A stretch of 64,000 nucleotides of DNA, taken from positions 62,001 to 126,000 of the forward strand of contig JAFDWZ010000015.1 of assembly GCA_018268195.1 (NCBI GenBank), written 5' to 3'. Every line of letters starts with the position of its first letter. Position 1 is the stretch's first letter. The notes beneath the pieces are model-generated. The model made no database searches, was not told where the DNA came from, and was given only the letters and a program-made list of their open reading frames with translations. Of the stretch, positions 1 through 64,000 are shown one piece after another. This stretch comes from Bacteroidota bacterium. Lineage in GTDB: Bacteria; Bacteroidota; Bacteroidia; AKYH767-A; OLB10. Both the position numbers and the translations under genes were made by a program.

Positions 1-468
1 GCGATTTTGCAGTTCTAAGACTTTTATTGTTGTCGGTTTGTGCTGAAACTTTTCTTCAATCAGTTTCATTCTCTCCTTGATTTTCTTCTCTGCTTTGTCC
101 CGATAGAAGTCTTTAAATACTTTGTCTGCCTTACTCAGATATTTTTTGTCAAGGTGAAAAAAGCCGCCACTAATTTTCAAAGGCACGTCTTGATTTTCAT
201 TTAGCTTCAATCGGTAATTTCTTCCTAAATAAAGAAACGATTGTCCGTTTACGAATTCTCGTTTTACTTTTCCTTGATTGAATTCTTTCCACTTTGCCAG
301 TTTTATAAAAATCTGATATTCTTTTGATTTTACTGCCGCTTCAACTTTCTCGTCTGATGATGTAATAGGAGCAAGCACTTTCACTGAACCATTGCGTTCA
401 ATAAAAATACTCACCGTTTTTCTGCGGTCAGTTTTCTCAATCGTAATATCAATGCCCTCTAATATCAT
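1..468 (-). CDS. YgjP-like (DUF45) metal-dependent hydrolase, 3' end cut by window
   Basis: The first 156 codons read from an ATG at 468-466 and run off the left edge. Residues 72-90 (EFVNGQSFLYLGRNYRLKL) look like the N-terminal beta region of the YgjP / DUF45 family, relatives of SprT and M48 zinc metalloproteases. The HExxH zinc motif expected further on lies outside the window, so catalysis cannot be confirmed. The ATG overlaps the hsdR stop codon in an ATGA arrangement (TGA at 467-465), so the gene is probably translationally coupled to hsdR and is the last gene seen in the restriction operon. Its role there is unknown; a link to defence or to turnover of the restriction complex is only inference from position. 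Confidence 0.72.
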   Translation of the reverse strand, partial: MILEGIDITIEKTDRRKTVSIFIERNGSVKVLAPITSSDEKVEAAVKSKEYQIFIKLAKWKEFNQGKVKREFVNGQSFLYLGRNYRLKLNENQDVPLKISGGFFHLDKKYLSKADKVFKDFYRDKAEKKIKERMKLIEEKFQHKPTTIKVLELQNR

Positions 469-3400
469 TTTAAATCTGCTTCTCTGTTTTTAGCCAACTT
501 CATTAATTCAGTTGTCAATTCTGCTGCTTTTGCAGAAAATCCTTCAATCTGTGAATAGCGAATTTCATCTTCTAAATTGCCCGAAATAGTTCTTTGCTCT
601 GCTGGCTTATTCCAGAAATTATTAATGGCTGCTGTTTCTTTCAAGAGCAAAAGCAAAGTGTGTGTCAGTTCTTTTGTTTTATGTATTTCGTCTTCGTTAT
701 CGGTTGTTAAGTTTTCTTTCAGCAAATCATAAAAAGGTGCTTCAATTATTGAAATGCCTTCGGTTTCGGGTTTTCTTCCTTCCGACATTTCTTCTCTTAA
801 TCCTTCCAGTTGCTTTACTATTTCTTCCCAGTTCTCTTTGTAAGAATTAAGGATTGTTTCAAGCCTATCTTTCAAGCGGTTGTAAAGTGTTGGGTCTTTG
901 TCAAGGTTTACTTTAATGTGCCAACGAATGGCATGTTCCATTTCCGATGCTTTTGATTTCGGTGTTTTATTCAGATAGTCAACTTTGCTTTTGAATTCAT
1001 CTGATAAAATTGAAACCTGCTGCACCTTGGTGTCAATGCCTAATGAGAAAAGATGCTTATCAATTAACTGACGGACTTTTTGCGAAGCCCATTTTAAATC
1101 CATTGTATCGTCTTTGTAACGGTCTTTGATTCTCCAAAGAAGATAGCCCAATCGTTTTGCACGAATCCAATATTCGCCACCTGCTTGTGTATTGAAAAGC
1201 AAATCCAAACTGTCAAAGAAACTTTTGGAATAAGTAAGTAATTCAGCTCTGAACTTTATGTTCTTGGCTTGTTCAATACAACTTTCTGCAAATTCAAACT
1301 CGGCTGTGCCGTCTGTGAACTTTTGATTCAGGAAGTTTTCTATTTCGTTTAGCTTTTGTTCGGTAAATAAATTCAGGATGCGTTTGTATCGGGATTCTAG
1401 AACTGGAATTTCTTTATTGATGTCACGGAATACATCTAAGAAGTTTTTCAGTTTGTCTTTGTCTTTATCCGTAAAGATGGACAAGGCTTCCTGTAAGTGT
1501 TTGGTAACACCGATGTAGTCCACAATCAAGCCAAACGATTTTCCTTTCTTGGTTCTGTTCACTCGGGTAATTGCCTGAAACAAGTCATGCTCCCTCATTA
1601 TTTTGTCGAGATACATTACTTGCTCAATAGGTGCATCAAAGCCTGTAATCAAACGGTCGCAAACGCAAATAATGCCAATGCCTGATTCGGGTTTGTTGTA
1701 GTCGAAATCTTTTTTGAAACTGTTTTTGGCATCAACATCAATGGCTTCTCGTCTTGCTTTGCTGATGTAACCGGGTTCGTTGTTGCCAATGCTTGAAATA
1801 ATGGCGTGTACTTGCAAAAACTCTAATTGCTTTATTCGGTCTTCTTCTCTTTCTCCATCGGGCAACGCTTTTAGTTCTGCAATTTTATTCTGAATGGCAA
1901 TTTCCAATTCATACTTGTATCGCACGGCTGCCACAATGCTTGAAGCCACTACCTGTGCTTTAAAACCATTGATTAAAATATCGGTGTAATAATGTTCAAT
2001 GATGTCTTTGGCTATTTCGGCAATGCGTTCTTTGCTTTCTAAATAGGCGATAAACGAACCGTAACGCCTTTGAATTTCTTCTCTTTCGGCTTGGGTTCGT
2101 TTCTCAAACATCTTTTCAAATTCATCATCAAAGGCTTCTTTGTCGTCTAATTTGTCTTTTGAAAATTTGCCAATGTATTTTATTTCTACCGTTGCTCTGT
2201 CTGCAACTGCTTTATCAAATTTGTAGGTATCAATCCAAGGTTCTCCGTTCTCGTTTAACTTTCCACCAAAGCGTTCATGTGTTTTTATTTCATGGCGTTC
2301 GGTCATTAAAGGGGTTCCAGTAAAGCCGATTCGTGTGGCATGTGGAAAAGCGTTAAACAGATTATCGCCCATGTCACCACCTTGTGTTCGGTGTGCTTCG
2401 TCCACCATCAGCAAAATGCGGTCACTGTTGTTGATGGTTTCGAATTTTTCAAAAGTGGGAACAATACCTGCTTCAATTAATGATTGGGCTGAAACATTGT
2501 TGTCTGCCAAAAACTTATGAATCATTACCAAATTCAGGTTTCCGGTATCATCATCTAATTCATGCAAGTCGGCTTTGCTGTCAATGATGGACAATGATTC
2601 ATTGGCGTATTTCAAGGTATCAGCCAACTGTTCTTCCAAGTCCACACGGTCAACAATGGAAATAATTTTCAGGTCTTTCAAATCATCGCTGCTGCGAATT
2701 TTGCGAATGAGAAAAACCATTGTCAAACTTTTTCCGCTGCCTTGGGTATGCCATACCACACCGCCTTTTTCCATGGGTGATGTGCCTTCTCTCAGGTTGC
2801 GGATAATTTTACCAACGGCTCGGTATTGGTTGTATCGTGCCACCACTTTTACTTCCACACCTTTTTTAATTTCCATAAACAGGGTGTAGTGTTTCAGAAT
2901 GTCGAGCAATATTTCTTTGTTCAACATGCCGCAAATCATCACTTCCTGCCGTTCTTCATTTGGCGGATAGGCAACTGTTTTATATTCTTCAGGGAAAATG
3001 TCCACCCAATTGTTGTAAAAATCAAACTCAGCACTAATGGTTCCAACTCTTGCTTCCGTGCCGTGGGTGATGATGCTGAAAATATTGTAGTGAAACAGTT
3101 TTTCTTCACCTTCTTTCACTCCGTAATCGTCTTGCCTTGTGTTGGCATATCGGGTAACCTGCAAATAGGCTTCACTCAATGGCTCTGCTACTTCAAAATC
3201 TTTTGCCTCAACCACCACAACAGGCAAACCATTCAAAAACAAAACAATGTCGGGGATAATACCTGTGCGGCTTGCACCGGGAGTAAGCAAACGAAACTGA
3301 TTGATGGCAATAAAACTGTTCTTGTCGTAATTCTTAAAATCTACCAAACGAACTGTTGGATTTATTTCTCCGGTTAATTCGTTTTTGTTTACTGTTGTTC

Positions 3401-3701
3401 CTTTCACCAATAAGCGGTGAATTTCTTTGTTGGCTTCGTGCAATGTTTTGCCCGAAAAACTTTGAATCTCCGTTAGCAGTTCATCTAATTGCTTGTCGGT
3501 AAGCCATTCTTGACCATCGGCAGTTTTGTTAATGGATTTAATGCTGTTTTTGAAAACGCCTGGCAACAATACCTGCTTGAAATTTTCTCTCAAACTTTTT
3601 TCCGGGTCTTGCGGAACACCAAGTCCCTGGTCAATAACCTGCCAACCTAACTGGCGAAGTTTATCCAAGAACGGTTTTTCTACATTGATGTATTCAGCCA
3701 T
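465..3701 (-). CDS. hsdR: Type I restriction enzyme, R (motor/nuclease) subunit HsdR
   Basis: A 1078-residue protein of the usual HsdR length. It joins an N-terminal PD-(D/E)xK nuclease (D151, and E165-A-K167) to a superfamily 2 DNA translocase with Walker A GSGKS at 321-325, DEAH box at 434-437 and TGTP at 461-464. Later helicase motifs are DRLITGFDAP and QAITRVNR near residues 695-735. The C-terminal third is helical, as expected for the part that docks on the HsdM/HsdS methylase. Known role: with two HsdM and one HsdS it cleaves DNA unmethylated at the target site after ATP-driven translocation. All key residues are intact, so the enzyme looks functional. It starts 2 bp after the AlbA_2 gene and overlaps the YgjP-like gene by 4 bp. 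Confidence 0.96.
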   Translation of the reverse strand: MAEYINVEKPFLDKLRQLGWQVIDQGLGVPQDPEKSLRENFKQVLLPGVFKNSIKSINKTADGQEWLTDKQLDELLTEIQSFSGKTLHEANKEIHRLLVKGTTVNKNELTGEINPTVRLVDFKNYDKNSFIAINQFRLLTPGASRTGIIPDIVLFLNGLPVVVVEAKDFEVAEPLSEAYLQVTRYANTRQDDYGVKEGEEKLFHYNIFSIITHGTEARVGTISAEFDFYNNWVDIFPEEYKTVAYPPNEERQEVMICGMLNKEILLDILKHYTLFMEIKKGVEVKVVARYNQYRAVGKIIRNLREGTSPMEKGGVVWHTQGSGKSLTMVFLIRKIRSSDDLKDLKIISIVDRVDLEEQLADTLKYANESLSIIDSKADLHELDDDTGNLNLVMIHKFLADNNVSAQSLIEAGIVPTFEKFETINNSDRILLMVDEAHRTQGGDMGDNLFNAFPHATRIGFTGTPLMTERHEIKTHERFGGKLNENGEPWIDTYKFDKAVADRATVEIKYIGKFSKDKLDDKEAFDDEFEKMFEKRTQAEREEIQRRYGSFIAYLESKERIAEIAKDIIEHYYTDILINGFKAQVVASSIVAAVRYKYELEIAIQNKIAELKALPDGEREEDRIKQLEFLQVHAIISSIGNNEPGYISKARREAIDVDAKNSFKKDFDYNKPESGIGIICVCDRLITGFDAPIEQVMYLDKIMREHDLFQAITRVNRTKKGKSFGLIVDYIGVTKHLQEALSIFTDKDKDKLKNFLDVFRDINKEIPVLESRYKRILNLFTEQKLNEIENFLNQKFTDGTAEFEFAESCIEQAKNIKFRAELLTYSKSFFDSLDLLFNTQAGGEYWIRAKRLGYLLWRIKDRYKDDTMDLKWASQKVRQLIDKHLFSLGIDTKVQQVSILSDEFKSKVDYLNKTPKSKASEMEHAIRWHIKVNLDKDPTLYNRLKDRLETILNSYKENWEEIVKQLEGLREEMSEGRKPETEGISIIEAPFYDLLKENLTTDNEDEIHKTKELTHTLLLLLKETAAINNFWNKPAEQRTISGNLEDEIRYSQIEGFSAKAAELTTELMKLAKNREADLK

Positions 3702-3703
3702 AA

Positions 3704-5512
3704 TTAAGTTCGATTATTGGTTAGATAGGCTTGCTCAGGATGATTAATCATTTCGGGATGCAGGTATCTTAATTTTTTTTCCGAAATCATTGTACTAAGA
3801 TATTTTCTCTTGAAATAGGCTTCCTCCTTATTGAAGTAAGCGGCAATCTCGGATGCCTTCCATGGCTTGAGTTTGCATAAGTCTGTAATAATAGACTCCA
3901 CTTTTCCTTTATCGTGTTCCCTTTTATTTAGGGATTCAATCCGTTTTATAATCTCCGGAGGTGGTGTGCTTAAACCCGAAGGTGGTGTGCTTAAATCCAG
4001 AGGTGGTGTGCTTAAATCCGGAGCTAGTGTGTTTAATCCATCACCGGCCACATAATAGGTTGCCTTTCCTTTTCCATTGGATTTCAATAGGTTATATGTT
4101 TTCAATAGCCTTAAGTCATTACTTGCTTTAAGGGTATCGCAATCAGCCATTTGGCGATAGGTGGTATTGTCTATGGCTCCAACCTCCCTAACAAAAATAA
4201 GTGCCTGTTTTTGGCTGTCTGCCAGGTCAAATTTTTCAAACTCCTTCAGCCATTCTAAGTCATTCGCATCCAAAAAATGATGCAGTAGCAAACGAGAAGC
4301 AAATTCATTGTTTTCACGGCTCGATTCAAAAGTTGGGGGCACCAAATGGGCTGCTTGCATCAATCTCCGCATTGCTCTGATGCCTGAACCTTTTGTTTCT
4401 GCCAAATTGGTATCATGAAATACTGCGGCTATGAAAGGGTTACGGGTTTCGCTGCCGGGTAGCCCTAATTTTTCTTCCGATTTTAATGAGAACCCGGGAT
4501 TAATTATTTCAATACGATTATCGTAACGAATAATTTGGGTGGGGCGGTGTTCTCGATACGAACGGTGCATTAATGCATTTACAATCGCCTCACGAAGGGC
4601 TTTCATGGGCAAACCAGTTGAAGCTGCCTGCACATCATCTTCGGGTAACAAAAAACCTTTGGGCAAATCTGCATTAATCGCTTCTATCAAACGATACAAC
4701 ACTAAAATGAGAGGTCCTCTCATATCAATAGTGGTAAAACGTTCATCAGGGTTTTCAACCCAAATATTGCCAGGTACCCGAATGTAATCGGCACGGAGCA
4801 TGGGGAAAGTGCTACGTTGTATTTTGGAATTGCCAAACAACAGCAATCCGGCCAAGTTTAACTCATTTGGGTTTTCCTTATTCACACATCCCAACGCTTC
4901 CAGCAATTCAGTATCGGAGTAGGCAAGTTCTTCGGCAGCAGGATTAACTTTTTCACGAAGTGCCCGGTAACGTTTCAATGCATTTTCATCTACATCGGCT
5001 ATGGTTGCGCCTTTTACGGGGGTTTGATCGTAGCTGCCGGTGTCCTGATAAAACACATGCATATCATCATCAGTGCAGTGCTGATCGGTGCTGCCGATTC
5101 TTCGTAATGCACCGGAGGGCAAACCTTTACTTTTAAAATAAAGTGGTTTTTGTTTAGCAGGTAATTCATCTACCCATATTTTCAAAACAGCTTGCCCGTT
5201 AATTTTTTCGATTGTCATGACCGGGCGAACAGGTATGTTAAACATGCTAGCACATTGGGTGGCAATATCGCTTTGCAGTTTGTCGGGGTCGGGCATTGGA
5301 TCAACCTCGTAATGTGTAGTGGCTGTGGCCGAATCATCCGCACTGATGCTCATTAAAATATAGCCACCACCCAAACCGGGTTCATTCGCATATGAACACA
5401 CCGTTTCCATGATGGAAGTTGTATTATCGCCAATACCCTTGGCTTCGATCCACGGACATTCGTCTGTATCATTCAGAATCTCAAATAGTTCTTCTGCTGT
5501 ATAGTCTGCCAT
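3704..5512 (-). CDS. AlbA_2 domain / GHKL-ATPase-fold (Schlafen-like, AAA_4) protein
   Basis: 602 residues. Residues about 8-130 match the AlbA_2 (Schlafen AAA_4) putative DNA/RNA-binding domain (early WIEAKG, then GGGYILMSIS). Residues about 300-385 resemble the HATPase_c_4 / RecG-C-like domain (LREAIVNALMHRSYREHRPTQ, then NRIEIINPG and KGSGIRAMRRLM). A winged-helix-like part follows near 430-490. A low-complexity linker at 498-520 repeats LSTPP three times. The gene lies between hsdS (1 bp gap) and hsdR (2 bp gap), so it is co-transcribed with the restriction system. Related extra ORFs occur inside type I loci elsewhere (the R-linked ORFs of Campylobacter), but their role is unsettled. It could be a regulator of the restriction genes or a second defence effector. 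Confidence 0.85.
   Translation of the reverse strand: MADYTAEELFEILNDTDECPWIEAKGIGDNTTSIMETVCSYANEPGLGGGYILMSISADDSATATTHYEVDPMPDPDKLQSDIATQCASMFNIPVRPVMTIEKINGQAVLKIWVDELPAKQKPLYFKSKGLPSGALRRIGSTDQHCTDDDMHVFYQDTGSYDQTPVKGATIADVDENALKRYRALREKVNPAAEELAYSDTELLEALGCVNKENPNELNLAGLLLFGNSKIQRSTFPMLRADYIRVPGNIWVENPDERFTTIDMRGPLILVLYRLIEAINADLPKGFLLPEDDVQAASTGLPMKALREAIVNALMHRSYREHRPTQIIRYDNRIEIINPGFSLKSEEKLGLPGSETRNPFIAAVFHDTNLAETKGSGIRAMRRLMQAAHLVPPTFESSRENNEFASRLLLHHFLDANDLEWLKEFEKFDLADSQKQALIFVREVGAIDNTTYRQMADCDTLKASNDLRLLKTYNLLKSNGKGKATYYVAGDGLNTLAPDLSTPPLDLSTPPSGLSTPPPEIIKRIESLNKREHDKGKVESIITDLCKLKPWKASEIAAYFNKEEAYFKRKYLSTMISEKKLRYLHPEMINHPEQAYLTNNRT
3960..4040 (-). repeat. 21-bp in-frame tandem repeat encoding LSTPP
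   Basis: Three near-identical copies and one decayed copy of a 21-bp unit begin at 3960, 3981, 4002 and 4023 (plus-strand core GGTGGTGTGCTTAAA). Because the unit is 7 codons, changes in copy number keep the frame and would only change the length of the linker in the AlbA_2 protein. Confidence 0.9.
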
Positions 5513-5513
5513 T

Positions 5514-6845
5514 TCAATTCTCGTTTTGCGTTACTAATGCCTCGCTTACTTTCACCTGCTTTCTTCCACTCAACAAATCTTCCATCAAACCCTTTTTCAA
5601 ACTTTGCATTTTCTGCAAGTAGGCTTGTTCGGTTTGGAGTTTGTTGTTTAATTGGTCAATAATTGAGGATATTTTGACTAATTCTTCAGTAGTTTCTATT
5701 TTAGGTAAATTGAATGATTTAATCTGCTGATAATTTAACCCCTCTCTATTCCCAATCGCCATGGCTTTATACATTTGTCTTTGTCCGAAATCTGTATTCA
5801 AATATTCAGAAGTAAACAGTGCAGAAGCTTTAGTCGCATTCTTAAAACGGATAATACAAACATGCTGGTTGACATTTGCGGCTCCAAGCTCCTTTGGGAA
5901 AAAAGCACATCGTCCAATTGATGCACCTGTAATGTTCAATAAAACATCAAAAGGTCGGACTCTGGAATTATCCATAATTTCGTCAATTTCTTCCGGAATA
6001 AATGCAACATCATTCAACGTGAGTTTTCCATAAAGGATATTTTGACTTCTTAAAAAAAGAACCCCTTCAGACTTATAAACTTCGCTTCCGCCAGTTGGCG
6101 TGACACCACTTCCAACTTTATCTGTTAAATTATCTATTGAATCACAATTCCACTCCCTAGGAATCCACCCCAACTTACTTTCCTTATACAACCCGGGTGC
6201 ATCTTCGTAGCGGGGTCGGAGTTTGCCGGTTTGTACGTCAATGCCACGGGTAAATAAATCCTGCAACATGCCTTGTTTGATTGCTTTGTATTTGGCAATG
6301 GCGGCTTGGGTTTTTTCTATTACCGCATCGGCTGTGGAAAGAATTTTGGCGATTTTATTTTGAAAACCTTTGTCACTTGGAAATCTTAAGTATGTTGATT
6401 CAAAGCTTCCTCGTGTTAGAGTAAATCTGGTAGTTCCTGCCGCTTTTTTCTCAAATTGATGTAATACGTAATATTGATTAAAGCAGTATGCCTTAAACTC
6501 ATCATCAAGAAGTTTGTCTTCAAATTCTCTGAACCTTGTCAAATGATAACTGTAGACAGCGTTATCCAAATCCTCAATTACTACTGACGAATGCCCTATA
6601 TCATCTGGAGTTTCTGATGTCGGAGTAAACAGAACATCGCCTTTCTTTAAACCAAATGAATCAATTTCATGTTGTGTTGCAGAAGTTTCTGATAAATAGC
6701 ATCTGTTATCAATGCGGACAGAATTGTAAACATCCATATAGTTCACCAAACGAACTATCTTTTCATCTGACTTAATTACTTTATCTACACCGCTAGTTTT
6801 AAAGTAGCCAATCTCGCCAATCTGTTTTTCAATCCACTCACTCAT
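5514..6845 (-). CDS. hsdS: Type I restriction enzyme specificity subunit HsdS
   Basis: 443 residues with the standard HsdS plan: target recognition domain 1 (1 to about 160), a central conserved helical spacer (about 168-225, [20 protein letters not shown] then [14 protein letters not shown]), recognition domain 2 (about 226-390, opening with [11 protein letters not shown]) and a C-terminal conserved helix ([20 protein letters not shown] then [13 protein letters not shown]). HsdS reads the two halves of a bipartite DNA target and holds the two HsdM subunits. The two recognition domains differ, as usual, so the target cannot be predicted by eye. It overlaps the end of hsdM by 8 bp. Both halves are complete, with no sign of phase-variable repeats or inverted partial copies nearby. 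Confidence 0.96.
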
Positions 6846-9510
6846 AACCTAATTCAATTAAAAAGTTATTGAATAGTTCTGTATCAGTATCTCTTGAATT
6901 TAGAATACCATGTAAAGTGTTGGTGTATTTCTCCCAAACATTTTCCACTGCCTGCAACAATAGGCGTTGATGTGCTTGCAAATAATCGTTAACGGTTTGT
7001 TGCAAGGTTCGCAGCCATCGTTTTAAAATCAGGTCTTTGGCTTCTTCGGGTGTTATGCTTTGCCTTGCCATGTCCACAAGGTTTTGTTTGCGGTCTTTAA
7101 TCTCTTTTATTTTTTTCTTACAGGTCTTCAGTTCTTCTTCCAGTTCAGTATGCTTTGCCATGCGGTTTTCATCGGCTTCTATCATGGCATCGTAGCGTTC
7201 TACTTCGGCAAGGTATTTTGCGGCTTCTGTTTTCAGTGCTGCAACTTCATCCATCAAATCAGGTTGTGTTTTCAAAGCTTTTTCATTTGCCTTTATCCGC
7301 TTTACCAATAGTTTAAATTCTTTGTCGGCTTCTTTGCGTTCGCCTTTTATGGCTTTAATACCGTCTTTGTGTTCTTTCAGCTCCTTGCTACGCCATACTT
7401 CATAATCTTCTTCGTTCCAAACATCATCTTCCAGTTCGTTTACTTCGTCAAATTTGGCTTGCAGTTCGTCACGCCTTGCTTCGTTGTCTTTTATTTCTTT
7501 CAACACTTCAGGGTACTGGCTTTGCAAAATTTCATCATCGGGTATCAGTTCGGCATTCCATCCACTGGCATCCACACTTTTAATGTCGTTGGTAATGCTG
7601 TTCCAATAACTGGCAAATGAGCCACGGATTTTAAACTCATCTAAAATGGGTAGTGCTTGCAGTTTATTAGTCAGCGTTTTAGAGAACTGATGATACAGGT
7701 CGAACACATTGGTTTTTTGTTCGGGCAATAATTCAATCACCGGAATTTGCAAAGCCCACCATTCGTTAATGGCGTTGTTGTATCTGCCATTGGCGGTTTT
7801 TATTTCCTCACTTTCGTCAAACAGTTTTTTAATTTCTTCTTTGTGTGCTATGCTGGCACTAAACTGTAGATAGTTTGCTTTTAATGGCACAAATAACTTT
7901 TCACGCAAGCCACTGTAACAATCAAACAGATGTTGCAAAGCATTTACTTCGTTTTCAGGAATACCGCCTTGCAGGTGTGCATGCACATCTTGCGGTTCGG
8001 GTGGCGGTGCATTGTCCACAAACCTGCGTATGTTGAAATTAAAATCTTCTTTCTCTAAATTGTTGAGTGCATCAATTACATTGTTCTTCGCTACCAATTG
8101 GCTGTATTTGGGTGTTTCCTTTTTGTTGCGATAGGTGTAGGTAATTTTCTCAATGTCTTCGGGTCTCAGTTTGTTTTGGTTTTTTCCTTCCTTGTATTCA
8201 CGGTCGGCATTGATGAACAATACATGGTCACGCAGGTGAGCATCTTTTTTGTTGATGACCAACACACAAGCTCCAATGCCAGTGCCGTAAAACAAAGCCG
8301 AAGGCAAACCAATAACCGCTTCCAAATAACCACGAGCCACCAAATGCTCTCTGAATTTCTTTTCCTCGCCACCACGATACAAAACTCCGTGTGGCATTAC
8401 CACCGCCATGCGTCCTTCGTTGTTTAGCGAAGCCACCATGTGCTGCACAAACATAAAATCGGCTTTGTCTTTGGTGGGCATCCAAAAACTAAAGCGTTCT
8501 TTAAACTTCATATTGGTCGTTGCGTAATCCTGCGAAAAAGGCGGATTGGCAATTACAATGTCAAAAGTTTTCAATTCTCCCGGTCTGTCGCTGTCGTAAT
8601 GCAGTGGATTGAGCAAGGTGTCACCGTTCAATATTTTGCTGTCGTAAATGTTGTGAAACAACATATTCATTTTGCACAAACCCCAAACCGTTCCGCTTTT
8701 TTCCTGTCCGTATAGCGAAAGATTTTTGGCAGAACCATAACGGCTCTCCACATAGTTTTTGCATTCAATCAACATACCGCCACTTCCCACGGTGGGGTCA
8801 TATATTTCAGCATCTTTTCCGGGTTCAAGAATATTCACCAGCAGTTTTACAATTTCGTTGGGTGTATAGAATTCTCCTGCTTTTTTTCCGGCACTGTCGG
8901 CAAAGTGTTTTATCAAATATTCATAAGCAGCACCCATCAAATCAGGGAACTCTAAGTTGTCGTCTCTTAAACTTTTCTTGTTGAACTCCTGAATCAACTT
9001 TCTTAAATCTTCATCACTGATTTGCTTGTTGTTCTTACCAAAAGTTTTGTTGAAGTTGATGTTGTCCTGATTAAATACACCGTCCAACTTGTCAAGGTTG
9101 GCTTCCTGCAATGCAGCCAACGCTTTGTTCAGGTGGTCGCCAATTTCTTCTGTCAGGTCTTTGATGTAATTGTAAGGCTGCAGCTTGCCTTCTTCGTCAG
9201 TATAAAATTCAGGGTCGCCATCCAATTTTCTCCAACGTGCTGCAAGCGGAACAAAAAAGTCATATTCAGGTGCGTTTTGTCTTTCGAGTTCTCCGTAAAT
9301 CATTTCGGGGTCGCTAACACCACGAATTTCAACCAATGTTTTTCTTCTTCTGTCACGATGCACTTCAAACTGGTCGTTTACCCGTTTGAGAAAAAGCATA
9401 GAAATGATGTATTCCTTGTATTCGGAAGCGTCCATATTTCCCCGCAGGATGTCGCAAGCATCAAACAGGAAAGTCTCTAATCTGGAAAGCGAAAGTTTAT
9501 GAGTTGCCAT
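6838..9510 (-). CDS. hsdM: Type I restriction-modification DNA methyltransferase HsdM with long C-terminal extension
   Basis: 890 residues. The N-terminal helical domain (about 5-170) is followed by an N6-adenine methyltransferase with YTP at 215-217, SAM motif I DPTVGSGG at 238-245 and catalytic NPPF at 322-325. Motif I reads DPTVGSGG where many relatives have DPACGSGG. Typical HsdM proteins are about 500-550 residues; here some 350 further residues are mostly charged helix and likely coiled coil (for example [20 protein letters not shown]). HsdM methylates adenine in the HsdS target and protects host DNA. First gene of the operon. A tyrosine-recombinase remnant lies about 300 bp upstream. 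No convincing TAnnTTTG promoter was found; the nearest is one mismatch away. Confidence 0.95.
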
Positions 9511-9817
9511 TTATAATTTGTCAGAAATTTATGAGTTCGTGAATATCGTGATTTTTGTCGGTGCGTTGGCAAAAAATGGCTTCCCGAAAAATCGGGTTGT
9601 CGAGCAAAACCAAATCCCACCAAGTTGTGCCACTAATGTGTCGGCTTGTCTGTTCATTTGTTTGTCTGTTGATTTATGAACTCTCGCTGGTTTAGGGAGA
9701 CCCATAACATTCTAATATCCACAACTAAGATCTATTTTATTGCAGATTTCATGCAATATTATTGAAATATTCAGCAAGTTTTGGCTTTTTACGGTAGCGT
9801 TTTTTTACAACTGTTAA

Positions 9818-9931
9818 TCAATATTGGCTGGGTATTTTACTCAAGTGCTTCCGGTTTACATGCATGTATATCAAATTAGTTCTAAGACTGTTATGTCTCA
9901 GTAATTCTTTAATACTCATTATATATATTCC
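9818..9931 (-). pseudogene. C-terminal remnant of a tyrosine recombinase (XerC/D-type integrase)
   Basis: Read on the minus strand, the frame gives GIYIMSIKELLRHNSLRTN and then LIYMHVNRKHLSKIPSQY followed by TGA at 9820-9818. This matches the end of tyrosine recombinases, whose pattern is roughly G-x-x-x-x-x-I-x-E-L-L-G-H-x-S-x-x-T-T-x-I-Y-T-H-V. The conserved His (LLRH) and the likely nucleophile Tyr (IYMHV) are both recognisable. The catalytic domain upstream (HxxR region) is missing, so it is a dead fragment. It suggests that an integrating element once sat beside the restriction genes. Confidence 0.75.
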
Positions 9932-10009
9932 TTCCCCAACTTGCCCAAGTCTTATTTCTGACAAACACGTTTTTGTCATTAAAAAAAAGCAAATTATATA
10001 TGACGCACA

Positions 10010-10027
10010 TCCCGATAATTATCGGGA
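10010..10027. repeat. Perfect 18-bp palindrome
   Basis: TCCCGATAATTATCGGGA equals its own reverse complement. It lies just beyond the stop of the minus-strand methyltransferase, so it could fold in the transcript as part of a terminator, and a second small hairpin (AGGCC/GGCCT) precedes it. Similar CCCGATA-type palindromes are, from memory, common between genes in Bacteroidota; no second copy was noticed in this window. Confidence 0.7.
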
Positions 10028-10063
10028 GATAGCTTAGGCCATAGTGGGCCTGCAATGAAATAC

Positions 10064-10972
10064 TCAATTTCGTTTCTTGAAAATATAAATATGGCTGGAA
10101 TAATTTTTTGTGAAAACAAAGCCATGCACATTTGAAATAAACCCGAACCACAAGCCTTTTATCAATTGCAATAAAGACAGTTTGCCACTTTTGTATTTTT
10201 CGCTCAATAATGAAACATACGTAGAATCAAACCACATTGGTTTTTTATGTGCCAGATCAAATCCTGAATGGGATAGCAGTTTAATAATGGATTGAGGGGA
10301 GAAATGATACAAATGGCGCGGAACGTCATACGCAGCCCAAAAGGCTTTGTAATGTTTGGCATCATACGATTCGGGATTAGGAACGGCAATTATCAAATAT
10401 CCTTCAGCAGTAAGTTTTGAGTAAATGTCATTCAGTGTTTTCTTAAGTGAATGAATATGCTCCAAAACATGCCATAAAGTAATGCAATTTACACTCTGTG
10501 CTTCTACCGATTGAAAATCATCAAGAGGCTCTATATCTATGTTAAAATCGGTTTTTGCCACCTTCCGCGCATCGTCTGAGGGCTCAAATCCTCGAGCCTT
10601 GAAACCATTGCTAATCAGCTGAGTTACGAAATATCCGTTTCCTGCACCCAGATCAATTATTTCCGAGTTCTGTGGAACTGTAGTTCTTATTAAATTAACC
10701 TTTTGATATACAGCAAATTGCCTTACAGCAGTATATAATTTGCCAATGCCATCAGCACTTTTATTGGTATGCGAAATATACTCTGGCGACTGGTAATATT
10801 TTCCTATTTCCTCCTCTGAAGGGCGCGGGGAAGTGAATTTTAAACCACATTCAACACATTGATTAACAGTGAAATACTCTCCTGAAACGGTAAAGTCTTT
10901 ACAGGAAATAAATTCTCTGAAATTTGTTGATTCGCACGCTGGGCAACCCTTTAAATCTTCCATAATCGGCAC
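10064..10972 (-). CDS. Class I SAM-dependent methyltransferase with N-terminal zinc ribbon
   Basis: 302 residues. The N-terminus has two CxxC pairs (CPAC at 9-12 and CVEC near 39-42) and the GLKFTSPRP signature common ahead of Methyltransf_23-type domains. The Rossmann SAM-binding motif IIDLGAGNGYF follows, with HVLEHI downstream as motif II/III. Proteins of this build often methylate small molecules or sugars in cell-surface pathways, but the substrate cannot be told here. The gene stands alone between the restriction island and mnmG, with the mnmG terminator just upstream. The final residues are basic and aromatic, with no membrane segment evident. Confidence 0.85.
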   Translation of the reverse strand: MPIMEDLKGCPACESTNFREFISCKDFTVSGEYFTVNQCVECGLKFTSPRPSEEEIGKYYQSPEYISHTNKSADGIGKLYTAVRQFAVYQKVNLIRTTVPQNSEIIDLGAGNGYFVTQLISNGFKARGFEPSDDARKVAKTDFNIDIEPLDDFQSVEAQSVNCITLWHVLEHIHSLKKTLNDIYSKLTAEGYLIIAVPNPESYDAKHYKAFWAAYDVPRHLYHFSPQSIIKLLSHSGFDLAHKKPMWFDSTYVSLLSEKYKSGKLSLLQLIKGLWFGFISNVHGFVFTKNYSSHIYIFKKRN

Positions 10973-11003
10973 AAAAATAAAAAAGCCGGCATTATGTGCC
11001 GGC
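10973..11003 (-). terminator. Rho-independent terminator of mnmG
   Basis: On the minus strand GCCGGC-ACATAAT-GCCGGC forms a 6-bp GC-only stem followed at once by TTTTTTATTTTT. It lies 24 bp past the mnmG stop codon and directly before the start of the methyltransferase gene. Confidence 0.88.
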
Positions 11004-11010
11004 CCGGTAT

Positions 11011-11026
11011 CGTTTCACGTGAAACA
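11011..11026. promoter_or_regulatory. parS-like ParB/Spo0J binding site
   Basis: CGTTTCACGTGAAACA carries the perfect 14-nt palindrome GTTTCACGTGAAAC at the core of the bacterial parS consensus TGTTTCACGTGAAACA, with 15 of 16 bases matching. It sits between the mnmG stop and its terminator. See the second site at 12946-12961. Confidence 0.85.
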
Positions 11027-11027
11027 A

Positions 11028-12902
11028 TCATCTTCCTATATACACCATCAATACGGAAATATCGGCAGGAGAGATACCGCTAATACGCGATGCTTGCCCC
11101 AGTGTGCGAGGCTTCATCTTGCTAAGCTTTTGCTTAGCTTCCAAGCTTAAAGAGGTGATTCGCGAATAATCGAAATCTTCAAAGAGCTGAACATCTTCGA
11201 GGCGATTTACTTTTTCAACGTATTCGAATTCTTTTTCGATATAGCTTTCGTATTTTATACTTATTTCGGCTTGCTCAAGAACTTCCTGCTGCAAATCCTT
11301 TTCTATTTCTGCATAAAACGAATTGATTTTCTCGGAACATGAAATAATATCATTCAAACCAATATTAGGGCGCAAAACAAGCTGATTGGCTTTAATTTTC
11401 TGACCTATTTCAGCCGATTCTTTGGATGAAAGCATTGCATTTACATCAGACGGGGCTATGCTTGTTGTTCTGCACAACTCTATCAGCTCATTTACCATAG
11501 CCGTTTTTTTCTGAACCTTCTCAAATCTTTCGCGCGAAGCCAACCCCAAACCATAACTTATGGGCGTAAGTCGAATATCTGCATTGTCCTGCCTTAAAAG
11601 TGTCCGGAACTCTGCTCTGCTGGTAAACATTCTGTATGGCTCATCGGTGCCCTTTGTGATTAAATCGTCAATCAGCACTCCAATATAAGCCTCCGAACGT
11701 TTTAAAATTAAAGGATCTTTTTTGTTTAATTTCAAATGGGCATTTATTCCGGCCATTAATCCCTGGCAGGCTGCTTCTTCATAGCCCGTAGTTCCATTTA
11801 TCTGACCGGCAAAATATAAATTTTCGATAAGTTGTGTTTCAAGCGAATGTTTGAGCTGGTTTGGTGGGAAATAATCGTACTCAATAGCATATCCCGGTCT
11901 GAACATTTTCACGTTTTCAAGCCCGGGAATTTCTTTCAGTGCTTTGTACTGTACTTCCTCGGGCAAACTTGATGAAAATCCATTCAGATAAATTTCTACC
12001 GTATTCCAGCCTTCGGGTTCTATGAAAAGTTGATGCCTTGTTTTATCGGCAAATCGGTTAATTTTATCTTCAATAGAAGGGCAGTATCTGGGTCCGAGCC
12101 CTTGAATGCGTCCGGCAAACATGGGAGATTTTTCAAAACCGGTTTTTAAAATCTCATGCACCTTCTCGTTGGTATAGGTAATAAAGCAGCTTCGTTGTGT
12201 TGCAAGTGGCTGTGTATTTGCAAATGAAAATTTGCCCGGGTTTTCATCGCCTTTTTGTTCTTCTGTTTTGGAGTAATCTATAGATCGGCCATCCAGGCGG
12301 GGAGGGGTTCCTGTTTTCATTCTACCGCTGATAAAACCGAGCTTTACCAGTTGTTCGGTAATTCCCGTTGCGGCTTTTTCTCCTGAGCGACCTCCGCCAA
12401 AATTCTTTTCTCCAATATGTATTAATCCGTTGAGGAATGTTCCATTGGTGAGCACCACGGCATTTGCTTTAAATACAATGCCCATGGAGGTCACCACACC
12501 TTTAACCTTATCCTCTTCAATAATCAACTCCTTAACCATATCCTGCCAGAAATCCACATTTTCTGTTTGCTCCAGCATAATGCGCCATTCTTGGGCGAAC
12601 AACATTCTGTCGTTTTGTGTTCTGGGGCTCCACATAGCCGGTCCTTTGGAGCGATTGAGCATCCTGAACTGAATGGCCGTGCGGTCTGATACAATACCGG
12701 AATAGCCTCCCAATGCATCAATTTCTCTTACTATTTGTCCTTTGGCAACTCCTCCCATAGCCGGGTTGCAACTCATCTGAGCAATGGTTTGCATATTCAT
12801 AGTAACAAGCAAAACCCTGCTGCCCATATTAGCAGCAGCAGCAGCAGCTTCGCAGCCGGCATGGCCTCCACCTACTACTATTACATCGTAATCTTGATGC
12901 AT
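11028..12902 (-). CDS. mnmG: tRNA uridine-5-carboxymethylaminomethyl modification enzyme MnmG (GidA)
   Basis: 624 residues, normal for the family. The FAD-binding motif VVGGGHAGCEAAAAAANMG is at about 10-28, followed by MSCNPAMGGVAKGQIVREID, the GTPPRLDGR segment and the C-terminal helical domain. With MnmE it modifies the wobble uridine of several tRNAs in the cytoplasm, using FAD, folate and glycine or ammonium. The gene is transcribed alone: a clear terminator follows it and ybeY lies upstream on the same strand after an 88-bp gap. Its most notable feature is location, since a parS-like site lies on each side. mnmG is classically near the replication origin and parAB in many bacteria, though parAB is not in this window. 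Confidence 0.97.
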   Translation of the reverse strand: MHQDYDVIVVGGGHAGCEAAAAAANMGSRVLLVTMNMQTIAQMSCNPAMGGVAKGQIVREIDALGGYSGIVSDRTAIQFRMLNRSKGPAMWSPRTQNDRMLFAQEWRIMLEQTENVDFWQDMVKELIIEEDKVKGVVTSMGIVFKANAVVLTNGTFLNGLIHIGEKNFGGGRSGEKAATGITEQLVKLGFISGRMKTGTPPRLDGRSIDYSKTEEQKGDENPGKFSFANTQPLATQRSCFITYTNEKVHEILKTGFEKSPMFAGRIQGLGPRYCPSIEDKINRFADKTRHQLFIEPEGWNTVEIYLNGFSSSLPEEVQYKALKEIPGLENVKMFRPGYAIEYDYFPPNQLKHSLETQLIENLYFAGQINGTTGYEEAACQGLMAGINAHLKLNKKDPLILKRSEAYIGVLIDDLITKGTDEPYRMFTSRAEFRTLLRQDNADIRLTPISYGLGLASRERFEKVQKKTAMVNELIELCRTTSIAPSDVNAMLSSKESAEIGQKIKANQLVLRPNIGLNDIISCSEKINSFYAEIEKDLQQEVLEQAEISIKYESYIEKEFEYVEKVNRLEDVQLFEDFDYSRITSLSLEAKQKLSKMKPRTLGQASRISGISPADISVLMVYIGR

Positions 12903-12945
12903 AATTCAAATCTTATATCTTGGTTTAACATACGCCAACAAAGGG

Positions 12946-12961
12946 TGTTTCACGTGAAACA
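12946..12961. promoter_or_regulatory. parS site, perfect match to consensus
   Basis: TGTTTCACGTGAAACA is a 16 of 16 match to the canonical ParB (Spo0J) binding palindrome. It lies in the 88-bp gap between mnmG and ybeY, 1.9 kb from the site at 11011-11026. Confidence 0.92.
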
Positions 12962-12990
12962 CTCTTTATTTCATTATAATCTGTTTGTAA

Positions 12991-13416
12991 TCAGAATGTT
13001 CGCAAAGATAGGCAATAGTTCTCTGCCTTGGTCATCTTAGCTTTGTCGGCCGGTGTTTTGTCCTTAAAGCCGCTTAAATGCAACACACCGTGAATAATTA
13101 CACGATGCACTTCATCTTTCAAGCTGGTTTTCAATAGCTTATGGTTGTCTCTAAGCCTGTCAACACTTATAAAAATGTCTCCGCTCAGCGTATGTTCTTC
13201 GGTATAATCAAAGGTAATAATATCCGTTAAGGTATTGTGTTTCAGATATTTCTTATTCATCTTCAACAAATAATCGTCATTGCAGAAAATGATGTTTAAA
13301 GTTCCGGCTTTTCTCTTGTGTTTCTTAATGCAATCCATCATCCACTGACGAATGGATGTTTTATTTCTAAGAATAAAATTACATTCCTCACAAAAGAAAT
13401 TAATCTCTGCCGGCAT
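12991..13416 (-). CDS. ybeY: Endoribonuclease YbeY (16S rRNA maturation / ribosome quality control)
   Basis: 141 residues, typical length. The motif HRVIIHGVLHLSGFKDKTP contains the HGxLHLxG zinc site; the usual third histidine of HGxLHLxGYDH is replaced by KD, which from memory is the normal form in Bacteroidota. The core TLTDIITFDY and LSGDIFIS segments also fit the family. YbeY is a metal-dependent RNase acting in 16S rRNA 3'-end maturation and ribosome quality control. It is the last gene of a three-gene minus-strand run (13951-14235, 13420-13947, then ybeY 3 bp later), probably one operon. Confidence 0.93.
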   Translation of the reverse strand: MPAEINFFCEECNFILRNKTSIRQWMMDCIKKHKRKAGTLNIIFCNDDYLLKMNKKYLKHNTLTDIITFDYTEEHTLSGDIFISVDRLRDNHKLLKTSLKDEVHRVIIHGVLHLSGFKDKTPADKAKMTKAENYCLSLRTF

Positions 13417-13419
13417 AAT

Positions 13420-13947
13420 TTACTTTACCGGAGCAGGAGGCTCCATAACGGTGCCGCACTTTTTGCAGGTTCTCTTATCTTCTGATTTGTAAAAATCATT
13501 GAGTACTACCGGCAATTGCTTAACAATATCTTTCAGAGCGAAAAACTCCTCATGTAGCTTATGGTTACATTTCTCGCAAAACCACATGCAGGCATCTTTT
13601 TCCTCCGGTTTGCGGTATCGCTCAATAACCAAACCAACGGTATTTGCTCCTCGCTGTGGGCTGTGAGGCACATTGGGGGGGAGTAAAAACATTTCACCTT
13701 CTTTGATATGAATATCTACAGGCTTCCCGTCTTCTATAATTTTAACTACGATATCCCCTTCTATCTGATAGAATAATTCCTCTGCATCTTCAAAGTGGTA
13801 ATCCTTTCTTGAATTAGGACCGCCAACTATCATGACGATAAAATCTTTGTTTTCTACATAAACCTGCTGATTCCCCACGGGAGGTTTCAGCAGGTGTCTG
13901 TGTTCGTCAATCCATTTATGCAGATTGAAAGCTCTTGCAATTGGCAT
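13420..13947 (-). CDS. nbaC: 3-hydroxyanthranilate 3,4-dioxygenase
   Basis: 175 residues, the bacterial length. It has a cupin fold with the start LHKWIDEHRHLLKPPVGNQQ, iron ligands in YHFEDAEELFYQIEG (H and E) and LPPNVPHSPQR (H), and a C-terminal rubredoxin-like iron site made of two CxxC pairs (CEKC and CKKC). The enzyme opens the ring of 3-hydroxyanthranilate, giving a product that cyclises to quinolinate, so it serves tryptophan breakdown through kynurenine and can feed NAD synthesis. No other kynurenine gene is in the window, although nadA and nadD lie about 27-29 kb away. It sits between a small unknown gene and ybeY with 3-bp gaps. Confidence 0.93.
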   Translation of the reverse strand: MPIARAFNLHKWIDEHRHLLKPPVGNQQVYVENKDFIVMIVGGPNSRKDYHFEDAEELFYQIEGDIVVKIIEDGKPVDIHIKEGEMFLLPPNVPHSPQRGANTVGLVIERYRKPEEKDACMWFCEKCNHKLHEEFFALKDIVKQLPVVLNDFYKSEDKRTCKKCGTVMEPPAPVK

Positions 13948-13950
13948 AAT

Positions 13951-14235
13951 TTATTTCTTAAAAATATCTCCTATTTTCTTACCTACCTCCTGGCCAAATT
14001 CCTGTGCTTTTGTACCAAAATCCTTAGTCGAATTTTCGAAGTCGTCTTTCAGAGATTCAAATTTCTGTTTCATTCCGTCAGAAATCGTTCCTCCCTGCAA
14101 AAGATTGTCAATTTGGTTGTGTAACAAATAGGGAAGTTTTTCTTTAAGGTGACCAGAAACAGATTGCAAAACTTTTTCAGCTTGCTCGGCACTAATACCT
14201 GCTTCATTTGTGATTTTTTCGATAATTGGATTCAT
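13951..14235 (-). CDS. Small helical protein of unknown function
   Basis: 94 residues, no cysteines, no signal peptide and no membrane segment. The first half (NEAGISAEQAEKVLQSVSGH) looks like a small helical domain of the DUF2267/DUF2780 kind; the second half is charged and amphipathic (DDFENSTKDFGTKAQEFGQE) ending in KKIGDIFKK, like stress-related apolipoprotein-like helices. It is the first gene of the ybeY operon. A TAnnTTTG promoter element lies at 14262-14255 on the same strand. Function is unknown. Confidence 0.75.
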   Translation of the reverse strand: MNPIIEKITNEAGISAEQAEKVLQSVSGHLKEKLPYLLHNQIDNLLQGGTISDGMKQKFESLKDDFENSTKDFGTKAQEFGQEVGKKIGDIFKK

Positions 14236-14254
14236 AATTCAATGTTTATTTAAC

Positions 14255-14262
14255 CAAAAGTA
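14255..14262 (-). promoter_or_regulatory. -7 promoter element TAnnTTTG for the ybeY operon
   Basis: The minus strand reads TACTTTTG 20 bp before the ATG at 14235. It matches the Bacteroidota sigma-factor -7 consensus exactly; a clear -33 TTTG is not seen. Confidence 0.55.
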
Positions 14263-14297
14263 CTACAAAATAAGGAAATTTTAATGAAGCATGTAAT

Positions 14298-14305
14298 TAC
14301 CTTTG
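14298..14305 (+). promoter_or_regulatory. -7 promoter element TAnnTTTG for the SDR gene
   Basis: TACCTTTG ends only 5 bp before the ATG at 14310. Transcription would start at or next to the initiation codon, so the mRNA would be leaderless. Confidence 0.5.
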
Positions 14306-14309
14306 TGCA

Positions 14310-15098
14310 ATGAACTTAAATTTATCGGGCAAAACTGCTTTGGTATGCGGTAGCACACAGGGCATTGGATTGGCAGCAGCTAACGAACTGGCATCATTGG
14401 GTGCTCATGTGATATTGATGGCACGTAATCAGGAAAAACTGGAAATGGTAAAGAATTCGCTTCCTATAACGGAAGGTCGGAAACATGGATTTATTACTGC
14501 TGATTTTACCAACCCGGAAGAAGTAAAACGTAAGGTGGAGGAGTATGTAAAAAACAATGGCCCTATTGATATTCTGATAAACAACACCGGTGGCCCTCCG
14601 GCAGGAAACGTTGAAACGGCAACAGCAGAAAGTTTTCGTCTTGCCTTTGAGTCACATTTGATGTGTAACCACTTGTTGGCACAAACCTGTATTCCGGGAA
14701 TGAAACAACATCAATACGGACGTATCATAAATATCATTTCAACCTCGGTGAAGCAACCTTTAAAAGGCCTTGGTGTGTCAAATACCATACGTGCTGCCGT
14801 AGCCAACTGGAGCAAAACCATGGCTAATGAACTGGCATCTTATGGAATTACAGTTAATAATGTTTTACCCGGAGCGACACTCACTTCGCGACTGAAACAA
14901 ATTATTCAGGATAAATCAGAAAAAACAGGTCGCAATGCAGATGATATTTCTAAAGATATGGTGGCGGAAATTCCTATGAAACGTTTTGGGCAGCCGGAAG
15001 AAATTGCTGCTGCTATTGCTTTTCTTGCTTCGCCTGCTGCAGCCTACATTACCGGCACCAACATAGTTGTGGATGGCGGACGTACCGGTTGTCTGTAA
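14310..15098 (+). CDS. SDR family protein with altered catalytic residues
   Basis: 262 residues with a classical short-chain dehydrogenase fold. The NAD(P)-binding loop is [10 protein letters not shown] (about 12-21), NNTGGPPAG follows in place of the usual NNAG, and the C-terminus carries [18 protein letters not shown]. The active-site serine is present in NIISTS, but the usual Y-x-x-x-K is replaced by S-N-T-I-R ([19 protein letters not shown]). From memory a known side branch of the 3-oxoacyl-ACP-reductase-like SDRs shares this SNT(I/L)RA pattern, so it is probably not decay. Its substrate is unknown. The gene is divergent from the ybeY operon and convergent with the hybrid kinase, ending 5 bp from it. 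Confidence 0.9.
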
Positions 15099-15103
15099 AC
15101 GAT

Positions 15104-18100
15104 TTACTGATAAACCAGATGAGAAATTTTGCTTAACAGAAGACTGCTGGTAAGTGGCTTTGTGAGACAATCGGAAGCTCCTGCCAGGCGGCATTTTTCC
15201 TGATCGCCTATTGAATCGTTTTGTAATAACGCAAGAACGGGGATTTGCTGAAAACGTGGATCTTTACGCAACTCGGCTATTGCTTCAAACCCATTCATCA
15301 CCGGCATAAGGGTGTCCATTAAAATAATATCCACTTCGGGATTTTTCTGCAGTTTATTCAACGCTTCTTTGCCGTCATAAGCACATATCAGGTTGGCCCC
15401 TGCATTTTCAATGATGGTTGTAAGTGAGTAAATACTTCTCATGTCATCATCGGCCATGAGTATGGTTTTGCCTTTCAACGAATGGTTGTGCAGCAAGTCA
15501 TAATCTTCATCGTAAATCTCCTCCTCTTTTTCACCGACAAATAAATTTTTCATCAGTGTTTCGAGTTGATTTTTTGTCAGCGGTTGTTGATGAATAGCTG
15601 TAACCTGAATATCGGCAGGAACTTTAATGCTCTGTAACGTACTCATGATGTGAACAGGCCATTCTGTATTTTTATTATATTGCTGAAGATGAGACAGCAC
15701 ACTCCATCCATCCATATCGGGTAACTGAACATCCATCAGAATAGCATGAGGAGCGTGCTCTTTGGCAAGCGCAAGCCCGGTTTCGCCATTCTGAGATGCA
15801 ATGGCTTTATAATTAAAGATGTGACAGTAGTCAATCAGTGTTTTAAGTGTGGTAATATCTTTTTCTAATATCAACACAATTTTATCATAAGGAGTTATGA
15901 AGTTACGGTCGTCAGCAAACCCAACGTCAGGGAACTTCTGTACGGTGGTTTCCTCTTTCAAAACGGAATTATTCGCTACTTCTGATGAAGGATTTTCAAT
16001 AGGTAAATCCTCTGTTATTCTTGACAATGATTTGGACTCACCATTCTTAGCACCGGAGTGCTGCGGTAGAAATACCTTAAAAATACTTCCTTTGCCGGGT
16101 TCACTCTCCACTACGACTTCGCCACCAAGAATCTGAACAATTTCACGACAGATTGTAAGCCCAAGACCTGTGCCACCATATTTGCGGCTGGTGCTGTTAT
16201 CGGCTTGCTTAAATGCGTCAAAAATTACTTTCTGTTTTTCGGGAGGAATCCCAATGCCATTATCGCTGACAGTTATTGCCAGAACATTGTTGTCGGAAAG
16301 CAAAATATTGTGCCTTGCTGCATCTTTTTGAGCTGCTCTTTTGAAAGACAACTTTACTTCACCGTTTTTGTCGGTAAACTTCAATGCATTTGAAACAAGG
16401 TTTTTAATCACCTGCTCCAAGCGCAATTTATCAGAAGTAATTTCATCAAAAAGCCCAGACTCGGTTTCAACCTCAAATTGAATCTGTTTGTCATTAGCGA
16501 ACTCGCGGAACAACAATTTCATATCGTCAGCTACAGCATCCACCCTGATGGTTTCATATACAAATTCGAGCTTTCCGCTTTCGATTTTAGAAATATCAAG
16601 AATATCATTAATCAGCATCAGCAAATCAGAACCGGACTTATGAATAACGGAAGCATGTTCTACCTGCTTAGGGCTTAAATTGCTGTTTTTATTATCGGCA
16701 AGGAGTTTGGCAAGAATCAGAATACTGTTGAGTGGTGTGCGCAATTCATGCGACATATTGGCCAGAAACGAGGATTTAAACTTATTGGTTTCTTCGAGCT
16801 GCGATGCTTTGAAGGCCAGTGCCTGACGTGCCTGTTCAATTGCAAGGCTTCGTTCTTCGAGCAGGTGTGCCTTAATTTCAAGGTCGGCATTTACGGCTTT
16901 TAACTCTTCCTGCTGTGATTTAAGTTCCTTCTGTGATTGTACAAGTTCTTCCGATTTGGTGATAAGGTTTTTATTTACGCACGCCAACTCCTGTTTTTGT
17001 GTAGTAAGCTCTTCTGCCTGCTTAATACTTTCGTCAAGCAATTCGCGTGTAAGAATGTTGGTTGACACTGCGTAAATGCTTGCTGCTACAGGCTCCAGCA
17101 ATCGGTTTAAGTATGTAAGCTGCGAATTACTCAGCTGCTCCAAAGATGCAAACTCCAGAGCACCCACAACTTTTCCTGATGCATACAGTGGCAGAGCAAT
17201 CAAATAACATTTGGTAACAAAAGGTGAATTTACATCTTCAGAAACAAACTTCTGTGAGGGTTGATAAATAGAATTTGTATCAATTACATTGCGAATAATC
17301 TGATGCTTTATCCATTCAATTTGTATGTCGCTTAATTGTTCGTGAGAAGCGAAATGTCCTTTTAATTCAATAGATAAGTCTTTTTCATTTTCTTCAGAGT
17401 TAATAAACAAGGTACCATGACAAACTCCGGAGTAAGTCACTATTTCTTTGATTAGATTTCTGCATAGAAAAGAAATATCAAGGGTGTAATCACGATTAAT
17501 TCTGCTGATACGTTCCAGCCCATCAGAAATCCATTTACGCGAAGCTTCATCGTCAGCGGCACTTCTTAGTCGAGCACGCATATCCAGCAATGCTTTCCCC
17601 TGCACATCATTATTACTGAGAGGAGTAAACGGATAATTAAAATTTCCTTGACCGATATGGTTGGCAAACATGGCAGCGCTTTTCAATCCTTCAACATGCG
17701 ATTTAAGCGCTTCAATCATTTCGCCTACGGCACTCTTAGGAATTTCCATGGACAACTCCGGCAGTTCTCCTTTGCTGAGCTGAAGCAGATAGCGTCTTAT
17801 CTTCATAAGCGGATTCACAACACTCTTATTCAGGAACAAGGTGATGATAATGATAAAATTGATGATAATCATTGCCAGGCCCAACACCACAGCCATCAAT
17901 ATAATAAAGGAATTTATCATCTCCTTTTGTTTGGAATTGGCTTCTTTCTTTATCTTTAAATTAAATGATTTTAAAGATGTTGTAAGATCCTTAACCAGAG
18001 GGTCAACTTCTGTAAGCAGCAATTCTTCGGCATTGTTTGTTGAATGAACAACCTTCTGTTTGTTTATCAGCGTCTCTTCATAATAAATCAATTGGTCGTA

Positions 18101-18469
18101 TTTTTCAAAAACAGTCAACAGTTCTTTCTGGTCAGCCACATGCCATGATGCTGATAAACCGAGCAATTGCTTTTTGAGGTCGGGGTATTGTGTGCCGTTT
18201 ATAAATTCAATTTCCTCTATTGCATCCTCTTTATTTTTCTGATAGGTAAGATGTGTAATTTGTAGCCATGAGTTATTAACCAATTGATTCAACTCCGAAA
18301 TAGCAGAAAGGGATGGGGAAGTGACCTCGGCAATTTCAAGTGTAATTTTGCGGCTTTTATCAATGATATAGGTGCTGACAAGCGCATTCAATAGCGTAAT
18401 AATGATGAGTGTGATAAAAATACCGTATAGCTTTTTATCAATTTTGAAAGACCACTTACTTCTGTGCAT
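15104..18469 (-). CDS. Hybrid sensor histidine kinase with GAF and two receiver domains
   Basis: 1121 residues. Order: membrane segment about 14-33, periplasmic helical sensor, second membrane segment about 188-212, HAMP, GAF (about 325-470), a long coiled coil (about 480-565), HisKA with MSHELRTPL (H574), HATPase with NLVSNALKFTD and DNGIGIPPEKQ, then two receiver domains. Receiver 1 keeps phosphoacceptor D913 (LMDVQLPD) but has QQP where the conserved Lys-Pro should be. Receiver 2 keeps D1052 and the Lys (LTKPL) but has Leu in place of the usual Thr/Ser. No HPt domain is visible, so phosphotransfer would need a separate protein. The signal is unknown. It ends convergent with the SDR gene. 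Confidence 0.93.
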   Translation of the reverse strand: MHRSKWSFKIDKKLYGIFITLIIITLLNALVSTYIIDKSRKITLEIAEVTSPSLSAISELNQLVNNSWLQITHLTYQKNKEDAIEEIEFINGTQYPDLKKQLLGLSASWHVADQKELLTVFEKYDQLIYYEETLINKQKVVHSTNNAEELLLTEVDPLVKDLTTSLKSFNLKIKKEANSKQKEMINSFIILMAVVLGLAMIIINFIIIITLFLNKSVVNPLMKIRRYLLQLSKGELPELSMEIPKSAVGEMIEALKSHVEGLKSAAMFANHIGQGNFNYPFTPLSNNDVQGKALLDMRARLRSAADDEASRKWISDGLERISRINRDYTLDISFLCRNLIKEIVTYSGVCHGTLFINSEENEKDLSIELKGHFASHEQLSDIQIEWIKHQIIRNVIDTNSIYQPSQKFVSEDVNSPFVTKCYLIALPLYASGKVVGALEFASLEQLSNSQLTYLNRLLEPVAASIYAVSTNILTRELLDESIKQAEELTTQKQELACVNKNLITKSEELVQSQKELKSQQEELKAVNADLEIKAHLLEERSLAIEQARQALAFKASQLEETNKFKSSFLANMSHELRTPLNSILILAKLLADNKNSNLSPKQVEHASVIHKSGSDLLMLINDILDISKIESGKLEFVYETIRVDAVADDMKLLFREFANDKQIQFEVETESGLFDEITSDKLRLEQVIKNLVSNALKFTDKNGEVKLSFKRAAQKDAARHNILLSDNNVLAITVSDNGIGIPPEKQKVIFDAFKQADNSTSRKYGGTGLGLTICREIVQILGGEVVVESEPGKGSIFKVFLPQHSGAKNGESKSLSRITEDLPIENPSSEVANNSVLKEETTVQKFPDVGFADDRNFITPYDKIVLILEKDITTLKTLIDYCHIFNYKAIASQNGETGLALAKEHAPHAILMDVQLPDMDGWSVLSHLQQYNKNTEWPVHIMSTLQSIKVPADIQVTAIHQQPLTKNQLETLMKNLFVGEKEEEIYDEDYDLLHNHSLKGKTILMADDDMRSIYSLTTIIENAGANLICAYDGKEALNKLQKNPEVDIILMDTLMPVMNGFEAIAELRKDPRFQQIPVLALLQNDSIGDQEKCRLAGASDCLTKPLTSSLLLSKISHLVYQ

Positions 18470-18534
18470 TGCCCTTTTTTAAGAAATAAATTTTATACGG
18501 CATGCTGAAAAGGAAGGTTACTATGAGCAGAAAC

Positions 18535-18565
18535 AAAAAAAATCCGAACAGATGTCCGGATTTTT
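18535..18565 (-). terminator. Terminator of the tRNA-Cys gene
   Basis: On the minus strand AAATCCGGAC-ATCT-GTTCGGATTT forms a 10-bp stem with one mismatch, followed by a run of T. It lies 4 bp past the tRNA 3' end. The flanking A/T runs mean it could also act on the plus strand. Confidence 0.8.
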
Positions 18566-18568
18566 AAG

Positions 18569-18639
18569 AGGTCGCGAGCAGATTCGAACTGCTGTACAAG
18601 GTTTTGCAGACCTCTGCCTAGCCACTCGGCCACGCGACC
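18569..18639 (-). tRNA. tRNA-Cys (anticodon GCA)
   Basis: The 71-nt sequence folds as a cloverleaf: acceptor stem GGTCGCG/CGCGACC, D-arm with GTGGCCGAGTGGCTAGGC, anticodon stem GAGGT/ACCTT around the loop CTGCAAA (anticodon GCA), and T-arm with GTTCGAATC. The discriminator base is U, the known identity element of tRNA-Cys. The 3' CCA is not encoded. A single isolated tRNA gene with its own promoter and terminator. Confidence 0.96.
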
Positions 18640-18654
18640 ATTTTTTACTGGCGG

Positions 18655-18662
18655 CAAAAATA
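18655..18662 (-). promoter_or_regulatory. -7 promoter element TAnnTTTG for tRNA-Cys
   Basis: The minus strand reads TATTTTTG 15 bp before the tRNA 5' end, an exact match to the Bacteroidota -7 element and well placed for a start just before the mature tRNA. Confidence 0.6.
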
Positions 18663-18747
18663 GAAATAATTCAGTTCGAAAATATCAGGTTCTCAGCCGG
18701 ATTTTTTTTGTACGTTTTTAATGGAACAATAGTTACTTCACTCACCT

Positions 18748-19098
18748 TTAACCTTCCACTTCAAAAACTGCACTCTTAAAATATACATGAGAAGGAGGTT
18801 GTTTTTTGCTTACAGAAACTTTGATTTTGTCACATCCAGGGAAAGTACTGCATAATGATTTCAGAATACGTCCTCCAACATGTTCAATCAAATTAGAAGG
18901 AATTTTCATCTCGTCACGAACAATTTCACTTACCTTTACATAATCCACCGCTTTTGAAAGGTCGTCCGATTCCATTGCTGACGTAAAATTTCCTGTAAAG
19001 CAAATATCTACAGAATATAGTGTGCCAAGAACTCGCTCTTCGGGCAAACAGCCGTGATAAGAGTGCGTTTCAATGCCTGAGATAATAAGTTGTTGCAT
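18748..19098 (-). CDS. folB: Dihydroneopterin aldolase FolB
   Basis: 116 residues, the standard size. The opening GIETHSYHGCLPEERVLGTLY matches the FolB motif (G..x..F/Y-x-G-x-L-P-E-E-R-x-x-G), VDYVKVSEIV follows and a C-terminal KVSVSKKQPP segment fits the tunnelling fold. It cleaves dihydroneopterin to 6-hydroxymethyl-dihydropterin and glycolaldehyde in folate synthesis. It is a single gene in the minus direction with a TAnnTTTG element at 19124-19117 and no other folate synthesis gene adjacent. Confidence 0.93.
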   Translation of the reverse strand: MQQLIISGIETHSYHGCLPEERVLGTLYSVDICFTGNFTSAMESDDLSKAVDYVKVSEIVRDEMKIPSNLIEHVGGRILKSLCSTFPGCDKIKVSVSKKQPPSHVYFKSAVFEVEG

Positions 19099-19116
19099 AG
19101 TGATGCCTATTTACCG

Positions 19117-19124
19117 CAAAGCTA
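19117..19124 (-). promoter_or_regulatory. -7 promoter element TAnnTTTG for folB
   Basis: The minus strand reads TAGCTTTG 18 bp before the folB ATG, an exact match to the Bacteroidota -7 element. Confidence 0.5.
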
Positions 19125-19181
19125 ATCATTGGCCGCTCATTCTTTTTGTTTAATATAGCTGCACTTTTTTTAAACTTCACA

Positions 19182-20729
19182 ATGAATAAATTTATTCTAC
19201 TTATAAGCATATTGTTTACAATGACTGCAGCACAAAGTCAAACCCAAAAATCCGCAACCCCTGATACGGCTAATGCGCATTGGCCCAATTCAGTAACCTA
19301 CCATATTTTTGTTCGTTCGTTTTGCGATGGTAATGGTGATGGTATAGGTGACCTCAAAGGCATTACCGCACGATGGGATTATCTGAAAAAACTGGGTGCT
19401 GAAGCCATTCTCATAAGCCCGGTGTTTGCTTCGCCATCCTATCATAAATATGATGTTACCGATTACTATTCCTTATCTCCTGAATATGGAAATCTTGAAA
19501 CATTCTCCTATTTTGTAAAAGATTTGCATGAGCATGGTTTTAAGCTGATACTTGATATACCACTAAACCATTGCAGCAACAAACACCCCTGGTTTGTAAA
19601 TGCTGCCAAAAGCACTGACAGCGAATACCGGGATTATTTTATCTGGAATGATAATCCTCCCGCTAAAGACAAAGCACAGTGGCATTTACCCAAAGATGCC
19701 AAAGGTAAGCCTATAGGAAAATCTTATTACTATGGATTTTTCAGTCCTGAAATGCCGGATTGGAATTACGATAATCCAAAGGTTGTGGAGGAAGCAAAGC
19801 GCATACTTAAATTTTGGATTGATAAAGGTGTGGATGGTTTCAGGTTGGATGCAGCGCAACATATTTTTAATGATGCTAATAAAAATATTGGTTTCTGGAC
19901 CCTGATTTCAGCTTATGTAAAAAATTTAAATAAGTCCCTATTTCTTGTAGGCGAAGTAAATAATTCGTTCGATATGGTTGCGCCCTATGTTAAACCATTA
20001 GATGCCTGTTTTGATTTCAGTTTGGCAGGAGAGATTGTTCAAACACTGAAAACAGAAGATGCTTCAGGGTTTACAAACAGGATGGAGAAAATAATTTCGC
20101 ATTACACCGCATCAAATAAAGATTACAGAGATGCAATTTTTCTGACTAACCATGACCAGAACCGCTTAATGAGTGAAATGAGTAATAACATGGCAAAAGC
20201 AAAACTTGCTGCAACCATTTTATTGACATTGCCTGGGACTCCCTACATTTATTATGGTGAAGAAATAGGCATGAGAGGAGTGAAGCCTGATGAGTATATA
20301 AGAGAACCTATGTTGTTTTACAACGAAGAAAATGACAAAATGCGTACTCGCTGGGAAAAACCCAAATACAGCACTGACAAAACAGTAGTGCCTGCATATT
20401 CACAAATTCCTGATGACACCTCGCTGTTTAATCATTATGTGAGAATGATTCAGATTCGCAATACTTCTAATGCGCTCAAATTCGGACAGTTTGAAAAATC
20501 GAACCTTTGTGGCAAAGGAGTGTTGGCTTATTACCGCAATTATAACCTGCAACGCTATATGATAGTGTGTAATGTTACAGCGGCTCCCATAACAATAACC
20601 CTCGATGAGAAAGATAAACCATTAACTAAAGTGTTGTTTCAGACATCGCGTGAAACTTTATTTAATCAGAACACCATGAAACTTACCATAGGGCCATATA
20701 GCAGTATTATTTTTGCTAACACCTATTAA
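19182..20729 (+). CDS. Exported GH13 alpha-amylase family glycosidase
   Basis: 515 residues from the ATG at 19182; the longer TTG start at 19146 would spoil the signal peptide. Residues 1-19 form a Sec signal peptide (MNKFILLISILFTMTAAQS). The (beta/alpha)8 barrel shows all four GH13 regions: DIPLNH (125-130), GFRLDAAQH with nucleophile D223, GEVN with acid/base E258, and NHDQNR with D325. GDGIGDLKGI near 53-61 is also typical. A C-terminal beta domain follows. It should cleave alpha-glucosidic bonds in starch- or trehalose-like sugars outside the cytoplasm; the exact specificity is open. It is divergent from folB and stands alone, not in a sus-type locus. Confidence 0.93.
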   Translation: MNKFILLISILFTMTAAQSQTQKSATPDTANAHWPNSVTYHIFVRSFCDGNGDGIGDLKGITARWDYLKKLGAEAILISPVFASPSYHKYDVTDYYSLSPEYGNLETFSYFVKDLHEHGFKLILDIPLNHCSNKHPWFVNAAKSTDSEYRDYFIWNDNPPAKDKAQWHLPKDAKGKPIGKSYYYGFFSPEMPDWNYDNPKVVEEAKRILKFWIDKGVDGFRLDAAQHIFNDANKNIGFWTLISAYVKNLNKSLFLVGEVNNSFDMVAPYVKPLDACFDFSLAGEIVQTLKTEDASGFTNRMEKIISHYTASNKDYRDAIFLTNHDQNRLMSEMSNNMAKAKLAATILLTLPGTPYIYYGEEIGMRGVKPDEYIREPMLFYNEENDKMRTRWEKPKYSTDKTVVPAYSQIPDDTSLFNHYVRMIQIRNTSNALKFGQFEKSNLCGKGVLAYYRNYNLQRYMIVCNVTAAPITITLDEKDKPLTKVLFQTSRETLFNQNTMKLTIGPYSSIIFANTY

Positions 20730-20929
20730 TATAAGCCTGTTGTCGTGACATTACGCTTTTTTCAAAGGCTTTCTTAAATGGAGTTCCTTAAAGGAGGGAA
20801 CCGTAGGAATTATCTTGCTAATTATTGTAATAGCTGCGGTTTTGTGGGTAATTAAATTTCTCTGACGGTTTACGAATTTACGAAGTAATTTTTACAAACA
20901 TACTTCGTTTCATCCTCCTTATCCGAATA

Positions 20930-22468
20930 TTACATACTGCTCAAAGCGGCCTTCATTCGCTGATTTACCTCGGCATTTCCCAACATTGCAATCATGGGAA
21001 ATAAATCAACGCCCTGTGCCTGACCGCTGATAAAAACTCTTGTAAGCTGTAATACTTCTCCCGGCTTAATGTTATTTTTCCCTGCTATATCTTTAAACAC
21101 ATGCTCCGTTTCTTCAGCAGTGAACGACTTTAAATCTGCCCACGCTGAAAGCAAATGGTTGAAAAATGGCATCAGTTCAGGTTTCCATTTTTTACCTATT
21201 ACGGTACTATCGTACTCTTGAGGTGCAACAAACAAGTAAGAACCTTTTACAGTCATCTCCTGCTCAAATTGAATGCGCGGTTTCAGCAATCGAACACACT
21301 CTTTCACATACTCCAGACTAAGAGAACGGTGTTCGTCAGGTAAATTAAAATGCTGTTTTACCACTTTGCTCAAACGCATTGCCATCTGTGTGTCGTCTTG
21401 TTTTTGCAACCATTGTGCATTAAACCACACTGCCTTTTCAGGGTCGAAACGCGCACCTGCTTTATGTACATGATCAAATGAAAATGCATCTATCAACTCC
21501 TGCATAGTGAATATTTCCTGCTCCGTTCCCGGATTCCATCCAAGCATTGCAAGCATATTTATAAATGCTTCCGGATAATATCCTCTTTCTCTGTAACCGT
21601 TAGAAACCTCTCCGCTAAAAGGGTCTTTCCACTCTAAAGGAAAAACAGGAAATCCAAGGCGGTCGCCATCGCGTTTGCTAAGTTTTCCTTTGCCGTCAGG
21701 CTTCAGAAGCAATGGCAGGTGTGCATAGTGAGGCATTTTATCTTTCCAGTTAAGGTACTGATAAATGAGAATATGTGCCGGAGCCGAGGGCAGCCACTCT
21801 TCACCGCGGATGGCATGAGTAATTTCCATCTGATAGTCGTCCACAATATGCGCCAGATGATAGGTTGGCATACCGTCACTCTTCAGCAACACTTTGTCGT
21901 CAACCAGCGAAGAGTTAAATTGAACTTCACCTCTTATAAGATCATTGAAAACGATGGTTTCGTCAGCAGGTACCTTTAACCGAATTACATAAGGAGTGTT
22001 GCTGTTCAGTAATTTTTCTGTTTCGTCACTGCTGAGTGTGAGTGAGTTTTTTAAACTCATTCGGCTTGCACTGCCATAGGCAAAAGTTTGTTTTGCCGCC
22101 TCTGCAGTTTTTCGTTGTTGCTCCAGCTCCTCTGCAGTATCAAAAGCATAATACGCATGACCGGACTTAACAAGTTGCATAGCATATTGCCTGTACATTT
22201 CCTTTCGTTCGCTTTGACGGTAGGGGGTATGTGGCCCTCCAACAGAAACGCCTTCGTCAATATGTATTCCACACCATTGCAAAGCTTCAATGATATATTC
22301 TTCGGCACCCGGTACAAAGCGATTTTGGTCGGTGTCTTCAATTCGCAGTAAAAAATCGCCTCCGTGTTTTCTGGCAAACAGGTAGGCATATAAAGCAGTG
22401 CGCACACCACCAATGTGCAATGGGCCTGTGGGGCTGGGTGCAAATCGTGTTCTTACTCTTCGTAGCAT
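20930..22468 (-). CDS. gltX: Glutamyl-tRNA synthetase
   Basis: 512 residues from the ATG at 22468. The class I motif HIGG appears in FAPSPTGPLHIGGVRTALYA, and the KMSKS equivalent is KGKLSKRDGD. It charges tRNA-Glu with glutamate in the cytoplasm. An upstream in-frame ATG at 22489 would add seven residues, but it lies inside the TAnnTTTG promoter element at 22494-22487, so the later start is preferred. Single gene; a weak 8-bp hairpin without a T run follows it (20880-20908). Confidence 0.96.
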   Translation of the reverse strand: MLRRVRTRFAPSPTGPLHIGGVRTALYAYLFARKHGGDFLLRIEDTDQNRFVPGAEEYIIEALQWCGIHIDEGVSVGGPHTPYRQSERKEMYRQYAMQLVKSGHAYYAFDTAEELEQQRKTAEAAKQTFAYGSASRMSLKNSLTLSSDETEKLLNSNTPYVIRLKVPADETIVFNDLIRGEVQFNSSLVDDKVLLKSDGMPTYHLAHIVDDYQMEITHAIRGEEWLPSAPAHILIYQYLNWKDKMPHYAHLPLLLKPDGKGKLSKRDGDRLGFPVFPLEWKDPFSGEVSNGYRERGYYPEAFINMLAMLGWNPGTEQEIFTMQELIDAFSFDHVHKAGARFDPEKAVWFNAQWLQKQDDTQMAMRLSKVVKQHFNLPDEHRSLSLEYVKECVRLLKPRIQFEQEMTVKGSYLFVAPQEYDSTVIGKKWKPELMPFFNHLLSAWADLKSFTAEETEHVFKDIAGKNNIKPGEVLQLTRVFISGQAQGVDLFPMIAMLGNAEVNQRMKAALSSM

Positions 22469-22486
22469 TTCATTTAAAATAAAGTG

Positions 22487-22494
22487 CAAAGATA
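22487..22494 (-). promoter_or_regulatory. -7 promoter element TAnnTTTG for gltX
   Basis: The minus strand reads TATCTTTG 18 bp before the chosen gltX ATG. It overlaps the alternative ATG at 22489, which argues against that start. Confidence 0.6.
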
Positions 22495-22565
22495 AAATTG
22501 CAAAAGGAGCAGAATGACCAACTTCAATTTTATTTTTAATGCCGATAAATTATTTGAACAGCGTT

Positions 22566-22608
22566 AAAAAACAATCCCCCTTCATGCAAAGCAAGAAGGG
22601 GGATTGTT
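22566..22608 (-). terminator. Terminator of the M1 aminopeptidase gene
   Basis: A 14-bp perfect stem (AACAATCCCCCTTC / GAAGGGGGATTGTT, 11-nt loop) is followed on the minus strand by a run of six T. It begins 36 bp past the aminopeptidase stop codon. Confidence 0.92.
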
Positions 22609-22643
22609 ATCAATTGTCTTAATTCAATATCTTAATGTGTATG

Positions 22644-25190
22644 TCAATTTTTTAACTCTGCAAGCTGTGAGGTTATGTAGCTTCCTATTTTTTTGTATTG
22701 CTCAGCTGCCGCTGCACTTTCGGGTTTTCCTTCGAGGTCTTTTATTTTACCGTTTACATATTTGCTGAGGCGGTTGAGTGATCCACTCACCTGCATATTC
22801 ATAAACTTCGAACCGGAGTTGTTGGCCGTTTGTGCAAGCAGTTTTACTCCTTCATCCAATTTATCAGGAGAGCAACGCTCCAGGTATTTACCGAGGGTTT
22901 GTATGATTCCAAACTTGCTGAATCCTGATGCTTTTTCCAATGCTGTTTTCATAAAATCAAACTGAGTGTCATCGCCATATTCAGAATAAATATCGCTTAG
23001 CGAATAACGCAATGTGTTGTTATTATCACTTTCAAATTTCTTAAGCGATGACAGCTGCGCTGGATTTTTTTCGATGTAATATTCCATTGCCGTGGTCATC
23101 ACATTATAAGAGGAGTCATTCATTGCGGTATTATCAAGTGCTGTATCATCAAACACTTTGTGCATAACAACCAGCGCTTCCTCGCGTACATTAGATTTCG
23201 GGTCATTTGTTACCATTCTTACAATCATCGGCTTAATGGTATTGTCTGTTTTAGCAGCAGCAGCTATATTTTTCAGAGCTAAAACTCTTATTGCATCATA
23301 CTTATCCAGCAATGCACTCTTAATAGTTGTTGCCGAAGGGCTTCCTCCCTCATATGCTTTGGCAAGTTTTGATATTGCTTCGTATCTGTCTAAAAATAAT
23401 GGCGCATGTGAATATTGGTAAATCCATTCTTCAGTGGTATGGTTATCCTTTTTCACACACAACAATTGTTTTTCTGCATCCACATTTACCAAATCGGGTT
23501 TGCCGGCACAGTCGAAAAACAAAATCTCTTTTTGCTCGGTAAGAGTTACTTTCTCGCGCCTAACTTTTCCCCCCTCGTAAATATCTATAGCCAGTGGAAG
23601 TTTATATAATGGTGTTTCTTTCAGATTTTGTTTCTGTTCAATAATCACGGTTTCTTTTTTTATGGTATCATTCCATGAATAACTGATTTCAATATCAGGA
23701 TGTCCTTTGGCAAAAAACCACTCATTAAAAAACCAGTTAAGATCTTCGCCAGTAACAGCCTCAAATGCCAGTCGAAGGTTATGTGCTTCCACAGGTTTAA
23801 ACTTATTATCATTCAGGTATTTTTTCAGTGAAGCAAAAAATGCATCATCTCCAACATATTTGCGTAACATGTGCAATATGCGTCCACCTTTGGCATAGCT
23901 ATGACTGTCAAACATATCCTCTCTGTTGTTATAATAAAATCTTATCAGGTCAACCTGTTTATATTTTGATTCAGCAAGATATTGGTTCAGGTCGTTCATT
24001 ATGCTGTAGTCGGCTTCATCACGACCGTATTTATATTCATTCCATAAATACTCGCCATAAGTAGCAAAAGATTCATTCAACGGAATATTGCTCCATGATT
24101 CACATGTTACCAAATCGCCAAACCAGTGGTGAAACAATTCATGTGAAATAGTTTCTTCATTGGTATAGTCCAGCAACTCGCGAGCAGTACGTTGCAGTTG
24201 TCCACCGTGAATTACGGCAGTGGTATTTTCCATTGCACCACTTACATAGTCGTGAACCACGGCTTGCGAAAATTTCTCCCATGGATAATCTACTCCCAGT
24301 TTGTTGGAAAAAAATTCAAGCATATCTGGTGTATTGCCAAAAATCGCTCTTGCATAAGGTTCGTATTCGGCATCTACGTAATAGCTTACTTCCATATTAC
24401 GCCATTTGTCTTTTACCACTTTAAACGGACCTATTGCCATCATGGTCAAGTAAGGCGCTGCTGTAAAAGATTGTTTCCATGTATCGGTTCTTGTGCCATC
24501 ACTGTTTTTTACTGAGGAGGTAAGTATACCATTGCTCAGGGTAACATATTTGTCGTCAGCAGTAATGCTCAGCTCCTGAGTAAATCGCTGGTTAGGCGAA
24601 TCAATTGTAGGAAACCATACCGAATTACTTTGTGTTTCGCCTTGTGTCCAGAGTTGTGTAGGCTTATAGGGGTCTTTACCATCGGCATTGATGAAATAAA
24701 GTCCTTTGTCGCTGGAAATGGCTGCGCTACCACCTACTTTTTCCAACTCATCCGGTTTTGCTACATAGTCAATAAACACGGTGTATGATTCAGTGTTTTT
24801 GTACGTTTTATCAAGTGTGATAGTAAGAGAGTCGTTGCGATAATCATAGGTGAGCTTGTTTTTAGTACCTGAGGAGCCAATCAAGGACACCTCGTTTATG
24901 TCCATGCCTCGTGCATCCAGTATCAGGGTGCTTTGCGGATAAAAATGTGGCTTGGCGGTGATTTCAACTTTTCCGTACAAGTATTTTTTGCTCCAGTCGG
25001 GGCGTACCTGCAATTTCATGTGTTGCAAATCGGTAAGAATGGTGTTGCTTGCTCTGTAACCTTCAAATGCAGGCTTTACTTCAATCTCAGGAAGATCATG
25101 AACTTCAACTGCGGTTTTCTGAGCCGTTTTACAGGATGTTAAAACTATCACTGCAATGAAAAATGTAAGGAGTTGTTTATTCCAATTCAT
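22644..25190 (-). CDS. M1 family zinc aminopeptidase lipoprotein
   Basis: 848 residues. It opens with a lipoprotein signal (VLTSC, C20), so it is probably anchored in the outer or inner membrane on the periplasmic side. The M1 hallmarks are GAMEN at 318-322 and the zinc site H350-E-L-F-H354 with the third ligand E373 (HExxHx18E). The region after about 600 is helical with HEAT-like repeats (REEALVVMHKVF), as in other M1 enzymes. It removes N-terminal residues from peptides. It is monocistronic with its own terminator. Confidence 0.95.
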   Translation of the reverse strand: MNWNKQLLTFFIAVIVLTSCKTAQKTAVEVHDLPEIEVKPAFEGYRASNTILTDLQHMKLQVRPDWSKKYLYGKVEITAKPHFYPQSTLILDARGMDINEVSLIGSSGTKNKLTYDYRNDSLTITLDKTYKNTESYTVFIDYVAKPDELEKVGGSAAISSDKGLYFINADGKDPYKPTQLWTQGETQSNSVWFPTIDSPNQRFTQELSITADDKYVTLSNGILTSSVKNSDGTRTDTWKQSFTAAPYLTMMAIGPFKVVKDKWRNMEVSYYVDAEYEPYARAIFGNTPDMLEFFSNKLGVDYPWEKFSQAVVHDYVSGAMENTTAVIHGGQLQRTARELLDYTNEETISHELFHHWFGDLVTCESWSNIPLNESFATYGEYLWNEYKYGRDEADYSIMNDLNQYLAESKYKQVDLIRFYYNNREDMFDSHSYAKGGRILHMLRKYVGDDAFFASLKKYLNDNKFKPVEAHNLRLAFEAVTGEDLNWFFNEWFFAKGHPDIEISYSWNDTIKKETVIIEQKQNLKETPLYKLPLAIDIYEGGKVRREKVTLTEQKEILFFDCAGKPDLVNVDAEKQLLCVKKDNHTTEEWIYQYSHAPLFLDRYEAISKLAKAYEGGSPSATTIKSALLDKYDAIRVLALKNIAAAAKTDNTIKPMIVRMVTNDPKSNVREEALVVMHKVFDDTALDNTAMNDSSYNVMTTAMEYYIEKNPAQLSSLKKFESDNNNTLRYSLSDIYSEYGDDTQFDFMKTALEKASGFSKFGIIQTLGKYLERCSPDKLDEGVKLLAQTANNSGSKFMNMQVSGSLNRLSKYVNGKIKDLEGKPESAAAAEQYKKIGSYITSQLAELKN

Positions 25191-25445
25191 GCTATTAATT
25201 TTTTCGAATGTAAAACAATTAAATACAATTTGCGAATTTGGTTAAATTAAAGTTAAACACAAATTTTTAATAATGAATAAAATATCACTAACAAAAAGAG
25301 CCACTGAATTTTACGAGGAGAAAGGGGCCGGTAATAATGGGAAGAGGGGCTGTAACGGGTTTCTTCAAACAGGGTGTTTAATGAGATGCAATATTACTTG
25401 GTTGAAAGAATTTATTTCCGTTCGTGATGTTTTTTTAAAAATAAT

Positions 25446-26384
25446 TTACCAGAAAAAATCCAGGTCACCAAAAAAGTAATTGAGCTTTCTTGTGCTAAGC
25501 CAGGTAGTTTCTTCCGGTGTTTTGCCTTTGGACAAAAAATTCAAATGGTTTTTCATAGTGATGTTAATTCCTCTACGTCTGCAATTATAACTCAACTCAA
25601 ACATAATTACTGCAGCAAACATATTGCGTGTAGCAAATACATGGCAGGCATCAATCACATCAGCAACATGGTCTTCGCTTTTACAAATCATATCTGCCAG
25701 CATCAGTGTAGGCAAACCTTTCATTTTTCTAACAATCAAAAATGCATAGCCAACAATTTCGTTTTTCACTGATACCGATATTACCCGGAGCACTTTTTTA
25801 TTACACTGCGCATATCTCCATTTCAGGTATTCCATGTCCTTTATGCGTGCATTTTCAATTTGAAAATCGGTGTTAAACACAATGGTGTTTATATCCTTAA
25901 TCAGTGAATAGTTTCCACGTGAAAACATTGCAGGCAGACTTGCAAACTTTACCAATACCGCTGGAAGATAACCTCTGACATATCCGAATTTTTTCAAAAA
26001 AATATCTGTGCTCATTTCGCCTGTTGATGTCAGGAACATATCCACTCCCTTTTCTTCAAGATTGTCTTTTTCTGTCAGATAATAAAGCTTACCGAATAAA
26101 CCTCCACCACGTATTTTTTCTGAAGTGAGTACATTTTGAGGAAAAGCTATGAGTAATTCCTTTCCTTCTATAGAATATCTGAAATTATTGGTTGTGGCAT
26201 ATCCTTCTATTTCGCCATCGCTAACTACTTTCCAAAGCGAGTTTGATTTAAAGGGGTTACAGAAATACCAATGGTTAAAATTTTGCGGTGTCAGACTTTT
26301 ATTGCCATCATTGCTCACTGCTAAATCATATAACCTTGGTGTGTCTTCAGGGTTTATTCTGCTGAAACTTACTTCACTACTCAT
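25446..26384 (-). CDS. GNAT-fold acetyltransferase-like protein
   Basis: 312 residues from the ATG at 26384; upstream codons in the same frame lie inside the deacetylase gene and are not used. The start SFSRINPEDTPRLYDLA and the central segment LIAFPQNVLTSEKIRGGGLF resemble the acetyl-CoA-binding region of GNAT proteins (the R/Q-x-x-G-x-G/A loop is RGGGLFG). A second half with IVGYAFLIVRK suggests a tandem GNAT arrangement, as in FemAB-like or GNAT_9 proteins. The ATG overlaps the polysaccharide deacetylase stop in an ATGA, so both are translated together, pointing to a shared cell-surface glycan role. Substrate unknown. Confidence 0.72.
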   Translation of the reverse strand: MSSEVSFSRINPEDTPRLYDLAVSNDGNKSLTPQNFNHWYFCNPFKSNSLWKVVSDGEIEGYATTNNFRYSIEGKELLIAFPQNVLTSEKIRGGGLFGKLYYLTEKDNLEEKGVDMFLTSTGEMSTDIFLKKFGYVRGYLPAVLVKFASLPAMFSRGNYSLIKDINTIVFNTDFQIENARIKDMEYLKWRYAQCNKKVLRVISVSVKNEIVGYAFLIVRKMKGLPTLMLADMICKSEDHVADVIDACHVFATRNMFAAVIMFELSYNCRRRGINITMKNHLNFLSKGKTPEETTWLSTRKLNYFFGDLDFFW

Positions 26385-27370
26385 TTTCCTTTTGATTTTT
26401 TTAATTGTATAGCAAGCTCTGACATGTTTATGCTCTGCAAATTGTGTTCCCTGTTTAATTTGGAATAATGCTGAAGAATTTTTTCCAAAAAAATAAAATT
26501 CTCTTTTTGATTTGCACCAAAATTGTGAGGATGCCACCACAAATGGTAGGTGAGGTTGTGCTTTGCGGCATAGGTCATTCCCGAAGTAATTCTTTTCAAT
26601 CTTAAACTATCGAACAATGACAGTTTTTTCGAATAAGGTCTTAAAAACCTACTGGAGGGAATATCAAAAGGTGTTTTACTGCCGATGTACTCATCTGCAT
26701 AACAATTATGACCAGAGATATTAATATATGCATCTAACAGACGCAGTGCTCTTCGGAAATGACTTTCGCTGGCCGCATTTTTTGCATCATACAACCAGGA
26801 GTGTTCGTTACCACGATAACAAATTATTCCCAAATCGCTACATACCTTGAGATATTGTTCGTTAAACTGATTTCGTGGAAACACCAGCGATGTGAGTTTA
26901 ATATTTTTCTTTTCAGCTGCACTTATCGCCTTTTCAATATCCGCTCTGAAGGCCTCCGGTGTTTGTCCGGGTTCGAGACAGTAATAATGCGAAAACGTAT
27001 GAGTTCCGATTTCTTGTTCGGGATATTTTTCTATTTCAAGAAGAAGTTCTGTTGCAAAATTGTATTTATCACTCTTGTAATCTTCGCCCACTTGGTCAAA
27101 ATATCCGTTATAAGGCGAAAGGTTGCTGTCGTTATACTCCGGCTTTAATGAAGGAAGGTTGCTCAACAAATCTTTTTTTGTTTCGAAAAATAAAAAACCC
27201 ACCGTAGAGAAAGTCGCCTTTACATCATACTGGCGAAAGACCTTTAATATTTCAGGTAATGCCTGATGCACACCCAGAATATTCTCTCCGTAAGTAGTTT
27301 TGTTTTTTTTGTCTCTTACTCCCCACATCAGTTCAAAGTCGAGAGAAATGACAAATTTTCCGTAATTCAT
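26381..27370 (-). CDS. Polysaccharide deacetylase family protein (CE4-like)
   Basis: 329 residues. The NodB-type motif 1 appears as VISLDFELMWG (the catalytic Asp and metal region), and motif 2 as EIGTHTFSHYY with the two metal-binding histidines (H-x3-H). A later LWWHPHNFG segment matches the C-terminal motif with an active-site histidine. It probably deacetylates or otherwise modifies a glycan; a few relatives belong to exopolysaccharide clusters. No signal peptide, so it acts in the cytoplasm unless the start is wrong. It shares an ATGA overlap with the GNAT gene and is divergent from trhO. Confidence 0.88.
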   Translation of the reverse strand: MNYGKFVISLDFELMWGVRDKKNKTTYGENILGVHQALPEILKVFRQYDVKATFSTVGFLFFETKKDLLSNLPSLKPEYNDSNLSPYNGYFDQVGEDYKSDKYNFATELLLEIEKYPEQEIGTHTFSHYYCLEPGQTPEAFRADIEKAISAAEKKNIKLTSLVFPRNQFNEQYLKVCSDLGIICYRGNEHSWLYDAKNAASESHFRRALRLLDAYINISGHNCYADEYIGSKTPFDIPSSRFLRPYSKKLSLFDSLRLKRITSGMTYAAKHNLTYHLWWHPHNFGANQKENFIFLEKILQHYSKLNREHNLQSINMSELAIQLKKSKGK

Positions 27371-27423
27371 TTCGTACTTATTGGTGTTTCTGTTCAGGCT
27401 GAATAATTTTTGCTTTCCATGTA

Positions 27424-27431
27424 CAAATGTA
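27424..27431 (-). promoter_or_regulatory. -7 promoter element TAnnTTTG for the deacetylase/GNAT operon
   Basis: The minus strand reads TACATTTG 53 bp before the deacetylase ATG, within the divergent gap shared with trhO. Confidence 0.5.
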
Positions 27432-27452
27432 AGTTTTAAAACCTGAATACCG

Positions 27453-27482
27453 TTGCAGACAAACTTGTTTTTATTACTTTTG
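27453..27482 (+). promoter_or_regulatory. Promoter of trhO (-33 TTG and -7 TAnnTTTG)
   Basis: TTG at 27453 and TACTTTTG at 27475-27482 are 19 bp apart, matching the Bacteroidota promoter layout. The trhO ATG is 33 bp further on. Confidence 0.6.
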
Positions 27483-27514
27483 CGGTAGAGTTAATTTTAA
27501 TTACAACACGTAAC

Positions 27515-28564
27515 ATGCAATTACGAAACCTTGTAAGTAAACAACTCCTGAAGAAACATTTGGCGGAAGAAACATTTAAGCGTATCACCGTTTCGTTTTA
27601 TCGCTATGTAAAATTGGGAGATGTTGAAAATTTCAGAGATCAGCTTTTTAAAGAGTTCACAGAACTAAACATTCTTGGCCGCATATATGTTGCTGCCGAA
27701 GGAGTGAATGCACAAATTTGTGTGCCCGAACATAACTGGAAATCGTTTACCGACTTACTTGACGGTAACTCCTTTCTTAAAGATGTTCCTTTGAAAATTG
27801 CTGTAGAGGATGACGGAAAATCTTTTTATAAACTGATTGTCCGTATTAAAAACAAAATAGTTGCTGATGGGCTTAATGACAATGCTTTTGATGTAAGCAA
27901 TGTGGGCAAACATTTATCGGCAAAAGAGTTTAACGAAGCCTTAGAAAGTCCCGACACCATTGTGGTGGATATGCGCAATCATTACGAAAGTGAGGTAGGT
28001 TATTTTGAAAATGCCTTAAAACCCGATGCCGATACTTTTCGAGATGCGCTTCCTAAAGCACTTGAAATGACTAAGGATAATAAGGATAAAAAAATACTTC
28101 TTTACTGTACCGGAGGAATACGCTGTGAAAAAGCAAGTGCTTATTTCAAGCATCATGGTTACACGGATGTAAATCAGCTTTACGGAGGTATCATACAGTA
28201 TGCAAGAGATATTAAATCTGAAAAACTTGGGAATAAATATCGAGGGAAAAATTTTGTTTTTGATGAACGGATGGGCGAGCGTATCAGCGATGAGATTGTA
28301 AGCACATGCCATCAATGTGGTGAACCGTGTGATACACATGTGAACTGCGCCAATGACGATTGCCATCTTTTGTTTATTCAGTGTGATGCCTGCAAGGAGA
28401 AATATCAGGGCTGTTGCACGGTTGAATGTCAGACAATCGTTAATCTGCCATTGGAAGAGCAAAAAAAATTACGCAAAGGCAAAAAGAAAGACAACGCACA
28501 TGCTGTTTATAAAAGCAGACTTCGTCCTGATTTGAAGCAACTGTTATCCGATAAAAAACACTGA
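27515..28564 (+). CDS. trhO: tRNA uridine(34) hydroxylase TrhO (YceA), rhodanese family
   Basis: 349 residues. The N-terminal acylphosphatase-like domain (about 20-120) is followed by a rhodanese domain with VVDMRNHYESEVG (150-162) and the loop LLYCTGGIRCEKA (active-site C198, second C204). A C-terminal cysteine-rich part (CHQCGEPCDTHVNC then CDACKEKYQGCC) probably binds zinc. TrhO adds a hydroxyl to uridine 34 of some tRNAs in the cytoplasm using O2. Many relatives are annotated only as rhodanese-related sulfurtransferases. Monocistronic, convergent with the LutB-like gene. Confidence 0.93.
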   Translation: MQLRNLVSKQLLKKHLAEETFKRITVSFYRYVKLGDVENFRDQLFKEFTELNILGRIYVAAEGVNAQICVPEHNWKSFTDLLDGNSFLKDVPLKIAVEDDGKSFYKLIVRIKNKIVADGLNDNAFDVSNVGKHLSAKEFNEALESPDTIVVDMRNHYESEVGYFENALKPDADTFRDALPKALEMTKDNKDKKILLYCTGGIRCEKASAYFKHHGYTDVNQLYGGIIQYARDIKSEKLGNKYRGKNFVFDERMGERISDEIVSTCHQCGEPCDTHVNCANDDCHLLFIQCDACKEKYQGCCTVECQTIVNLPLEEQKKLRKGKKKDNAHAVYKSRLRPDLKQLLSDKKH

Positions 28565-28568
28565 AGAT

Positions 28569-29729
28569 TTATTTTAATGCCAATCTTTCGCGCCACTGTT
28601 GGTTGAAAGAAACGGGTGCAACCTCCGGAAGTTTGCGGATTCCTGTTTTTGATTTGAGAAAAAGTGTTTCAATACAATAACGCATAGGGTTCACTGCCTT
28701 CCAATTCATAAACTCACGCTTGAGCATAGTCTTTTTCCAAACCATATAAAAGAGCCGCTCTTTTTGTGGTCGCAGTTTTTGCTGCACCTGCACATGACGG
28801 TTTTCGAGGTTGATATCGGTGAAATCTATTCTAACCGGACAAACCACATTACACTGTCCGCACAGAGGAGTGTTGTAAGCATAGTGTCCGAAGTCTTTAT
28901 ATCCGCCAAGGGCGGGAGCTTTGGCAAACAGCAATGGGCCATAATCATTTTGGTGGCCTCCCGAAAAACCTATGCTGTGAACCACGGAACTTGATTCATG
29001 ACATGCTCCGCTATTGATACAACGAAGTAGCTGACGGAGTTTTATGTTTTCGAGTAATGCACTTCGGCCATTGTCCACCAACAACACGTACACTGCAGCA
29101 CCATGGTTTTCATTAGCAGCAGTTATCATTCTGAAGTTATTTCTGATATTCGGTTGTGTAGGATTGGCAGATAAAATGCTTATTAAAACCTCGGCATCAT
29201 AAGGCGAAGAAAGAATACTGTCAATAGGAGCAAGGTACAATGTCACATCTTCCGATGCAGACTGTCGTAGCATTGTCTCCGATTCATCTCTGGAAATGAT
29301 TGTTGCAGGCTCTGATGTAATAAATGTTGCATCACGCACCAGCATTTTTTTTCCATTCACCGATTCTGATAACGGAAGATTCAACTCCTGTTGCAAACGG
29401 GAATTTACTTCAATATTTGAAAGATTGTATTTTCGTGCAATGGTGTTTATCTCCTGTAAAGTCTGTTCGCTATCGAGCGCCCAAAGCACTTTTATACCGG
29501 CTTTAATACAATTTGCTTCAAACGCTATAAGTAGTTTGTCAATACTTTCAACTGATTTCCAACGAATGTATGCGGCACGTTTGGTTGCAAGCTCATAATC
29601 GGAGAAAAGAGTGTTGTTGTTTTTCCTTCGTTGGTTCTGATGAGCAATTGCTTGTTCAAAACGCTGTCTGGTTTTTCCTTCCTTTAAAGTATCGGCTACT
29701 GTTTTTCTAAATTCTGTTTCTTTCAACAT
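28569..29729 (-). CDS. LutB-like iron-sulfur protein with degenerate first cluster
   Basis: 386 residues, about 80-90 shorter than typical LutB (about 470). The LUD-type start (AAYIRWKSVESIDKLLIAFE, then GIKVLWALDS) and the end CGQCNVVCPVRIDFTDINLE match the lactate-oxidation iron-sulfur subunit. In LutB the first cluster motif is CxxCxxCxxxCP; here it reads CINSGACHESSSV, so two of four cysteines are replaced by Ser. Part of the LUD domain also appears missing. No lutA or lutC is next to it. It may be a decaying or repurposed relative that keeps one 4Fe-4S site. Function unknown. Confidence 0.75.
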   Translation of the reverse strand: MLKETEFRKTVADTLKEGKTRQRFEQAIAHQNQRRKNNNTLFSDYELATKRAAYIRWKSVESIDKLLIAFEANCIKAGIKVLWALDSEQTLQEINTIARKYNLSNIEVNSRLQQELNLPLSESVNGKKMLVRDATFITSEPATIISRDESETMLRQSASEDVTLYLAPIDSILSSPYDAEVLISILSANPTQPNIRNNFRMITAANENHGAAVYVLLVDNGRSALLENIKLRQLLRCINSGACHESSSVVHSIGFSGGHQNDYGPLLFAKAPALGGYKDFGHYAYNTPLCGQCNVVCPVRIDFTDINLENRHVQVQQKLRPQKERLFYMVWKKTMLKREFMNWKAVNPMRYCIETLFLKSKTGIRKLPEVAPVSFNQQWRERLALK

Positions 29730-29744
29730 GGCAAATATTTTTTA

Positions 29745-31124
29745 TTACAAACCATATTTATCTATCAGATATATCATTGCTGCCATGGTTGCAGCCCCCA
29801 GTTGTAATTCCCTTCTGTTTACGTTTTCGAAAACATCATTAGGATTGTGGTGAATATCGAAGTAACGTTGTGTATCAGGAAAAAGCCCTAGTAAAAAAGT
29901 ATTTTGTTTGAGCAGAGGACCTATATCCACACCTCCACCTTCTAATTCAAAACTATGAATCATATAAGGAGCAAATAAGTGCTTCCATTTAAGAATTTTT
30001 TCTCTTTGCAATGAATCGCCTTTCATAAAAAACCCTCTGGGTGTAAATCCTCCGGCATCTGATTCAATTGCGGCAATATGTTTCTCTTTGTTTTGTAAAG
30101 AAAGTTCAGCATATTTTTTTCCTCCTCTATTGCCATTCTCTTCATTCATAAAAGCAACTGCACGAATGTTATGTCTGGGAACTACTCCTGCTTTTTTCAA
30201 TAAATTAAGCACCTCCATTGACTGAACAACACCGGCACCATCATCATGAGCACCTTCTCCGATATCCCAGGAATCAAGGTGACCACCAACCACAAGATAC
30301 TCGTCTTTGAATTCGCTGCCATTAAGCTGGCCTACCACATTATAAGAAGGTGCATCAGGCAACATCTTACAGTGCATTTCGAGTTTTATTTTCAGTGATG
30401 GGTCTTTTTTAAGCATTAACGAAAGCTTTTCTGCATCATTGGTACTGATAGCACAAGCAGGAATTTTTTGGACACTGTCAGCATAATTCATTACTCCTGT
30501 ATGAGGAAAATCGTCCAACGATGGATTTACCGAACGGATAATAACTGCAATAGCACCAAGAGGCGCTGTTTTAACAGCACAAGCCCAGCGTATCATAAAT
30601 GCATTATCGTATGCTTCAAACGTATTTGCCTTTTTTGCATCCATACGTTCATTCAGAAAAACAATTTTCCCTTTGATGGCCTCAGGGGAAATGTTATCAA
30701 GAGCCTCTAGCGATTCCACCTCTGTTACCCCTGCTAACAGCGGGCTATTACCTGTTCCGACACTGCCTCCGAGAGCCAGAACATTCAGTGGAATAATGTT
30801 TCTTGATTTAGAGGGAAATATGGTTGCTTTTTCGCGTTCACCTCTCTGCCAGTGTGGTACCATCACATCCTGTTTAAACACGGTATCTGCACCAAAATCT
30901 TTCATTGATTTTTCTGTCCAGCGTACTGCTGCCTCTGCCTGCGGTGAGCCGCTCAGCCGGTTTCCTATATTTTTGCAAAGAACCCTGAGGTGGTTATAGG
31001 CCTCTCCCTTTTCCAATGATTCATCAAAAATTTTGCGAATTATCAATGAATCCTCCTTTTGCGCCTGAGAATAAAATGAAAAAGATAAAAACACAACAAT
31101 TGCCAGAATATATTTCATTTCCAT
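29745..31124 (-). CDS. Secreted M28 family metallopeptidase
   Basis: 459 residues. A Sec signal peptide lies at about 1-21 (YILAIVVFLSFSFYSQAQ). A PA-like insert precedes the peptidase domain, where VVGGHLDSWDIGEGAHDDGAG (about 275-295) holds the first two zinc ligands and NEENGNRGG the catalytic Glu. The family cuts amino acids or small peptides from protein ends (carboxypeptidase Q-like). It probably acts outside the cytoplasm. It lies 15 bp from the start of the LutB-like gene; whether the two are co-transcribed is unclear. Confidence 0.93.
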   Translation of the reverse strand: MEMKYILAIVVFLSFSFYSQAQKEDSLIIRKIFDESLEKGEAYNHLRVLCKNIGNRLSGSPQAEAAVRWTEKSMKDFGADTVFKQDVMVPHWQRGEREKATIFPSKSRNIIPLNVLALGGSVGTGNSPLLAGVTEVESLEALDNISPEAIKGKIVFLNERMDAKKANTFEAYDNAFMIRWACAVKTAPLGAIAVIIRSVNPSLDDFPHTGVMNYADSVQKIPACAISTNDAEKLSLMLKKDPSLKIKLEMHCKMLPDAPSYNVVGQLNGSEFKDEYLVVGGHLDSWDIGEGAHDDGAGVVQSMEVLNLLKKAGVVPRHNIRAVAFMNEENGNRGGKKYAELSLQNKEKHIAAIESDAGGFTPRGFFMKGDSLQREKILKWKHLFAPYMIHSFELEGGGVDIGPLLKQNTFLLGLFPDTQRYFDIHHNPNDVFENVNRRELQLGAATMAAMIYLIDKYGL

Positions 31125-31237
31125 TAATTTGGCTGTGAAAATAATAAAGACACCAACAGTATTTTCTGACTTAATAAATAGTTTTCAGCAAACAAGTACC
31201 CATATAATTCGTTTAAAAGATAAAATTCAATAAATCC

Positions 31238-31618
31238 ATGTCGCACAAAAGTTATCATGCAGGATGTTGTAATATTGGCGAAAAGGAAGTACATGTAAGG
31301 CAGAAGTTTTTATATTTATTTCTTGTTGTTTCCGCTATACTTACTATTGCCGTGCGATTAGCTTGTGCAAAATGGCTTGCTGTATTGCTGTTTATTGCTG
31401 CTTTTGCAACCATTATTTTGTTTATTGAAGTACTAACACGCTTTTGTGTATTATTCGCTTTTTTTAGTCTTCATAACTTTAAGGAACTGGGAAACCTTGA
31501 AAGTGTGGAGGATCGCCAATGCAGAAAAAAAGATATTGTAAAGGCAACGAATCTCGTTTTCCTTTCGTTGGTTGCGGCATTGTTATATACCTGGGTTATA
31601 TACCGTATCAGTTGTTGA
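31238..31618 (+). CDS. Small membrane protein of unknown function
   Basis: 126 residues. The N-terminus SHKSYHAGCCNIGEKEV carries a His-x2-Gly-Cys-Cys type motif that may bind metal. Three hydrophobic stretches follow (about 24-43, 46-70 and 104-122), consistent with an inner-membrane protein. I do not recognise the family. It is divergent from the M28 peptidase and lies upstream of the nos promoter region, but about 220 bp separates it from that operon, so no functional link is implied. Confidence 0.65.
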   Translation: MSHKSYHAGCCNIGEKEVHVRQKFLYLFLVVSAILTIAVRLACAKWLAVLLFIAAFATIILFIEVLTRFCVLFAFFSLHNFKELGNLESVEDRQCRKKDIVKATNLVFLSLVAALLYTWVIYRISC

Positions 31619-31756
31619 AGCTGTTGTAAGAAAAGCTACCCCATCAAAAGCCCTTAATTGCTTTTAATTGTACTGATAATTATTTGTTTTTCATTGATCA
31701 CCAAAAGGTTGTTTTACTTGTTTTTCCTTATTATCAGATAATAATCAAATAATTTG

Positions 31757-31770
31757 TTGATAATTATCAT
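31757..31770. promoter_or_regulatory. FNR/DNR-like inverted repeat upstream of the nos operon
   Basis: TTGATAATTATCAT matches the Crp/Fnr-family consensus TTGATnnnnATCAA at 9 of 10 fixed bases. Its centre is about 45 bp upstream of the TAnnTTTG element at 31805-31812. nos genes are often activated by FNR, DNR or NosR-type regulators under low oxygen, so this is a plausible control site. Confidence 0.5.
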
Positions 31771-31804
31771 CTGAAAAAACCATGCCTCCTCTTCATCTCT
31801 TTTT

Positions 31805-31812
31805 TACTTTTG
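31805..31812 (+). promoter_or_regulatory. -7 promoter element TAnnTTTG for the nos operon
   Basis: TACTTTTG lies 30 bp before the cytochrome c ATG. It matches the -7 consensus exactly; the -33 region (TCTTCATC) is weak, which fits a promoter needing an activator. Confidence 0.55.
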
Positions 31813-31842
31813 TGCCGTCTTTAATATATAATCAAATTAATT

Positions 31843-32337
31843 ATGAAATCCATTAAAAATGTAACACTTAAAACTCTGGCAGTGCTTGCGGGAGTCATAG
31901 TATTTTATGCTTGTGGCAGCAGTGAACAAAAGAAAGAAGAAACTACCGACTCAAAAACATTAGTTAAAGAAGCTGAAGAAGTAAAGGCCGAAGATAACTC
32001 TAAGGGTGTAGGAAAATTTACACATGTAGATGTAAGCCCAACCCTCGACAAACAAATGGCTGATGCAGGGAAGAAAATTTATGACGTAAAATGTTCTGCC
32101 TGCCATCGTTTAACAGATGAAAAATTAGTGGGTCCGGGATGGAAAAATGTAACTAAAACACGAACAGCCGAATGGATTATGAATTTCGCTACAAACCCCG
32201 ATGAAATGCTTGATACCGATGCTATAGCACAAGGATTACTGGAAGAGTGTTTGGTTCGTATGCCTAATCAGGGATTGTCGGATGATGATGCCAGACATGT
32301 TTACGAATTTATGCGTGAAAATGACGGAGTAAAATAA
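31843..32337 (+). CDS. Lipoprotein monoheme c-type cytochrome of the nos operon
   Basis: 164 residues. A lipoprotein signal ends at C24 (VFYACGSS). A charged linker leads to a cytochrome c domain with the heme motif CSACH at 84-88 and a likely axial Met in VRMPNQG (about 139). It is probably anchored to the periplasmic face and carries electrons to NosZ. It is the first gene of the nos operon, 28 bp before nosZ. In clade II nos clusters, c-type cytochromes take the place of the NosR path; this one fits that pattern. Confidence 0.88.
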   Translation: MKSIKNVTLKTLAVLAGVIVFYACGSSEQKKEETTDSKTLVKEAEEVKAEDNSKGVGKFTHVDVSPTLDKQMADAGKKIYDVKCSACHRLTDEKLVGPGWKNVTKTRTAEWIMNFATNPDEMLDTDAIAQGLLEECLVRMPNQGLSDDDARHVYEFMRENDGVK

Positions 32338-32365
32338 CTATTGGAACTAAATTTATAAATATAAT

Positions 32366-34357
32366 ATGAGACAATCTGAATTAAAAACGCTGGCGCTTCT
32401 TGCAATAGCGTTTGCAACAACCGTCTTCTCCTGTAAACCCAAAAACGTAAGTACAACTACGTCAGGAGATGCTGCACAAAAAGTCTATGTGGCTCCCGGC
32501 AAATACGATGAGTTTTACAACTTCGTTTCCGGTGGTTTCAGCGGACAGATGGCCGTTTATGGCATTCCTTCGGGAAGACTTTTTAAAGTTATTCCTGTAT
32601 TCTCTGTAGATCCGGAAAAGGGATATGGCTACAGTGAAGAAACAAAGCCAATGCTTAACACATCGCATGGTTTTGTTCCTTGGGACGATTTACACCACAT
32701 CGCATTATCAGAAACAGATGGTGTGCATGATGGTCGCTGGGCTTTTGGAAACGGAAATAACACTCCCCGCATTGCGCGAATTGATATGAAGACTTTCAAA
32801 ACAGCAGAAATCCTTGAAATTCCTAACAGTGCCGGAAACCACTCTTCTCCGTTTATAACAGAGAACTCAGAATACGTTATTGCAGGAACTCGTTTTGCTG
32901 TTCCTATGCCTGATAGCGATATGGATGTTCCTATCAATACTTATAAAGATAATTTTAAAGCTACTGTAAGCTTAATCAGCGTTGATAAAGAAAGTGGAAA
33001 AATGAATATCGCTTTCCAAATTCTGTTACCCGGGGTTGACTTTGACCTTGCAAGAGCAGGAAAAGGAAAATCACATGGTTGGTTTTTTGTAAGTTGCTAT
33101 AATACCGAGAGAGCTAATACGCTTCTTGAAGTTAACTCCACCAAAAATGATAAAGACTTTATCATGGCTGTGAATTGGAAAAAAGCTGAAGAATACGCAA
33201 AAGCAGGCAAGGGTGTTAAGAAGAGTGTGAATTATGCTCATAATACCTATAATGATAATACCCACTCTGCTACTTCTGTAATGGAAAAAGAAGTGTTAAT
33301 GCTGGATCCAAAAGATTGTCCTGATATGATTTATTTTATGCCATGTCCTAAAAACCCACATGGTTGTGATACCGATCCAACAGGTGAATACATTGTAGGT
33401 AGCGGTAAACTTGCTGCTGTAATTCCGGTATTCTCTTTCACAAAAATGCTGGACGCTATTGACAAAAAGACTTTTGAAGGTAGCTATGCCGGAATCCCTG
33501 TATTAAAATATGATGCCGTATTACATGGTGAAGTTAAAAAGCCGGGATTAGGACCTTTGCATACAGAGTTTGATGCCAATGGAAATGCTTATACATCTAT
33601 GTTCGTATCGTCAGAAGTAGTTAAATGGCGTATAAGTGATCTTCAGGTGTTGGATCGTGTTCCAACTTACTACTCCGTAGGTCACCTGAGTGTACCCGGT
33701 GGTCCAACTAAAAAGCCATGGGGTAAATATCTTATCGCTTATAATAAGATTACCAAAGACCGTTACCTGCCAACAGGTCCTGAGTTGTGTCAAAGTGCAC
33801 AGCTTTATGACATCAGTGGTGATAAAATGAAACTTCTTCTCGATTTCCCAACAATTGGTGAGCCTCACTATGCTGAAGCTATACCAGCTGATATGGTATC
33901 TAAAAACTCAGTGAAGTTTTTCAAGATAGAAGAGAACAAAAATCCTTATGTAACAATGGGTGAAAAAGAAGCAAAGGTTGAGCGTAAAGGAAATGAAGTG
34001 CATGTTTATTTAACAGCAATACGTTCACACCTTACTCCTGATAATATTGAAGGTGTTAAATTAGGTGATGTGGTTTACTTCCACGTAACCAACCTTGAAC
34101 AAGATTGGGATGTACCACACGGATTTGCAGTAAAAGGAGCAAACAATGCTGAGTTACTTGTTATGCCTGGTGAAACACAAACATTGATGTGGAAACCGGA
34201 GAAAGTAGGTGTGTATCCAATATATTGTACTGACTTCTGTTCTGCGCTCCATCAGGAAATGCAGGGTTATATCAGAATCAGTGCTCCGGGTAAAAATGTT
34301 CCCTTAACATTTAGCACCGGAACAAATCAACCAAAATTAGAAGAAGATAAATTTTAA
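32366..34357 (+). CDS. nosZ: Nitrous-oxide reductase NosZ, Sec-type (clade II)
   Basis: 663 residues. The N-terminus is a Sec-type lipoprotein-like signal (ATTVFSC, C23) with no twin-arginine motif, which marks the clade II (atypical) enzyme. The seven-bladed propeller carries the CuZ site and conserved DPKDCPDMIYFMPCPKNPHG. The C-terminal cupredoxin holds the CuA site C621-x3-C625-x3-H629-x2-M632 (CTDFCSALHQEM). It reduces N2O to N2, the last step of denitrification, in the periplasm. Followed by a strong hairpin and then the accessory genes. Confidence 0.97.
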   Translation: MRQSELKTLALLAIAFATTVFSCKPKNVSTTTSGDAAQKVYVAPGKYDEFYNFVSGGFSGQMAVYGIPSGRLFKVIPVFSVDPEKGYGYSEETKPMLNTSHGFVPWDDLHHIALSETDGVHDGRWAFGNGNNTPRIARIDMKTFKTAEILEIPNSAGNHSSPFITENSEYVIAGTRFAVPMPDSDMDVPINTYKDNFKATVSLISVDKESGKMNIAFQILLPGVDFDLARAGKGKSHGWFFVSCYNTERANTLLEVNSTKNDKDFIMAVNWKKAEEYAKAGKGVKKSVNYAHNTYNDNTHSATSVMEKEVLMLDPKDCPDMIYFMPCPKNPHGCDTDPTGEYIVGSGKLAAVIPVFSFTKMLDAIDKKTFEGSYAGIPVLKYDAVLHGEVKKPGLGPLHTEFDANGNAYTSMFVSSEVVKWRISDLQVLDRVPTYYSVGHLSVPGGPTKKPWGKYLIAYNKITKDRYLPTGPELCQSAQLYDISGDKMKLLLDFPTIGEPHYAEAIPADMVSKNSVKFFKIEENKNPYVTMGEKEAKVERKGNEVHVYLTAIRSHLTPDNIEGVKLGDVVYFHVTNLEQDWDVPHGFAVKGANNAELLVMPGETQTLMWKPEKVGVYPIYCTDFCSALHQEMQGYIRISAPGKNVPLTFSTGTNQPKLEEDKF

Positions 34358-34364
34358 TTTAACT

Positions 34365-34401
34365 ATCACCTCATTGCTATGTTCAATAGCAATGAGGTGA
34401 T
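34365..34401 (+). terminator. Strong intercistronic hairpin between nosZ and the fasciclin gene
   Basis: A perfect 16-bp stem (ATCACCTCATTGCTAT / ATAGCAATGAGGTGAT) with a 5-nt loop begins 7 bp after the nosZ stop. No T run follows, so it is unlikely to be a full terminator. It could protect the nosZ mRNA end or reduce read-through so NosZ is made in excess over the assembly proteins. Confidence 0.75.
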
Positions 34402-34416
34402 TAATACCAAAACGCA

Positions 34417-34983
34417 ATGAAAAAGTACAGATTTTATTCTTTAGCATTAGTTGCTGCATTAACTTATGCATGTAACAGTCCTGCTCCTGAAAACAAAACA
34501 GAAGCGGGAAGTACCACACAGGAAGCTCCCGTTGGTGGGCAAGAGGCCGTTCAGGATAACGACTCACAAAAAGATGTAGTAAAGATTGCCATAGGATCAG
34601 CAGATCATACCACTCTGGTTGCTGCACTTAAGCAAGCTGATTTAGTTACTGTATTATCCAATGCAGGACCTTTTACGGTTTTTGCTCCTACCAACGAAGC
34701 CTTTAATAAATTACCTAAAGGTACCGTTGAAGACCTGATGAAACCGGAAAACAAAGCAAAACTTCAGGACATTCTGGAATACCATGTATCAGTAGGTGTA
34801 TTTAAACCCGAAATGTTTCAGGATGGTCAAACCATCAATCAGGCTAATTCAAAAAACATTAGTCTTTCTGTAAAAGATGGTAAGATTATGGTTAATAATC
34901 AAGCTAATATTATTGCATCAATTCCTGCTGCCAATGGCATTATACATGTTATTGATGCTGTATTAGTGCCAACAGACCATTAA
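34417..34983 (+). CDS. Fasciclin-domain lipoprotein in the nos operon
   Basis: 188 residues. A lipoprotein signal ends at C19 (ALTYACNS). After a low-complexity linker comes one fasciclin (FAS1) domain (about 50-187) with the family signatures GPFTVFAPTNEAFNKLPKGT, ILEYHVSVG and the C-terminal NGIIHVIDAVLVP. FAS1 domains mediate adhesion or protein binding on surfaces. Its place between nosZ and nosL suggests an accessory role such as docking periplasmic Nos proteins or their electron donor, but nothing in the sequence shows copper binding. Not part of the classical nos set. Confidence 0.9.
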   Translation: MKKYRFYSLALVAALTYACNSPAPENKTEAGSTTQEAPVGGQEAVQDNDSQKDVVKIAIGSADHTTLVAALKQADLVTVLSNAGPFTVFAPTNEAFNKLPKGTVEDLMKPENKAKLQDILEYHVSVGVFKPEMFQDGQTINQANSKNISLSVKDGKIMVNNQANIIASIPAANGIIHVIDAVLVPTDH

Positions 34984-35012
34984 AAAAACATTTTGTCAAA
35001 CACCCCTTTCTT

Positions 35013-35591
35013 ATGCAAAAATTAAGTAGTCTTTCAAGAGTCATTGTTGCGCTAAGTTCATTATCTATCATCATTACTTTTTTTATACCGTTTTGGCGGA
35101 TAGATTTATTTGCTCCACAATATCCGGAAGGGCTTACGATGAAAATCTGGTTTTATAAACTTACCGGTGATGTTGATATTATTAATGGTTTGAACCATTA
35201 CATCGGTATGAAAAAAATCAGCGTAACCATGTTCCCTGAGTTTACATACCTCGTATATGTAGTAGCGGCATTCATTCTCTATGGATTATTAGCTGCAATT
35301 ACAGGAAGCCGTAAACTGTTATTCAGTTACCTGGTTGTGTCCGCTTTAGGTGGTATTTTGGCTCTATACGATTTTTATCAATGGACTTATGATTACGGGC
35401 ATAACCTCAGCGATGATGCACCAATTAAAGTTCCGGGTATGGCCTATCAGCCTCCGATAATTGGTCATAAACAACTGTTGAACTTTGATGCATTTTCAAT
35501 GCCTGATTTAGGCGGTTACATCGTTGTTGCTTCTGTTGTTATTGCAGGTATTGTATGGTTTATTGAATGGAGAAAACACAAAGCTGCATAA
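35013..35591 (+). CDS. Membrane protein of unknown function in the nos operon
   Basis: 192 residues with about four membrane helices (about 9-27, 71-92, 96-118 and 167-185). Between helices 1 and 2 is a loop with IDLFAPQYPEGLTMKIW; between 3 and 4 a loop with YQPPIIGHKQLLNF. No cofactor motif is obvious apart from scattered His. I do not recognise a named family. The stop codon overlaps the nosL ATG by one base, so it is co-translated with nosL and probably helps nitrous-oxide reduction or copper loading. Role unknown. Confidence 0.8.
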   Translation: MQKLSSLSRVIVALSSLSIIITFFIPFWRIDLFAPQYPEGLTMKIWFYKLTGDVDIINGLNHYIGMKKISVTMFPEFTYLVYVVAAFILYGLLAAITGSRKLLFSYLVVSALGGILALYDFYQWTYDYGHNLSDDAPIKVPGMAYQPPIIGHKQLLNFDAFSMPDLGGYIVVASVVIAGIVWFIEWRKHKAA

Positions 35592-36022
35592 TGAATAAAT
35601 GGGGTTTTCTTTTGTTGTTATTTATTGTTGTATCCTGTACTCAACAACCAGAACCACTTATTGCAGGTAAAGACAGTTGTTATCATTGCAAAATGCCGGT
35701 AGCCGATACCCGCTTTGGGGCTGAACTTATTACCAATAAGGGACGCATTTACAAATTTGATGATATAAACTGCATGATACTGTGGAAAAACCAGCCCGAA
35801 AACAAAGATTTGAAATTTAATAATGTTCTTGTTGTAAATTACTTTGATAAAACTGATTTGTTAGAAGCGGCAAATGCCATTTTCATAAAAAGTGCCGATA
35901 TTCGCACTCCAATGAACAGTGGGTTTGCTGCTTTTAAATCAGAAGAGAATGCGCGAAAGGTTTTAAATGAATACGGAGGAGATATTTTTAATTGGGAAAA
36001 AGTTGTGGCAACATATCCTTAA
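35591..36022 (+). CDS. nosL: NosL copper chaperone lipoprotein
   Basis: 143 residues from the ATG at 35591, which follows the upstream stop directly; the longer frame start at 35567 would lie inside the previous gene. A lipoprotein signal ends at VVSC. The copper-binding motif CYHCKM and the following VADTRFGAELITNKG are characteristic of NosL, which delivers Cu(I) for the CuZ centre of NosZ in the periplasm. Two-gene coupling with the unknown membrane protein upstream and overlap with the presumed start of nosD downstream. Confidence 0.93.
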   Translation: MNKWGFLLLLFIVVSCTQQPEPLIAGKDSCYHCKMPVADTRFGAELITNKGRIYKFDDINCMILWKNQPENKDLKFNNVLVVNYFDKTDLLEAANAIFIKSADIRTPMNSGFAAFKSEENARKVLNEYGGDIFNWEKVVATYP

Positions 36023-37268
36023 CGGGGTTACCAAAATTTTACCGTTTTTTATTTTTATTGTTGTTGTTTTTCCACTACAAGCCGCAGTGGTTAACGTTTC
36101 CAAACAAGATAAAATATCTTCGATAAAACAAGCCATAGCAATTGCACTGCCGGGTGATACTGTCATTATTCATGGCGGAGTTTATAAAGAGAAAAATATA
36201 GTTATCAATAAAAAATTAACCTTGCTGGGAAAAAACAACCCGGTGCTTGACGGTGAAAACAAATACGAAATTCTTACTATAAAAGATGTTGCGGGAGCGG
36301 TAGTCTCTGGAATAACTTTTCAGTTTTCCGGTTTCTCCTCTCTGAAAGATCTTGCCGCAATTAAGGTTATTGACAGTCGGCAGATTCTTATTTCCAATAA
36401 CACCATTCTTAATACACATTTTGCAATATTTATTGCCAGCAGCGACAATTTCAGGATTGAAGGAAATCAAATAAGAGGAACTCCGGGTGATGATGAACAA
36501 TCAACAGGAAATGGAATTCACCTCTGGAAAAACAGTTATGCAACTATTGTAAATAATCGTATAACCGGCCATCGCGATGGTATATATTTTGAGTTTGTAC
36601 AACACTCCACCATCAGCAATAACTATTGCAAAAACAATATTCGATATGGTTTGCATTTTATGTTTTCTAATAATGATGAGTATATAAAAAATACCTTTGA
36701 AGAAAACGGTGCAGGTGTAGCGGTAATGTTTTCGCATCATATACACATGTACAGCAATCATTTTATGAATAATCAAGGGGCTTCAACATATGGCCTTTTG
36801 CTGAAAGAAATTAATGACGGTATTATTAAAGACAATGTTTTTGAACAAAACACTATCGGCATTTATCTCGAAGGAACTAACCGTATTGATGTAATCAACA
36901 ATCAATTTATCCGCAATGGATATGCCCTTCGTATTCAGGCCAGTTGCAACAACAATAATGTTCACAGTAATAATTTTTTTGAAAACACTTTTGATGTAGC
37001 TACTAACGGAAGTTTGGTACTAAATAATTTTAACGGTAACTACTGGGATAAATACGATGGATACGATCTTAAACATGATGGCGTTGGTGATGTGCCGTAT
37101 CGTCCTATAAGCTTATTCAGTATGGTTATTGAAAATATTCCGGTGGCTTCCATATTTTTGAGAAGTTTTGTTGTTTTTCTACTCGATCAGAGCGAAAAAA
37201 TCATACCCAGTATTACACCCGAAAATCTGGTTGATAACACTCCTTTGATGAAACCTGTAAAGATGTGA
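35967..37268 (+). CDS. nosD: NosD periplasmic copper-site maturation protein
   Basis: 433 residues. The start is uncertain: the ATG at 35967 overlaps nosL by 56 bp, while a TTG at 36003 would place translation closer to the signal peptide (LNGVTKILPFFIFIVVVFPLQA). The rest is a right-handed parallel beta-helix built from repeated short turns (for example SNNTIL, VNNRITGHRDGIYF, NNYCKNNIRYGLHF), typical of NosD / CASH-domain proteins. NosD works with the ABC transporter NosFY to mature the CuZ centre of NosZ. It ends in ATGTGA, where the GTG start of nosF overlaps the stop. Confidence 0.93.
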   Translation: MNTEEIFLIGKKLWQHILNGVTKILPFFIFIVVVFPLQAAVVNVSKQDKISSIKQAIAIALPGDTVIIHGGVYKEKNIVINKKLTLLGKNNPVLDGENKYEILTIKDVAGAVVSGITFQFSGFSSLKDLAAIKVIDSRQILISNNTILNTHFAIFIASSDNFRIEGNQIRGTPGDDEQSTGNGIHLWKNSYATIVNNRITGHRDGIYFEFVQHSTISNNYCKNNIRYGLHFMFSNNDEYIKNTFEENGAGVAVMFSHHIHMYSNHFMNNQGASTYGLLLKEINDGIIKDNVFEQNTIGIYLEGTNRIDVINNQFIRNGYALRIQASCNNNNVHSNNFFENTFDVATNGSLVLNNFNGNYWDKYDGYDLKHDGVGDVPYRPISLFSMVIENIPVASIFLRSFVVFLLDQSEKIIPSITPENLVDNTPLMKPVKM

Positions 37269-37978
37269 TAGAAATAAAAAGTATAAATAAACGATTCGGA
37301 AAACTACACGTCCTAAAAGATGTTTCCGTTCAGATAAAAAAAAGTAATTCTGTTGCATTACTTGGTCCTAATGCTTCAGGTAAAACCACCTTTATTAAAT
37401 GTCTGCTAGGTATGTTGATTCCTGACTCGGGTCAGATAGAGATTAACAATCAGTCTATCATGGGCGATTATAAATATCGCAACATGATTGGTTACATGCC
37501 GCAGATAGGCCGCTATCCGCAGAACATGACCATCGAACAAGTTTTCGACATGATTCTTGAAATACGAAAGACATCTTTAAGCGGTGCCGATACAGAGCTG
37601 ATTGATGCATTCGGACTCCGATCATTGTTTTCAAAAAGAATGGGCACGCTCTCCGGAGGAACCACACAAAAAGTAAGTGCCTGTCTGGCATTTTTGTTTT
37701 CACCGGAAATAATCATTCTGGATGAGCCTACTGCAGGACTTGACCCACTATCATCAGAAATACTTAAAGAAAAAATCAAGCAGGAAAGAATAAAAGGGAA
37801 AATTATACTCATCACTTCGCATATACTAAGTGAGTTGGATGAGTTGGTTTCCGAAATAATGTATCTCCGGGAAGGAAGTCTTGTATTTCATTCAAGTATT
37901 GAAGAGCTTCAGAACCGAACCGGTGAAAAGTCTGTTTCAAAAGTAATAACTTCAATTTTAAAAACACCTTATGAATAA
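37265..37978 (+). CDS. nosF: NosF ABC transporter ATPase
   Basis: 237 residues, starting at GTG 37265, which overlaps the nosD TGA (GTGA). Walker A is GPNASGKTT at 34-42, the signature is LSGGTTQKVS, and Walker B is IIILDEPTAGLDP. It energises the NosFY transporter, thought to export a sulfur-containing compound or otherwise assist CuZ assembly together with NosD. It overlaps nosY by 8 bp. Confidence 0.95.
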   Translation: MIEIKSINKRFGKLHVLKDVSVQIKKSNSVALLGPNASGKTTFIKCLLGMLIPDSGQIEINNQSIMGDYKYRNMIGYMPQIGRYPQNMTIEQVFDMILEIRKTSLSGADTELIDAFGLRSLFSKRMGTLSGGTTQKVSACLAFLFSPEIIILDEPTAGLDPLSSEILKEKIKQERIKGKIILITSHILSELDELVSEIMYLREGSLVFHSSIEELQNRTGEKSVSKVITSILKTPYE

Positions 37979-38738
37979 GATTGTCAAATACGTTATGATT
38001 GATATTCTGAAAAGTAAGGTGGTATTAACCTATCTTCTTTTCTTGATTATCATCTGTTTCAGCATTTTTAATCTGGACGATAACACTACCAAAGGAATAT
38101 TAAGCTTACTCAACATCATTCTGTTTATCGTACCGCTGATAAGTTTAATCTACAGTACTATTTATATTTTCAACTCGGGTGAGTTTATTGAGTTACTGGT
38201 AGCACAACCCATATCCCGAAAAAAATTAATTACCAGTATTTACGCTGCTGTTTCATTATCATTAGTAACAGCATTTATTTTGGGAACAGGGATTCCTATC
38301 TTAATTTACTCTCCTGATAAAACAGGTTTTCTGTTTATCATTACCGGAGCACTTCTAACCTTAATATTTACTTCGTTGGCATTTTTAGGTTCGGTAATCA
38401 CGCGTGACAAAGCCAAAGGAATAGGTATGGCTATTTTTATTTGGTTGTTTTTTTCCATTCTCTACGATGGAATTTTACTCTTAATCATGTTTCAGTTTAA
38501 TGATTATCCTATAGAAAAATTACTGATGGTGCTTAGTTCCTTTAATCCTGTTGATATTTCAAGAATCCTGATTCTTATTCACACGGATTACTCAGCACTG
38601 ATGGGTTATAGCGGTGCTTTATTTAAAGAGTTCCTTGGATCACAAAAGGGTTCGGTGGTTATTTTTATTATTCTGATTGCTTGGGTTATAATTCCGGCTA
38701 TTGCTGCTATACGTAAATTTATACGTAAAGATTTTTAG
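37971..38738 (+). CDS. nosY: NosY ABC transporter permease
   Basis: 255 residues with about six membrane helices (for example 15-34, 42-67, 91-112, 118-140, 148-172, 230-247), as in NosY and other ABC-2 type permeases. FIFNSGEFIELLVAQPISRKK matches the amphipathic elbow region of the family. Paired with NosF. It is the last gene of the operon and is convergent with an outer-membrane protein gene; no terminator was seen in the 16-bp gap. Confidence 0.94.
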   Translation: MNKIVKYVMIDILKSKVVLTYLLFLIIICFSIFNLDDNTTKGILSLLNIILFIVPLISLIYSTIYIFNSGEFIELLVAQPISRKKLITSIYAAVSLSLVTAFILGTGIPILIYSPDKTGFLFIITGALLTLIFTSLAFLGSVITRDKAKGIGMAIFIWLFFSILYDGILLLIMFQFNDYPIEKLLMVLSSFNPVDISRILILIHTDYSALMGYSGALFKEFLGSQKGSVVIFIILIAWVIIPAIAAIRKFIRKDF

Positions 38739-38754
38739 TCTCCTTGAAATAAAA

Positions 38755-39459
38755 TCAAAAACTGACTATCAGACCGCCAACCACATCTATGTGTGCCAAC
38801 CCCTGCGTTTGATTATCGTTTAAAGTTATTCTGGTTTTCACTCCGTTTTCCGTTTGGTCATACTCTGACAAAGAGCCCATGATATAATCAAACCCTAATG
38901 TTACTGCTATATTTCTGGTGAGCGACAGTGCATAACCTGCCGATAGATTAATACCCGCAGTATATCCTTTTATTAGAACTTTATTATCAGCAATTCTTGC
39001 ATCATCTCTGTAACTTATAAAAGCCAGGCCTCCGTCAAACATAAAGTATCCGGTTTGTGAGCGGTTGAAAACTCTACCGCTGAAAGTAGCTGCAAAAGAA
39101 TTTATGGCAATATCATCAGACAATACTCCGTAATAATTATGGCCGTTATATTCCATATACAAGTTGTTAAACTGTACTTCTGATAAATGAGAATTGAATT
39201 TTAATCCTACTCCGAATTTCTTTTTGAAATAATACTTACCGGCAATTGAATAACTCTTTCCACTTTTTAAGTCTTTGATATAGGCTTTCTCCAATGGAGT
39301 AGCAGCCGGATCGGTCTGTGCCACACGCCAACTCAAACCACCCATCATTGATATACTGAATTTATTTACCTTTCTTACTGAATCTATAGGTGCGCTGCGT
39401 TTTTGTGCACTTACATTAATAACTCCAAAAAATAAAATAAAGAGAATTAGTTTTTTCAT
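38755..39459 (-). CDS. Outer-membrane beta-barrel protein
   Basis: 234 residues with a signal peptide (about 1-18, KLILFILFFGVINVSA). The mature part shows alternating hydrophobic strands with aromatic girdles (KYYFKKKFGVGLKF, GINLSAGYALSL) and ends in GGLIVSF with a terminal aromatic, as is usual for beta-barrels recognised by Bam. Probably a small 8-10 stranded barrel. No enzymatic motif. It follows rpiB on the same strand after 10 bp and may be co-transcribed with it. Confidence 0.8.
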   Translation of the reverse strand: MKKLILFILFFGVINVSAQKRSAPIDSVRKVNKFSISMMGGLSWRVAQTDPAATPLEKAYIKDLKSGKSYSIAGKYYFKKKFGVGLKFNSHLSEVQFNNLYMEYNGHNYYGVLSDDIAINSFAATFSGRVFNRSQTGYFMFDGGLAFISYRDDARIADNKVLIKGYTAGINLSAGYALSLTRNIAVTLGFDYIMGSLSEYDQTENGVKTRITLNDNQTQGLAHIDVVGGLIVSF

Positions 39460-39469
39460 ATCAGGCTTT

Positions 39470-39898
39470 TTAACAGTCTATTTTATCTACTCGTCTTTGA
39501 TGTCTTCCTCCTTCAAAAACAAATTCAAAAAAACGTTCAACTATTTCAAATGCCGTTTTATCATCTACAAATCTTGCAGGAATACACAGGATATTGGCAT
39601 TGTTATGCTGACGTGCCAGCTCAGCAATTTCAGGAGTCCAGCAAAGTGCTGCACGTATTCCATGATGTTTGTTGGCGGCCATTGCAACACCATTGCCACT
39701 TCCGCATAGCAATATTCCCTTTTCAAACTCACCCGACTCTACAGATAGTGCAACTTGATGAGCATAATCGGGATAGTCAACCGAATCGGCACTAAAGGTG
39801 CCTTTATCAGTAAATTCATAACGTGCTGAAAAGGCTTTTTTTATCTTTTCTTTCATTTCGTAACCGGCATGGTCACTTCCTATTACTATCTTTTGCAT
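39470..39898 (-). CDS. rpiB: Ribose-5-phosphate isomerase B
   Basis: 142 residues. The start KIVIGSDHAGYEMKEKI and the loop LLCGSGNGVAMAANK (active-site C65) are diagnostic, as is HNNANILCIPARF. It interconverts ribose-5-phosphate and ribulose-5-phosphate in the pentose phosphate path in the cytoplasm. It is followed by a beta-barrel gene after 10 bp and preceded by the long AT-rich gap shared with nadA. Confidence 0.95.
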   Translation of the reverse strand: MQKIVIGSDHAGYEMKEKIKKAFSARYEFTDKGTFSADSVDYPDYAHQVALSVESGEFEKGILLCGSGNGVAMAANKHHGIRAALCWTPEIAELARQHNNANILCIPARFVDDKTAFEIVERFFEFVFEGGRHQRRVDKIDC

Positions 39899-40381
39899 TT
39901 GATTTTATGTTATGAACCTATATTAACATCATAATTTTTATTACCTGATTTTTAATGCTTTAATTCTGTGTAAAATTAACAACTATCTTGTTCATATTTA
40001 TATTTTCTGTTGAAACAAATTCATTTTTTTTAATTGCTTTGTTCATTCCCTTATACACATATATTCTTTTTGCCCTTTTCAAAATTTTAAGCATCCCTAT
40101 TTTTAACGAACTTTGCACCTTTTAATTCACTATATCGCTGCAATTATTAACCTGTTTTTACAAACATTATCAGTTATTAACCGTTGTTAATATAAATTTC
40201 TATATCTTTAAAAATCATTTCTTTAAAGATTTATAAAAAGTACATAAACTGTTAATCAACTACTAATAACGTTGAAAACAAGATAACACTTTAAAAGTTA
40301 TACAGCTTATTAACCGCATAATAACATATAATCTTTATTTAAATATTAAATATATTATTTATTCTATTGTCAATTAAAATC
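39899..40381. other. AT-rich intergenic region with DnaA-box-like motifs
   Basis: About 480 bp without a gene and strikingly AT-rich. It contains a DnaA-box-like TTATACACA (40051-40059), a weaker TTATACAGC (40298-40306), three copies of TTATTAACC (40144, 40174, 40307) and an inverted repeat TATTAAC-CGTT-GTTAATA (40175-40192). These could be an origin of replication or binding sites controlling nadA. The clearer signs of an origin (dnaA, dnaN or a switch in gene strand) are absent here. Confidence 0.4.
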
Positions 40382-41380
40382 ATGAATTCAGAATCAACCA
40401 CGCTGATTAAAAAATATGGATATTTGCCTGAAGAGGTATCGCCAACAATGGACTTATTTGCAGAAATAGAAAAGTTAAAAAAAGAAAAGAATGCTGTTCT
40501 TCTCGCTCACTATTATCAGGATTCAGACATACAAGATGTTGCTGATTTTATTGGTGATAGCCTTGCATTGGCACAGAAAGCTGAAAAAACTGATGCTGAC
40601 ATGATTGTGTTTGCAGGAGTTCATTTCATGGCGGAAACAGCAAAACTTTTAAACCCAACAAAGAAAGTTGTTATTCCTGATTTGAATGCAGGATGTTCAC
40701 TGGCTGACAGTTGTTCGCCCAAGGCATTTAAAGAGTTCATAGCGCAGTATCCCGATCATATTGTAATTTCCTACATCAATTGTTCGGCAGAAATAAAAGC
40801 CCTGAGTGATATTATCTGCACATCCAGCAATGTGGCTAAAATTATAGAAACATTACCTCCCGATCAGAAAATAATTTTTGCTCCTGACAAAAATTTGGGT
40901 GCATACATCATTAAAAAAACCGGAAGACAAATGGTGTTGTGGAATGGCAGTTGTATTGTTCATGAAATTTTTTCAGAACAAAAAATTGTGAAGCTAAAGG
41001 AACAACATCCCAAAGCGCTTGTGATAGCACATCCCGAATGTGAAGAACAGGTGCTGTTGCATGCTGATTTTATTGGCTCTACAACAGGCTTGCTTAAATA
41101 TACCCAAACCAATGCTGCAAAAGAATTTATTGTAGCAACAGAAACAGGAATATTATATCAGATGCAGAAAGCATCGCCTGATAAAACTTTTATTCCCGCA
41201 CCACCTGATAATAATTGTGCATGTAATGATTGTCCATACATGAAACTAAACACGCTTGAAAAAGTGTACCTGTGTATGAAAAACGAAGTTCCTGAAGTAA
41301 CTATTCCCGAACACTTACGAGAAGATGCACTTAAACCACTGAAACGAATGCTTGAAATATCGGCTAAATATGGGCTATAA
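40382..41380 (+). CDS. nadA: Quinolinate synthase NadA
   Basis: 332 residues from the ATG at 40382; a TTG 15 bp upstream is possible but less likely. It has the family segments [20 protein letters not shown] and [11 protein letters not shown], and the cysteines for its [4Fe-4S] cluster lie in [16 protein letters not shown] and the C-terminal [11 protein letters not shown]. It condenses iminoaspartate with dihydroxyacetone phosphate to quinolinate in NAD synthesis. nadB and nadC are not adjacent. Together with the 3-hydroxyanthranilate dioxygenase at 13.4 kb, two routes to quinolinate are hinted at. Confidence 0.96.
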
Positions 41381-42878
41381 AAGCTCCTTTATAATTCTTT
41401 TTTTATTTTTTCAATTATCCGGTTTTAGTCAGACTGATACTACAGCTACAAATGGATATAAGATATTTTATTATCCAAACGGAAAGAAAAGCAGCGAAGG
41501 AAATTTTGATAACGGAAAGCCTGAAGGTGTATGGAAATCATATTACGAAAATGAAAAACTGAAATCAGAAGGTGAACGAAAAAATAATCAGCCGGAAGGA
41601 TTATGGAAATTTTATTCCGATGCAGGAACACTAACATCTGAATTTAATTATACAAGCGGTAAGAAGAATGGTGTGCAAAGAACCTATTATTCCAATGGCA
41701 ATATTAAGTCAGAAGAAAACCTGACGGATAATGTGCGCAATGGATGGTATAAGGAATTTGGTGAAAGCGGAAAAGTTATTTCAGAAACACCCTTTAAAAA
41801 TGGAGTGGAAGAAGGTGTTGCAAAGGAATATGCCGAAGATGGAAGAATAGTTACCATTACCCGTTACAGTGAAGGTTATGTAAAAAATGTGGAACACCTG
41901 AACCGCATTGATAAGTTCGGTTTAAAGCAGGGAGTATGGAAAACATTTTATCCGAATGAAAAAATTAAAACAGAAGCAGAATATCTGGATGATAAATTGA
42001 ATGGTTTTTACAGGGAATACTCTGAAAACGGAACTCTTACTAAAAATGAAAAATATAAAAACGGTGAACCCGTAATTGAAAAAGAAAATACTTCGAAACT
42101 TGAGTTAGAGAGAAATTTTCATCCGAATGGAAAACTTAAATCCATTGTAAATGTGATAGACGGAAAAAAAGAAGGAACAGAAAAAATATTTGATGAACAG
42201 GGTAAAATCATTTCTGCTAAACTTTATAAGGATGATAAAATTTCCGGTGAAGGAATGGTTGACGAGAACAATCAAAAACAGGGATGGTGGAAATATTTTT
42301 ATGATGATGGGAGCATACGAGGTGAAGGAGCTTACAAAGACGGAAAGAAAGAAGGACCATGGAAATATTTCTTTCAGAACAACAGTGTGCAGCAGACAGG
42401 AGATTATGTAAACGGATTGCCACAGGGAGAGTGGAAATGGTTCTTTAAAGACGGAAGCCTACGCAGAGATGAAACTTACGACAAAGGGAAAGAAAATGGT
42501 ATTTCAAAGGAATATAACGATTCACTCAAACTAATAGCTACAGGCAATTATATAGAAGGCAACAAAGAGGGATTGTGGAAATACGACAATGGTGAATATA
42601 TTGCAGAAGGAGAATATCGCGATGGAAAAAAATTTGGAATGTGGCATCAGACTTACAGAAACGGCAAACCTGCTTTTTCGGGAAAATATAATGATGGGCT
42701 TGAAGAGGGTGAACACCTTTACTATAATGAAAATGGGAAGTTGAGAGAATCCAGAAACTATCAGCATGGCTTGCGCAACGGACTATGGAAAACGTATGAT
42801 GATAATGGCAATCTGATATTAAGCGTTCAGTACAATGCGGACAGAGAAACCAGGATTGACAACATCAGAGTAAACTAA
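41370..42878 (+). CDS. Exported MORN-repeat (YwqK-like) protein
   Basis: 502 residues from the ATG at 41370, which lies inside the nadA end (11-bp overlap). It starts with a signal peptide ([17 protein letters not shown]). The rest is about 17-18 repeats of some 23 residues with the pattern Y-x-x-N/D-G-x-L/I-x-x-E-G-x-Y-x-x-G-x-x-x-G-x-W-K, i.e. the toxin-antitoxin YwqK / MORN_2 type. Such repeats form beta-hairpin sheets that bind partners at surfaces; no enzyme motif is seen. The overlap with nadA suggests operon coupling with nadA and nadD, but no functional link is known. Confidence 0.85.
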
Positions 42879-42881
42879 GAG

Positions 42882-43457
42882 ATGAAAGTAGGTTTGTTTT
42901 TTGGCTCCTTTAATCCTGTGCATAACGGCCACATGATTATTGCAAATTATTTTGCTGAATTTTCAGACCTGGGACAAGTGTGGTTTGTTGTTTCGCCACA
43001 CAACCCGCTGAAAGCTGCCGGTAGTTTATTAAACGATTATCAGCGATTGCAGTTGGTAGAAATGGCTATTGGCGACTATCGCAAAATAAGATTGTCGAAA
43101 ATAGAATTTGGTCTCCCGAAACCTTCTTACACCATTAACACACTTGCCCACCTTCAGGAAAAATTTCCTAAACATGAATTTGTTTTAATCATGGGAAGTG
43201 ATAATCTGCACACATTTCATAAGTGGAAAAACTATGAGCAGATTCTGCAATATTATTCTATATATGTTTATCCGCGACCGGGGTATGACGGAGGCGATTT
43301 TAAAAATCATCCTAAGATAAAATTTATTGACGCACCGTTGATGGAAATATCATCTACGTTTATTCGCAATGCCATTAAATCAAAAAAAGATGTGAGGTTT
43401 ATGATGCCTGAAAAAGTTGCGGATTATATTGATGAAATGAATTTTTACAGAAAGTAA
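42882..43457 (+). CDS. nadD: Nicotinate-nucleotide adenylyltransferase NadD
   Basis: 191 residues. The nucleotidyl-transferase motif GSFNPVHNGHM (about 9-19) and the C-terminal ISSTFIRNAI (SSTxIR type) are present. NadD adenylates nicotinate mononucleotide in NAD synthesis. It is 4 bp after the MORN gene, so nadA, the MORN gene and nadD form a likely operon. Convergent with the methyltransferase at 43482. Confidence 0.95.
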   Translation: MKVGLFFGSFNPVHNGHMIIANYFAEFSDLGQVWFVVSPHNPLKAAGSLLNDYQRLQLVEMAIGDYRKIRLSKIEFGLPKPSYTINTLAHLQEKFPKHEFVLIMGSDNLHTFHKWKNYEQILQYYSIYVYPRPGYDGGDFKNHPKIKFIDAPLMEISSTFIRNAIKSKKDVRFMMPEKVADYIDEMNFYRK

Positions 43458-43481
43458 TGAGAGAAGGAAAACGGAGCTTGT

Positions 43482-44255
43482 TTAAAGCGCCTTCGTTGCT
43501 TCAACAATAAGTCCGGGTCTGTTTTCCAATGGTTCTATATTTGGCATAGCACCTTTATATCTTTCCACCTGAGTTATATTTTTAAATCCCGCCTTTTCAA
43601 GTAATGTTTTCATGTCGTCAAAATCGTACATAAAACGATGATGACTAAAGGGGTCGGTCAGGTCCACATACGGTTCGGTTAATAAATATCGAGCAGCTGA
43701 CGAATCACCGTTATCATAATCTTTAGTGGCTTGCTTTAACTTATTTACATCACTTTCCAAGCTTGGCACTACAATGTGTATCATTCCTCCCGACTTGAGC
43801 ACCCGATAGGATTCTATTGCCATAAACAATGCGGTATTGTATGACAAGTGTTCAAAAAAGTGACTAGTGAAAACATTTGAAACGACTCCATTTTTATATG
43901 GAATACCATAAAACAAATTGTGATGTAAAATGCGGGACGACCTTACTTTCTTATAGAAATCTTTAAAAGAAGTTTTTTTACTTCGGCTCGAAAGAGGATA
44001 AACCATACGTAATAAAAATGCAGGCATATTCAGAAATAAAATAGTGATACCTCCACTAATACCTATCCAACCCTGTGGTGAAGTGGTGCTGCTTCCTAAG
44101 TTTATTCCAAAATATTTTTTATCATCAAAAGGTAATCGTCTGTTTTTCTTTAAAAGTAATATAAAGGAGTTTAAGGTATCTGTCATCAGGAATTTAAAAA
44201 AAACCGACATGATTTTTTTTGCTCCTCTCCGTTCAACAATTTTAATTTTTTCCAT
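43482..44255 (-). CDS. SAM-dependent methyltransferase-like protein
   Basis: 257 residues. The start of the SAM fold reads INLGSSTTSPQGWIGISGG, where related proteins have NLGCGxxxxxGWxNxD, so motif I is altered; HFFEHLSYNTALFMAIESYRV and VLKSGGMIHIVVPSLE fit the Methyltransf_11 region. A C-terminal segment HHRFMYDFDDMKTLLEKAGF is common in sugar- or lipid-acting methyltransferases. Substrate unknown. Monocistronic, on the minus strand, 29 bp from rnr. Confidence 0.72.
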   Translation of the reverse strand: MEKIKIVERRGAKKIMSVFFKFLMTDTLNSFILLLKKNRRLPFDDKKYFGINLGSSTTSPQGWIGISGGITILFLNMPAFLLRMVYPLSSRSKKTSFKDFYKKVRSSRILHHNLFYGIPYKNGVVSNVFTSHFFEHLSYNTALFMAIESYRVLKSGGMIHIVVPSLESDVNKLKQATKDYDNGDSSAARYLLTEPYVDLTDPFSHHRFMYDFDDMKTLLEKAGFKNITQVERYKGAMPNIEPLENRPGLIVEATKAL

Positions 44256-44284
44256 ATCGGCAAAATTATAGATTCTAATGATTC

Positions 44285-46570
44285 TTATCTTTTACCCCTT
44301 CTCTTTTTTCCTCCTGAAAAATTATTCGGTTTTCTTTTTTTATCGCTTCTTTTAAAGGGATTTACTTCAGCAGCGCTGTTTTCATCGTAAATAATAAAAT
44401 CAATTTGTTTACGAATGATGTCTGTATTTTTAACTGCAACCAGAAGTTCATCGCCTAAGGTGTATTTTTTACGAGTGCGGTTTCCCACAATGCAAAAATT
44501 CTTTTGGTCCAATTCGTAATAGTCATCATTCAAATCACGAAGCCTGATCATCCCTTCACATTTATTTCCTTCCAGTTCAACATAAATTCCCCAGTCGGTA
44601 ACTCCTGAAATAACTCCTTTAAAAATTTCATTCTTACGTTCAGCAATATATTGCACTTGTTTGTACTTGATGGACGAACGTTCGGCATCGGCAGCATTTA
44701 TTTCCTGTTCAGTACTGTGTTTACATTTTTCTTCGTATTCATCTTTTGATACACTTTTGCCTCCCGCCATATAAAGCTCCAGCAAGCGGTGAACCATCAC
44801 ATCGGGATAACGTCTGATGGGCGAAGTGAAATGCGTGTAGTATTCAAAGGCCAATCCGTAATGTCCGATATTGTCAGTTGAGTAGGCCGCTTTGGCCATA
44901 CTTCTTATAGCTAACTGTTCAAGCATGCTCTGCTCACGTTTGCCATTCACATCCGATAGCATTTTATTGATGGAGTGTGCAGCTTCTTTGCCCGAAGAAT
45001 TATTGATACGATATCCGAATTGTGCTGCAAAAACTTTAAAGTCGCTTAGTCGGTCTTCAACCGGAACATCATGTATGCGGTAAACAAATGTTTTAGGTTC
45101 TGAACTTTTCTTTTTCGTTATTTCTTTATTTTTTCCAATATACTCTGCTACTTTTCGGTTTGCCAACAACATAAATTCTTCAATAAGTTTATTAGAGTCC
45201 TTACTTTCTTTCAGATAAATTCCTATGGGATTGCCCTTTTCATCAAGACGGAATTTAACTTCTGATTTTTCGAAACTGATAGCTCCGTTACGCATACGCT
45301 CTTTACGCAGTTGTTTGGCAAGGGTATTGAAAGTAGAAAGTTCATTGCAGAAATCACCTTTTCCGGTTTCAATTATTTCTTGTGCTTCTTCATAGGTAAA
45401 CCTTCTGTCGGAGTTTATAATGGTTTTGCCATACCATTCTTCAACAACTTCTGCATGGGAGTTTATTTCAAACACTGCCGAAAAACATAATTTTTCTTCT
45501 TTAGGTCGCAGTGAACAAATTACGTTTGATAATTTTTCGGGCAGCATGGGAATTACTCTGTCCACAAGGTAAATAGAAGTTGCGCGATTATAGGCTTCTG
45601 CTTCCATTGCAGTGCCGGGCCTTACGTAATGTGAAACATCGGCAATATGAATTCCTATTTCTACATTATCATTATCGAGTTTTCGGATAGAAAGAGCATC
45701 ATCAAAATCTTTTGCATCTACCGGATCAATAGTGAAGGTGGTTATTTTTCGGAAGTCGCGTCTTTTTTTAATTTCTTCTTTACTTATTTTTTCTGAAATT
45801 TTTTCAGCTTCTTTTTCTACTTCAGGAGGAAATGTTTCAGGCAATCCATACTCTACAATAATGGCATTCATTTCGGCAATATGTTCTCCCGGAGTACCAA
45901 GAATTCTTTTGATTTCACCTGTAGGGTTTCTCGAATCGCTATCCCATTCCGTAATACGAACAATTACCTTATCGCCATTTCTTGCGCCATTCAGGTTTTT
46001 TCCGGGAACAAAAACATCGGTATGCATTTTTGAGTCATCGCAAACCACAAAGGCATAACTTCCGCTGTGCTGCAGTGTGCCGGCAAATTCAAGTCGTGCT
46101 CGTTTGATAACTTCAATTACTTCACCTTGCTGACGTTTGCCTTCGCGATGGGCCAACAAACTTATTTTTACGGTATCACCATTCAGTGCATTTCCGGTAA
46201 GACGGGCGGGTATCTGAATATCTTCCTTAAAATCCTTGTTCGCAACATACCCTTCACCTTTTGAAGAGATGTCTATAACACCTTCAATAAATTTTACAGT
46301 AGGAAGTAATTTATAGCGATAAGGCTGCACTTCTGTCAAATCCCCTGAGTCAACCAGTTCTTTCAGCATTTGCTGCAAATATTCATCCACATGTTTCTTG
46401 TCTGCAAAGAGCAGTTGTTTAATGGTTTCATCACTTAGATTAATTTCCGCTTTGCGCCATGCCTGTTTTGTATTAAACGTGGCGTTGGGTTGTTTCATAA
46501 AAGTCTGGAGTAGCTCCTCTTTTATTTCATCCCATTGTTTTTTTGATAATGATATTTTCTTTTTTGCCAT
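44285..46570 (-). CDS. rnr: Ribonuclease R
   Basis: 761 residues from the ATG at 46570; 12 upstream codons (from 46606) overlap a likely promoter (TACTTTTA at the -7 position) and are not used. It has the N-terminal helix-turn-helix and cold-shock domains, the RNB catalytic core with TIDPVDAKDFDDALSI and the metal-site Asp residues, and a C-terminal S1 domain (GVISGVTDWGIYVEL) followed by a basic tail (KRSDKKRKPNN). It degrades structured RNA processively from the 3' end. Not part of an obvious operon. Confidence 0.96.
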   Translation of the reverse strand: MAKKKISLSKKQWDEIKEELLQTFMKQPNATFNTKQAWRKAEINLSDETIKQLLFADKKHVDEYLQQMLKELVDSGDLTEVQPYRYKLLPTVKFIEGVIDISSKGEGYVANKDFKEDIQIPARLTGNALNGDTVKISLLAHREGKRQQGEVIEVIKRARLEFAGTLQHSGSYAFVVCDDSKMHTDVFVPGKNLNGARNGDKVIVRITEWDSDSRNPTGEIKRILGTPGEHIAEMNAIIVEYGLPETFPPEVEKEAEKISEKISKEEIKKRRDFRKITTFTIDPVDAKDFDDALSIRKLDNDNVEIGIHIADVSHYVRPGTAMEAEAYNRATSIYLVDRVIPMLPEKLSNVICSLRPKEEKLCFSAVFEINSHAEVVEEWYGKTIINSDRRFTYEEAQEIIETGKGDFCNELSTFNTLAKQLRKERMRNGAISFEKSEVKFRLDEKGNPIGIYLKESKDSNKLIEEFMLLANRKVAEYIGKNKEITKKKSSEPKTFVYRIHDVPVEDRLSDFKVFAAQFGYRINNSSGKEAAHSINKMLSDVNGKREQSMLEQLAIRSMAKAAYSTDNIGHYGLAFEYYTHFTSPIRRYPDVMVHRLLELYMAGGKSVSKDEYEEKCKHSTEQEINAADAERSSIKYKQVQYIAERKNEIFKGVISGVTDWGIYVELEGNKCEGMIRLRDLNDDYYELDQKNFCIVGNRTRKKYTLGDELLVAVKNTDIIRKQIDFIIYDENSAAEVNPFKRSDKKRKPNNFSGGKKRRGKR

Positions 46571-46654
46571 GGATGTATAATTGTAAAAGTAGCAGTCGGC
46601 AGCCAAACTAATCAGGCGCAGAACTACCTTTTTAAAAACTTATAAACAAGAAAT

Positions 46655-46948
46655 TTAGTACAGATGCGGTTTTAATTCTTCCGCTAAATCTTTTGCATAT
46701 TTAAAACCATTCATTCGCCAAACGAGTTTTCCGCCAACAAATAATGCCAGTACCGGAACACTGCGAATATTGAAAGCTTCGGCAATGGCAACTTCGGTAT
46801 CTACGTTTATTTTTTGAATATGCAGTTGAGGAAGTATAACATTTAATTCATCAAGTACGGGGCTAAGCCATTTACAAGGCTCGCACCAATCGGCATAAAA
46901 ATCAATAAGCAAATAGGGGTGTTTGTTGGTTAAGTCAGTTAAAGGCAT
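46655..46948 (-). CDS. Thioredoxin
   Basis: 97 residues, a stand-alone thioredoxin fold. The active site is WCEPC (C22, C25) where most thioredoxins have WCGPC; the cis-Pro loop SVPVLALF is present. It reduces protein disulfides in the cytoplasm (no signal peptide). The Gly to Glu change should alter redox potential. It is 15 bp downstream of the MerR/B12 regulator gene and may be co-transcribed with it. Confidence 0.9.
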   Translation of the reverse strand: MPLTDLTNKHPYLLIDFYADWCEPCKWLSPVLDELNVILPQLHIQKINVDTEVAIAEAFNIRSVPVLALFVGGKLVWRMNGFKYAKDLAEELKPHLY

Positions 46949-46963
46949 CAGAAAGTGTAGTGG

Positions 46964-47851
46964 TTAGCTTATTTTATTGTCAAGAAAAAGCACGAAATCT
47001 TCAAAGTCATTAACCAATCTTACGTTTTGCGGAATATGTAAACAGTGGTTCAAGGCTTGTGTTCCCGAAATAAGTATTTGGCTGTGAGAATAGGTTTTGG
47101 AAATATGTTGAACAAATTCTTCAACGGCTTTTATTTTTATACAGGTAGTAAGTGCCGTTATCACATAGTGCGGTTTATACATTTCATTTGCACACAATAT
47201 ATGCTGAACGGGAAGATTTAAACCCATGTAAATGGAACGATGTCCGCGTGAACGGATTAAATAGTGAGCATACAGTAATCCTAATTCATGCGGTTCGTTA
47301 GGAGGCAAGAAGAGAAGAAATTTTTTTGCATTGGGATTGATGGTTTTTTCTTGTTTGTCTATAGCGGCTATAAGTTTTTGCCTTACGAGATTGGTAAAGA
47401 AATGTTCGAATGCCGGAGCTATACTTCCTCCCTGCCACAACAAGCCAATGCGTTGCAGAAAAGGAAAGATTATATTGTTCATGGTTAATTCCAGACCAAT
47501 ACATTTCAGATTTTTATTCAGCAGCACTTCAAAGGAGTCTTCATCCAGACCTACCAGACAATTAAGTAATGCACCAAGGTTGATATCGGCATCGCAGGCG
47601 CCTTCAACCATTGTTCGTACCTTGGTTTCTATTTCATCGGGCTTAAGGCAGGTTATCTTTGAAATTTTATAACCCATCTTATTCAGCAACGAAATGTTCA
47701 GCATCAGCTTTAAGTCAGCATCGCAATAGTAGCGAATATTGGTAGCGGTGCGCTGTGGTTGCAATATACCATATCGCTGCTCCCAAATTCTGATTGTATG
47801 CGGCTTAATGCCTGTAAGTATTTCAATATCTTTTATGGAAAAGCGATTCAC
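46964..47851 (-). CDS. MerR-type regulator with adenosylcobalamin photosensor domain (CarH/LitR-like)
   Basis: 295 residues. The N-terminal MerR winged helix (about 3-70) has FSIKDIEILTGIKPHTIRIWEQRYG. The middle helical cap has the light-sensor motif W-x9-E-H (W139, E149, H150) and the C-terminal Rossmann domain has E186-P-H188-E-L-G191, the ExHxxG motif that binds the lower axial His of B12. Family knowledge: CarH-type repressors hold DNA as tetramers in the dark with adenosylcobalamin and let go in the light. Here all motif residues are intact. No carotenoid genes are in the window. A pair of direct repeats upstream may be its operator. Confidence 0.92.
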   Translation of the reverse strand: MNRFSIKDIEILTGIKPHTIRIWEQRYGILQPQRTATNIRYYCDADLKLMLNISLLNKMGYKISKITCLKPDEIETKVRTMVEGACDADINLGALLNCLVGLDEDSFEVLLNKNLKCIGLELTMNNIIFPFLQRIGLLWQGGSIAPAFEHFFTNLVRQKLIAAIDKQEKTINPNAKKFLLFLPPNEPHELGLLYAHYLIRSRGHRSIYMGLNLPVQHILCANEMYKPHYVITALTTCIKIKAVEEFVQHISKTYSHSQILISGTQALNHCLHIPQNVRLVNDFEDFVLFLDNKIS

Positions 47852-47853
47852 GT

Positions 47854-47901
47854 ATTAAAAGTTCGAATTAGTATTCTTAACATCTGCAAAAATTAAAAGT
47901 T
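47854..47901. promoter_or_regulatory. Direct repeats upstream of the CarH-like gene
   Basis: ATTAAAAGTT occurs at 47854-47863 and 47892-47901, spaced 38 bp start to start, just before the regulator ATG. The second lies in a hairpin CTGCAAA/TTTGCAG (47884-47906). A self-regulation site is possible but unproven. Confidence 0.35.
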
Positions 47902-47995
47902 TGCAGGTATTCATTTTCTTACAAGATTAATGTTTTTCACAGTGGATAGTTAGCATCCATTGACTGAAGAAAGGTGATGTAATTACCAACAAAAC

Positions 47996-48949
47996 TTAAA
48001 ATGTCTGCGATGCAATGGAACGGATGTTTTCCGGATTTCCCATTGTATAGAAATGCAGACAGGGTATTCCGAATTTAATAAGTTCTTTCGATTGTTGAAC
48101 AGCCCATTCAACCCCAACAGCTTTTACGGCAGTATCGTCAGTACATTTTTCAACTTCTTTATATAATACTTCCGGAATATCAATGTGAAATGTCTTTGGC
48201 AGTATAGATAATTGTTTACGTGTGGAGAGGGGTTTCAGTCCGGGAATAATTGGCACTGTAATACCTGCATCTCTGCATTTTTTTACAAAGTCAAAAAATT
48301 TAGTGTTATCAAAAAACATCTGTGTTACGATATATTCTGCTCCGGCATTTACTTTGTTTTTGAGATGGGCAATATCCGTATTCAGATTAGGTGCTTCAAA
48401 ATGTTTTTCGGGATAACCGGCAACACCAATACAAAAAGATGTTGGTTCAACACCTTTCAAATCATCATCCAGAAATACTCCGTTGTTCATATTAACCACC
48501 TGATTTACCAAATCTATGGCATAGGCATGGCCTCCGGGTTCAGGGGTAAAATGTTGTTCATGTTTTTCGGAATCGCCACGTAGCAGCAACACATTGTCAA
48601 TACCTAGAAAATTTAAGTCTATAAGTGCATTTTCTGTTTCTTCTTTAGAGAAACCTCCGCAGATAATATGCGGCACTGCATCAACTTTATAATGATTCAT
48701 GATGGCAGCACAGATGCCTACCGTTCCGGGGCGTTTACGGATTGAAATTTTCTCGAGATAACCACCTTCACGTTTTTTATAAACAAACTCTTCGCGATGA
48801 TAGGTAACATCAACAAAAGGAGGTTTAAACTCCATCAATGGGTCAATAGCACTGAATATAGATTTAATGCTTTTGCCTTTCAGCGGTGGAAGCACTTCAA
48901 TACTGAAAAGGGTTTTTTTTGACTGACGTAAATGCTCTGTTACTTTCAT
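47996..48949 (-). CDS. metF: 5,10-methylenetetrahydrofolate reductase
   Basis: 317 residues, normal for MetF. The TIM-barrel start FSIEVLPPLKGKSIKS, HIICGGFSKEETENALIDL, the FAD/folate region DNVLLLRGDSE, and FFDNTKFFDFVKKCRDAGI all match. It reduces methylene-THF to methyl-THF for methionine synthesis. It lies 144 bp from the CarH-like gene and has a clean terminator for the next gene upstream between it and the T9SS protein. Confidence 0.95.
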   Translation of the reverse strand: MKVTEHLRQSKKTLFSIEVLPPLKGKSIKSIFSAIDPLMEFKPPFVDVTYHREEFVYKKREGGYLEKISIRKRPGTVGICAAIMNHYKVDAVPHIICGGFSKEETENALIDLNFLGIDNVLLLRGDSEKHEQHFTPEPGGHAYAIDLVNQVVNMNNGVFLDDDLKGVEPTSFCIGVAGYPEKHFEAPNLNTDIAHLKNKVNAGAEYIVTQMFFDNTKFFDFVKKCRDAGITVPIIPGLKPLSTRKQLSILPKTFHIDIPEVLYKEVEKCTDDTAVKAVGVEWAVQQSKELIKFGIPCLHFYTMGNPENIRSIASQTF

Positions 48950-48960
48950 AAATAAATACT

Positions 48961-48999
48961 AAAAAAACAAGAGCGTACTCATCATTGAGTACGCTCTTG
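48961..48999 (-). terminator. Terminator of the T9SS protein gene
   Basis: A perfect 14-bp stem (CAAGAGCGTACTCA / TGAGTACGCTCTTG, 4-nt loop) is followed on the minus strand by seven T, 24 bp past the stop of the T9SS gene. Confidence 0.93.
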
Positions 49000-49022
49000 C
49001 AAAAATAGAAACAAAAAGTGAT

Positions 49023-52000
49023 TTAACGGATAAGGTTGAAAGAACCTTTCTTCGTTTCAGATTTTACACCGTTATCATATTCCAGTATGAAGTAATAAAC
49101 TCCAGCTGCAAGGTTTCCTCCATTCCAGTCGTTGTTGTATGGGTTGGCGCTATACACCTTTTTGCCCCAACGGTTGAATACGGTAAGCTTGCGTACAGGG
49201 AAATCAAGCAGATTTTTAACTTCAAACACATCGTTTTTGCCATCATTATTAGGTGTGATAACATTATAAACTTCAACTTCGCATGGTATTTCAAATACTT
49301 GTATTACATCGGAGTTGCGACATCCGTTTGAGTCAACAACAGTAACTTTATACTCACCTATAGCAGCCACTGTAACATTGGCATTTGTAGAGATGTTTTC
49401 ACCATTAAGCGCCCATTGATAACTTTGGATGAATGCGTTATTTACCAATGTTAATACCGGTGCAGGACTTTGTGTCATACAGAATGGGATACTGTCCTGA
49501 CGTTGCATTTCGTCCTGAATTAACGGAGAAGGTAAAGCATTTATACTTACAACTACATTGTCTGTACTTGTACATCCGCTTGCATTGGTTACAATTACAG
49601 CATAGGTTCCTGCGCTTGATGCAGTGATACTTGAATCGGTAGCATCGCCAATTGGATTGTTATTAAGCGTCCACTGGAAAGTGTAACCGTTACCGTTTGC
49701 TGTTGAGAGTGTGGCAGGATTATCTCCGGTACACTGTACAATATCGTTACCAAGACCAACGGCAGGAGCGGCATTAATGGTAAGTGCCATTGATGCATTT
49801 GCTGTACAAGTAAAACCGTTTACAGTATTGGTAATGGTAACGGCATAGTTACCTGCACCGGTACTGGCAGTATTTAAAGTAGAACTGTTTCCGCCAACAT
49901 TGCTGTTATTAAAGGTCCAGTTGAATACCGTATTATTACCGGCACTTGCAGTGTAACCCGGATCAAGTACAGGAGCAGTAACGTTATCGCATTGCGAGAT
50001 GTTTGACAATGTAGCCGAAGGTTGTTCTACTTCAGTTACATTGGCAGTAGCATTAGCCGAACACGAACCGGCAGTGATGGTAACTTCGTAAACTCCTGAA
50101 CCGGTTACAGGAACAGAGCTTCCGTTTTGCCCCTGAATGGCCGTGCCATTTAAAGTCCAGTTGTAGTTAACACCAGTGTTTGGAGATGAAGACTGTAAGG
50201 TAACACTGTTTCCGCTGCAATAGCTAAGGTCGCTCATAGTAATACTTAACTGCTGTTCAACAGTAACTTCTACTGTATCACGTCCAAGGCAGGAAGCACC
50301 AATATTTACTTCTACAAAATAAGTTCCTGCAGCAGTAGGTGTGTATTGCTGTGTAGTAGCACCAGCAATGGCGGTATTGTTTTGATACCATTGATAAGTA
50401 GCTCCGGGGTTGCCGGCATCTAAGGTTGGGAATGGATCACTTGCACATAAATGAATATCATTACCTAAATTAACTATAGGAGCAGCAATAATGTTTACCT
50501 GAACGGTATCGGCTCCACTACATGATGCAGAGGTCTGTATATTGACAATATATTGACCTGTAGTGGTTGCTGGAATCGTTTGTGTGTTTTGTCCCTGAAT
50601 GATTGTACCGTTTAAGGTCCATTCATAAGTAGCACCGTCAAAATAACCTGCATTCAATTGAGGTGTGGGGTCGCTGGAGCAAACGGTAATGTCCGTACCC
50701 AGATTAACATCAAGAGTACTTCTCACATAAATAGTACCGATAGTATCATTCGCTAAAATCAGCGTGCCGCATCCATTGGCCATTGTATTTAAGTCGCTTC
50801 CGTTATGTACTATCACCGTTAACGGGCTTACTGCATTACTTGTTGATTGTGTAGTAAGCACAAACTGATTTCCGAAGTGACCTCCGTTTATACCGGTGCA
50901 TGTAGCTCCTGTTACAGGTATGTTTGTACCATTGGCATCAACAATAATAAAGTCGCTGCCATCAGCAGCTATAGAGAAACAATCTATCAACTGGTTGCTG
51001 GTAATGTTTATATGATCAAAAGTACAATCTAACGTATCGGTAAGATTAAACGCATAGTTTGCGGAATCATAAAGATTGATAAATAAGGTATCGAATTCGT
51101 TCATTGGCGAACCACACTCACTCAGGAAGGTGTTTCCATCATTTCCTATTTTGGTAAATAAAGCAGAAGTACCGCCTTGAATCGGATTAAGTACCGACAC
51201 TCTGATTGAATCTGTTAAACCGTTAGTACAATTAACTCCGGTAGCAGATACAACAGGATTAGGTGTACCATTAGGATTAAGCATCCTGATGTCAGAAGGA
51301 ACGATTGAACCACACTGAATAGAAGGATTAACTACAATGTAAAAGACGGTATCGTGACAAGTTACATTGTTAACACCGGTAACAAAATTAAGTCCATTAG
51401 CAACCAGTGTACTGTCGAAAGAGGGTGTTGCAATGATACATGTTGCTACAATGTTTATCTGGAGTTCGCGTTTAACAATGGTTTTCAGAGCACCGGTTAC
51501 TCTGTCATATTCATAACAGCGGATAGCAATTACCGGAGTTTGGATAGTGTTTGGTAAGAAAGAAATCACACCGGTATTTACATTAATAGTGGTTCCGTTT
51601 GCCGAAGCAACAGGATTGCTTCCTGACAAAGGAGCATTATAAGCAAGGGTGGTTGGAGTCATTGGACATGAACCTGAAGCATCCTGTGCACCAATCAATG
51701 AAAATTGTAAAGAATCATTATCGGGGTCAATAGCGCCCTGATCAAAATAAAACTGATTATTAACACAGAACTGAGTTACAGGAATTGAATTAAAATATGG
51801 AGAGCTGTTTGTAGGATAGTCCAGGTTGTTCATGGTTGCTTCCAGATACATACCTAAACCAGAGGCATTTGCAAGATTGGTGACGTTATTATTACGGCAG
51901 CAAACTTCCCATTGAAATTTCCAGTCCAAACATTGTGCAGGCATAACAAGTACAGCCTGATAAATATATTCCTGAACACCGTATCCCGTACCTCCGCTAC

Positions 52001-52310
52001 AAGTTGTAGCTCCTGATGCAGGAACACATGGTGTTGGAGGTATTTCCTGACCCGAACCGGGAAGAAGGTTCAAGGTTAAAGTCTGATTAATGTTACAAGA
52101 AGCAGAAGTGTAACAAATAGTTTCTGTAGGATCCATGGTTATACCGGCACAATCGCGGTACAATCTCAGTTTTACGAGGAAGGTATTCGGGCTTCCTGTG
52201 TAGGTGTACGATATGTCACCCGCTGCAATGTGTGAGGCATTACCGGTTTCCGGTTTCAGGATAATGCCGATAAGACACATGGCCATTATTCGAATTAAAT
52301 TTTTAATCAT
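49023..52310 (-). CDS. Large secreted protein with Ig-like repeats and T9SS type B sorting domain
   Basis: 1095 residues. Signal peptide near 1-25 (IMAMCLIGIILKPETGNAS). An N-terminal cysteine-rich domain (about 30-300) begins ASHIAAGDISYTYTGSPNT. From about 530 to 1000 are roughly six repeats of 80-90 residues with PKD/Ig-like pattern, for example the LGNDI...C...P...L opening and the Y-W-N/T-L-N-G-T...G turn. The end carries the gliding-motility C-terminal (T9SS type B) domain: NVITPNNDGKNDVFEVKNLL, LTVFNRWGKKVYSANPY, AAGVYYFILEYDNG. It should be secreted to the surface by T9SS as an adhesin or scaffold. Third gene of a putative cassette with the sigma factor. Confidence 0.92.
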   Translation of the reverse strand: MIKNLIRIMAMCLIGIILKPETGNASHIAAGDISYTYTGSPNTFLVKLRLYRDCAGITMDPTETICYTSASCNINQTLTLNLLPGSGQEIPPTPCVPASGATTCSGGTGYGVQEYIYQAVLVMPAQCLDWKFQWEVCCRNNNVTNLANASGLGMYLEATMNNLDYPTNSSPYFNSIPVTQFCVNNQFYFDQGAIDPDNDSLQFSLIGAQDASGSCPMTPTTLAYNAPLSGSNPVASANGTTINVNTGVISFLPNTIQTPVIAIRCYEYDRVTGALKTIVKRELQINIVATCIIATPSFDSTLVANGLNFVTGVNNVTCHDTVFYIVVNPSIQCGSIVPSDIRMLNPNGTPNPVVSATGVNCTNGLTDSIRVSVLNPIQGGTSALFTKIGNDGNTFLSECGSPMNEFDTLFINLYDSANYAFNLTDTLDCTFDHINITSNQLIDCFSIAADGSDFIIVDANGTNIPVTGATCTGINGGHFGNQFVLTTQSTSNAVSPLTVIVHNGSDLNTMANGCGTLILANDTIGTIYVRSTLDVNLGTDITVCSSDPTPQLNAGYFDGATYEWTLNGTIIQGQNTQTIPATTTGQYIVNIQTSASCSGADTVQVNIIAAPIVNLGNDIHLCASDPFPTLDAGNPGATYQWYQNNTAIAGATTQQYTPTAAGTYFVEVNIGASCLGRDTVEVTVEQQLSITMSDLSYCSGNSVTLQSSSPNTGVNYNWTLNGTAIQGQNGSSVPVTGSGVYEVTITAGSCSANATANVTEVEQPSATLSNISQCDNVTAPVLDPGYTASAGNNTVFNWTFNNSNVGGNSSTLNTASTGAGNYAVTITNTVNGFTCTANASMALTINAAPAVGLGNDIVQCTGDNPATLSTANGNGYTFQWTLNNNPIGDATDSSITASSAGTYAVIVTNASGCTSTDNVVVSINALPSPLIQDEMQRQDSIPFCMTQSPAPVLTLVNNAFIQSYQWALNGENISTNANVTVAAIGEYKVTVVDSNGCRNSDVIQVFEIPCEVEVYNVITPNNDGKNDVFEVKNLLDFPVRKLTVFNRWGKKVYSANPYNNDWNGGNLAAGVYYFILEYDNGVKSETKKGSFNLIR

Positions 52311-52347
52311 GATGATTTTGATTTGATAGTTATACTTATGTTGTTTT

Positions 52348-53250
52348 TTAATTTCTTCTTAATTGCAGCTTGATGGTTGTTTTGTAAATTTTTCCATCAA
52401 AACCTTTTCCGTTTATCATTACAATATAAATTCCTTCTTCAGCCTCATTTCCATTTTTCATTTTTCCGTTCCAGTTGCCACCGGGTTGATTCCACTCATA
52501 AACCAATTTATAGTTTTTAGAATTATAAATCTTTACGTTTACCTCACTCAGATAGCTGTCGTCAAAATCAAAAACATCGCCAATGCCATCACCGTTTGGC
52601 GTGAAAATAGTATTGCCGAGTCCGGGGATGGTGGCTGTTTCCGATTTTGCAATGTTGTTTTGCTTAACAGGTTCAGGAGTTTTATTTTCCGTAACCGGAG
52701 CTTCCGCAGACACCGCTTTTTTAACAGGTTCTGATTTAACATTGCTGTTATCGGCAGCCGGAGCAGCTGTTACGTTCTCCTTGTGGCTACTGCTAATGTT
52801 AGAAACCGTTGGAACTTCGGTTTTCACTATTGGAGTTACCGGTTGTACTTTTGGCTCGGCCTTGGTTTCTTTTTTAGCATGTCGTGGTTTTTCGGTTTTT
52901 ACTTTTTGATGTTCGGTTTCGGTATTTTGTGTTTGCGCTTCGCTGCTTGGCTGAATGGCCGGAGCAACCACTTCCTGTGGGGCTGTGGCTGCAGGCATAG
53001 GCACATTTTCCTGTGTACGATTTGTGTAATGTAGTATTCCTGCAGTGATGAGAGCAACACCGGCAATCATTGAAGCAGTTTTCACCACGAGCGCTTTGTT
53101 TCCGGCAGAGGAGATTACTTCATTTACCGGATTTACCGCTGATGGCTGAATGGAATTCTCAATTTTTTGCCATAAAGCATTATCTACAGGCGCTTCATAG
53201 CTGCTGAAGGCGTCTTTAAAAAGTTGCTCTATGTTTTTTTCTTCCATCAT
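52348..53250 (-). CDS. Membrane protein with anti-sigma-like N-terminus and gliding-motility C-terminal domain
   Basis: 300 residues. Residues about 1-45 are a cytoplasmic segment (EQLFKDAFSSYEAPVDNALW) like the N-terminal region of proteins encoded next to ECF sigma factors in this phylum. A single membrane helix follows (about 52-74, VVKTASMIAGVALITAGIL). After a long Pro/Ala/Lys-rich linker, residues about 205-300 resemble the gliding-motility/T9SS C-terminal domain (FTPNGDGIGDVFDFDD, then NGKMKNGNEAEEGIYIVMIN). It starts 17 bp after the sigma factor gene. I infer a membrane-bound regulator of the sigma factor carrying a T9SS-type domain outside the cytoplasm; no anti-sigma fold is proved. 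Confidence 0.78.
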   Translation of the reverse strand: MMEEKNIEQLFKDAFSSYEAPVDNALWQKIENSIQPSAVNPVNEVISSAGNKALVVKTASMIAGVALITAGILHYTNRTQENVPMPAATAPQEVVAPAIQPSSEAQTQNTETEHQKVKTEKPRHAKKETKAEPKVQPVTPIVKTEVPTVSNISSSHKENVTAAPAADNSNVKSEPVKKAVSAEAPVTENKTPEPVKQNNIAKSETATIPGLGNTIFTPNGDGIGDVFDFDDSYLSEVNVKIYNSKNYKLVYEWNQPGGNWNGKMKNGNEAEEGIYIVMINGKGFDGKIYKTTIKLQLRRN

Positions 53251-53267
53251 GTTTTCCCTAATGGGAG

Positions 53268-53795
53268 TTATTTTATTTTTTCTTCTGTCAATAATTTTTG
53301 CAGGAGTTGTCTTGCTCGTGCAAATTGCGATTTGGATGTTCCGGCAGAAATACCTAACTGATTAGCTATTTCCTGATGTGAATAACCTTCAATAGCAAAA
53401 AGGTTAAACACTGTTCGGTAACCATCAGGAAGCGACTGAATTAATTTAAGTAAATCTTTTGCTTCCATTTTTGTGTTGGTAACAGCCGTATCACTTGTGT
53501 CAATATACTGATTATCAAAAGACTCGAAGCTCAGCTTTTTACTACGCAGGTTTTCCAATGCCGTATTGATGATTACCTTTTTAATCCATCCTTCCAAAGA
53601 ACCTTCGCCACGGTAAGTGGCTATTTTCTGAAACACTTTGATGTATCCGTCCTGTAATAAATCTTTCGCCTCGTCCTCATCTTTGGTGTACCGCAGGCAC
53701 ACCCCCATCATTTTTGATGCTGTAAGCTCATACACTTTCTTTTGTGCCCTGCCGTCTCCTGCCTTACATTGTTGTATGAGTTCATCATTTAGCAT
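53268..53795 (-). CDS. ECF RNA polymerase sigma factor
   Basis: 175 residues: sigma-2 (about 10-80, with RYTKDEDEAKDLLQDGYIKV) and sigma-4 (about 118-170, with FAIEGYSHQEIANQLGISAG and TSKSQFARARQLLQKLL). Linker lacks sigma-3, so it is a group 4 (extracytoplasmic function) sigma factor. It directs RNA polymerase to a small regulon, probably in response to a membrane signal. A housekeeping-type promoter (TTG at 53847-53845, TATTTTTG at 53826-53819, 18-bp gap on the minus strand) lies upstream, so the operon does not look purely self-driven. Divergent from the histidine kinase at 53991. Confidence 0.95.
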   Translation of the reverse strand: MLNDELIQQCKAGDGRAQKKVYELTASKMMGVCLRYTKDEDEAKDLLQDGYIKVFQKIATYRGEGSLEGWIKKVIINTALENLRSKKLSFESFDNQYIDTSDTAVTNTKMEAKDLLKLIQSLPDGYRTVFNLFAIEGYSHQEIANQLGISAGTSKSQFARARQLLQKLLTEEKIK

Positions 53796-53818
53796 CCGTG
53801 CTCTTATTATAAAGGATG

Positions 53819-53847
53819 CAAAAATAAGAGGCCGGGTTGCACGACAA
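53819..53847 (-). promoter_or_regulatory. Promoter of the sigma factor operon
   Basis: Minus-strand TTG at 53847-53845 and TATTTTTG at 53826-53819 are 18 bp apart, close to the vegetative Bacteroidota promoter. The ATG of the sigma gene is 24 bp further on. Confidence 0.55.
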
Positions 53848-53990
53848 GTAAAAAATTTATTTATCCCGGCCCAACCATGAAATTTATTGGATTATAGCTT
53901 TGAAATTTTTACTATTGCAGCATCAAACTCGTAATTCATCCTAATATCGAAAGAATTTTTACCCGGATATAATTTTCGTTTAACCTGAGG

Positions 53991-55142
53991 GTGAATATTT
54001 ATACACAAAAACAACGATGGAAACTGTTGCTACTCGCAGCAGCTATGCTCATAGGGCTTGCTTCCTTATGGTACACCAACAACCTGGTGTCGAAACTTAG
54101 TGAAGAAGAGCGCAAGAAAGTGCAGTTATGGGCTGAAGCGTCCAGGCAATTGGCCAATATTTCTGTTGATGCCGGAGATATCAGTTTCTCACTCATGGTT
54201 TTGCAGGATAATAATACTGTTCCGGCAATACTTACCGATGCAGAAGGAAAAATCATCTCTCACATAAACCTTGATACCACAAAGGCTCAAAGCAATGATT
54301 ATTTATTGGAAGTGCTGCAAAAAATGAAAAGCAAGCACGAGCCTATTGAAATCGAGTTTGCCAACAACCAGCATAATTACATTTATTACGAAGACTCAAA
54401 GGTTTTATACCAGCTGCGGTTTTATCCCTATTTCCAGTTGGGAATTATCGCACTGTTTCTGCTGGTGAGTTACCTTGCTTTCAGCACTTCACGCAAAGCC
54501 GAACAAAATCAGGTTTGGGTAGGTATGGCCAAAGAAACTGCTCATCAGTTGGGAACACCCTTGAGCAGCCTCATGGCATGGCTTGAATATTTAAAAGCTT
54601 CTGATAGCAACCCCGCTCATTTGGCAGAGTTGGAAAAAGACGTAAATCGCCTGAACACCATTACGGAGCGTTTTTCAAAAATAGGCTCTGCTCCGGTGTT
54701 GAAGAAAGAGGATGTGAACAACGTGATTGAAAATACCATTTCTTATGTGAGCACACGTGCTTCCACAAAAGTGGCATTCAAACAGAATACAGCACAGTCA
54801 CATCAGGTATTTGCACCGCTCAACGTTCCATTATTTGAGTGGGTTCTCGAAAATATATTTAAAAATGCCATTGACGCTATGGATGGCGAAGGCGCCATAA
54901 CGGTTACGCTGATTGATCAGCAGCAGTTTGTTTATATTGATATTGCCGACACCGGAAAAGGTATTCCGAAATCAAAATTTAAAACTGTTTTCAAACCGGG
55001 ATACACATCTAAAACCCGCGGATGGGGACTGGGACTTTCGCTCAGTAAACGTATTGTTGAAGAGTATCATAACGGCCACATCTTTGTTAAAAGTTCAGAG
55101 CCTGATAAAGGAACCGTTTTCCGTATTGTGCTGCGCAAGTAA
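53991..55142 (+). CDS. Sensor histidine kinase (HQLGTP H-box type)
   Basis: 383 residues starting at GTG 53991; the first ATG (54045) would cut off part of the first membrane helix. Membrane helices at about 10-28 and 147-165 flank a periplasmic sensor of about 115 residues. The H-box is KETAHQLGTPLSSLMAW (H185), a form common in Bacteroidota, followed by HATPase motifs NIFKNAIDAM, DTGKGIPKSKF and GWGLGLSLSKR. No receiver domain or partner regulator is adjacent. This H-box type also includes, as far as I recall, T9SS-linked kinases such as PorY, and the ECF sigma cassette is divergent from it; a link is speculative. Confidence 0.9.
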   Translation: MNIYTQKQRWKLLLLAAAMLIGLASLWYTNNLVSKLSEEERKKVQLWAEASRQLANISVDAGDISFSLMVLQDNNTVPAILTDAEGKIISHINLDTTKAQSNDYLLEVLQKMKSKHEPIEIEFANNQHNYIYYEDSKVLYQLRFYPYFQLGIIALFLLVSYLAFSTSRKAEQNQVWVGMAKETAHQLGTPLSSLMAWLEYLKASDSNPAHLAELEKDVNRLNTITERFSKIGSAPVLKKEDVNNVIENTISYVSTRASTKVAFKQNTAQSHQVFAPLNVPLFEWVLENIFKNAIDAMDGEGAITVTLIDQQQFVYIDIADTGKGIPKSKFKTVFKPGYTSKTRGWGLGLSLSKRIVEEYHNGHIFVKSSEPDKGTVFRIVLRK

Positions 55143-55148
55143 ACGCAG

Positions 55149-56177
55149 TTATTTCTTGTTTTTTTCCTTCTGAAAATCTTCCCATGGTGTGTTTTTATAA
55201 CGGTCGTCACCATAATAGTGAATAATATCGTCAAACACTTTGGGTGTTATATAAAATGAAATAACATCAAGAATAACATCTTTTTCATCCAACACCACCA
55301 TCTGTGGTAATGCAAAACTGTTTCGGTCGAGTGTATAAACCAGCTGATGAAACGGCATTTCGCGTGTTGGAATATGCTGAAATTTTTTTCCTCCGAAATA
55401 CAAATCATCTTTGATCTCAGGATTGAAATCAACCAAGTCGAATTTTTTTTCGAGATATGATTGAAGACTTGAATCAGCAAAAGTGGTTCGGTACATCACA
55501 CGACAGGTGTTACACCATTCCGTATGAATAAAAACAATTCGCTTTTTTCCTGAAGGTTTCTGATTTTCAGCAAATGATTCCACAGGTGTTTTCCATTTTA
55601 CTTTGTTATACAATACTTGTTGTGTGGAATCATAAAAAGCTTTTTCGAAATTGCTTTTAAAATCTTCATAGGCAGAACTGCGAAAGGCATTTTCGAGAAC
55701 AAACACCAGCATGGGTTCCATTTTCTGAGGTTCGAGGTAACCCTGTGCCGACATGTTGAAGTTAGCCGCCTTGTTGAGAAACAAAGTGGAAGGATATACC
55801 ATCTGACCATTCAGCATTTTTACGGCAAACTCATTAGGGTCGCGTTTTTCTTTTCCTGTAGGGCCATATTTTACACCATCATATTCAACCGTGTCCTTTG
55901 TTTCAGCATCAAATTTAACAGGATAAAAATTAGCGTTGATGTAGGAAGCAATTCCGGGATTGGAATACGTGTTTTTCATCATCACCTTGCACCAACCGCA
56001 CCATTCGGTATAAAAATCAATGATAATAGGTTTTGGAGCTTCTTTGTAATGTGCTTCTGCTTCTTTCAGCGTCATCCATTTTACTAATGATTCAGGCTCG
56101 GCCGGAGATGTTTTTTCACTTTGCGCAAAAACAAAATTGCCGGACATCATACACATTAACAAGATAAATTTTTTCAT
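55149..56177 (-). CDS. Exported protein with two thioredoxin-like domains
   Basis: 342 residues from the ATG at 56177; the longer frame to 56219 lacks support because the signal peptide begins at KKFILLMCMMSGNFVFA. The first thioredoxin fold holds EWCGWCKVM (CGWC) with VKWMTLKEAEAHYKE ahead, as in DUF255-like thioredoxins. The second holds EWCNTCRVM (CNTC). Two redox sites in one periplasmic protein suggest a disulfide reductase or isomerase relay. Convergent with the histidine kinase (6-bp gap). Substrate unknown. Confidence 0.87.
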   Translation of the reverse strand: MKKFILLMCMMSGNFVFAQSEKTSPAEPESLVKWMTLKEAEAHYKEAPKPIIIDFYTEWCGWCKVMMKNTYSNPGIASYINANFYPVKFDAETKDTVEYDGVKYGPTGKEKRDPNEFAVKMLNGQMVYPSTLFLNKAANFNMSAQGYLEPQKMEPMLVFVLENAFRSSAYEDFKSNFEKAFYDSTQQVLYNKVKWKTPVESFAENQKPSGKKRIVFIHTEWCNTCRVMYRTTFADSSLQSYLEKKFDLVDFNPEIKDDLYFGGKKFQHIPTREMPFHQLVYTLDRNSFALPQMVVLDEKDVILDVISFYITPKVFDDIIHYYGDDRYKNTPWEDFQKEKNKK

Positions 56178-56270
56178 TTGATGATGATTACAGTGGACAA
56201 ATATAATGCAACATTGCAATAAGGCTGAATGTGGTTTTTATTAAGAAACTATTATTGAGCAACAGAACAC

Positions 56271-58385
56271 TCAGTTGTTTTTACGTTTTACCGAAAGACT
56301 TATCCAGAGTCCTGCCATCAACAACAATGTAATTGCCGAAACACGAGCTGCATTTTTCACAGGTTTGTTTTCATATCGAAACTGAACATTTTTATCGCCT
56401 TCATGTAGCGGAACACACATGAATAAGTAATCACCAACAATGGGTTTTCTTTCTTCACCGTTTACATAAACTTTCCACCCGTGATAATATTGCTGCATAA
56501 GAGTGAGCATAATGTTTCCGCTAATTTCTGTATTCATTTCAATGATTTCGGGGTTGAAAGCAACAAGCGAAAACTTATTATTCCCCGGAGAGGGTAAAGG
56601 AAAATTATTTCGATTCATGTCGCTGATGTAAACCACATTTTTGCGACTGACATCAGTGTTTATTGAATCATGAAAGAAAATTACCGAGTCGGCAAAATAA
56701 ATCCAGTTGTTTTGCAGCTGTGAGTTACGCAGTTTTTCATCATCAACAAAACGGATATAATTTTTCAATTGAAAGGAATTATACCCATCCCAGGCAGGTT
56801 GTTTTTTAAACAAATTCAGATTGCGCCAGAAGGGCGACATAAAAGCTCCCGAATCGTTATTTAAAATCATAGGTCTGATTTCGGGTAGCGGAAAATCTTC
56901 AATAGCTTTTGTTTTCAACTCTTCAGCCGTTTGCCGTGTTTTATTTTCATTGATGGCAGTTATCGGAATATTAAACTGTGCTGCTATCATCACTTCGGCA
57001 ATGCCTGCTATAAGCAGCCACTTTTTTGCAGTGTTAACATCTTTTATCACCAAGAGCAACAGCAGGAGCAGTGCAATGGCAGCAGACTGAAAAAATCCTT
57101 GAAAAACAAAAGCCTGTTTGAGCGACAAAGCATTGATGAAAGAGTTCCATCCGGAAAAATCAGGGAAACGTCCAGCAGCGCCTAACAGATAAAAAGACAC
57201 TCCGGCAGCAAAAAGCAGCAATACTATGAGCGTGTTTCTGAAATCGGCAATGCGAAAATTATTTGAGAAATAAATTCCTGCCATCATAAGCACACCAATG
57301 ATGATGTACAACCTGAAAACCGATGGAAAACGAAAAAGATCCATCATTGGTACCAATGAATAAACCACTTTGTGAAATGGGGTATATTTTCCGAAGGAGA
57401 TAAGGGTTATAAGCAAGGTAGCTGCAAGTAATAGCCACTGCATAGGCGATTTCCTGATAAATAAAAAAGCGATGAACCCTGCAAAAGCAATAATGCCGAT
57501 GTAGGTGGACGACATGCTGATGTCGGTATCAAAAAAAGCAAACTCTTTGGCCGAAGCAAGAGGAAACAAAAACGAAAGCAACGACTGTGGTGAATAAGGT
57601 CCGAAGGAAGCCACTTTATAACTCAGACCTTCAGCACGTGACAGATAATCTGAACTTTGCCAAACACTGTAAAGAAGCGCTGACGAAGCAAGAACCAACA
57701 ATACAACTGCAGCCAATGAATAAGTAAGAAATTGTCTTATCCAGATAGAATTATTTCTATTGTTCACCAACAAAAGGAGAGAACAAATCATCAACACATA
57801 AAACAAAATGATGGTAAAAGCCGGATAGCCTCCCGATAACAACAGATAACCGAATAAAGCAAATCGGAGGGCGCTTTTTATTCCGGGCGATTGGTAAAGG
57901 CGAATAAAACTATAGAGAATGAACGGAATCCAGCAAGCCGCTATCGTAAAGGTGATATGCTGCGCATTGCCGATAAATAGTCCGCAGAACAAATAGCAAA
58001 CAGCAAGAAAAAAACTTACAGCCTGACGGTTGCCTGCTTTTTGAAGAAACAACATCATGCCGATGCTTCCGAGTGTAACATGCAGCATAAATTCCATCTG
58101 AACACTATACAAAGTATAAGGGCCAAACAACGAGAACAACCACACTACAGGATACCACACACCACTTTGAGGGTCGGCATGCATGGGATAACCAAACTGT
58201 TCAAACGGATTCCATAAAGGCCAAAAACCGTTGCGCAGACATTGCACCACATACATACGCCAAGGGTAATATTGGTCTATCACATCCCATTTAAGGGTGT
58301 GGCGGAAAAATGAAATTTCATAGTAACCCAGCCAGGCAATGATGAGGAGGAGAAAACCGTATAAAAACTGTTTGTTAAATTTCAC
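56271..58385 (-). CDS. YfhO-like multi-spanning membrane protein
   Basis: 704 residues with about 12-13 membrane helices, an N-terminal region WDVIDQYYPWRMYVVQCLRN (large first loop, GT-C type) and the C-terminal extracellular domain typical of YfhO (QQYYHGWKVYVNGEERKPI). YfhO-family proteins resemble glycosyltransferases using lipid-linked sugars and are implicated in decorating lipoteichoic acid or other surface glycans in Gram-positive bacteria. The precise role here is unknown. It is monocistronic on the minus strand. Confidence 0.82.
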   Translation of the reverse strand: MKFNKQFLYGFLLLIIAWLGYYEISFFRHTLKWDVIDQYYPWRMYVVQCLRNGFWPLWNPFEQFGYPMHADPQSGVWYPVVWLFSLFGPYTLYSVQMEFMLHVTLGSIGMMLFLQKAGNRQAVSFFLAVCYLFCGLFIGNAQHITFTIAACWIPFILYSFIRLYQSPGIKSALRFALFGYLLLSGGYPAFTIILFYVLMICSLLLLVNNRNNSIWIRQFLTYSLAAVVLLVLASSALLYSVWQSSDYLSRAEGLSYKVASFGPYSPQSLLSFLFPLASAKEFAFFDTDISMSSTYIGIIAFAGFIAFLFIRKSPMQWLLLAATLLITLISFGKYTPFHKVVYSLVPMMDLFRFPSVFRLYIIIGVLMMAGIYFSNNFRIADFRNTLIVLLLFAAGVSFYLLGAAGRFPDFSGWNSFINALSLKQAFVFQGFFQSAAIALLLLLLLVIKDVNTAKKWLLIAGIAEVMIAAQFNIPITAINENKTRQTAEELKTKAIEDFPLPEIRPMILNNDSGAFMSPFWRNLNLFKKQPAWDGYNSFQLKNYIRFVDDEKLRNSQLQNNWIYFADSVIFFHDSINTDVSRKNVVYISDMNRNNFPLPSPGNNKFSLVAFNPEIIEMNTEISGNIMLTLMQQYYHGWKVYVNGEERKPIVGDYLFMCVPLHEGDKNVQFRYENKPVKNAARVSAITLLLMAGLWISLSVKRKNN

Positions 58386-58421
58386 TGCTGACCGTTATGA
58401 TTAAACAGAATCATGAAATTA

Positions 58422-58943
58422 TCAATGACTCAGATAGCGTTCTTTAATTATAGCAAAGTGATGGCGCTGATGTGTAATAATAAAGAACAACAAATCTCTT
58501 ACACTGACCAAACTCTTATTTGCCTCACCTGTTCTGTCAAAATCTGTTTCGTCTAACGAATTAAAAAAGGCAATGGAAGATTCTCTGATGATTAAAAATT
58601 CGATGCCCATACTTTGCAAGGTGCGTGATTTAAAATTGGAATTAGCCACATAATCATTTTCTTCAAAACCCTGTAACGGAGCTTTGTCGTTGCGAGCAAA
58701 CCTCAATGCGCGGTAAGTCAAGATGCGCTCTGTGTCGCAAAGGTGACCAATAACTTCTTTCAGCATCCATTTGCCGGGAGCGTAAATAAAGTTTTCTTTT
58801 TCAGGAGGCACCGACCTGAGAAAAAATTCAATTTCATCCGATGCATTTTGTAATGCCTGCAACAAATCTACCTCCTTCATGTAGCGCACATAGGAGCGGT
58901 AATATGTTGAAAGGTTTTCGGGTAATGGGGGAAGTACCTGCAT
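58422..58943 (-). CDS. DinB family (DUF664-like) protein
   Basis: 173 residues from the ATG at 58943. A four-helix DinB fold with putative metal-site His residues in LKEVIGHLCDTE (H of helix 2), and ITHQRHHFAIIKERYL near the end (H-x3-H). DinB-type proteins are metal-binding enzymes, some acting as thiol transferases. It is divergent from another DinB protein at 59014. Different from it in sequence, so an old duplication at most. Confidence 0.85.
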   Translation of the reverse strand: MQVLPPLPENLSTYYRSYVRYMKEVDLLQALQNASDEIEFFLRSVPPEKENFIYAPGKWMLKEVIGHLCDTERILTYRALRFARNDKAPLQGFEENDYVANSNFKSRTLQSMGIEFLIIRESSIAFFNSLDETDFDRTGEANKSLVSVRDLLFFIITHQRHHFAIIKERYLSH

Positions 58944-59013
58944 ATTGAAATTTTGCCATAAAGATAATTGTATAAACAATATCTGTATTTTAGAGGGACA
59001 AAAATTTTGGACA

Positions 59014-59502
59014 ATGATTAAAGAAATGTTGCTCAGTTACGTTTCGTATAACGTATGGGCAAATGAGCGATTGACAAACGCCATACTTCAAGCAGGTGAT
59101 GCGGCAGCAGATATGGAACAGAAAAGCAGTTTCAGCACCATCAGAAAAACACTACAGCATATTTATACCTCGGAAAAAGTGTGGCAATCGCGACTGAACA
59201 ACGATGTTTTTCATGAACAACCCCAAGGAGGATTTCCTGAAAAAATTTCGGAGCTATGCAGATTACTGAAAGAAAACAATGCATCTATCAGAGATTACGT
59301 TTCTGCTCTTACAGAAGAAGCTTTGCAGCGAAAAATAACATATCGCAATACTAAGGGTGTGGAATATTCCAACAGCATACAGGAAATTATTATGCATCTT
59401 GTCAATCATGAATCATATCATCGCGGACAACTGGTTACCATGATGAGAGGTGCAGGTCACACCGCCTTTGAGCAGATGGATTACATTGCTTATTTGCGAT
59501 AA
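59014..59502 (+). CDS. DinB family protein (second)
   Basis: 162 residues from the ATG at 59014; upstream codons overlap the neighbour's promoter region. The helices carry LLSYVSYNVWANERL, LQHIYTSEKVWQSRL and the C-terminal MHLVNHESYHRGQLVTMMR, with the His triad (H in LQHIY, H-x3-H in NHESYH) that binds metal in DinB proteins. Probably a metal-dependent thiol-transferase-like enzyme; substrate unknown. Its stop overlaps the end of the epimerase gene at 59490 by 13 bp, tail to tail. Confidence 0.88.
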   Translation: MIKEMLLSYVSYNVWANERLTNAILQAGDAAADMEQKSSFSTIRKTLQHIYTSEKVWQSRLNNDVFHEQPQGGFPEKISELCRLLKENNASIRDYVSALTEEALQRKITYRNTKGVEYSNSIQEIIMHLVNHESYHRGQLVTMMRGAGHTAFEQMDYIAYLR

Positions 59503-60494
59503 GGCTGTTGCTGCAGAAATGCGGAGCAAACATCTTCAAGCGTTTTCTCAACAGGAATAAAAGAGTAGTTGAGTGCTTTTACAATTTTCAAATTGCTGTA
59601 ATAGTATTTTTGCTGCGCACTGAATGTTGTTTCGCGTGTAATGAGTGAAGGCTTACCGGAAATGAGCGAACGCAGTTTTTCCATTCGCCAAGCCAATGAA
59701 CTTAAAAACGGTGATGCATGAAATTGCGGAGGTTTTACATTCAGGTTTTTTGCAATAGTTTTCAGCAGCCATTCGTAACTTTTGTTTTCGGAGCTGACGA
59801 TATATTTTTCAGCAGTGAAATTTCCATCCATTAATTTTATCAAACACCTGCTTACATCTTTCACATCCACAAAACCAGAAACACCTTTTGTGTAAAAAGG
59901 CATGCCTTCAAAAACTTTTCTGATAAGCGAAGAGGAGTCGTTGCGCCAGTTGCCTTCGCCAATAATTACGGAGGGGTTGATGATAACGGCATTCAGTCCT
60001 TCGGTAATTCCTCTCCACACTTCGCGCTCGGCTGCATATTTGCTTTCGGCATAAGCGCTGTTCGACTGCGAGCTGTCCCATAGCGTATTTTCATCTGTTT
60101 CATCTGATGAAATTCCTCTGCCGAGTGTTGCCACAGAACTCACATAACCTAAGCGTATGGATGATTTTTCCAGACAAAGGTTCACTATGTTTTCTGTTCC
60201 GCCAGCATTGGTTTTAAAAAGTTCTTTTCTTTTTCCGGGGGCGAAATTTACCAAAGCAGCACAGTGATAAACATGTGATACACCTTCCAAAGCTTCTTCT
60301 ATGCTGAAAGAATCAAGTATATCGCCTTCGGCAAATTCAATGGTATCAAACAATTTTTGATTGCTGAATTTTTTCTTCAGCAAATCAAGGTTTGAATTTT
60401 TTCGCATCAGCACACGCACTTTTTTTCCCTGCTGCACAAGATCGAGAGTGAGCTGTGAGCCGAGAAGTCCGGTGGCGCCTGTAACTAGATACAT
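59490..60494 (-). CDS. NAD-dependent epimerase/dehydratase (extended SDR)
   Basis: 334 residues. The NAD-binding start is VTGATGLLGSQLTLDLVQQG (GxxGxxG) and the catalytic motif YAESKYAAE (YxxxK) with Ser upstream in VSSVATLG. Resembles the dihydroflavonol-4-reductase-like group acting on sugars or small hydroxy-keto compounds. It starts a minus-strand run with RidA upstream (25-bp gap), perhaps one operon from msrC down. Substrate unknown. Confidence 0.9.
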   Translation of the reverse strand: MYLVTGATGLLGSQLTLDLVQQGKKVRVLMRKNSNLDLLKKKFSNQKLFDTIEFAEGDILDSFSIEEALEGVSHVYHCAALVNFAPGKRKELFKTNAGGTENIVNLCLEKSSIRLGYVSSVATLGRGISSDETDENTLWDSSQSNSAYAESKYAAEREVWRGITEGLNAVIINPSVIIGEGNWRNDSSSLIRKVFEGMPFYTKGVSGFVDVKDVSRCLIKLMDGNFTAEKYIVSSENKSYEWLLKTIAKNLNVKPPQFHASPFLSSLAWRMEKLRSLISGKPSLITRETTFSAQQKYYYSNLKIVKALNYSFIPVEKTLEDVCSAFLQQQPYRK

Positions 60495-60519
60495 TAAATG
60501 GTGGTTATAAACTGACGAG

Positions 60520-60936
60520 TTAAACGGTTGCTATAACCTTGAGTTCAATAGCAATTGGAGTGGGCAGACAATTAATTTCTACCGTAGTGCGGCAGGGAGG
60601 ATTGTCTTTAAAATATTCGGCCCACAATTTATTGTAACTCTGAAAATCATCTTTCATGTTGGTGAGAAAAACAGTTACATCAATTATTTTATCCCAACTG
60701 CTTCCTGCATCTTCCAGAATATATTTGACATTGCGAAAAACAGAATGACACTGTTGTGCAATATCATAAGACTGAATGTTGCCTTTATCATCCAGCGTAA
60801 CACCGGGAATTATTTTTGTTCCGCGTTCGCGCGGGCCGACACCCGATAAAAACAGCAGGTTACCAACTTTTCTTGCATGAGGATAAAGCCCTACGGGTTC
60901 GGGAGCTTTTCCGGATTCAAATTTTTCTTGTTGCAT
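60520..60936 (-). CDS. RidA family protein
   Basis: 138 residues. Motifs SGVGPRERGTKIIPG and the end PCRTTVEINCLPTPIAIELKVIA (with the key Arg of RTTVE) match RidA/YjgF. RidA enzymes hydrolyse reactive 2-aminoacrylate and related imines. Slightly longer than classic RidA (about 128), with LYPHARKVGNLLFLSGVG at the start. It follows the Ig-like lipoprotein gene by 2 bp, in the same operon. A role with the epimerase next door is only inferred. Confidence 0.92.
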   Translation of the reverse strand: MQQEKFESGKAPEPVGLYPHARKVGNLLFLSGVGPRERGTKIIPGVTLDDKGNIQSYDIAQQCHSVFRNVKYILEDAGSSWDKIIDVTVFLTNMKDDFQSYNKLWAEYFKDNPPCRTTVEINCLPTPIAIELKVIATV

Positions 60937-60938
60937 GT

Positions 60939-62561
60939 TTATTGCATTTTAACATTCCAGTCGGTTTCAATATCCCAATTGGCGCGAACGGTAATAGTTT
61001 CGCCATAGTAATAACATTTCTCCGGCTGAATGGATTTCAGATAATTTCCTGTTGTGAATTTTCCGTTTCCGTCCGTATCGTCAATAAGTTTGATACGACA
61101 TTTAACAGGTGATAAATTTTCGAACAGATATATTCCGTCCGATGTAATTATTTTTTCGGTTAATGCATTATCTTTTTCGTCAACGAGTTGCAGCACATAT
61201 TTTCCGTTTTTCAAACCGCTCAGTTTTATTTTTATACTCCCCAAATCAGTAAATGCAGCAGTGGTTACGTCAATAATTGTTGTATCATTAGTGGTTTGAT
61301 AAATACTTTTTAAAGCTCCCGGCAATAAAGTAAGACGGTATTTGGTTTTTTCTTTGGAGCCTGCATTCAGATAAAAATATTGCGGTGAAGCGGCACTGAA
61401 AGAATCGGTGAATGCAACATATTTAACACTATCAAGCATGATGGTTATTTTGTCGTGACGGATGGAATCCAAAGGCAGAGAACTTTGCAACTGCCACAAG
61501 CTTCCTGGAATATGCTGTGTAGATTGTGGCATGGCAACCGTCAGCTTGCCTGCTGTACGTTTGGACGAAACACTTTTATTTAATGATAAAGTATCAAATA
61601 CAACACCATTATTTTTAACCACAACTTTTAAGGTATCCTTAAGCGTATCATTAAACCAAAGAATTACGGTATCGCGATTTAAACCATAATCGGTATATCG
61701 TATGGCCTTTGATGAACTGTCGAGGGGTAGAATAACTGCGGAGGAAGGTTTGTTAAGAATGATGCGGGCTGATAAAGGAGATAAGGGTTTAGATTCTTTG
61801 ACGTAAAGTTTAGTTTCTTCTTCTTTAAAAAGCCGTAACTGAATAGGTGTGCTGTCGCCAGCTGTTACAGGTGTGGGCAAAAAAGCAACAGACTCATCCG
61901 AAGAATTGAATTTGTAATTATTATCAGCATCCTTCAGCGCAAAAATTTTAAAAGGCCCGTGATTGATGTTATTAATTTTGAAATTACCTTTATCGTCAGT
62001 ACGGGTAATAAATGAAGGAGTGGAAAGATAAGGCAACGAATCGTCAAAAGTAGTATAAAGCATTACCAGCACATCTTTTTCAGGATTATTGGTTTCGGCA
62101 AACAATACATTTCCGCGCAGCGAAAGAGTATCAACATAATCACCTGTAGAAAACACATACGAAAAACCGGACAGTGCATTGCCTTCGTGCAAGTCGCAGA
62201 TGGCATTGCCGAAGTTAATGGTATAGGTAGAAGAATCTTTCAATGGCGACTTCAGGGTAACAATCAGTTTTTTTCCTTTCACGGTCATTTCGGGAGCAGG
62301 TTTCATAATGGGAGAGATAACAACCTGCTTGTCTTTGTCTTTAATCTGAATAAATTCATCGAATGTAAACACAATGGTTTTTTCGGAAAAATGAGTGGTG
62401 AGGGCCGGAGGTGTTTCGCTCAACATTTTGGGAGGCGCAACATCTTTAGGACCTCCTGATGGAGCAACCACCGAAGCACATCCTCCTACCAACAACAGCA
62501 CAGCCAACAGCAGCAGGTTAAAAACAAATTTTGGTATGAACCGGATATCAGCGAAGGCCAT
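60939..62561 (-). CDS. Ig-like (Big_5) domain lipoprotein
   Basis: 540 residues. A lipoprotein signal ends at LLVGGCAS (C28). Then one bacterial Ig-like Big_5 domain (about 36-155: PPKMLSETPPALTTHFSEKT, IVFTFDEFIQIKD, STYTINFGNAI) and further beta-rich parts with SdrD/collagen-binding-B-like repeats (GNFKINNINHGPFKIFALKD, CRIKLIDDTDGNGKFTTG). This layout is common in Bacteroidota surface lipoproteins of unknown function. It overlaps the msrC end by 14 bp, so the genes are translated together. Confidence 0.88.
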   Translation of the reverse strand: MAFADIRFIPKFVFNLLLLAVLLLVGGCASVVAPSGGPKDVAPPKMLSETPPALTTHFSEKTIVFTFDEFIQIKDKDKQVVISPIMKPAPEMTVKGKKLIVTLKSPLKDSSTYTINFGNAICDLHEGNALSGFSYVFSTGDYVDTLSLRGNVLFAETNNPEKDVLVMLYTTFDDSLPYLSTPSFITRTDDKGNFKINNINHGPFKIFALKDADNNYKFNSSDESVAFLPTPVTAGDSTPIQLRLFKEEETKLYVKESKPLSPLSARIILNKPSSAVILPLDSSSKAIRYTDYGLNRDTVILWFNDTLKDTLKVVVKNNGVVFDTLSLNKSVSSKRTAGKLTVAMPQSTQHIPGSLWQLQSSLPLDSIRHDKITIMLDSVKYVAFTDSFSAASPQYFYLNAGSKEKTKYRLTLLPGALKSIYQTTNDTTIIDVTTAAFTDLGSIKIKLSGLKNGKYVLQLVDEKDNALTEKIITSDGIYLFENLSPVKCRIKLIDDTDGNGKFTTGNYLKSIQPEKCYYYGETITVRANWDIETDWNVKMQ

Positions 62562-63045
62562 CAGTAAGGAGGTTTACAATTTTTTCGAGATAATGAGCAT
62601 CAGTTTCAGTGAATGCAGAGAGCTTGTGGCTGTCAATATCCAAAACAGCTATCACACTGTTGTGTTGTATTACAGGCACTACAATTTCTGATCTGGAAAG
62701 GCTGTTGCATGCAATATGTCCCGGAAATAAATCAACATTATCAACAATTAAAGTTTCTCTGTTGGCCCATGCCGTTCCGCAAACACCTTTGTTAAAATCA
62801 ATGCGAGTACATGCCACCGGCCCCTGAAAAGGCCCGAGTACCAGCTGCCGAGCGGCCTCGGTATTTTTTACAAAATAAAAACCTATCCATAGCCATCCGA
62901 AAGTTTCTTTGAGAGCAGCGCAAATGTTGGCAGCGTTGGCAACCATATCGTCTTCACCGGAAACGAGAGCCTTGAGCTGAGGAATAAGATCTTCGTAGCG
63001 TTCCTTCAGCGGAAGAGAATTGTTGATGAAAATTTGTTCGGCCAT
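62548..63045 (-). CDS. msrC: Free methionine-(R)-sulfoxide reductase (GAF domain)
   Basis: 165 residues. A lone GAF domain with three conserved cysteines in the family spacing: C79 (GPVACTRI), C89 (GVCGTAW) and C113 (GHIACNS), like C84, C94 and C118 of the E. coli enzyme. It reduces free methionine-R-sulfoxide to methionine in the cytoplasm, protecting against oxidants. Between ComF-like gene (27-bp gap) and the Ig-like lipoprotein (overlap 14 bp). Function is well supported. Confidence 0.93.
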   Translation of the reverse strand: MAEQIFINNSLPLKERYEDLIPQLKALVSGEDDMVANAANICAALKETFGWLWIGFYFVKNTEAARQLVLGPFQGPVACTRIDFNKGVCGTAWANRETLIVDNVDLFPGHIACNSLSRSEIVVPVIQHNSVIAVLDIDSHKLSAFTETDAHYLEKIVNLLTDGLR

Positions 63046-63072
63046 AATAAAAGTGTGGCAAATATCCGAAAT

Positions 63073-63756
63073 TCAATGATGGGCAGCCGCAACTGAGGCC
63101 ACTGAAATTTTGCAGTGGGGAACTTCGGCAAATGCTTGGGCACAGGAAAGGATGGTTGAGCCTGTGGTTATAACATCGTCTATGATGAGAATATGTTTGC
63201 CGGCATAGGATTGTTTGTCTTGCAGATGAAATACGTCTTTAACATTTTCAAATCGCTGGAAACGTGATTTGTGAGTTTGAGTTTGGGTGTGTTTGGTGCG
63301 AATGAGCAGGGCAGGTTGCACGGGAATATTCCAATTTTCAGAAATACCTTTTGCAATAACTTCGCTTTGGTTGTAGCCCCTCATCAAAAGCTTTTTAGGA
63401 TGCAAAGGCACAGGTATAATCACATCGGCATGGCTGAACTCGGGAGCATGTTGCAACTCTAAAGCAACCTGTCTGCCCAGGACCACACCTATTTTACTGT
63501 TGCCTCTGTATTTGAGCTGATGCAGCAAATGTTGAAGAGTTTCGCCTTTGTCAAAAAAGAAGGCAGAAGTGGCAGCATAGATATTTGCTTTGCCCCAGAA
63601 ATTTTTTGCAATGGGGTTGTCAGGAAACCGATGATAGTTGGTTCGTGGAAGCGTATGCAGGCAACGGTTGCAGATAATGCTTTCGCCATGCAGGAAATTA
63701 TAACCGCAGCCGGGGCAGTTATTAGGGAAAAACAAATTGAGAAGATGCGACAGCAT
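63073..63756 (-). CDS. ComF-like amidophosphoribosyltransferase-fold protein
   Basis: 227 residues. An N-terminal zinc-ribbon-like part CPGCGYNFLHGESIICNRC (two CxxC) precedes a type I phosphoribosyltransferase domain with HPKKLLMRGYNQSEVIAKGI and the PRPP loop ILIIDDVITTGST (IDDVxTTG). ComF proteins are needed for natural competence in several bacteria; others act in purine salvage or have no known role. Competence itself cannot be inferred here. First gene of the minus-strand run that includes msrC. Confidence 0.9.
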   Translation of the reverse strand: MLSHLLNLFFPNNCPGCGYNFLHGESIICNRCLHTLPRTNYHRFPDNPIAKNFWGKANIYAATSAFFFDKGETLQHLLHQLKYRGNSKIGVVLGRQVALELQHAPEFSHADVIIPVPLHPKKLLMRGYNQSEVIAKGISENWNIPVQPALLIRTKHTQTQTHKSRFQRFENVKDVFHLQDKQSYAGKHILIIDDVITTGSTILSCAQAFAEVPHCKISVASVAAAHH

Positions 63757-64000
63757 AAGCTCAAGGGTTTCAGGATATGGCCTAACAAGCCAACGTGAAG
63801 CGTAAAGATAGCGAAAGAAATGATAGGGGCGGGGCTAAAAATGTCTCGTCCTGAAATAAGTTGACTTATTCACTTTTTTCAGGAATATACACTTGCCACT
63901 AACGGCAGTCCGTTTAAAAACTTCCATCTGTGCACGGTATGTTCGTTGTATGTATAGCTTGAAGTAAAGGTACATCAATACATACGTTAATGGTTTCCTT
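63757..64000. other. Right-edge region with nested inverted repeat, possible insertion-sequence end
   Basis: No intact gene. At 63850-63883 an outer pair CCTGAAA/TTTCAGG encloses an inner AATAAGT-TG-ACTTATT (63855-63870), preceded by TGTCTCGTCCTGAAATAAGT, which resembles the terminal sequence of some Bacteroidota IS elements. Downstream DNA (to 64000) could be the start of the element, but no transposase frame of useful length is visible before the window ends. Confidence 0.4.

Follow-up and report, generated by a model that had tools for sequence, protein, structure and literature searches.

FlgM, the regulator of sigma-28, is soluble and itself exported, and it is coupled to the machine that exports the products of its regulon. 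The dual membrane-spanning anti-sigma (Dma) proteins of Bacteroides thetaiotaomicron are paired with sigma factors of the Das ECF21 kind; both vesiculation and PULs are affected by Dma1 and Dma2, and the dma2 phenotype depends on the cognate sigma gene (PMC13088901). PorA of Porphyromonas gingivalis is a separate protein with a T9SS C-terminal domain (CTD) that acts upstream of PorXY-SigP (PMC7712824, PMC4800418), and the signal that activates PorY has still not been established (PMC7712824). One class of promoters in F. psychrophilum is of ECF type and takes in T9SS genes as well as a sigma/anti-sigma pair (PMC9723704). The type B CTDs of T9SS cargo remain on the cell surface together with PorP/SprF-like proteins (PMC9143113, PMC12618676), and in F. 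johnsoniae none of five conserved type B motifs was dispensable for secretion of the SprB CTD (PMC12618676). A literature search, with the Dma1 (PNAS 2024) and ECF reclassification (NAR 2021) papers outside its scope, found no work in which an anti-sigma factor and a T9SS CTD are combined.

The window, a stretch of 64,000 nucleotides of Bacteroidota DNA, contained three genes encoding an ECF sigma factor, a predicted anti-sigma factor ending in a T9SS-type CTD (P2), and a T9SS cargo protein (P3). We read this locus, with a probability of about 0.55, as an autoregulated ECF sigma/anti-sigma switch for T9SS cargo, in which the CTD of P2 would be a mimic that is met by the T9SS. The features were as follows.

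53814–53841, minus strand: ECF-type promoter TGCAACCCGGCCTCTTATTTTTGCATCC, 19 nt 5' of the sigma start codon
53268–53795, minus strand: ECF sigma factor, 175 aa (Pfam Sigma70_r2 and r4_2 over cut-off; placed in a tree of 141 paired sigmas)
52348–53250, minus strand: P2, predicted CTD-type anti-sigma factor, 300 aa (homologues directly 3' of the sigma gene at 66 loci; AF2 model)
53131–53250, minus strand: P2 residues 1–40, putative cytoplasmic anti-sigma-type domain, two helices, motif E-x10-E-x2-V-x4-W (hhalign, AF2)
53023–53079, minus strand: P2 residues 58–76, predicted single transmembrane (TM) helix (hydropathy; model helix 63–76, low confidence)
52636–53022, minus strand: P2 residues 77–205, predicted disordered periplasmic tether (AF2 pLDDT, identity, homologue lengths)
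52351–52635, minus strand: P2 residues 206–300, type B T9SS CTD without NRWG (CHU_C, fold match, dN/dS, motif loss)
49023–52310, minus strand: P3, type B T9SS cargo, 1095 aa (CHU_C, TIGR04131, NRWG; homologues in the same place within the order)
49038–49274, minus strand: P3 CTD (TIGR04131 51 bits, CHU_C 78 bits)
48967–49000, minus strand: predicted strong intrinsic terminator 3' of P3, 15-bp stem and T tail

The genes do run together, as the original prediction had it: all three lay on the minus strand with gaps of 17 nt (sigma/P2) and 37 nt (P2/P3), a promoter and a terminator stood at the two ends, and the order recurred in other genomes. They are thus predicted to be one transcription unit. 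No PorP/SprF shuttle gene was near the operon in the neighbourhood inspected. The window genome encoded one SprA, seven PorP/SprF-like shuttles, sixteen type B CTD matches that scored above the curated cut-off, and one PglZ (PorX-like) protein, whose gene was located away from the operon. The neighbouring divergent histidine kinase at 53991–55142 was rejected as a PorY, with 49 bits against the PorY cut-off of 350.

The AF2 model of P2, built from 59 homologues, was composed of two N-terminal helices (residues 6–16 and 24–33), a short membrane helix of low confidence (residues 63–76), a long unstructured stretch, and a confident CTD. The pLDDT was approximately 95–98 in the CTD and approximately 50–60 or lower in the tether, for which no structure was predicted. 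The N-terminus carried no Sec signal peptide and no hydrophobic segment, with about 57 hydrophilic residues preceding the TM helix. Within the genus, identity was highest in the CTD (83%) and lowest in the tether (41%), and the CTD was the most constrained part of P2, with a dN/dS of 0.04. Among 66 P2 homologues, the stretch between the TM helix and the CTD ranged from 124 to 282 aa (median 173) and was never shorter than 124 aa. This length fits a reach to the outer membrane, for which the tether may be used. A trait of Dma proteins, one TM helix that leads into an extended disordered tether, was predicted in P2 as well. The search of PHROGs with P2 returned nothing. The proposed build of an anti-sigma-type start, a membrane helix, and a T9SS-like CTD was supported by hhalign, by the one TM helix, and by the CHU_C match (36.7 bits).

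A profile of the P2 N-termini was searched against 296 Bacteroidota genomes. It matched mainly proteins of 440–620 residues with a sigma gene directly upstream, which ended in outer-membrane beta-barrels (barrel type; OMP_b-brl_2 in 16 of 21), and also shorter proteins of about 250 residues (short type). The cytoplasmic part of P2 was aligned by hhalign with the barrel-type N-termini at 98.9% probability and with the short-type ones at 98.5%. The sigma factor beside P2 was an ECF sigma, akin, in the tree of the 141 paired sigmas, to the sigmas beside barrel types. P2 can thus be described as a putative anti-sigma factor with a T9SS CTD in the place of the barrel, and, since that barrel is absent, it is called Dma-like and not Dma. 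The likeness was drawn through the barrel-type relatives found here, with the B. thetaiotaomicron proteins represented by their published architecture. The locus had been put forward as an unpublished system, which holds for one end of P2: the anti-sigma part belongs to the published Dma architecture (PMC13088901), so that only the sensor end, the CTD, is new. An anti-sigma factor with such an end also suggests that the Dma architecture is modular, with exchangeable outer sensor domains.

P2 scored 36.7 bits against the Pfam model CHU_C (cut-off 27) and 25.9 against TIGR04131, which was under the curated cut-off of 35. TIGR04131 was matched at E ≤ 1e-3 by all 16 aligned P2 members, and its cut-off was exceeded by five P2 homologues of the same order when scanned singly. 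CHU_C was present in 16 of 16 P2-type proteins, some of which carried an extra PKD domain. The P2-type CTDs retained the TPNGDGxND, WDG, and GxYxY motifs and the basic end, whereas NRWG, which we infer to be one of the five SprB motifs, was lost: its tryptophan was present in 0 of 68 P2-type CTDs against 55 of 63 cargo CTDs, a set that includes one truncated P2, and its arginine in 13 of 68 against 61 of 63. The corresponding position of P2 in the window reads NSKN. The model of the P2 CTD matched the CTD of NucA in the T9SS translocon (8glk_D) with a Z-score of 8.8. It also aligned with the CTDs of RemZ and RemA in translocon complexes, with PorZ, and with PorU, although unrelated Ig-like domains reached similar Z-scores. 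Foldseek with the first P2 model gave mixed Ig-like matches, and the PDB sequence search gave weak Ig-like matches only (FlgD and C5a peptidase). Since NRWG is missing, the P2 CTD is probably a tethered mimic of cargo with a non-working export signal, and P2 is probably not exported.

The loss of NRWG also bears on an unlikely alternative, in which the CTD would be exported through the T9SS. P2 would then span the envelope, with a surface CTD held by a shuttle and reporting surface or tether tension, as in Dma but with another anchor. The surface location of type B CTDs with PorP/SprF-like proteins (PMC9143113, PMC12618676), the tether of at least 124 aa, and the architecture shared with barrel-ended Dma proteins are consistent with such an arrangement. 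However, NRWG was lost in all P2-type CTDs while export of the SprB CTD needs each conserved motif, and membrane-anchored cargo could jam the translocon. The same loss could equally mean that the P2 CTD no longer meets the T9SS. The CTD would then be a re-used Ig-like periplasmic sensor of envelope stress, peptidoglycan, or a ligand, which agrees with the similar Ig-like folds of many unrelated proteins, with the extra PKD domain of some homologues, and with the TIGR04131 score of the window CTD under the cut-off. We consider this improbable in view of the other CTD motifs, which were retained, and of the predicted regulon, which was rich in T9SS cargo.

Of the 66 CTD-type loci, 57 had the pattern TGCAAC-N17-CATC[TC] 5' of the sigma gene, against 1.6 expected from Markov-shuffled sequence, which indicates autoregulation. 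The pattern occurred once in the window (0.07 expected) and was present in four of the four genomes of the genus. The same promoter preceded 25 of 32 short-type sigmas and 10 of 44 barrel-type sigmas; because related sigmas share it, sites elsewhere may belong to paralogous sigmas and their assignment is not unique. Among the exact matches in the window genome, only two were intergenic, one at the operon and one at a secreted beta-flower protein of 131 residues (PF21785), the latter site being kept in the genomes G039 and G041. No credible site was found at T9SS machinery genes of the window genome. A match 228 nt before gldM was set aside as chance: it fell within the upstream gene, and the three remaining genomes of the genus did not yield it.

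A stricter pattern was run on ten further CTD-type genomes, a small sample hand-picked among the carriers, and gave 24 sites, against none for the reversed control. Six of the 24 were the sigma gene's own promoter, and twelve further non-sigma sites fell within or beside intergenic regions. Of these twelve, seven directly preceded T9SS cargo over the curated cut-offs (type B at L285, L287, L288, and L293; type A at L286, L290, and L295), against a background of about 4% taken from sigma flanks (P ~ 1e-7), and four more preceded secreted proteins. The sigma regulon is therefore predicted to include T9SS cargo.

P3 matched CHU_C with 78 bits and TIGR04131 with 51 bits, and contained Ig/PKD-like repeats and an unnamed N-terminal domain. 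A signal peptide (N-terminus read by eye), a CTD over the cut-off, and NRWG were present, which bears out its earlier assignment as a T9SS type B substrate with Ig-like repeats. Within the order of the window genome, P3 homologues followed P2 at 15 of the 17 loci examined, and cargo followed in a few other loci. Overall, cargo was directly 3' in 18 of 41 CTD-type loci and in 0 of 50 barrel- or short-type loci (P = 4e-8), a comparison biased towards this order; without it, cargo adjoined 3 of 23 CTD-type loci, those from the named genome collection, against 0 of 50 (P = 0.03). The expectation that the trio recurs in other genomes thus stood within the order, whereas elsewhere cargo was sporadic and many CTD-type pairs had none adjoining. 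The conserved unit, judged from gene neighbourhoods, is the sigma/P2 pair, with P3 adjoining mainly in one order.

This distribution also bears on whether P2 senses P3 or P3-like cargo directly, for instance through CTD–CTD or CTD–repeat contacts in the periplasm, as product-specific feedback. The position of P3 within the operon in this order is compatible with such sensing, and so is the P3 N-terminal domain in two of the seven promoter-linked cargos, located away from the sigma gene in G480 and G543. We regard it as quite improbable because of the many CTD-type pairs that lack adjoining cargo.

The sigma/CTD-type pairs were found at 66 loci in many Bacteroidota families, and the start codon of one gene often overlapped the stop codon of the other. 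Among 295 genomes of the class, about 36, from at least nine families, had full-length CTD-type matches. In the named collection, 23 of the 80 closest homologues of the sigma factor were followed by a CTD-type protein; carriers include Crocinitomix catalasitica, Acidiluteibacter ferrifornacis, and Fluviicola chungangensis. In the tree of 141 paired sigmas, the CTD-type label required 6 changes, where shuffled labels needed 47; the CTD type may have a single origin. Co-occurrence of the pair with SprA was uninformative because SprA was present in 286 of the 295 class genomes. A chance neighbourhood, in which P2 would be an unrelated surface protein beside a sigma gene, found nothing in its favour and was refuted by the 66 conserved pairs and the shared N-terminal domain, leaving it a negligible probability.

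The preferred reading, an autoregulated switch with a CTD mimic, would work as follows. The helical cytoplasmic domain of P2 would hold the sigma factor, with one helix crossing the inner membrane and the tether crossing the periplasm. The non-exported CTD would be recognised by T9SS parts, either a PorP/SprF-like shuttle or the SprA translocon. Capture of the CTD, or its loss when real cargo fills the machinery, would be relayed along the tether, and the hold of P2 on the sigma factor would loosen or tighten; our guess is that free machinery engages P2 and the sigma factor is released. The freed sigma factor would transcribe its own operon, including P3, together with other secreted and T9SS-cargo genes, and cargo synthesis would thereby be matched to export capacity. 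This would extend the original prediction, which is partly supported here, that the outside domain senses the T9SS state or the substrate and signals to the sigma factor. Architecture, homology, conservation, promoter, and the predicted make-up of the regulon were read from the sequences, and sigma binding, topology, recognition by the T9SS, and the direction in which the system responds are what we infer.

More tentatively, and at somewhat less than even odds, P2 may serve as a meter of secretion capacity: an anti-sigma factor in the inner membrane that displays to the export machinery a tethered, non-exportable mimic of the T9SS sorting signal and so couples sigma-driven cargo synthesis to export capacity. 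Such a principle was not described for the T9SS in the literature searched. Little is known of how cells adjust the output of large T9SS adhesins and enzymes to what the export machine can handle. An anti-sigma factor with a modified cargo signal, together with a promoter that also precedes cargo genes, provides a concrete and genetically testable candidate in many Bacteroidota families, and, if true, suggests a so far undescribed way of matching cargo output to secretion capacity.

When compared with type B cargo and its shuttles, the P2 CTD belongs to the same family (TIGR04131/CHU_C; PMC12618676, PMC9143113), whereas P2 is without a signal peptide, predicted to be membrane-anchored, without NRWG, and without an adjacent shuttle gene. 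The PorA/PorXY-SigP system likewise ties a CTD protein to the control of an ECF sigma factor acting on T9SS genes. However, PorA is secreted, has a signal peptide, and acts upstream of a two-component system, while P2 itself bears the CTD. The Dma proteins share with P2 the N-terminal anti-sigma domain, the one TM helix, the disordered tether, an outer C-terminal domain, and the adjacent sigma gene; P2 differs in ending in a T9SS-type CTD (CHU_C) and not in an outer-membrane beta-barrel, and in the T9SS cargo of its operon and predicted regulon. As in FlgM, the regulator would be coupled to a secretion machine, but P2 is predicted to be tethered and is probably not exported.

The ECF promoter type of the operon was also located ~170–260 nt 5' of the gene for a secreted 131-aa protein in three genomes of the genus, and this gene is likely a second target. 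The protein, which contains YDGSGRxIGR repeats and is assigned to the 5-fold beta-flower family (PF21785), was encoded on contig C11 of the window genome, G000 (L296:404–799), and its counterparts adjoined the loci L199 and L200.

The first ~300 aa of the T9SS cargo P3 (49023–52310) formed a conserved T9SS-cargo N-terminal domain, which started with SHIxGGx and had no match in Pfam. The same domain was present in L285:220–1794 and L287:226–4221, again under the promoter type of the operon.

A divergently transcribed membrane histidine kinase gene (53991–55142) adjoined the sigma gene in the window genus only. Outside this genus, members of the family carried a different gene (~595 aa) at this position.

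Genes of a third anti-sigma type (~250 aa), which had a basic C-terminus and lacked an outer domain, adjoined genes for related sigma factors that share the promoter type of the operon; a ~270-aa gene was regularly found 3' of the anti-sigma gene (L087, L088, L093, L105–L107, and similar loci). In family f69 (L213, L216, L217, L222, and L224), the CTD-type anti-sigma gene was directly followed by a second ECF sigma gene, and then by genes of ~245 and ~605 aa. The anti-sigma protein of L076:1492–2802, whose sigma factor was placed on a distant branch, contained a PKD domain and a weak CTD, which was possibly gained independently.
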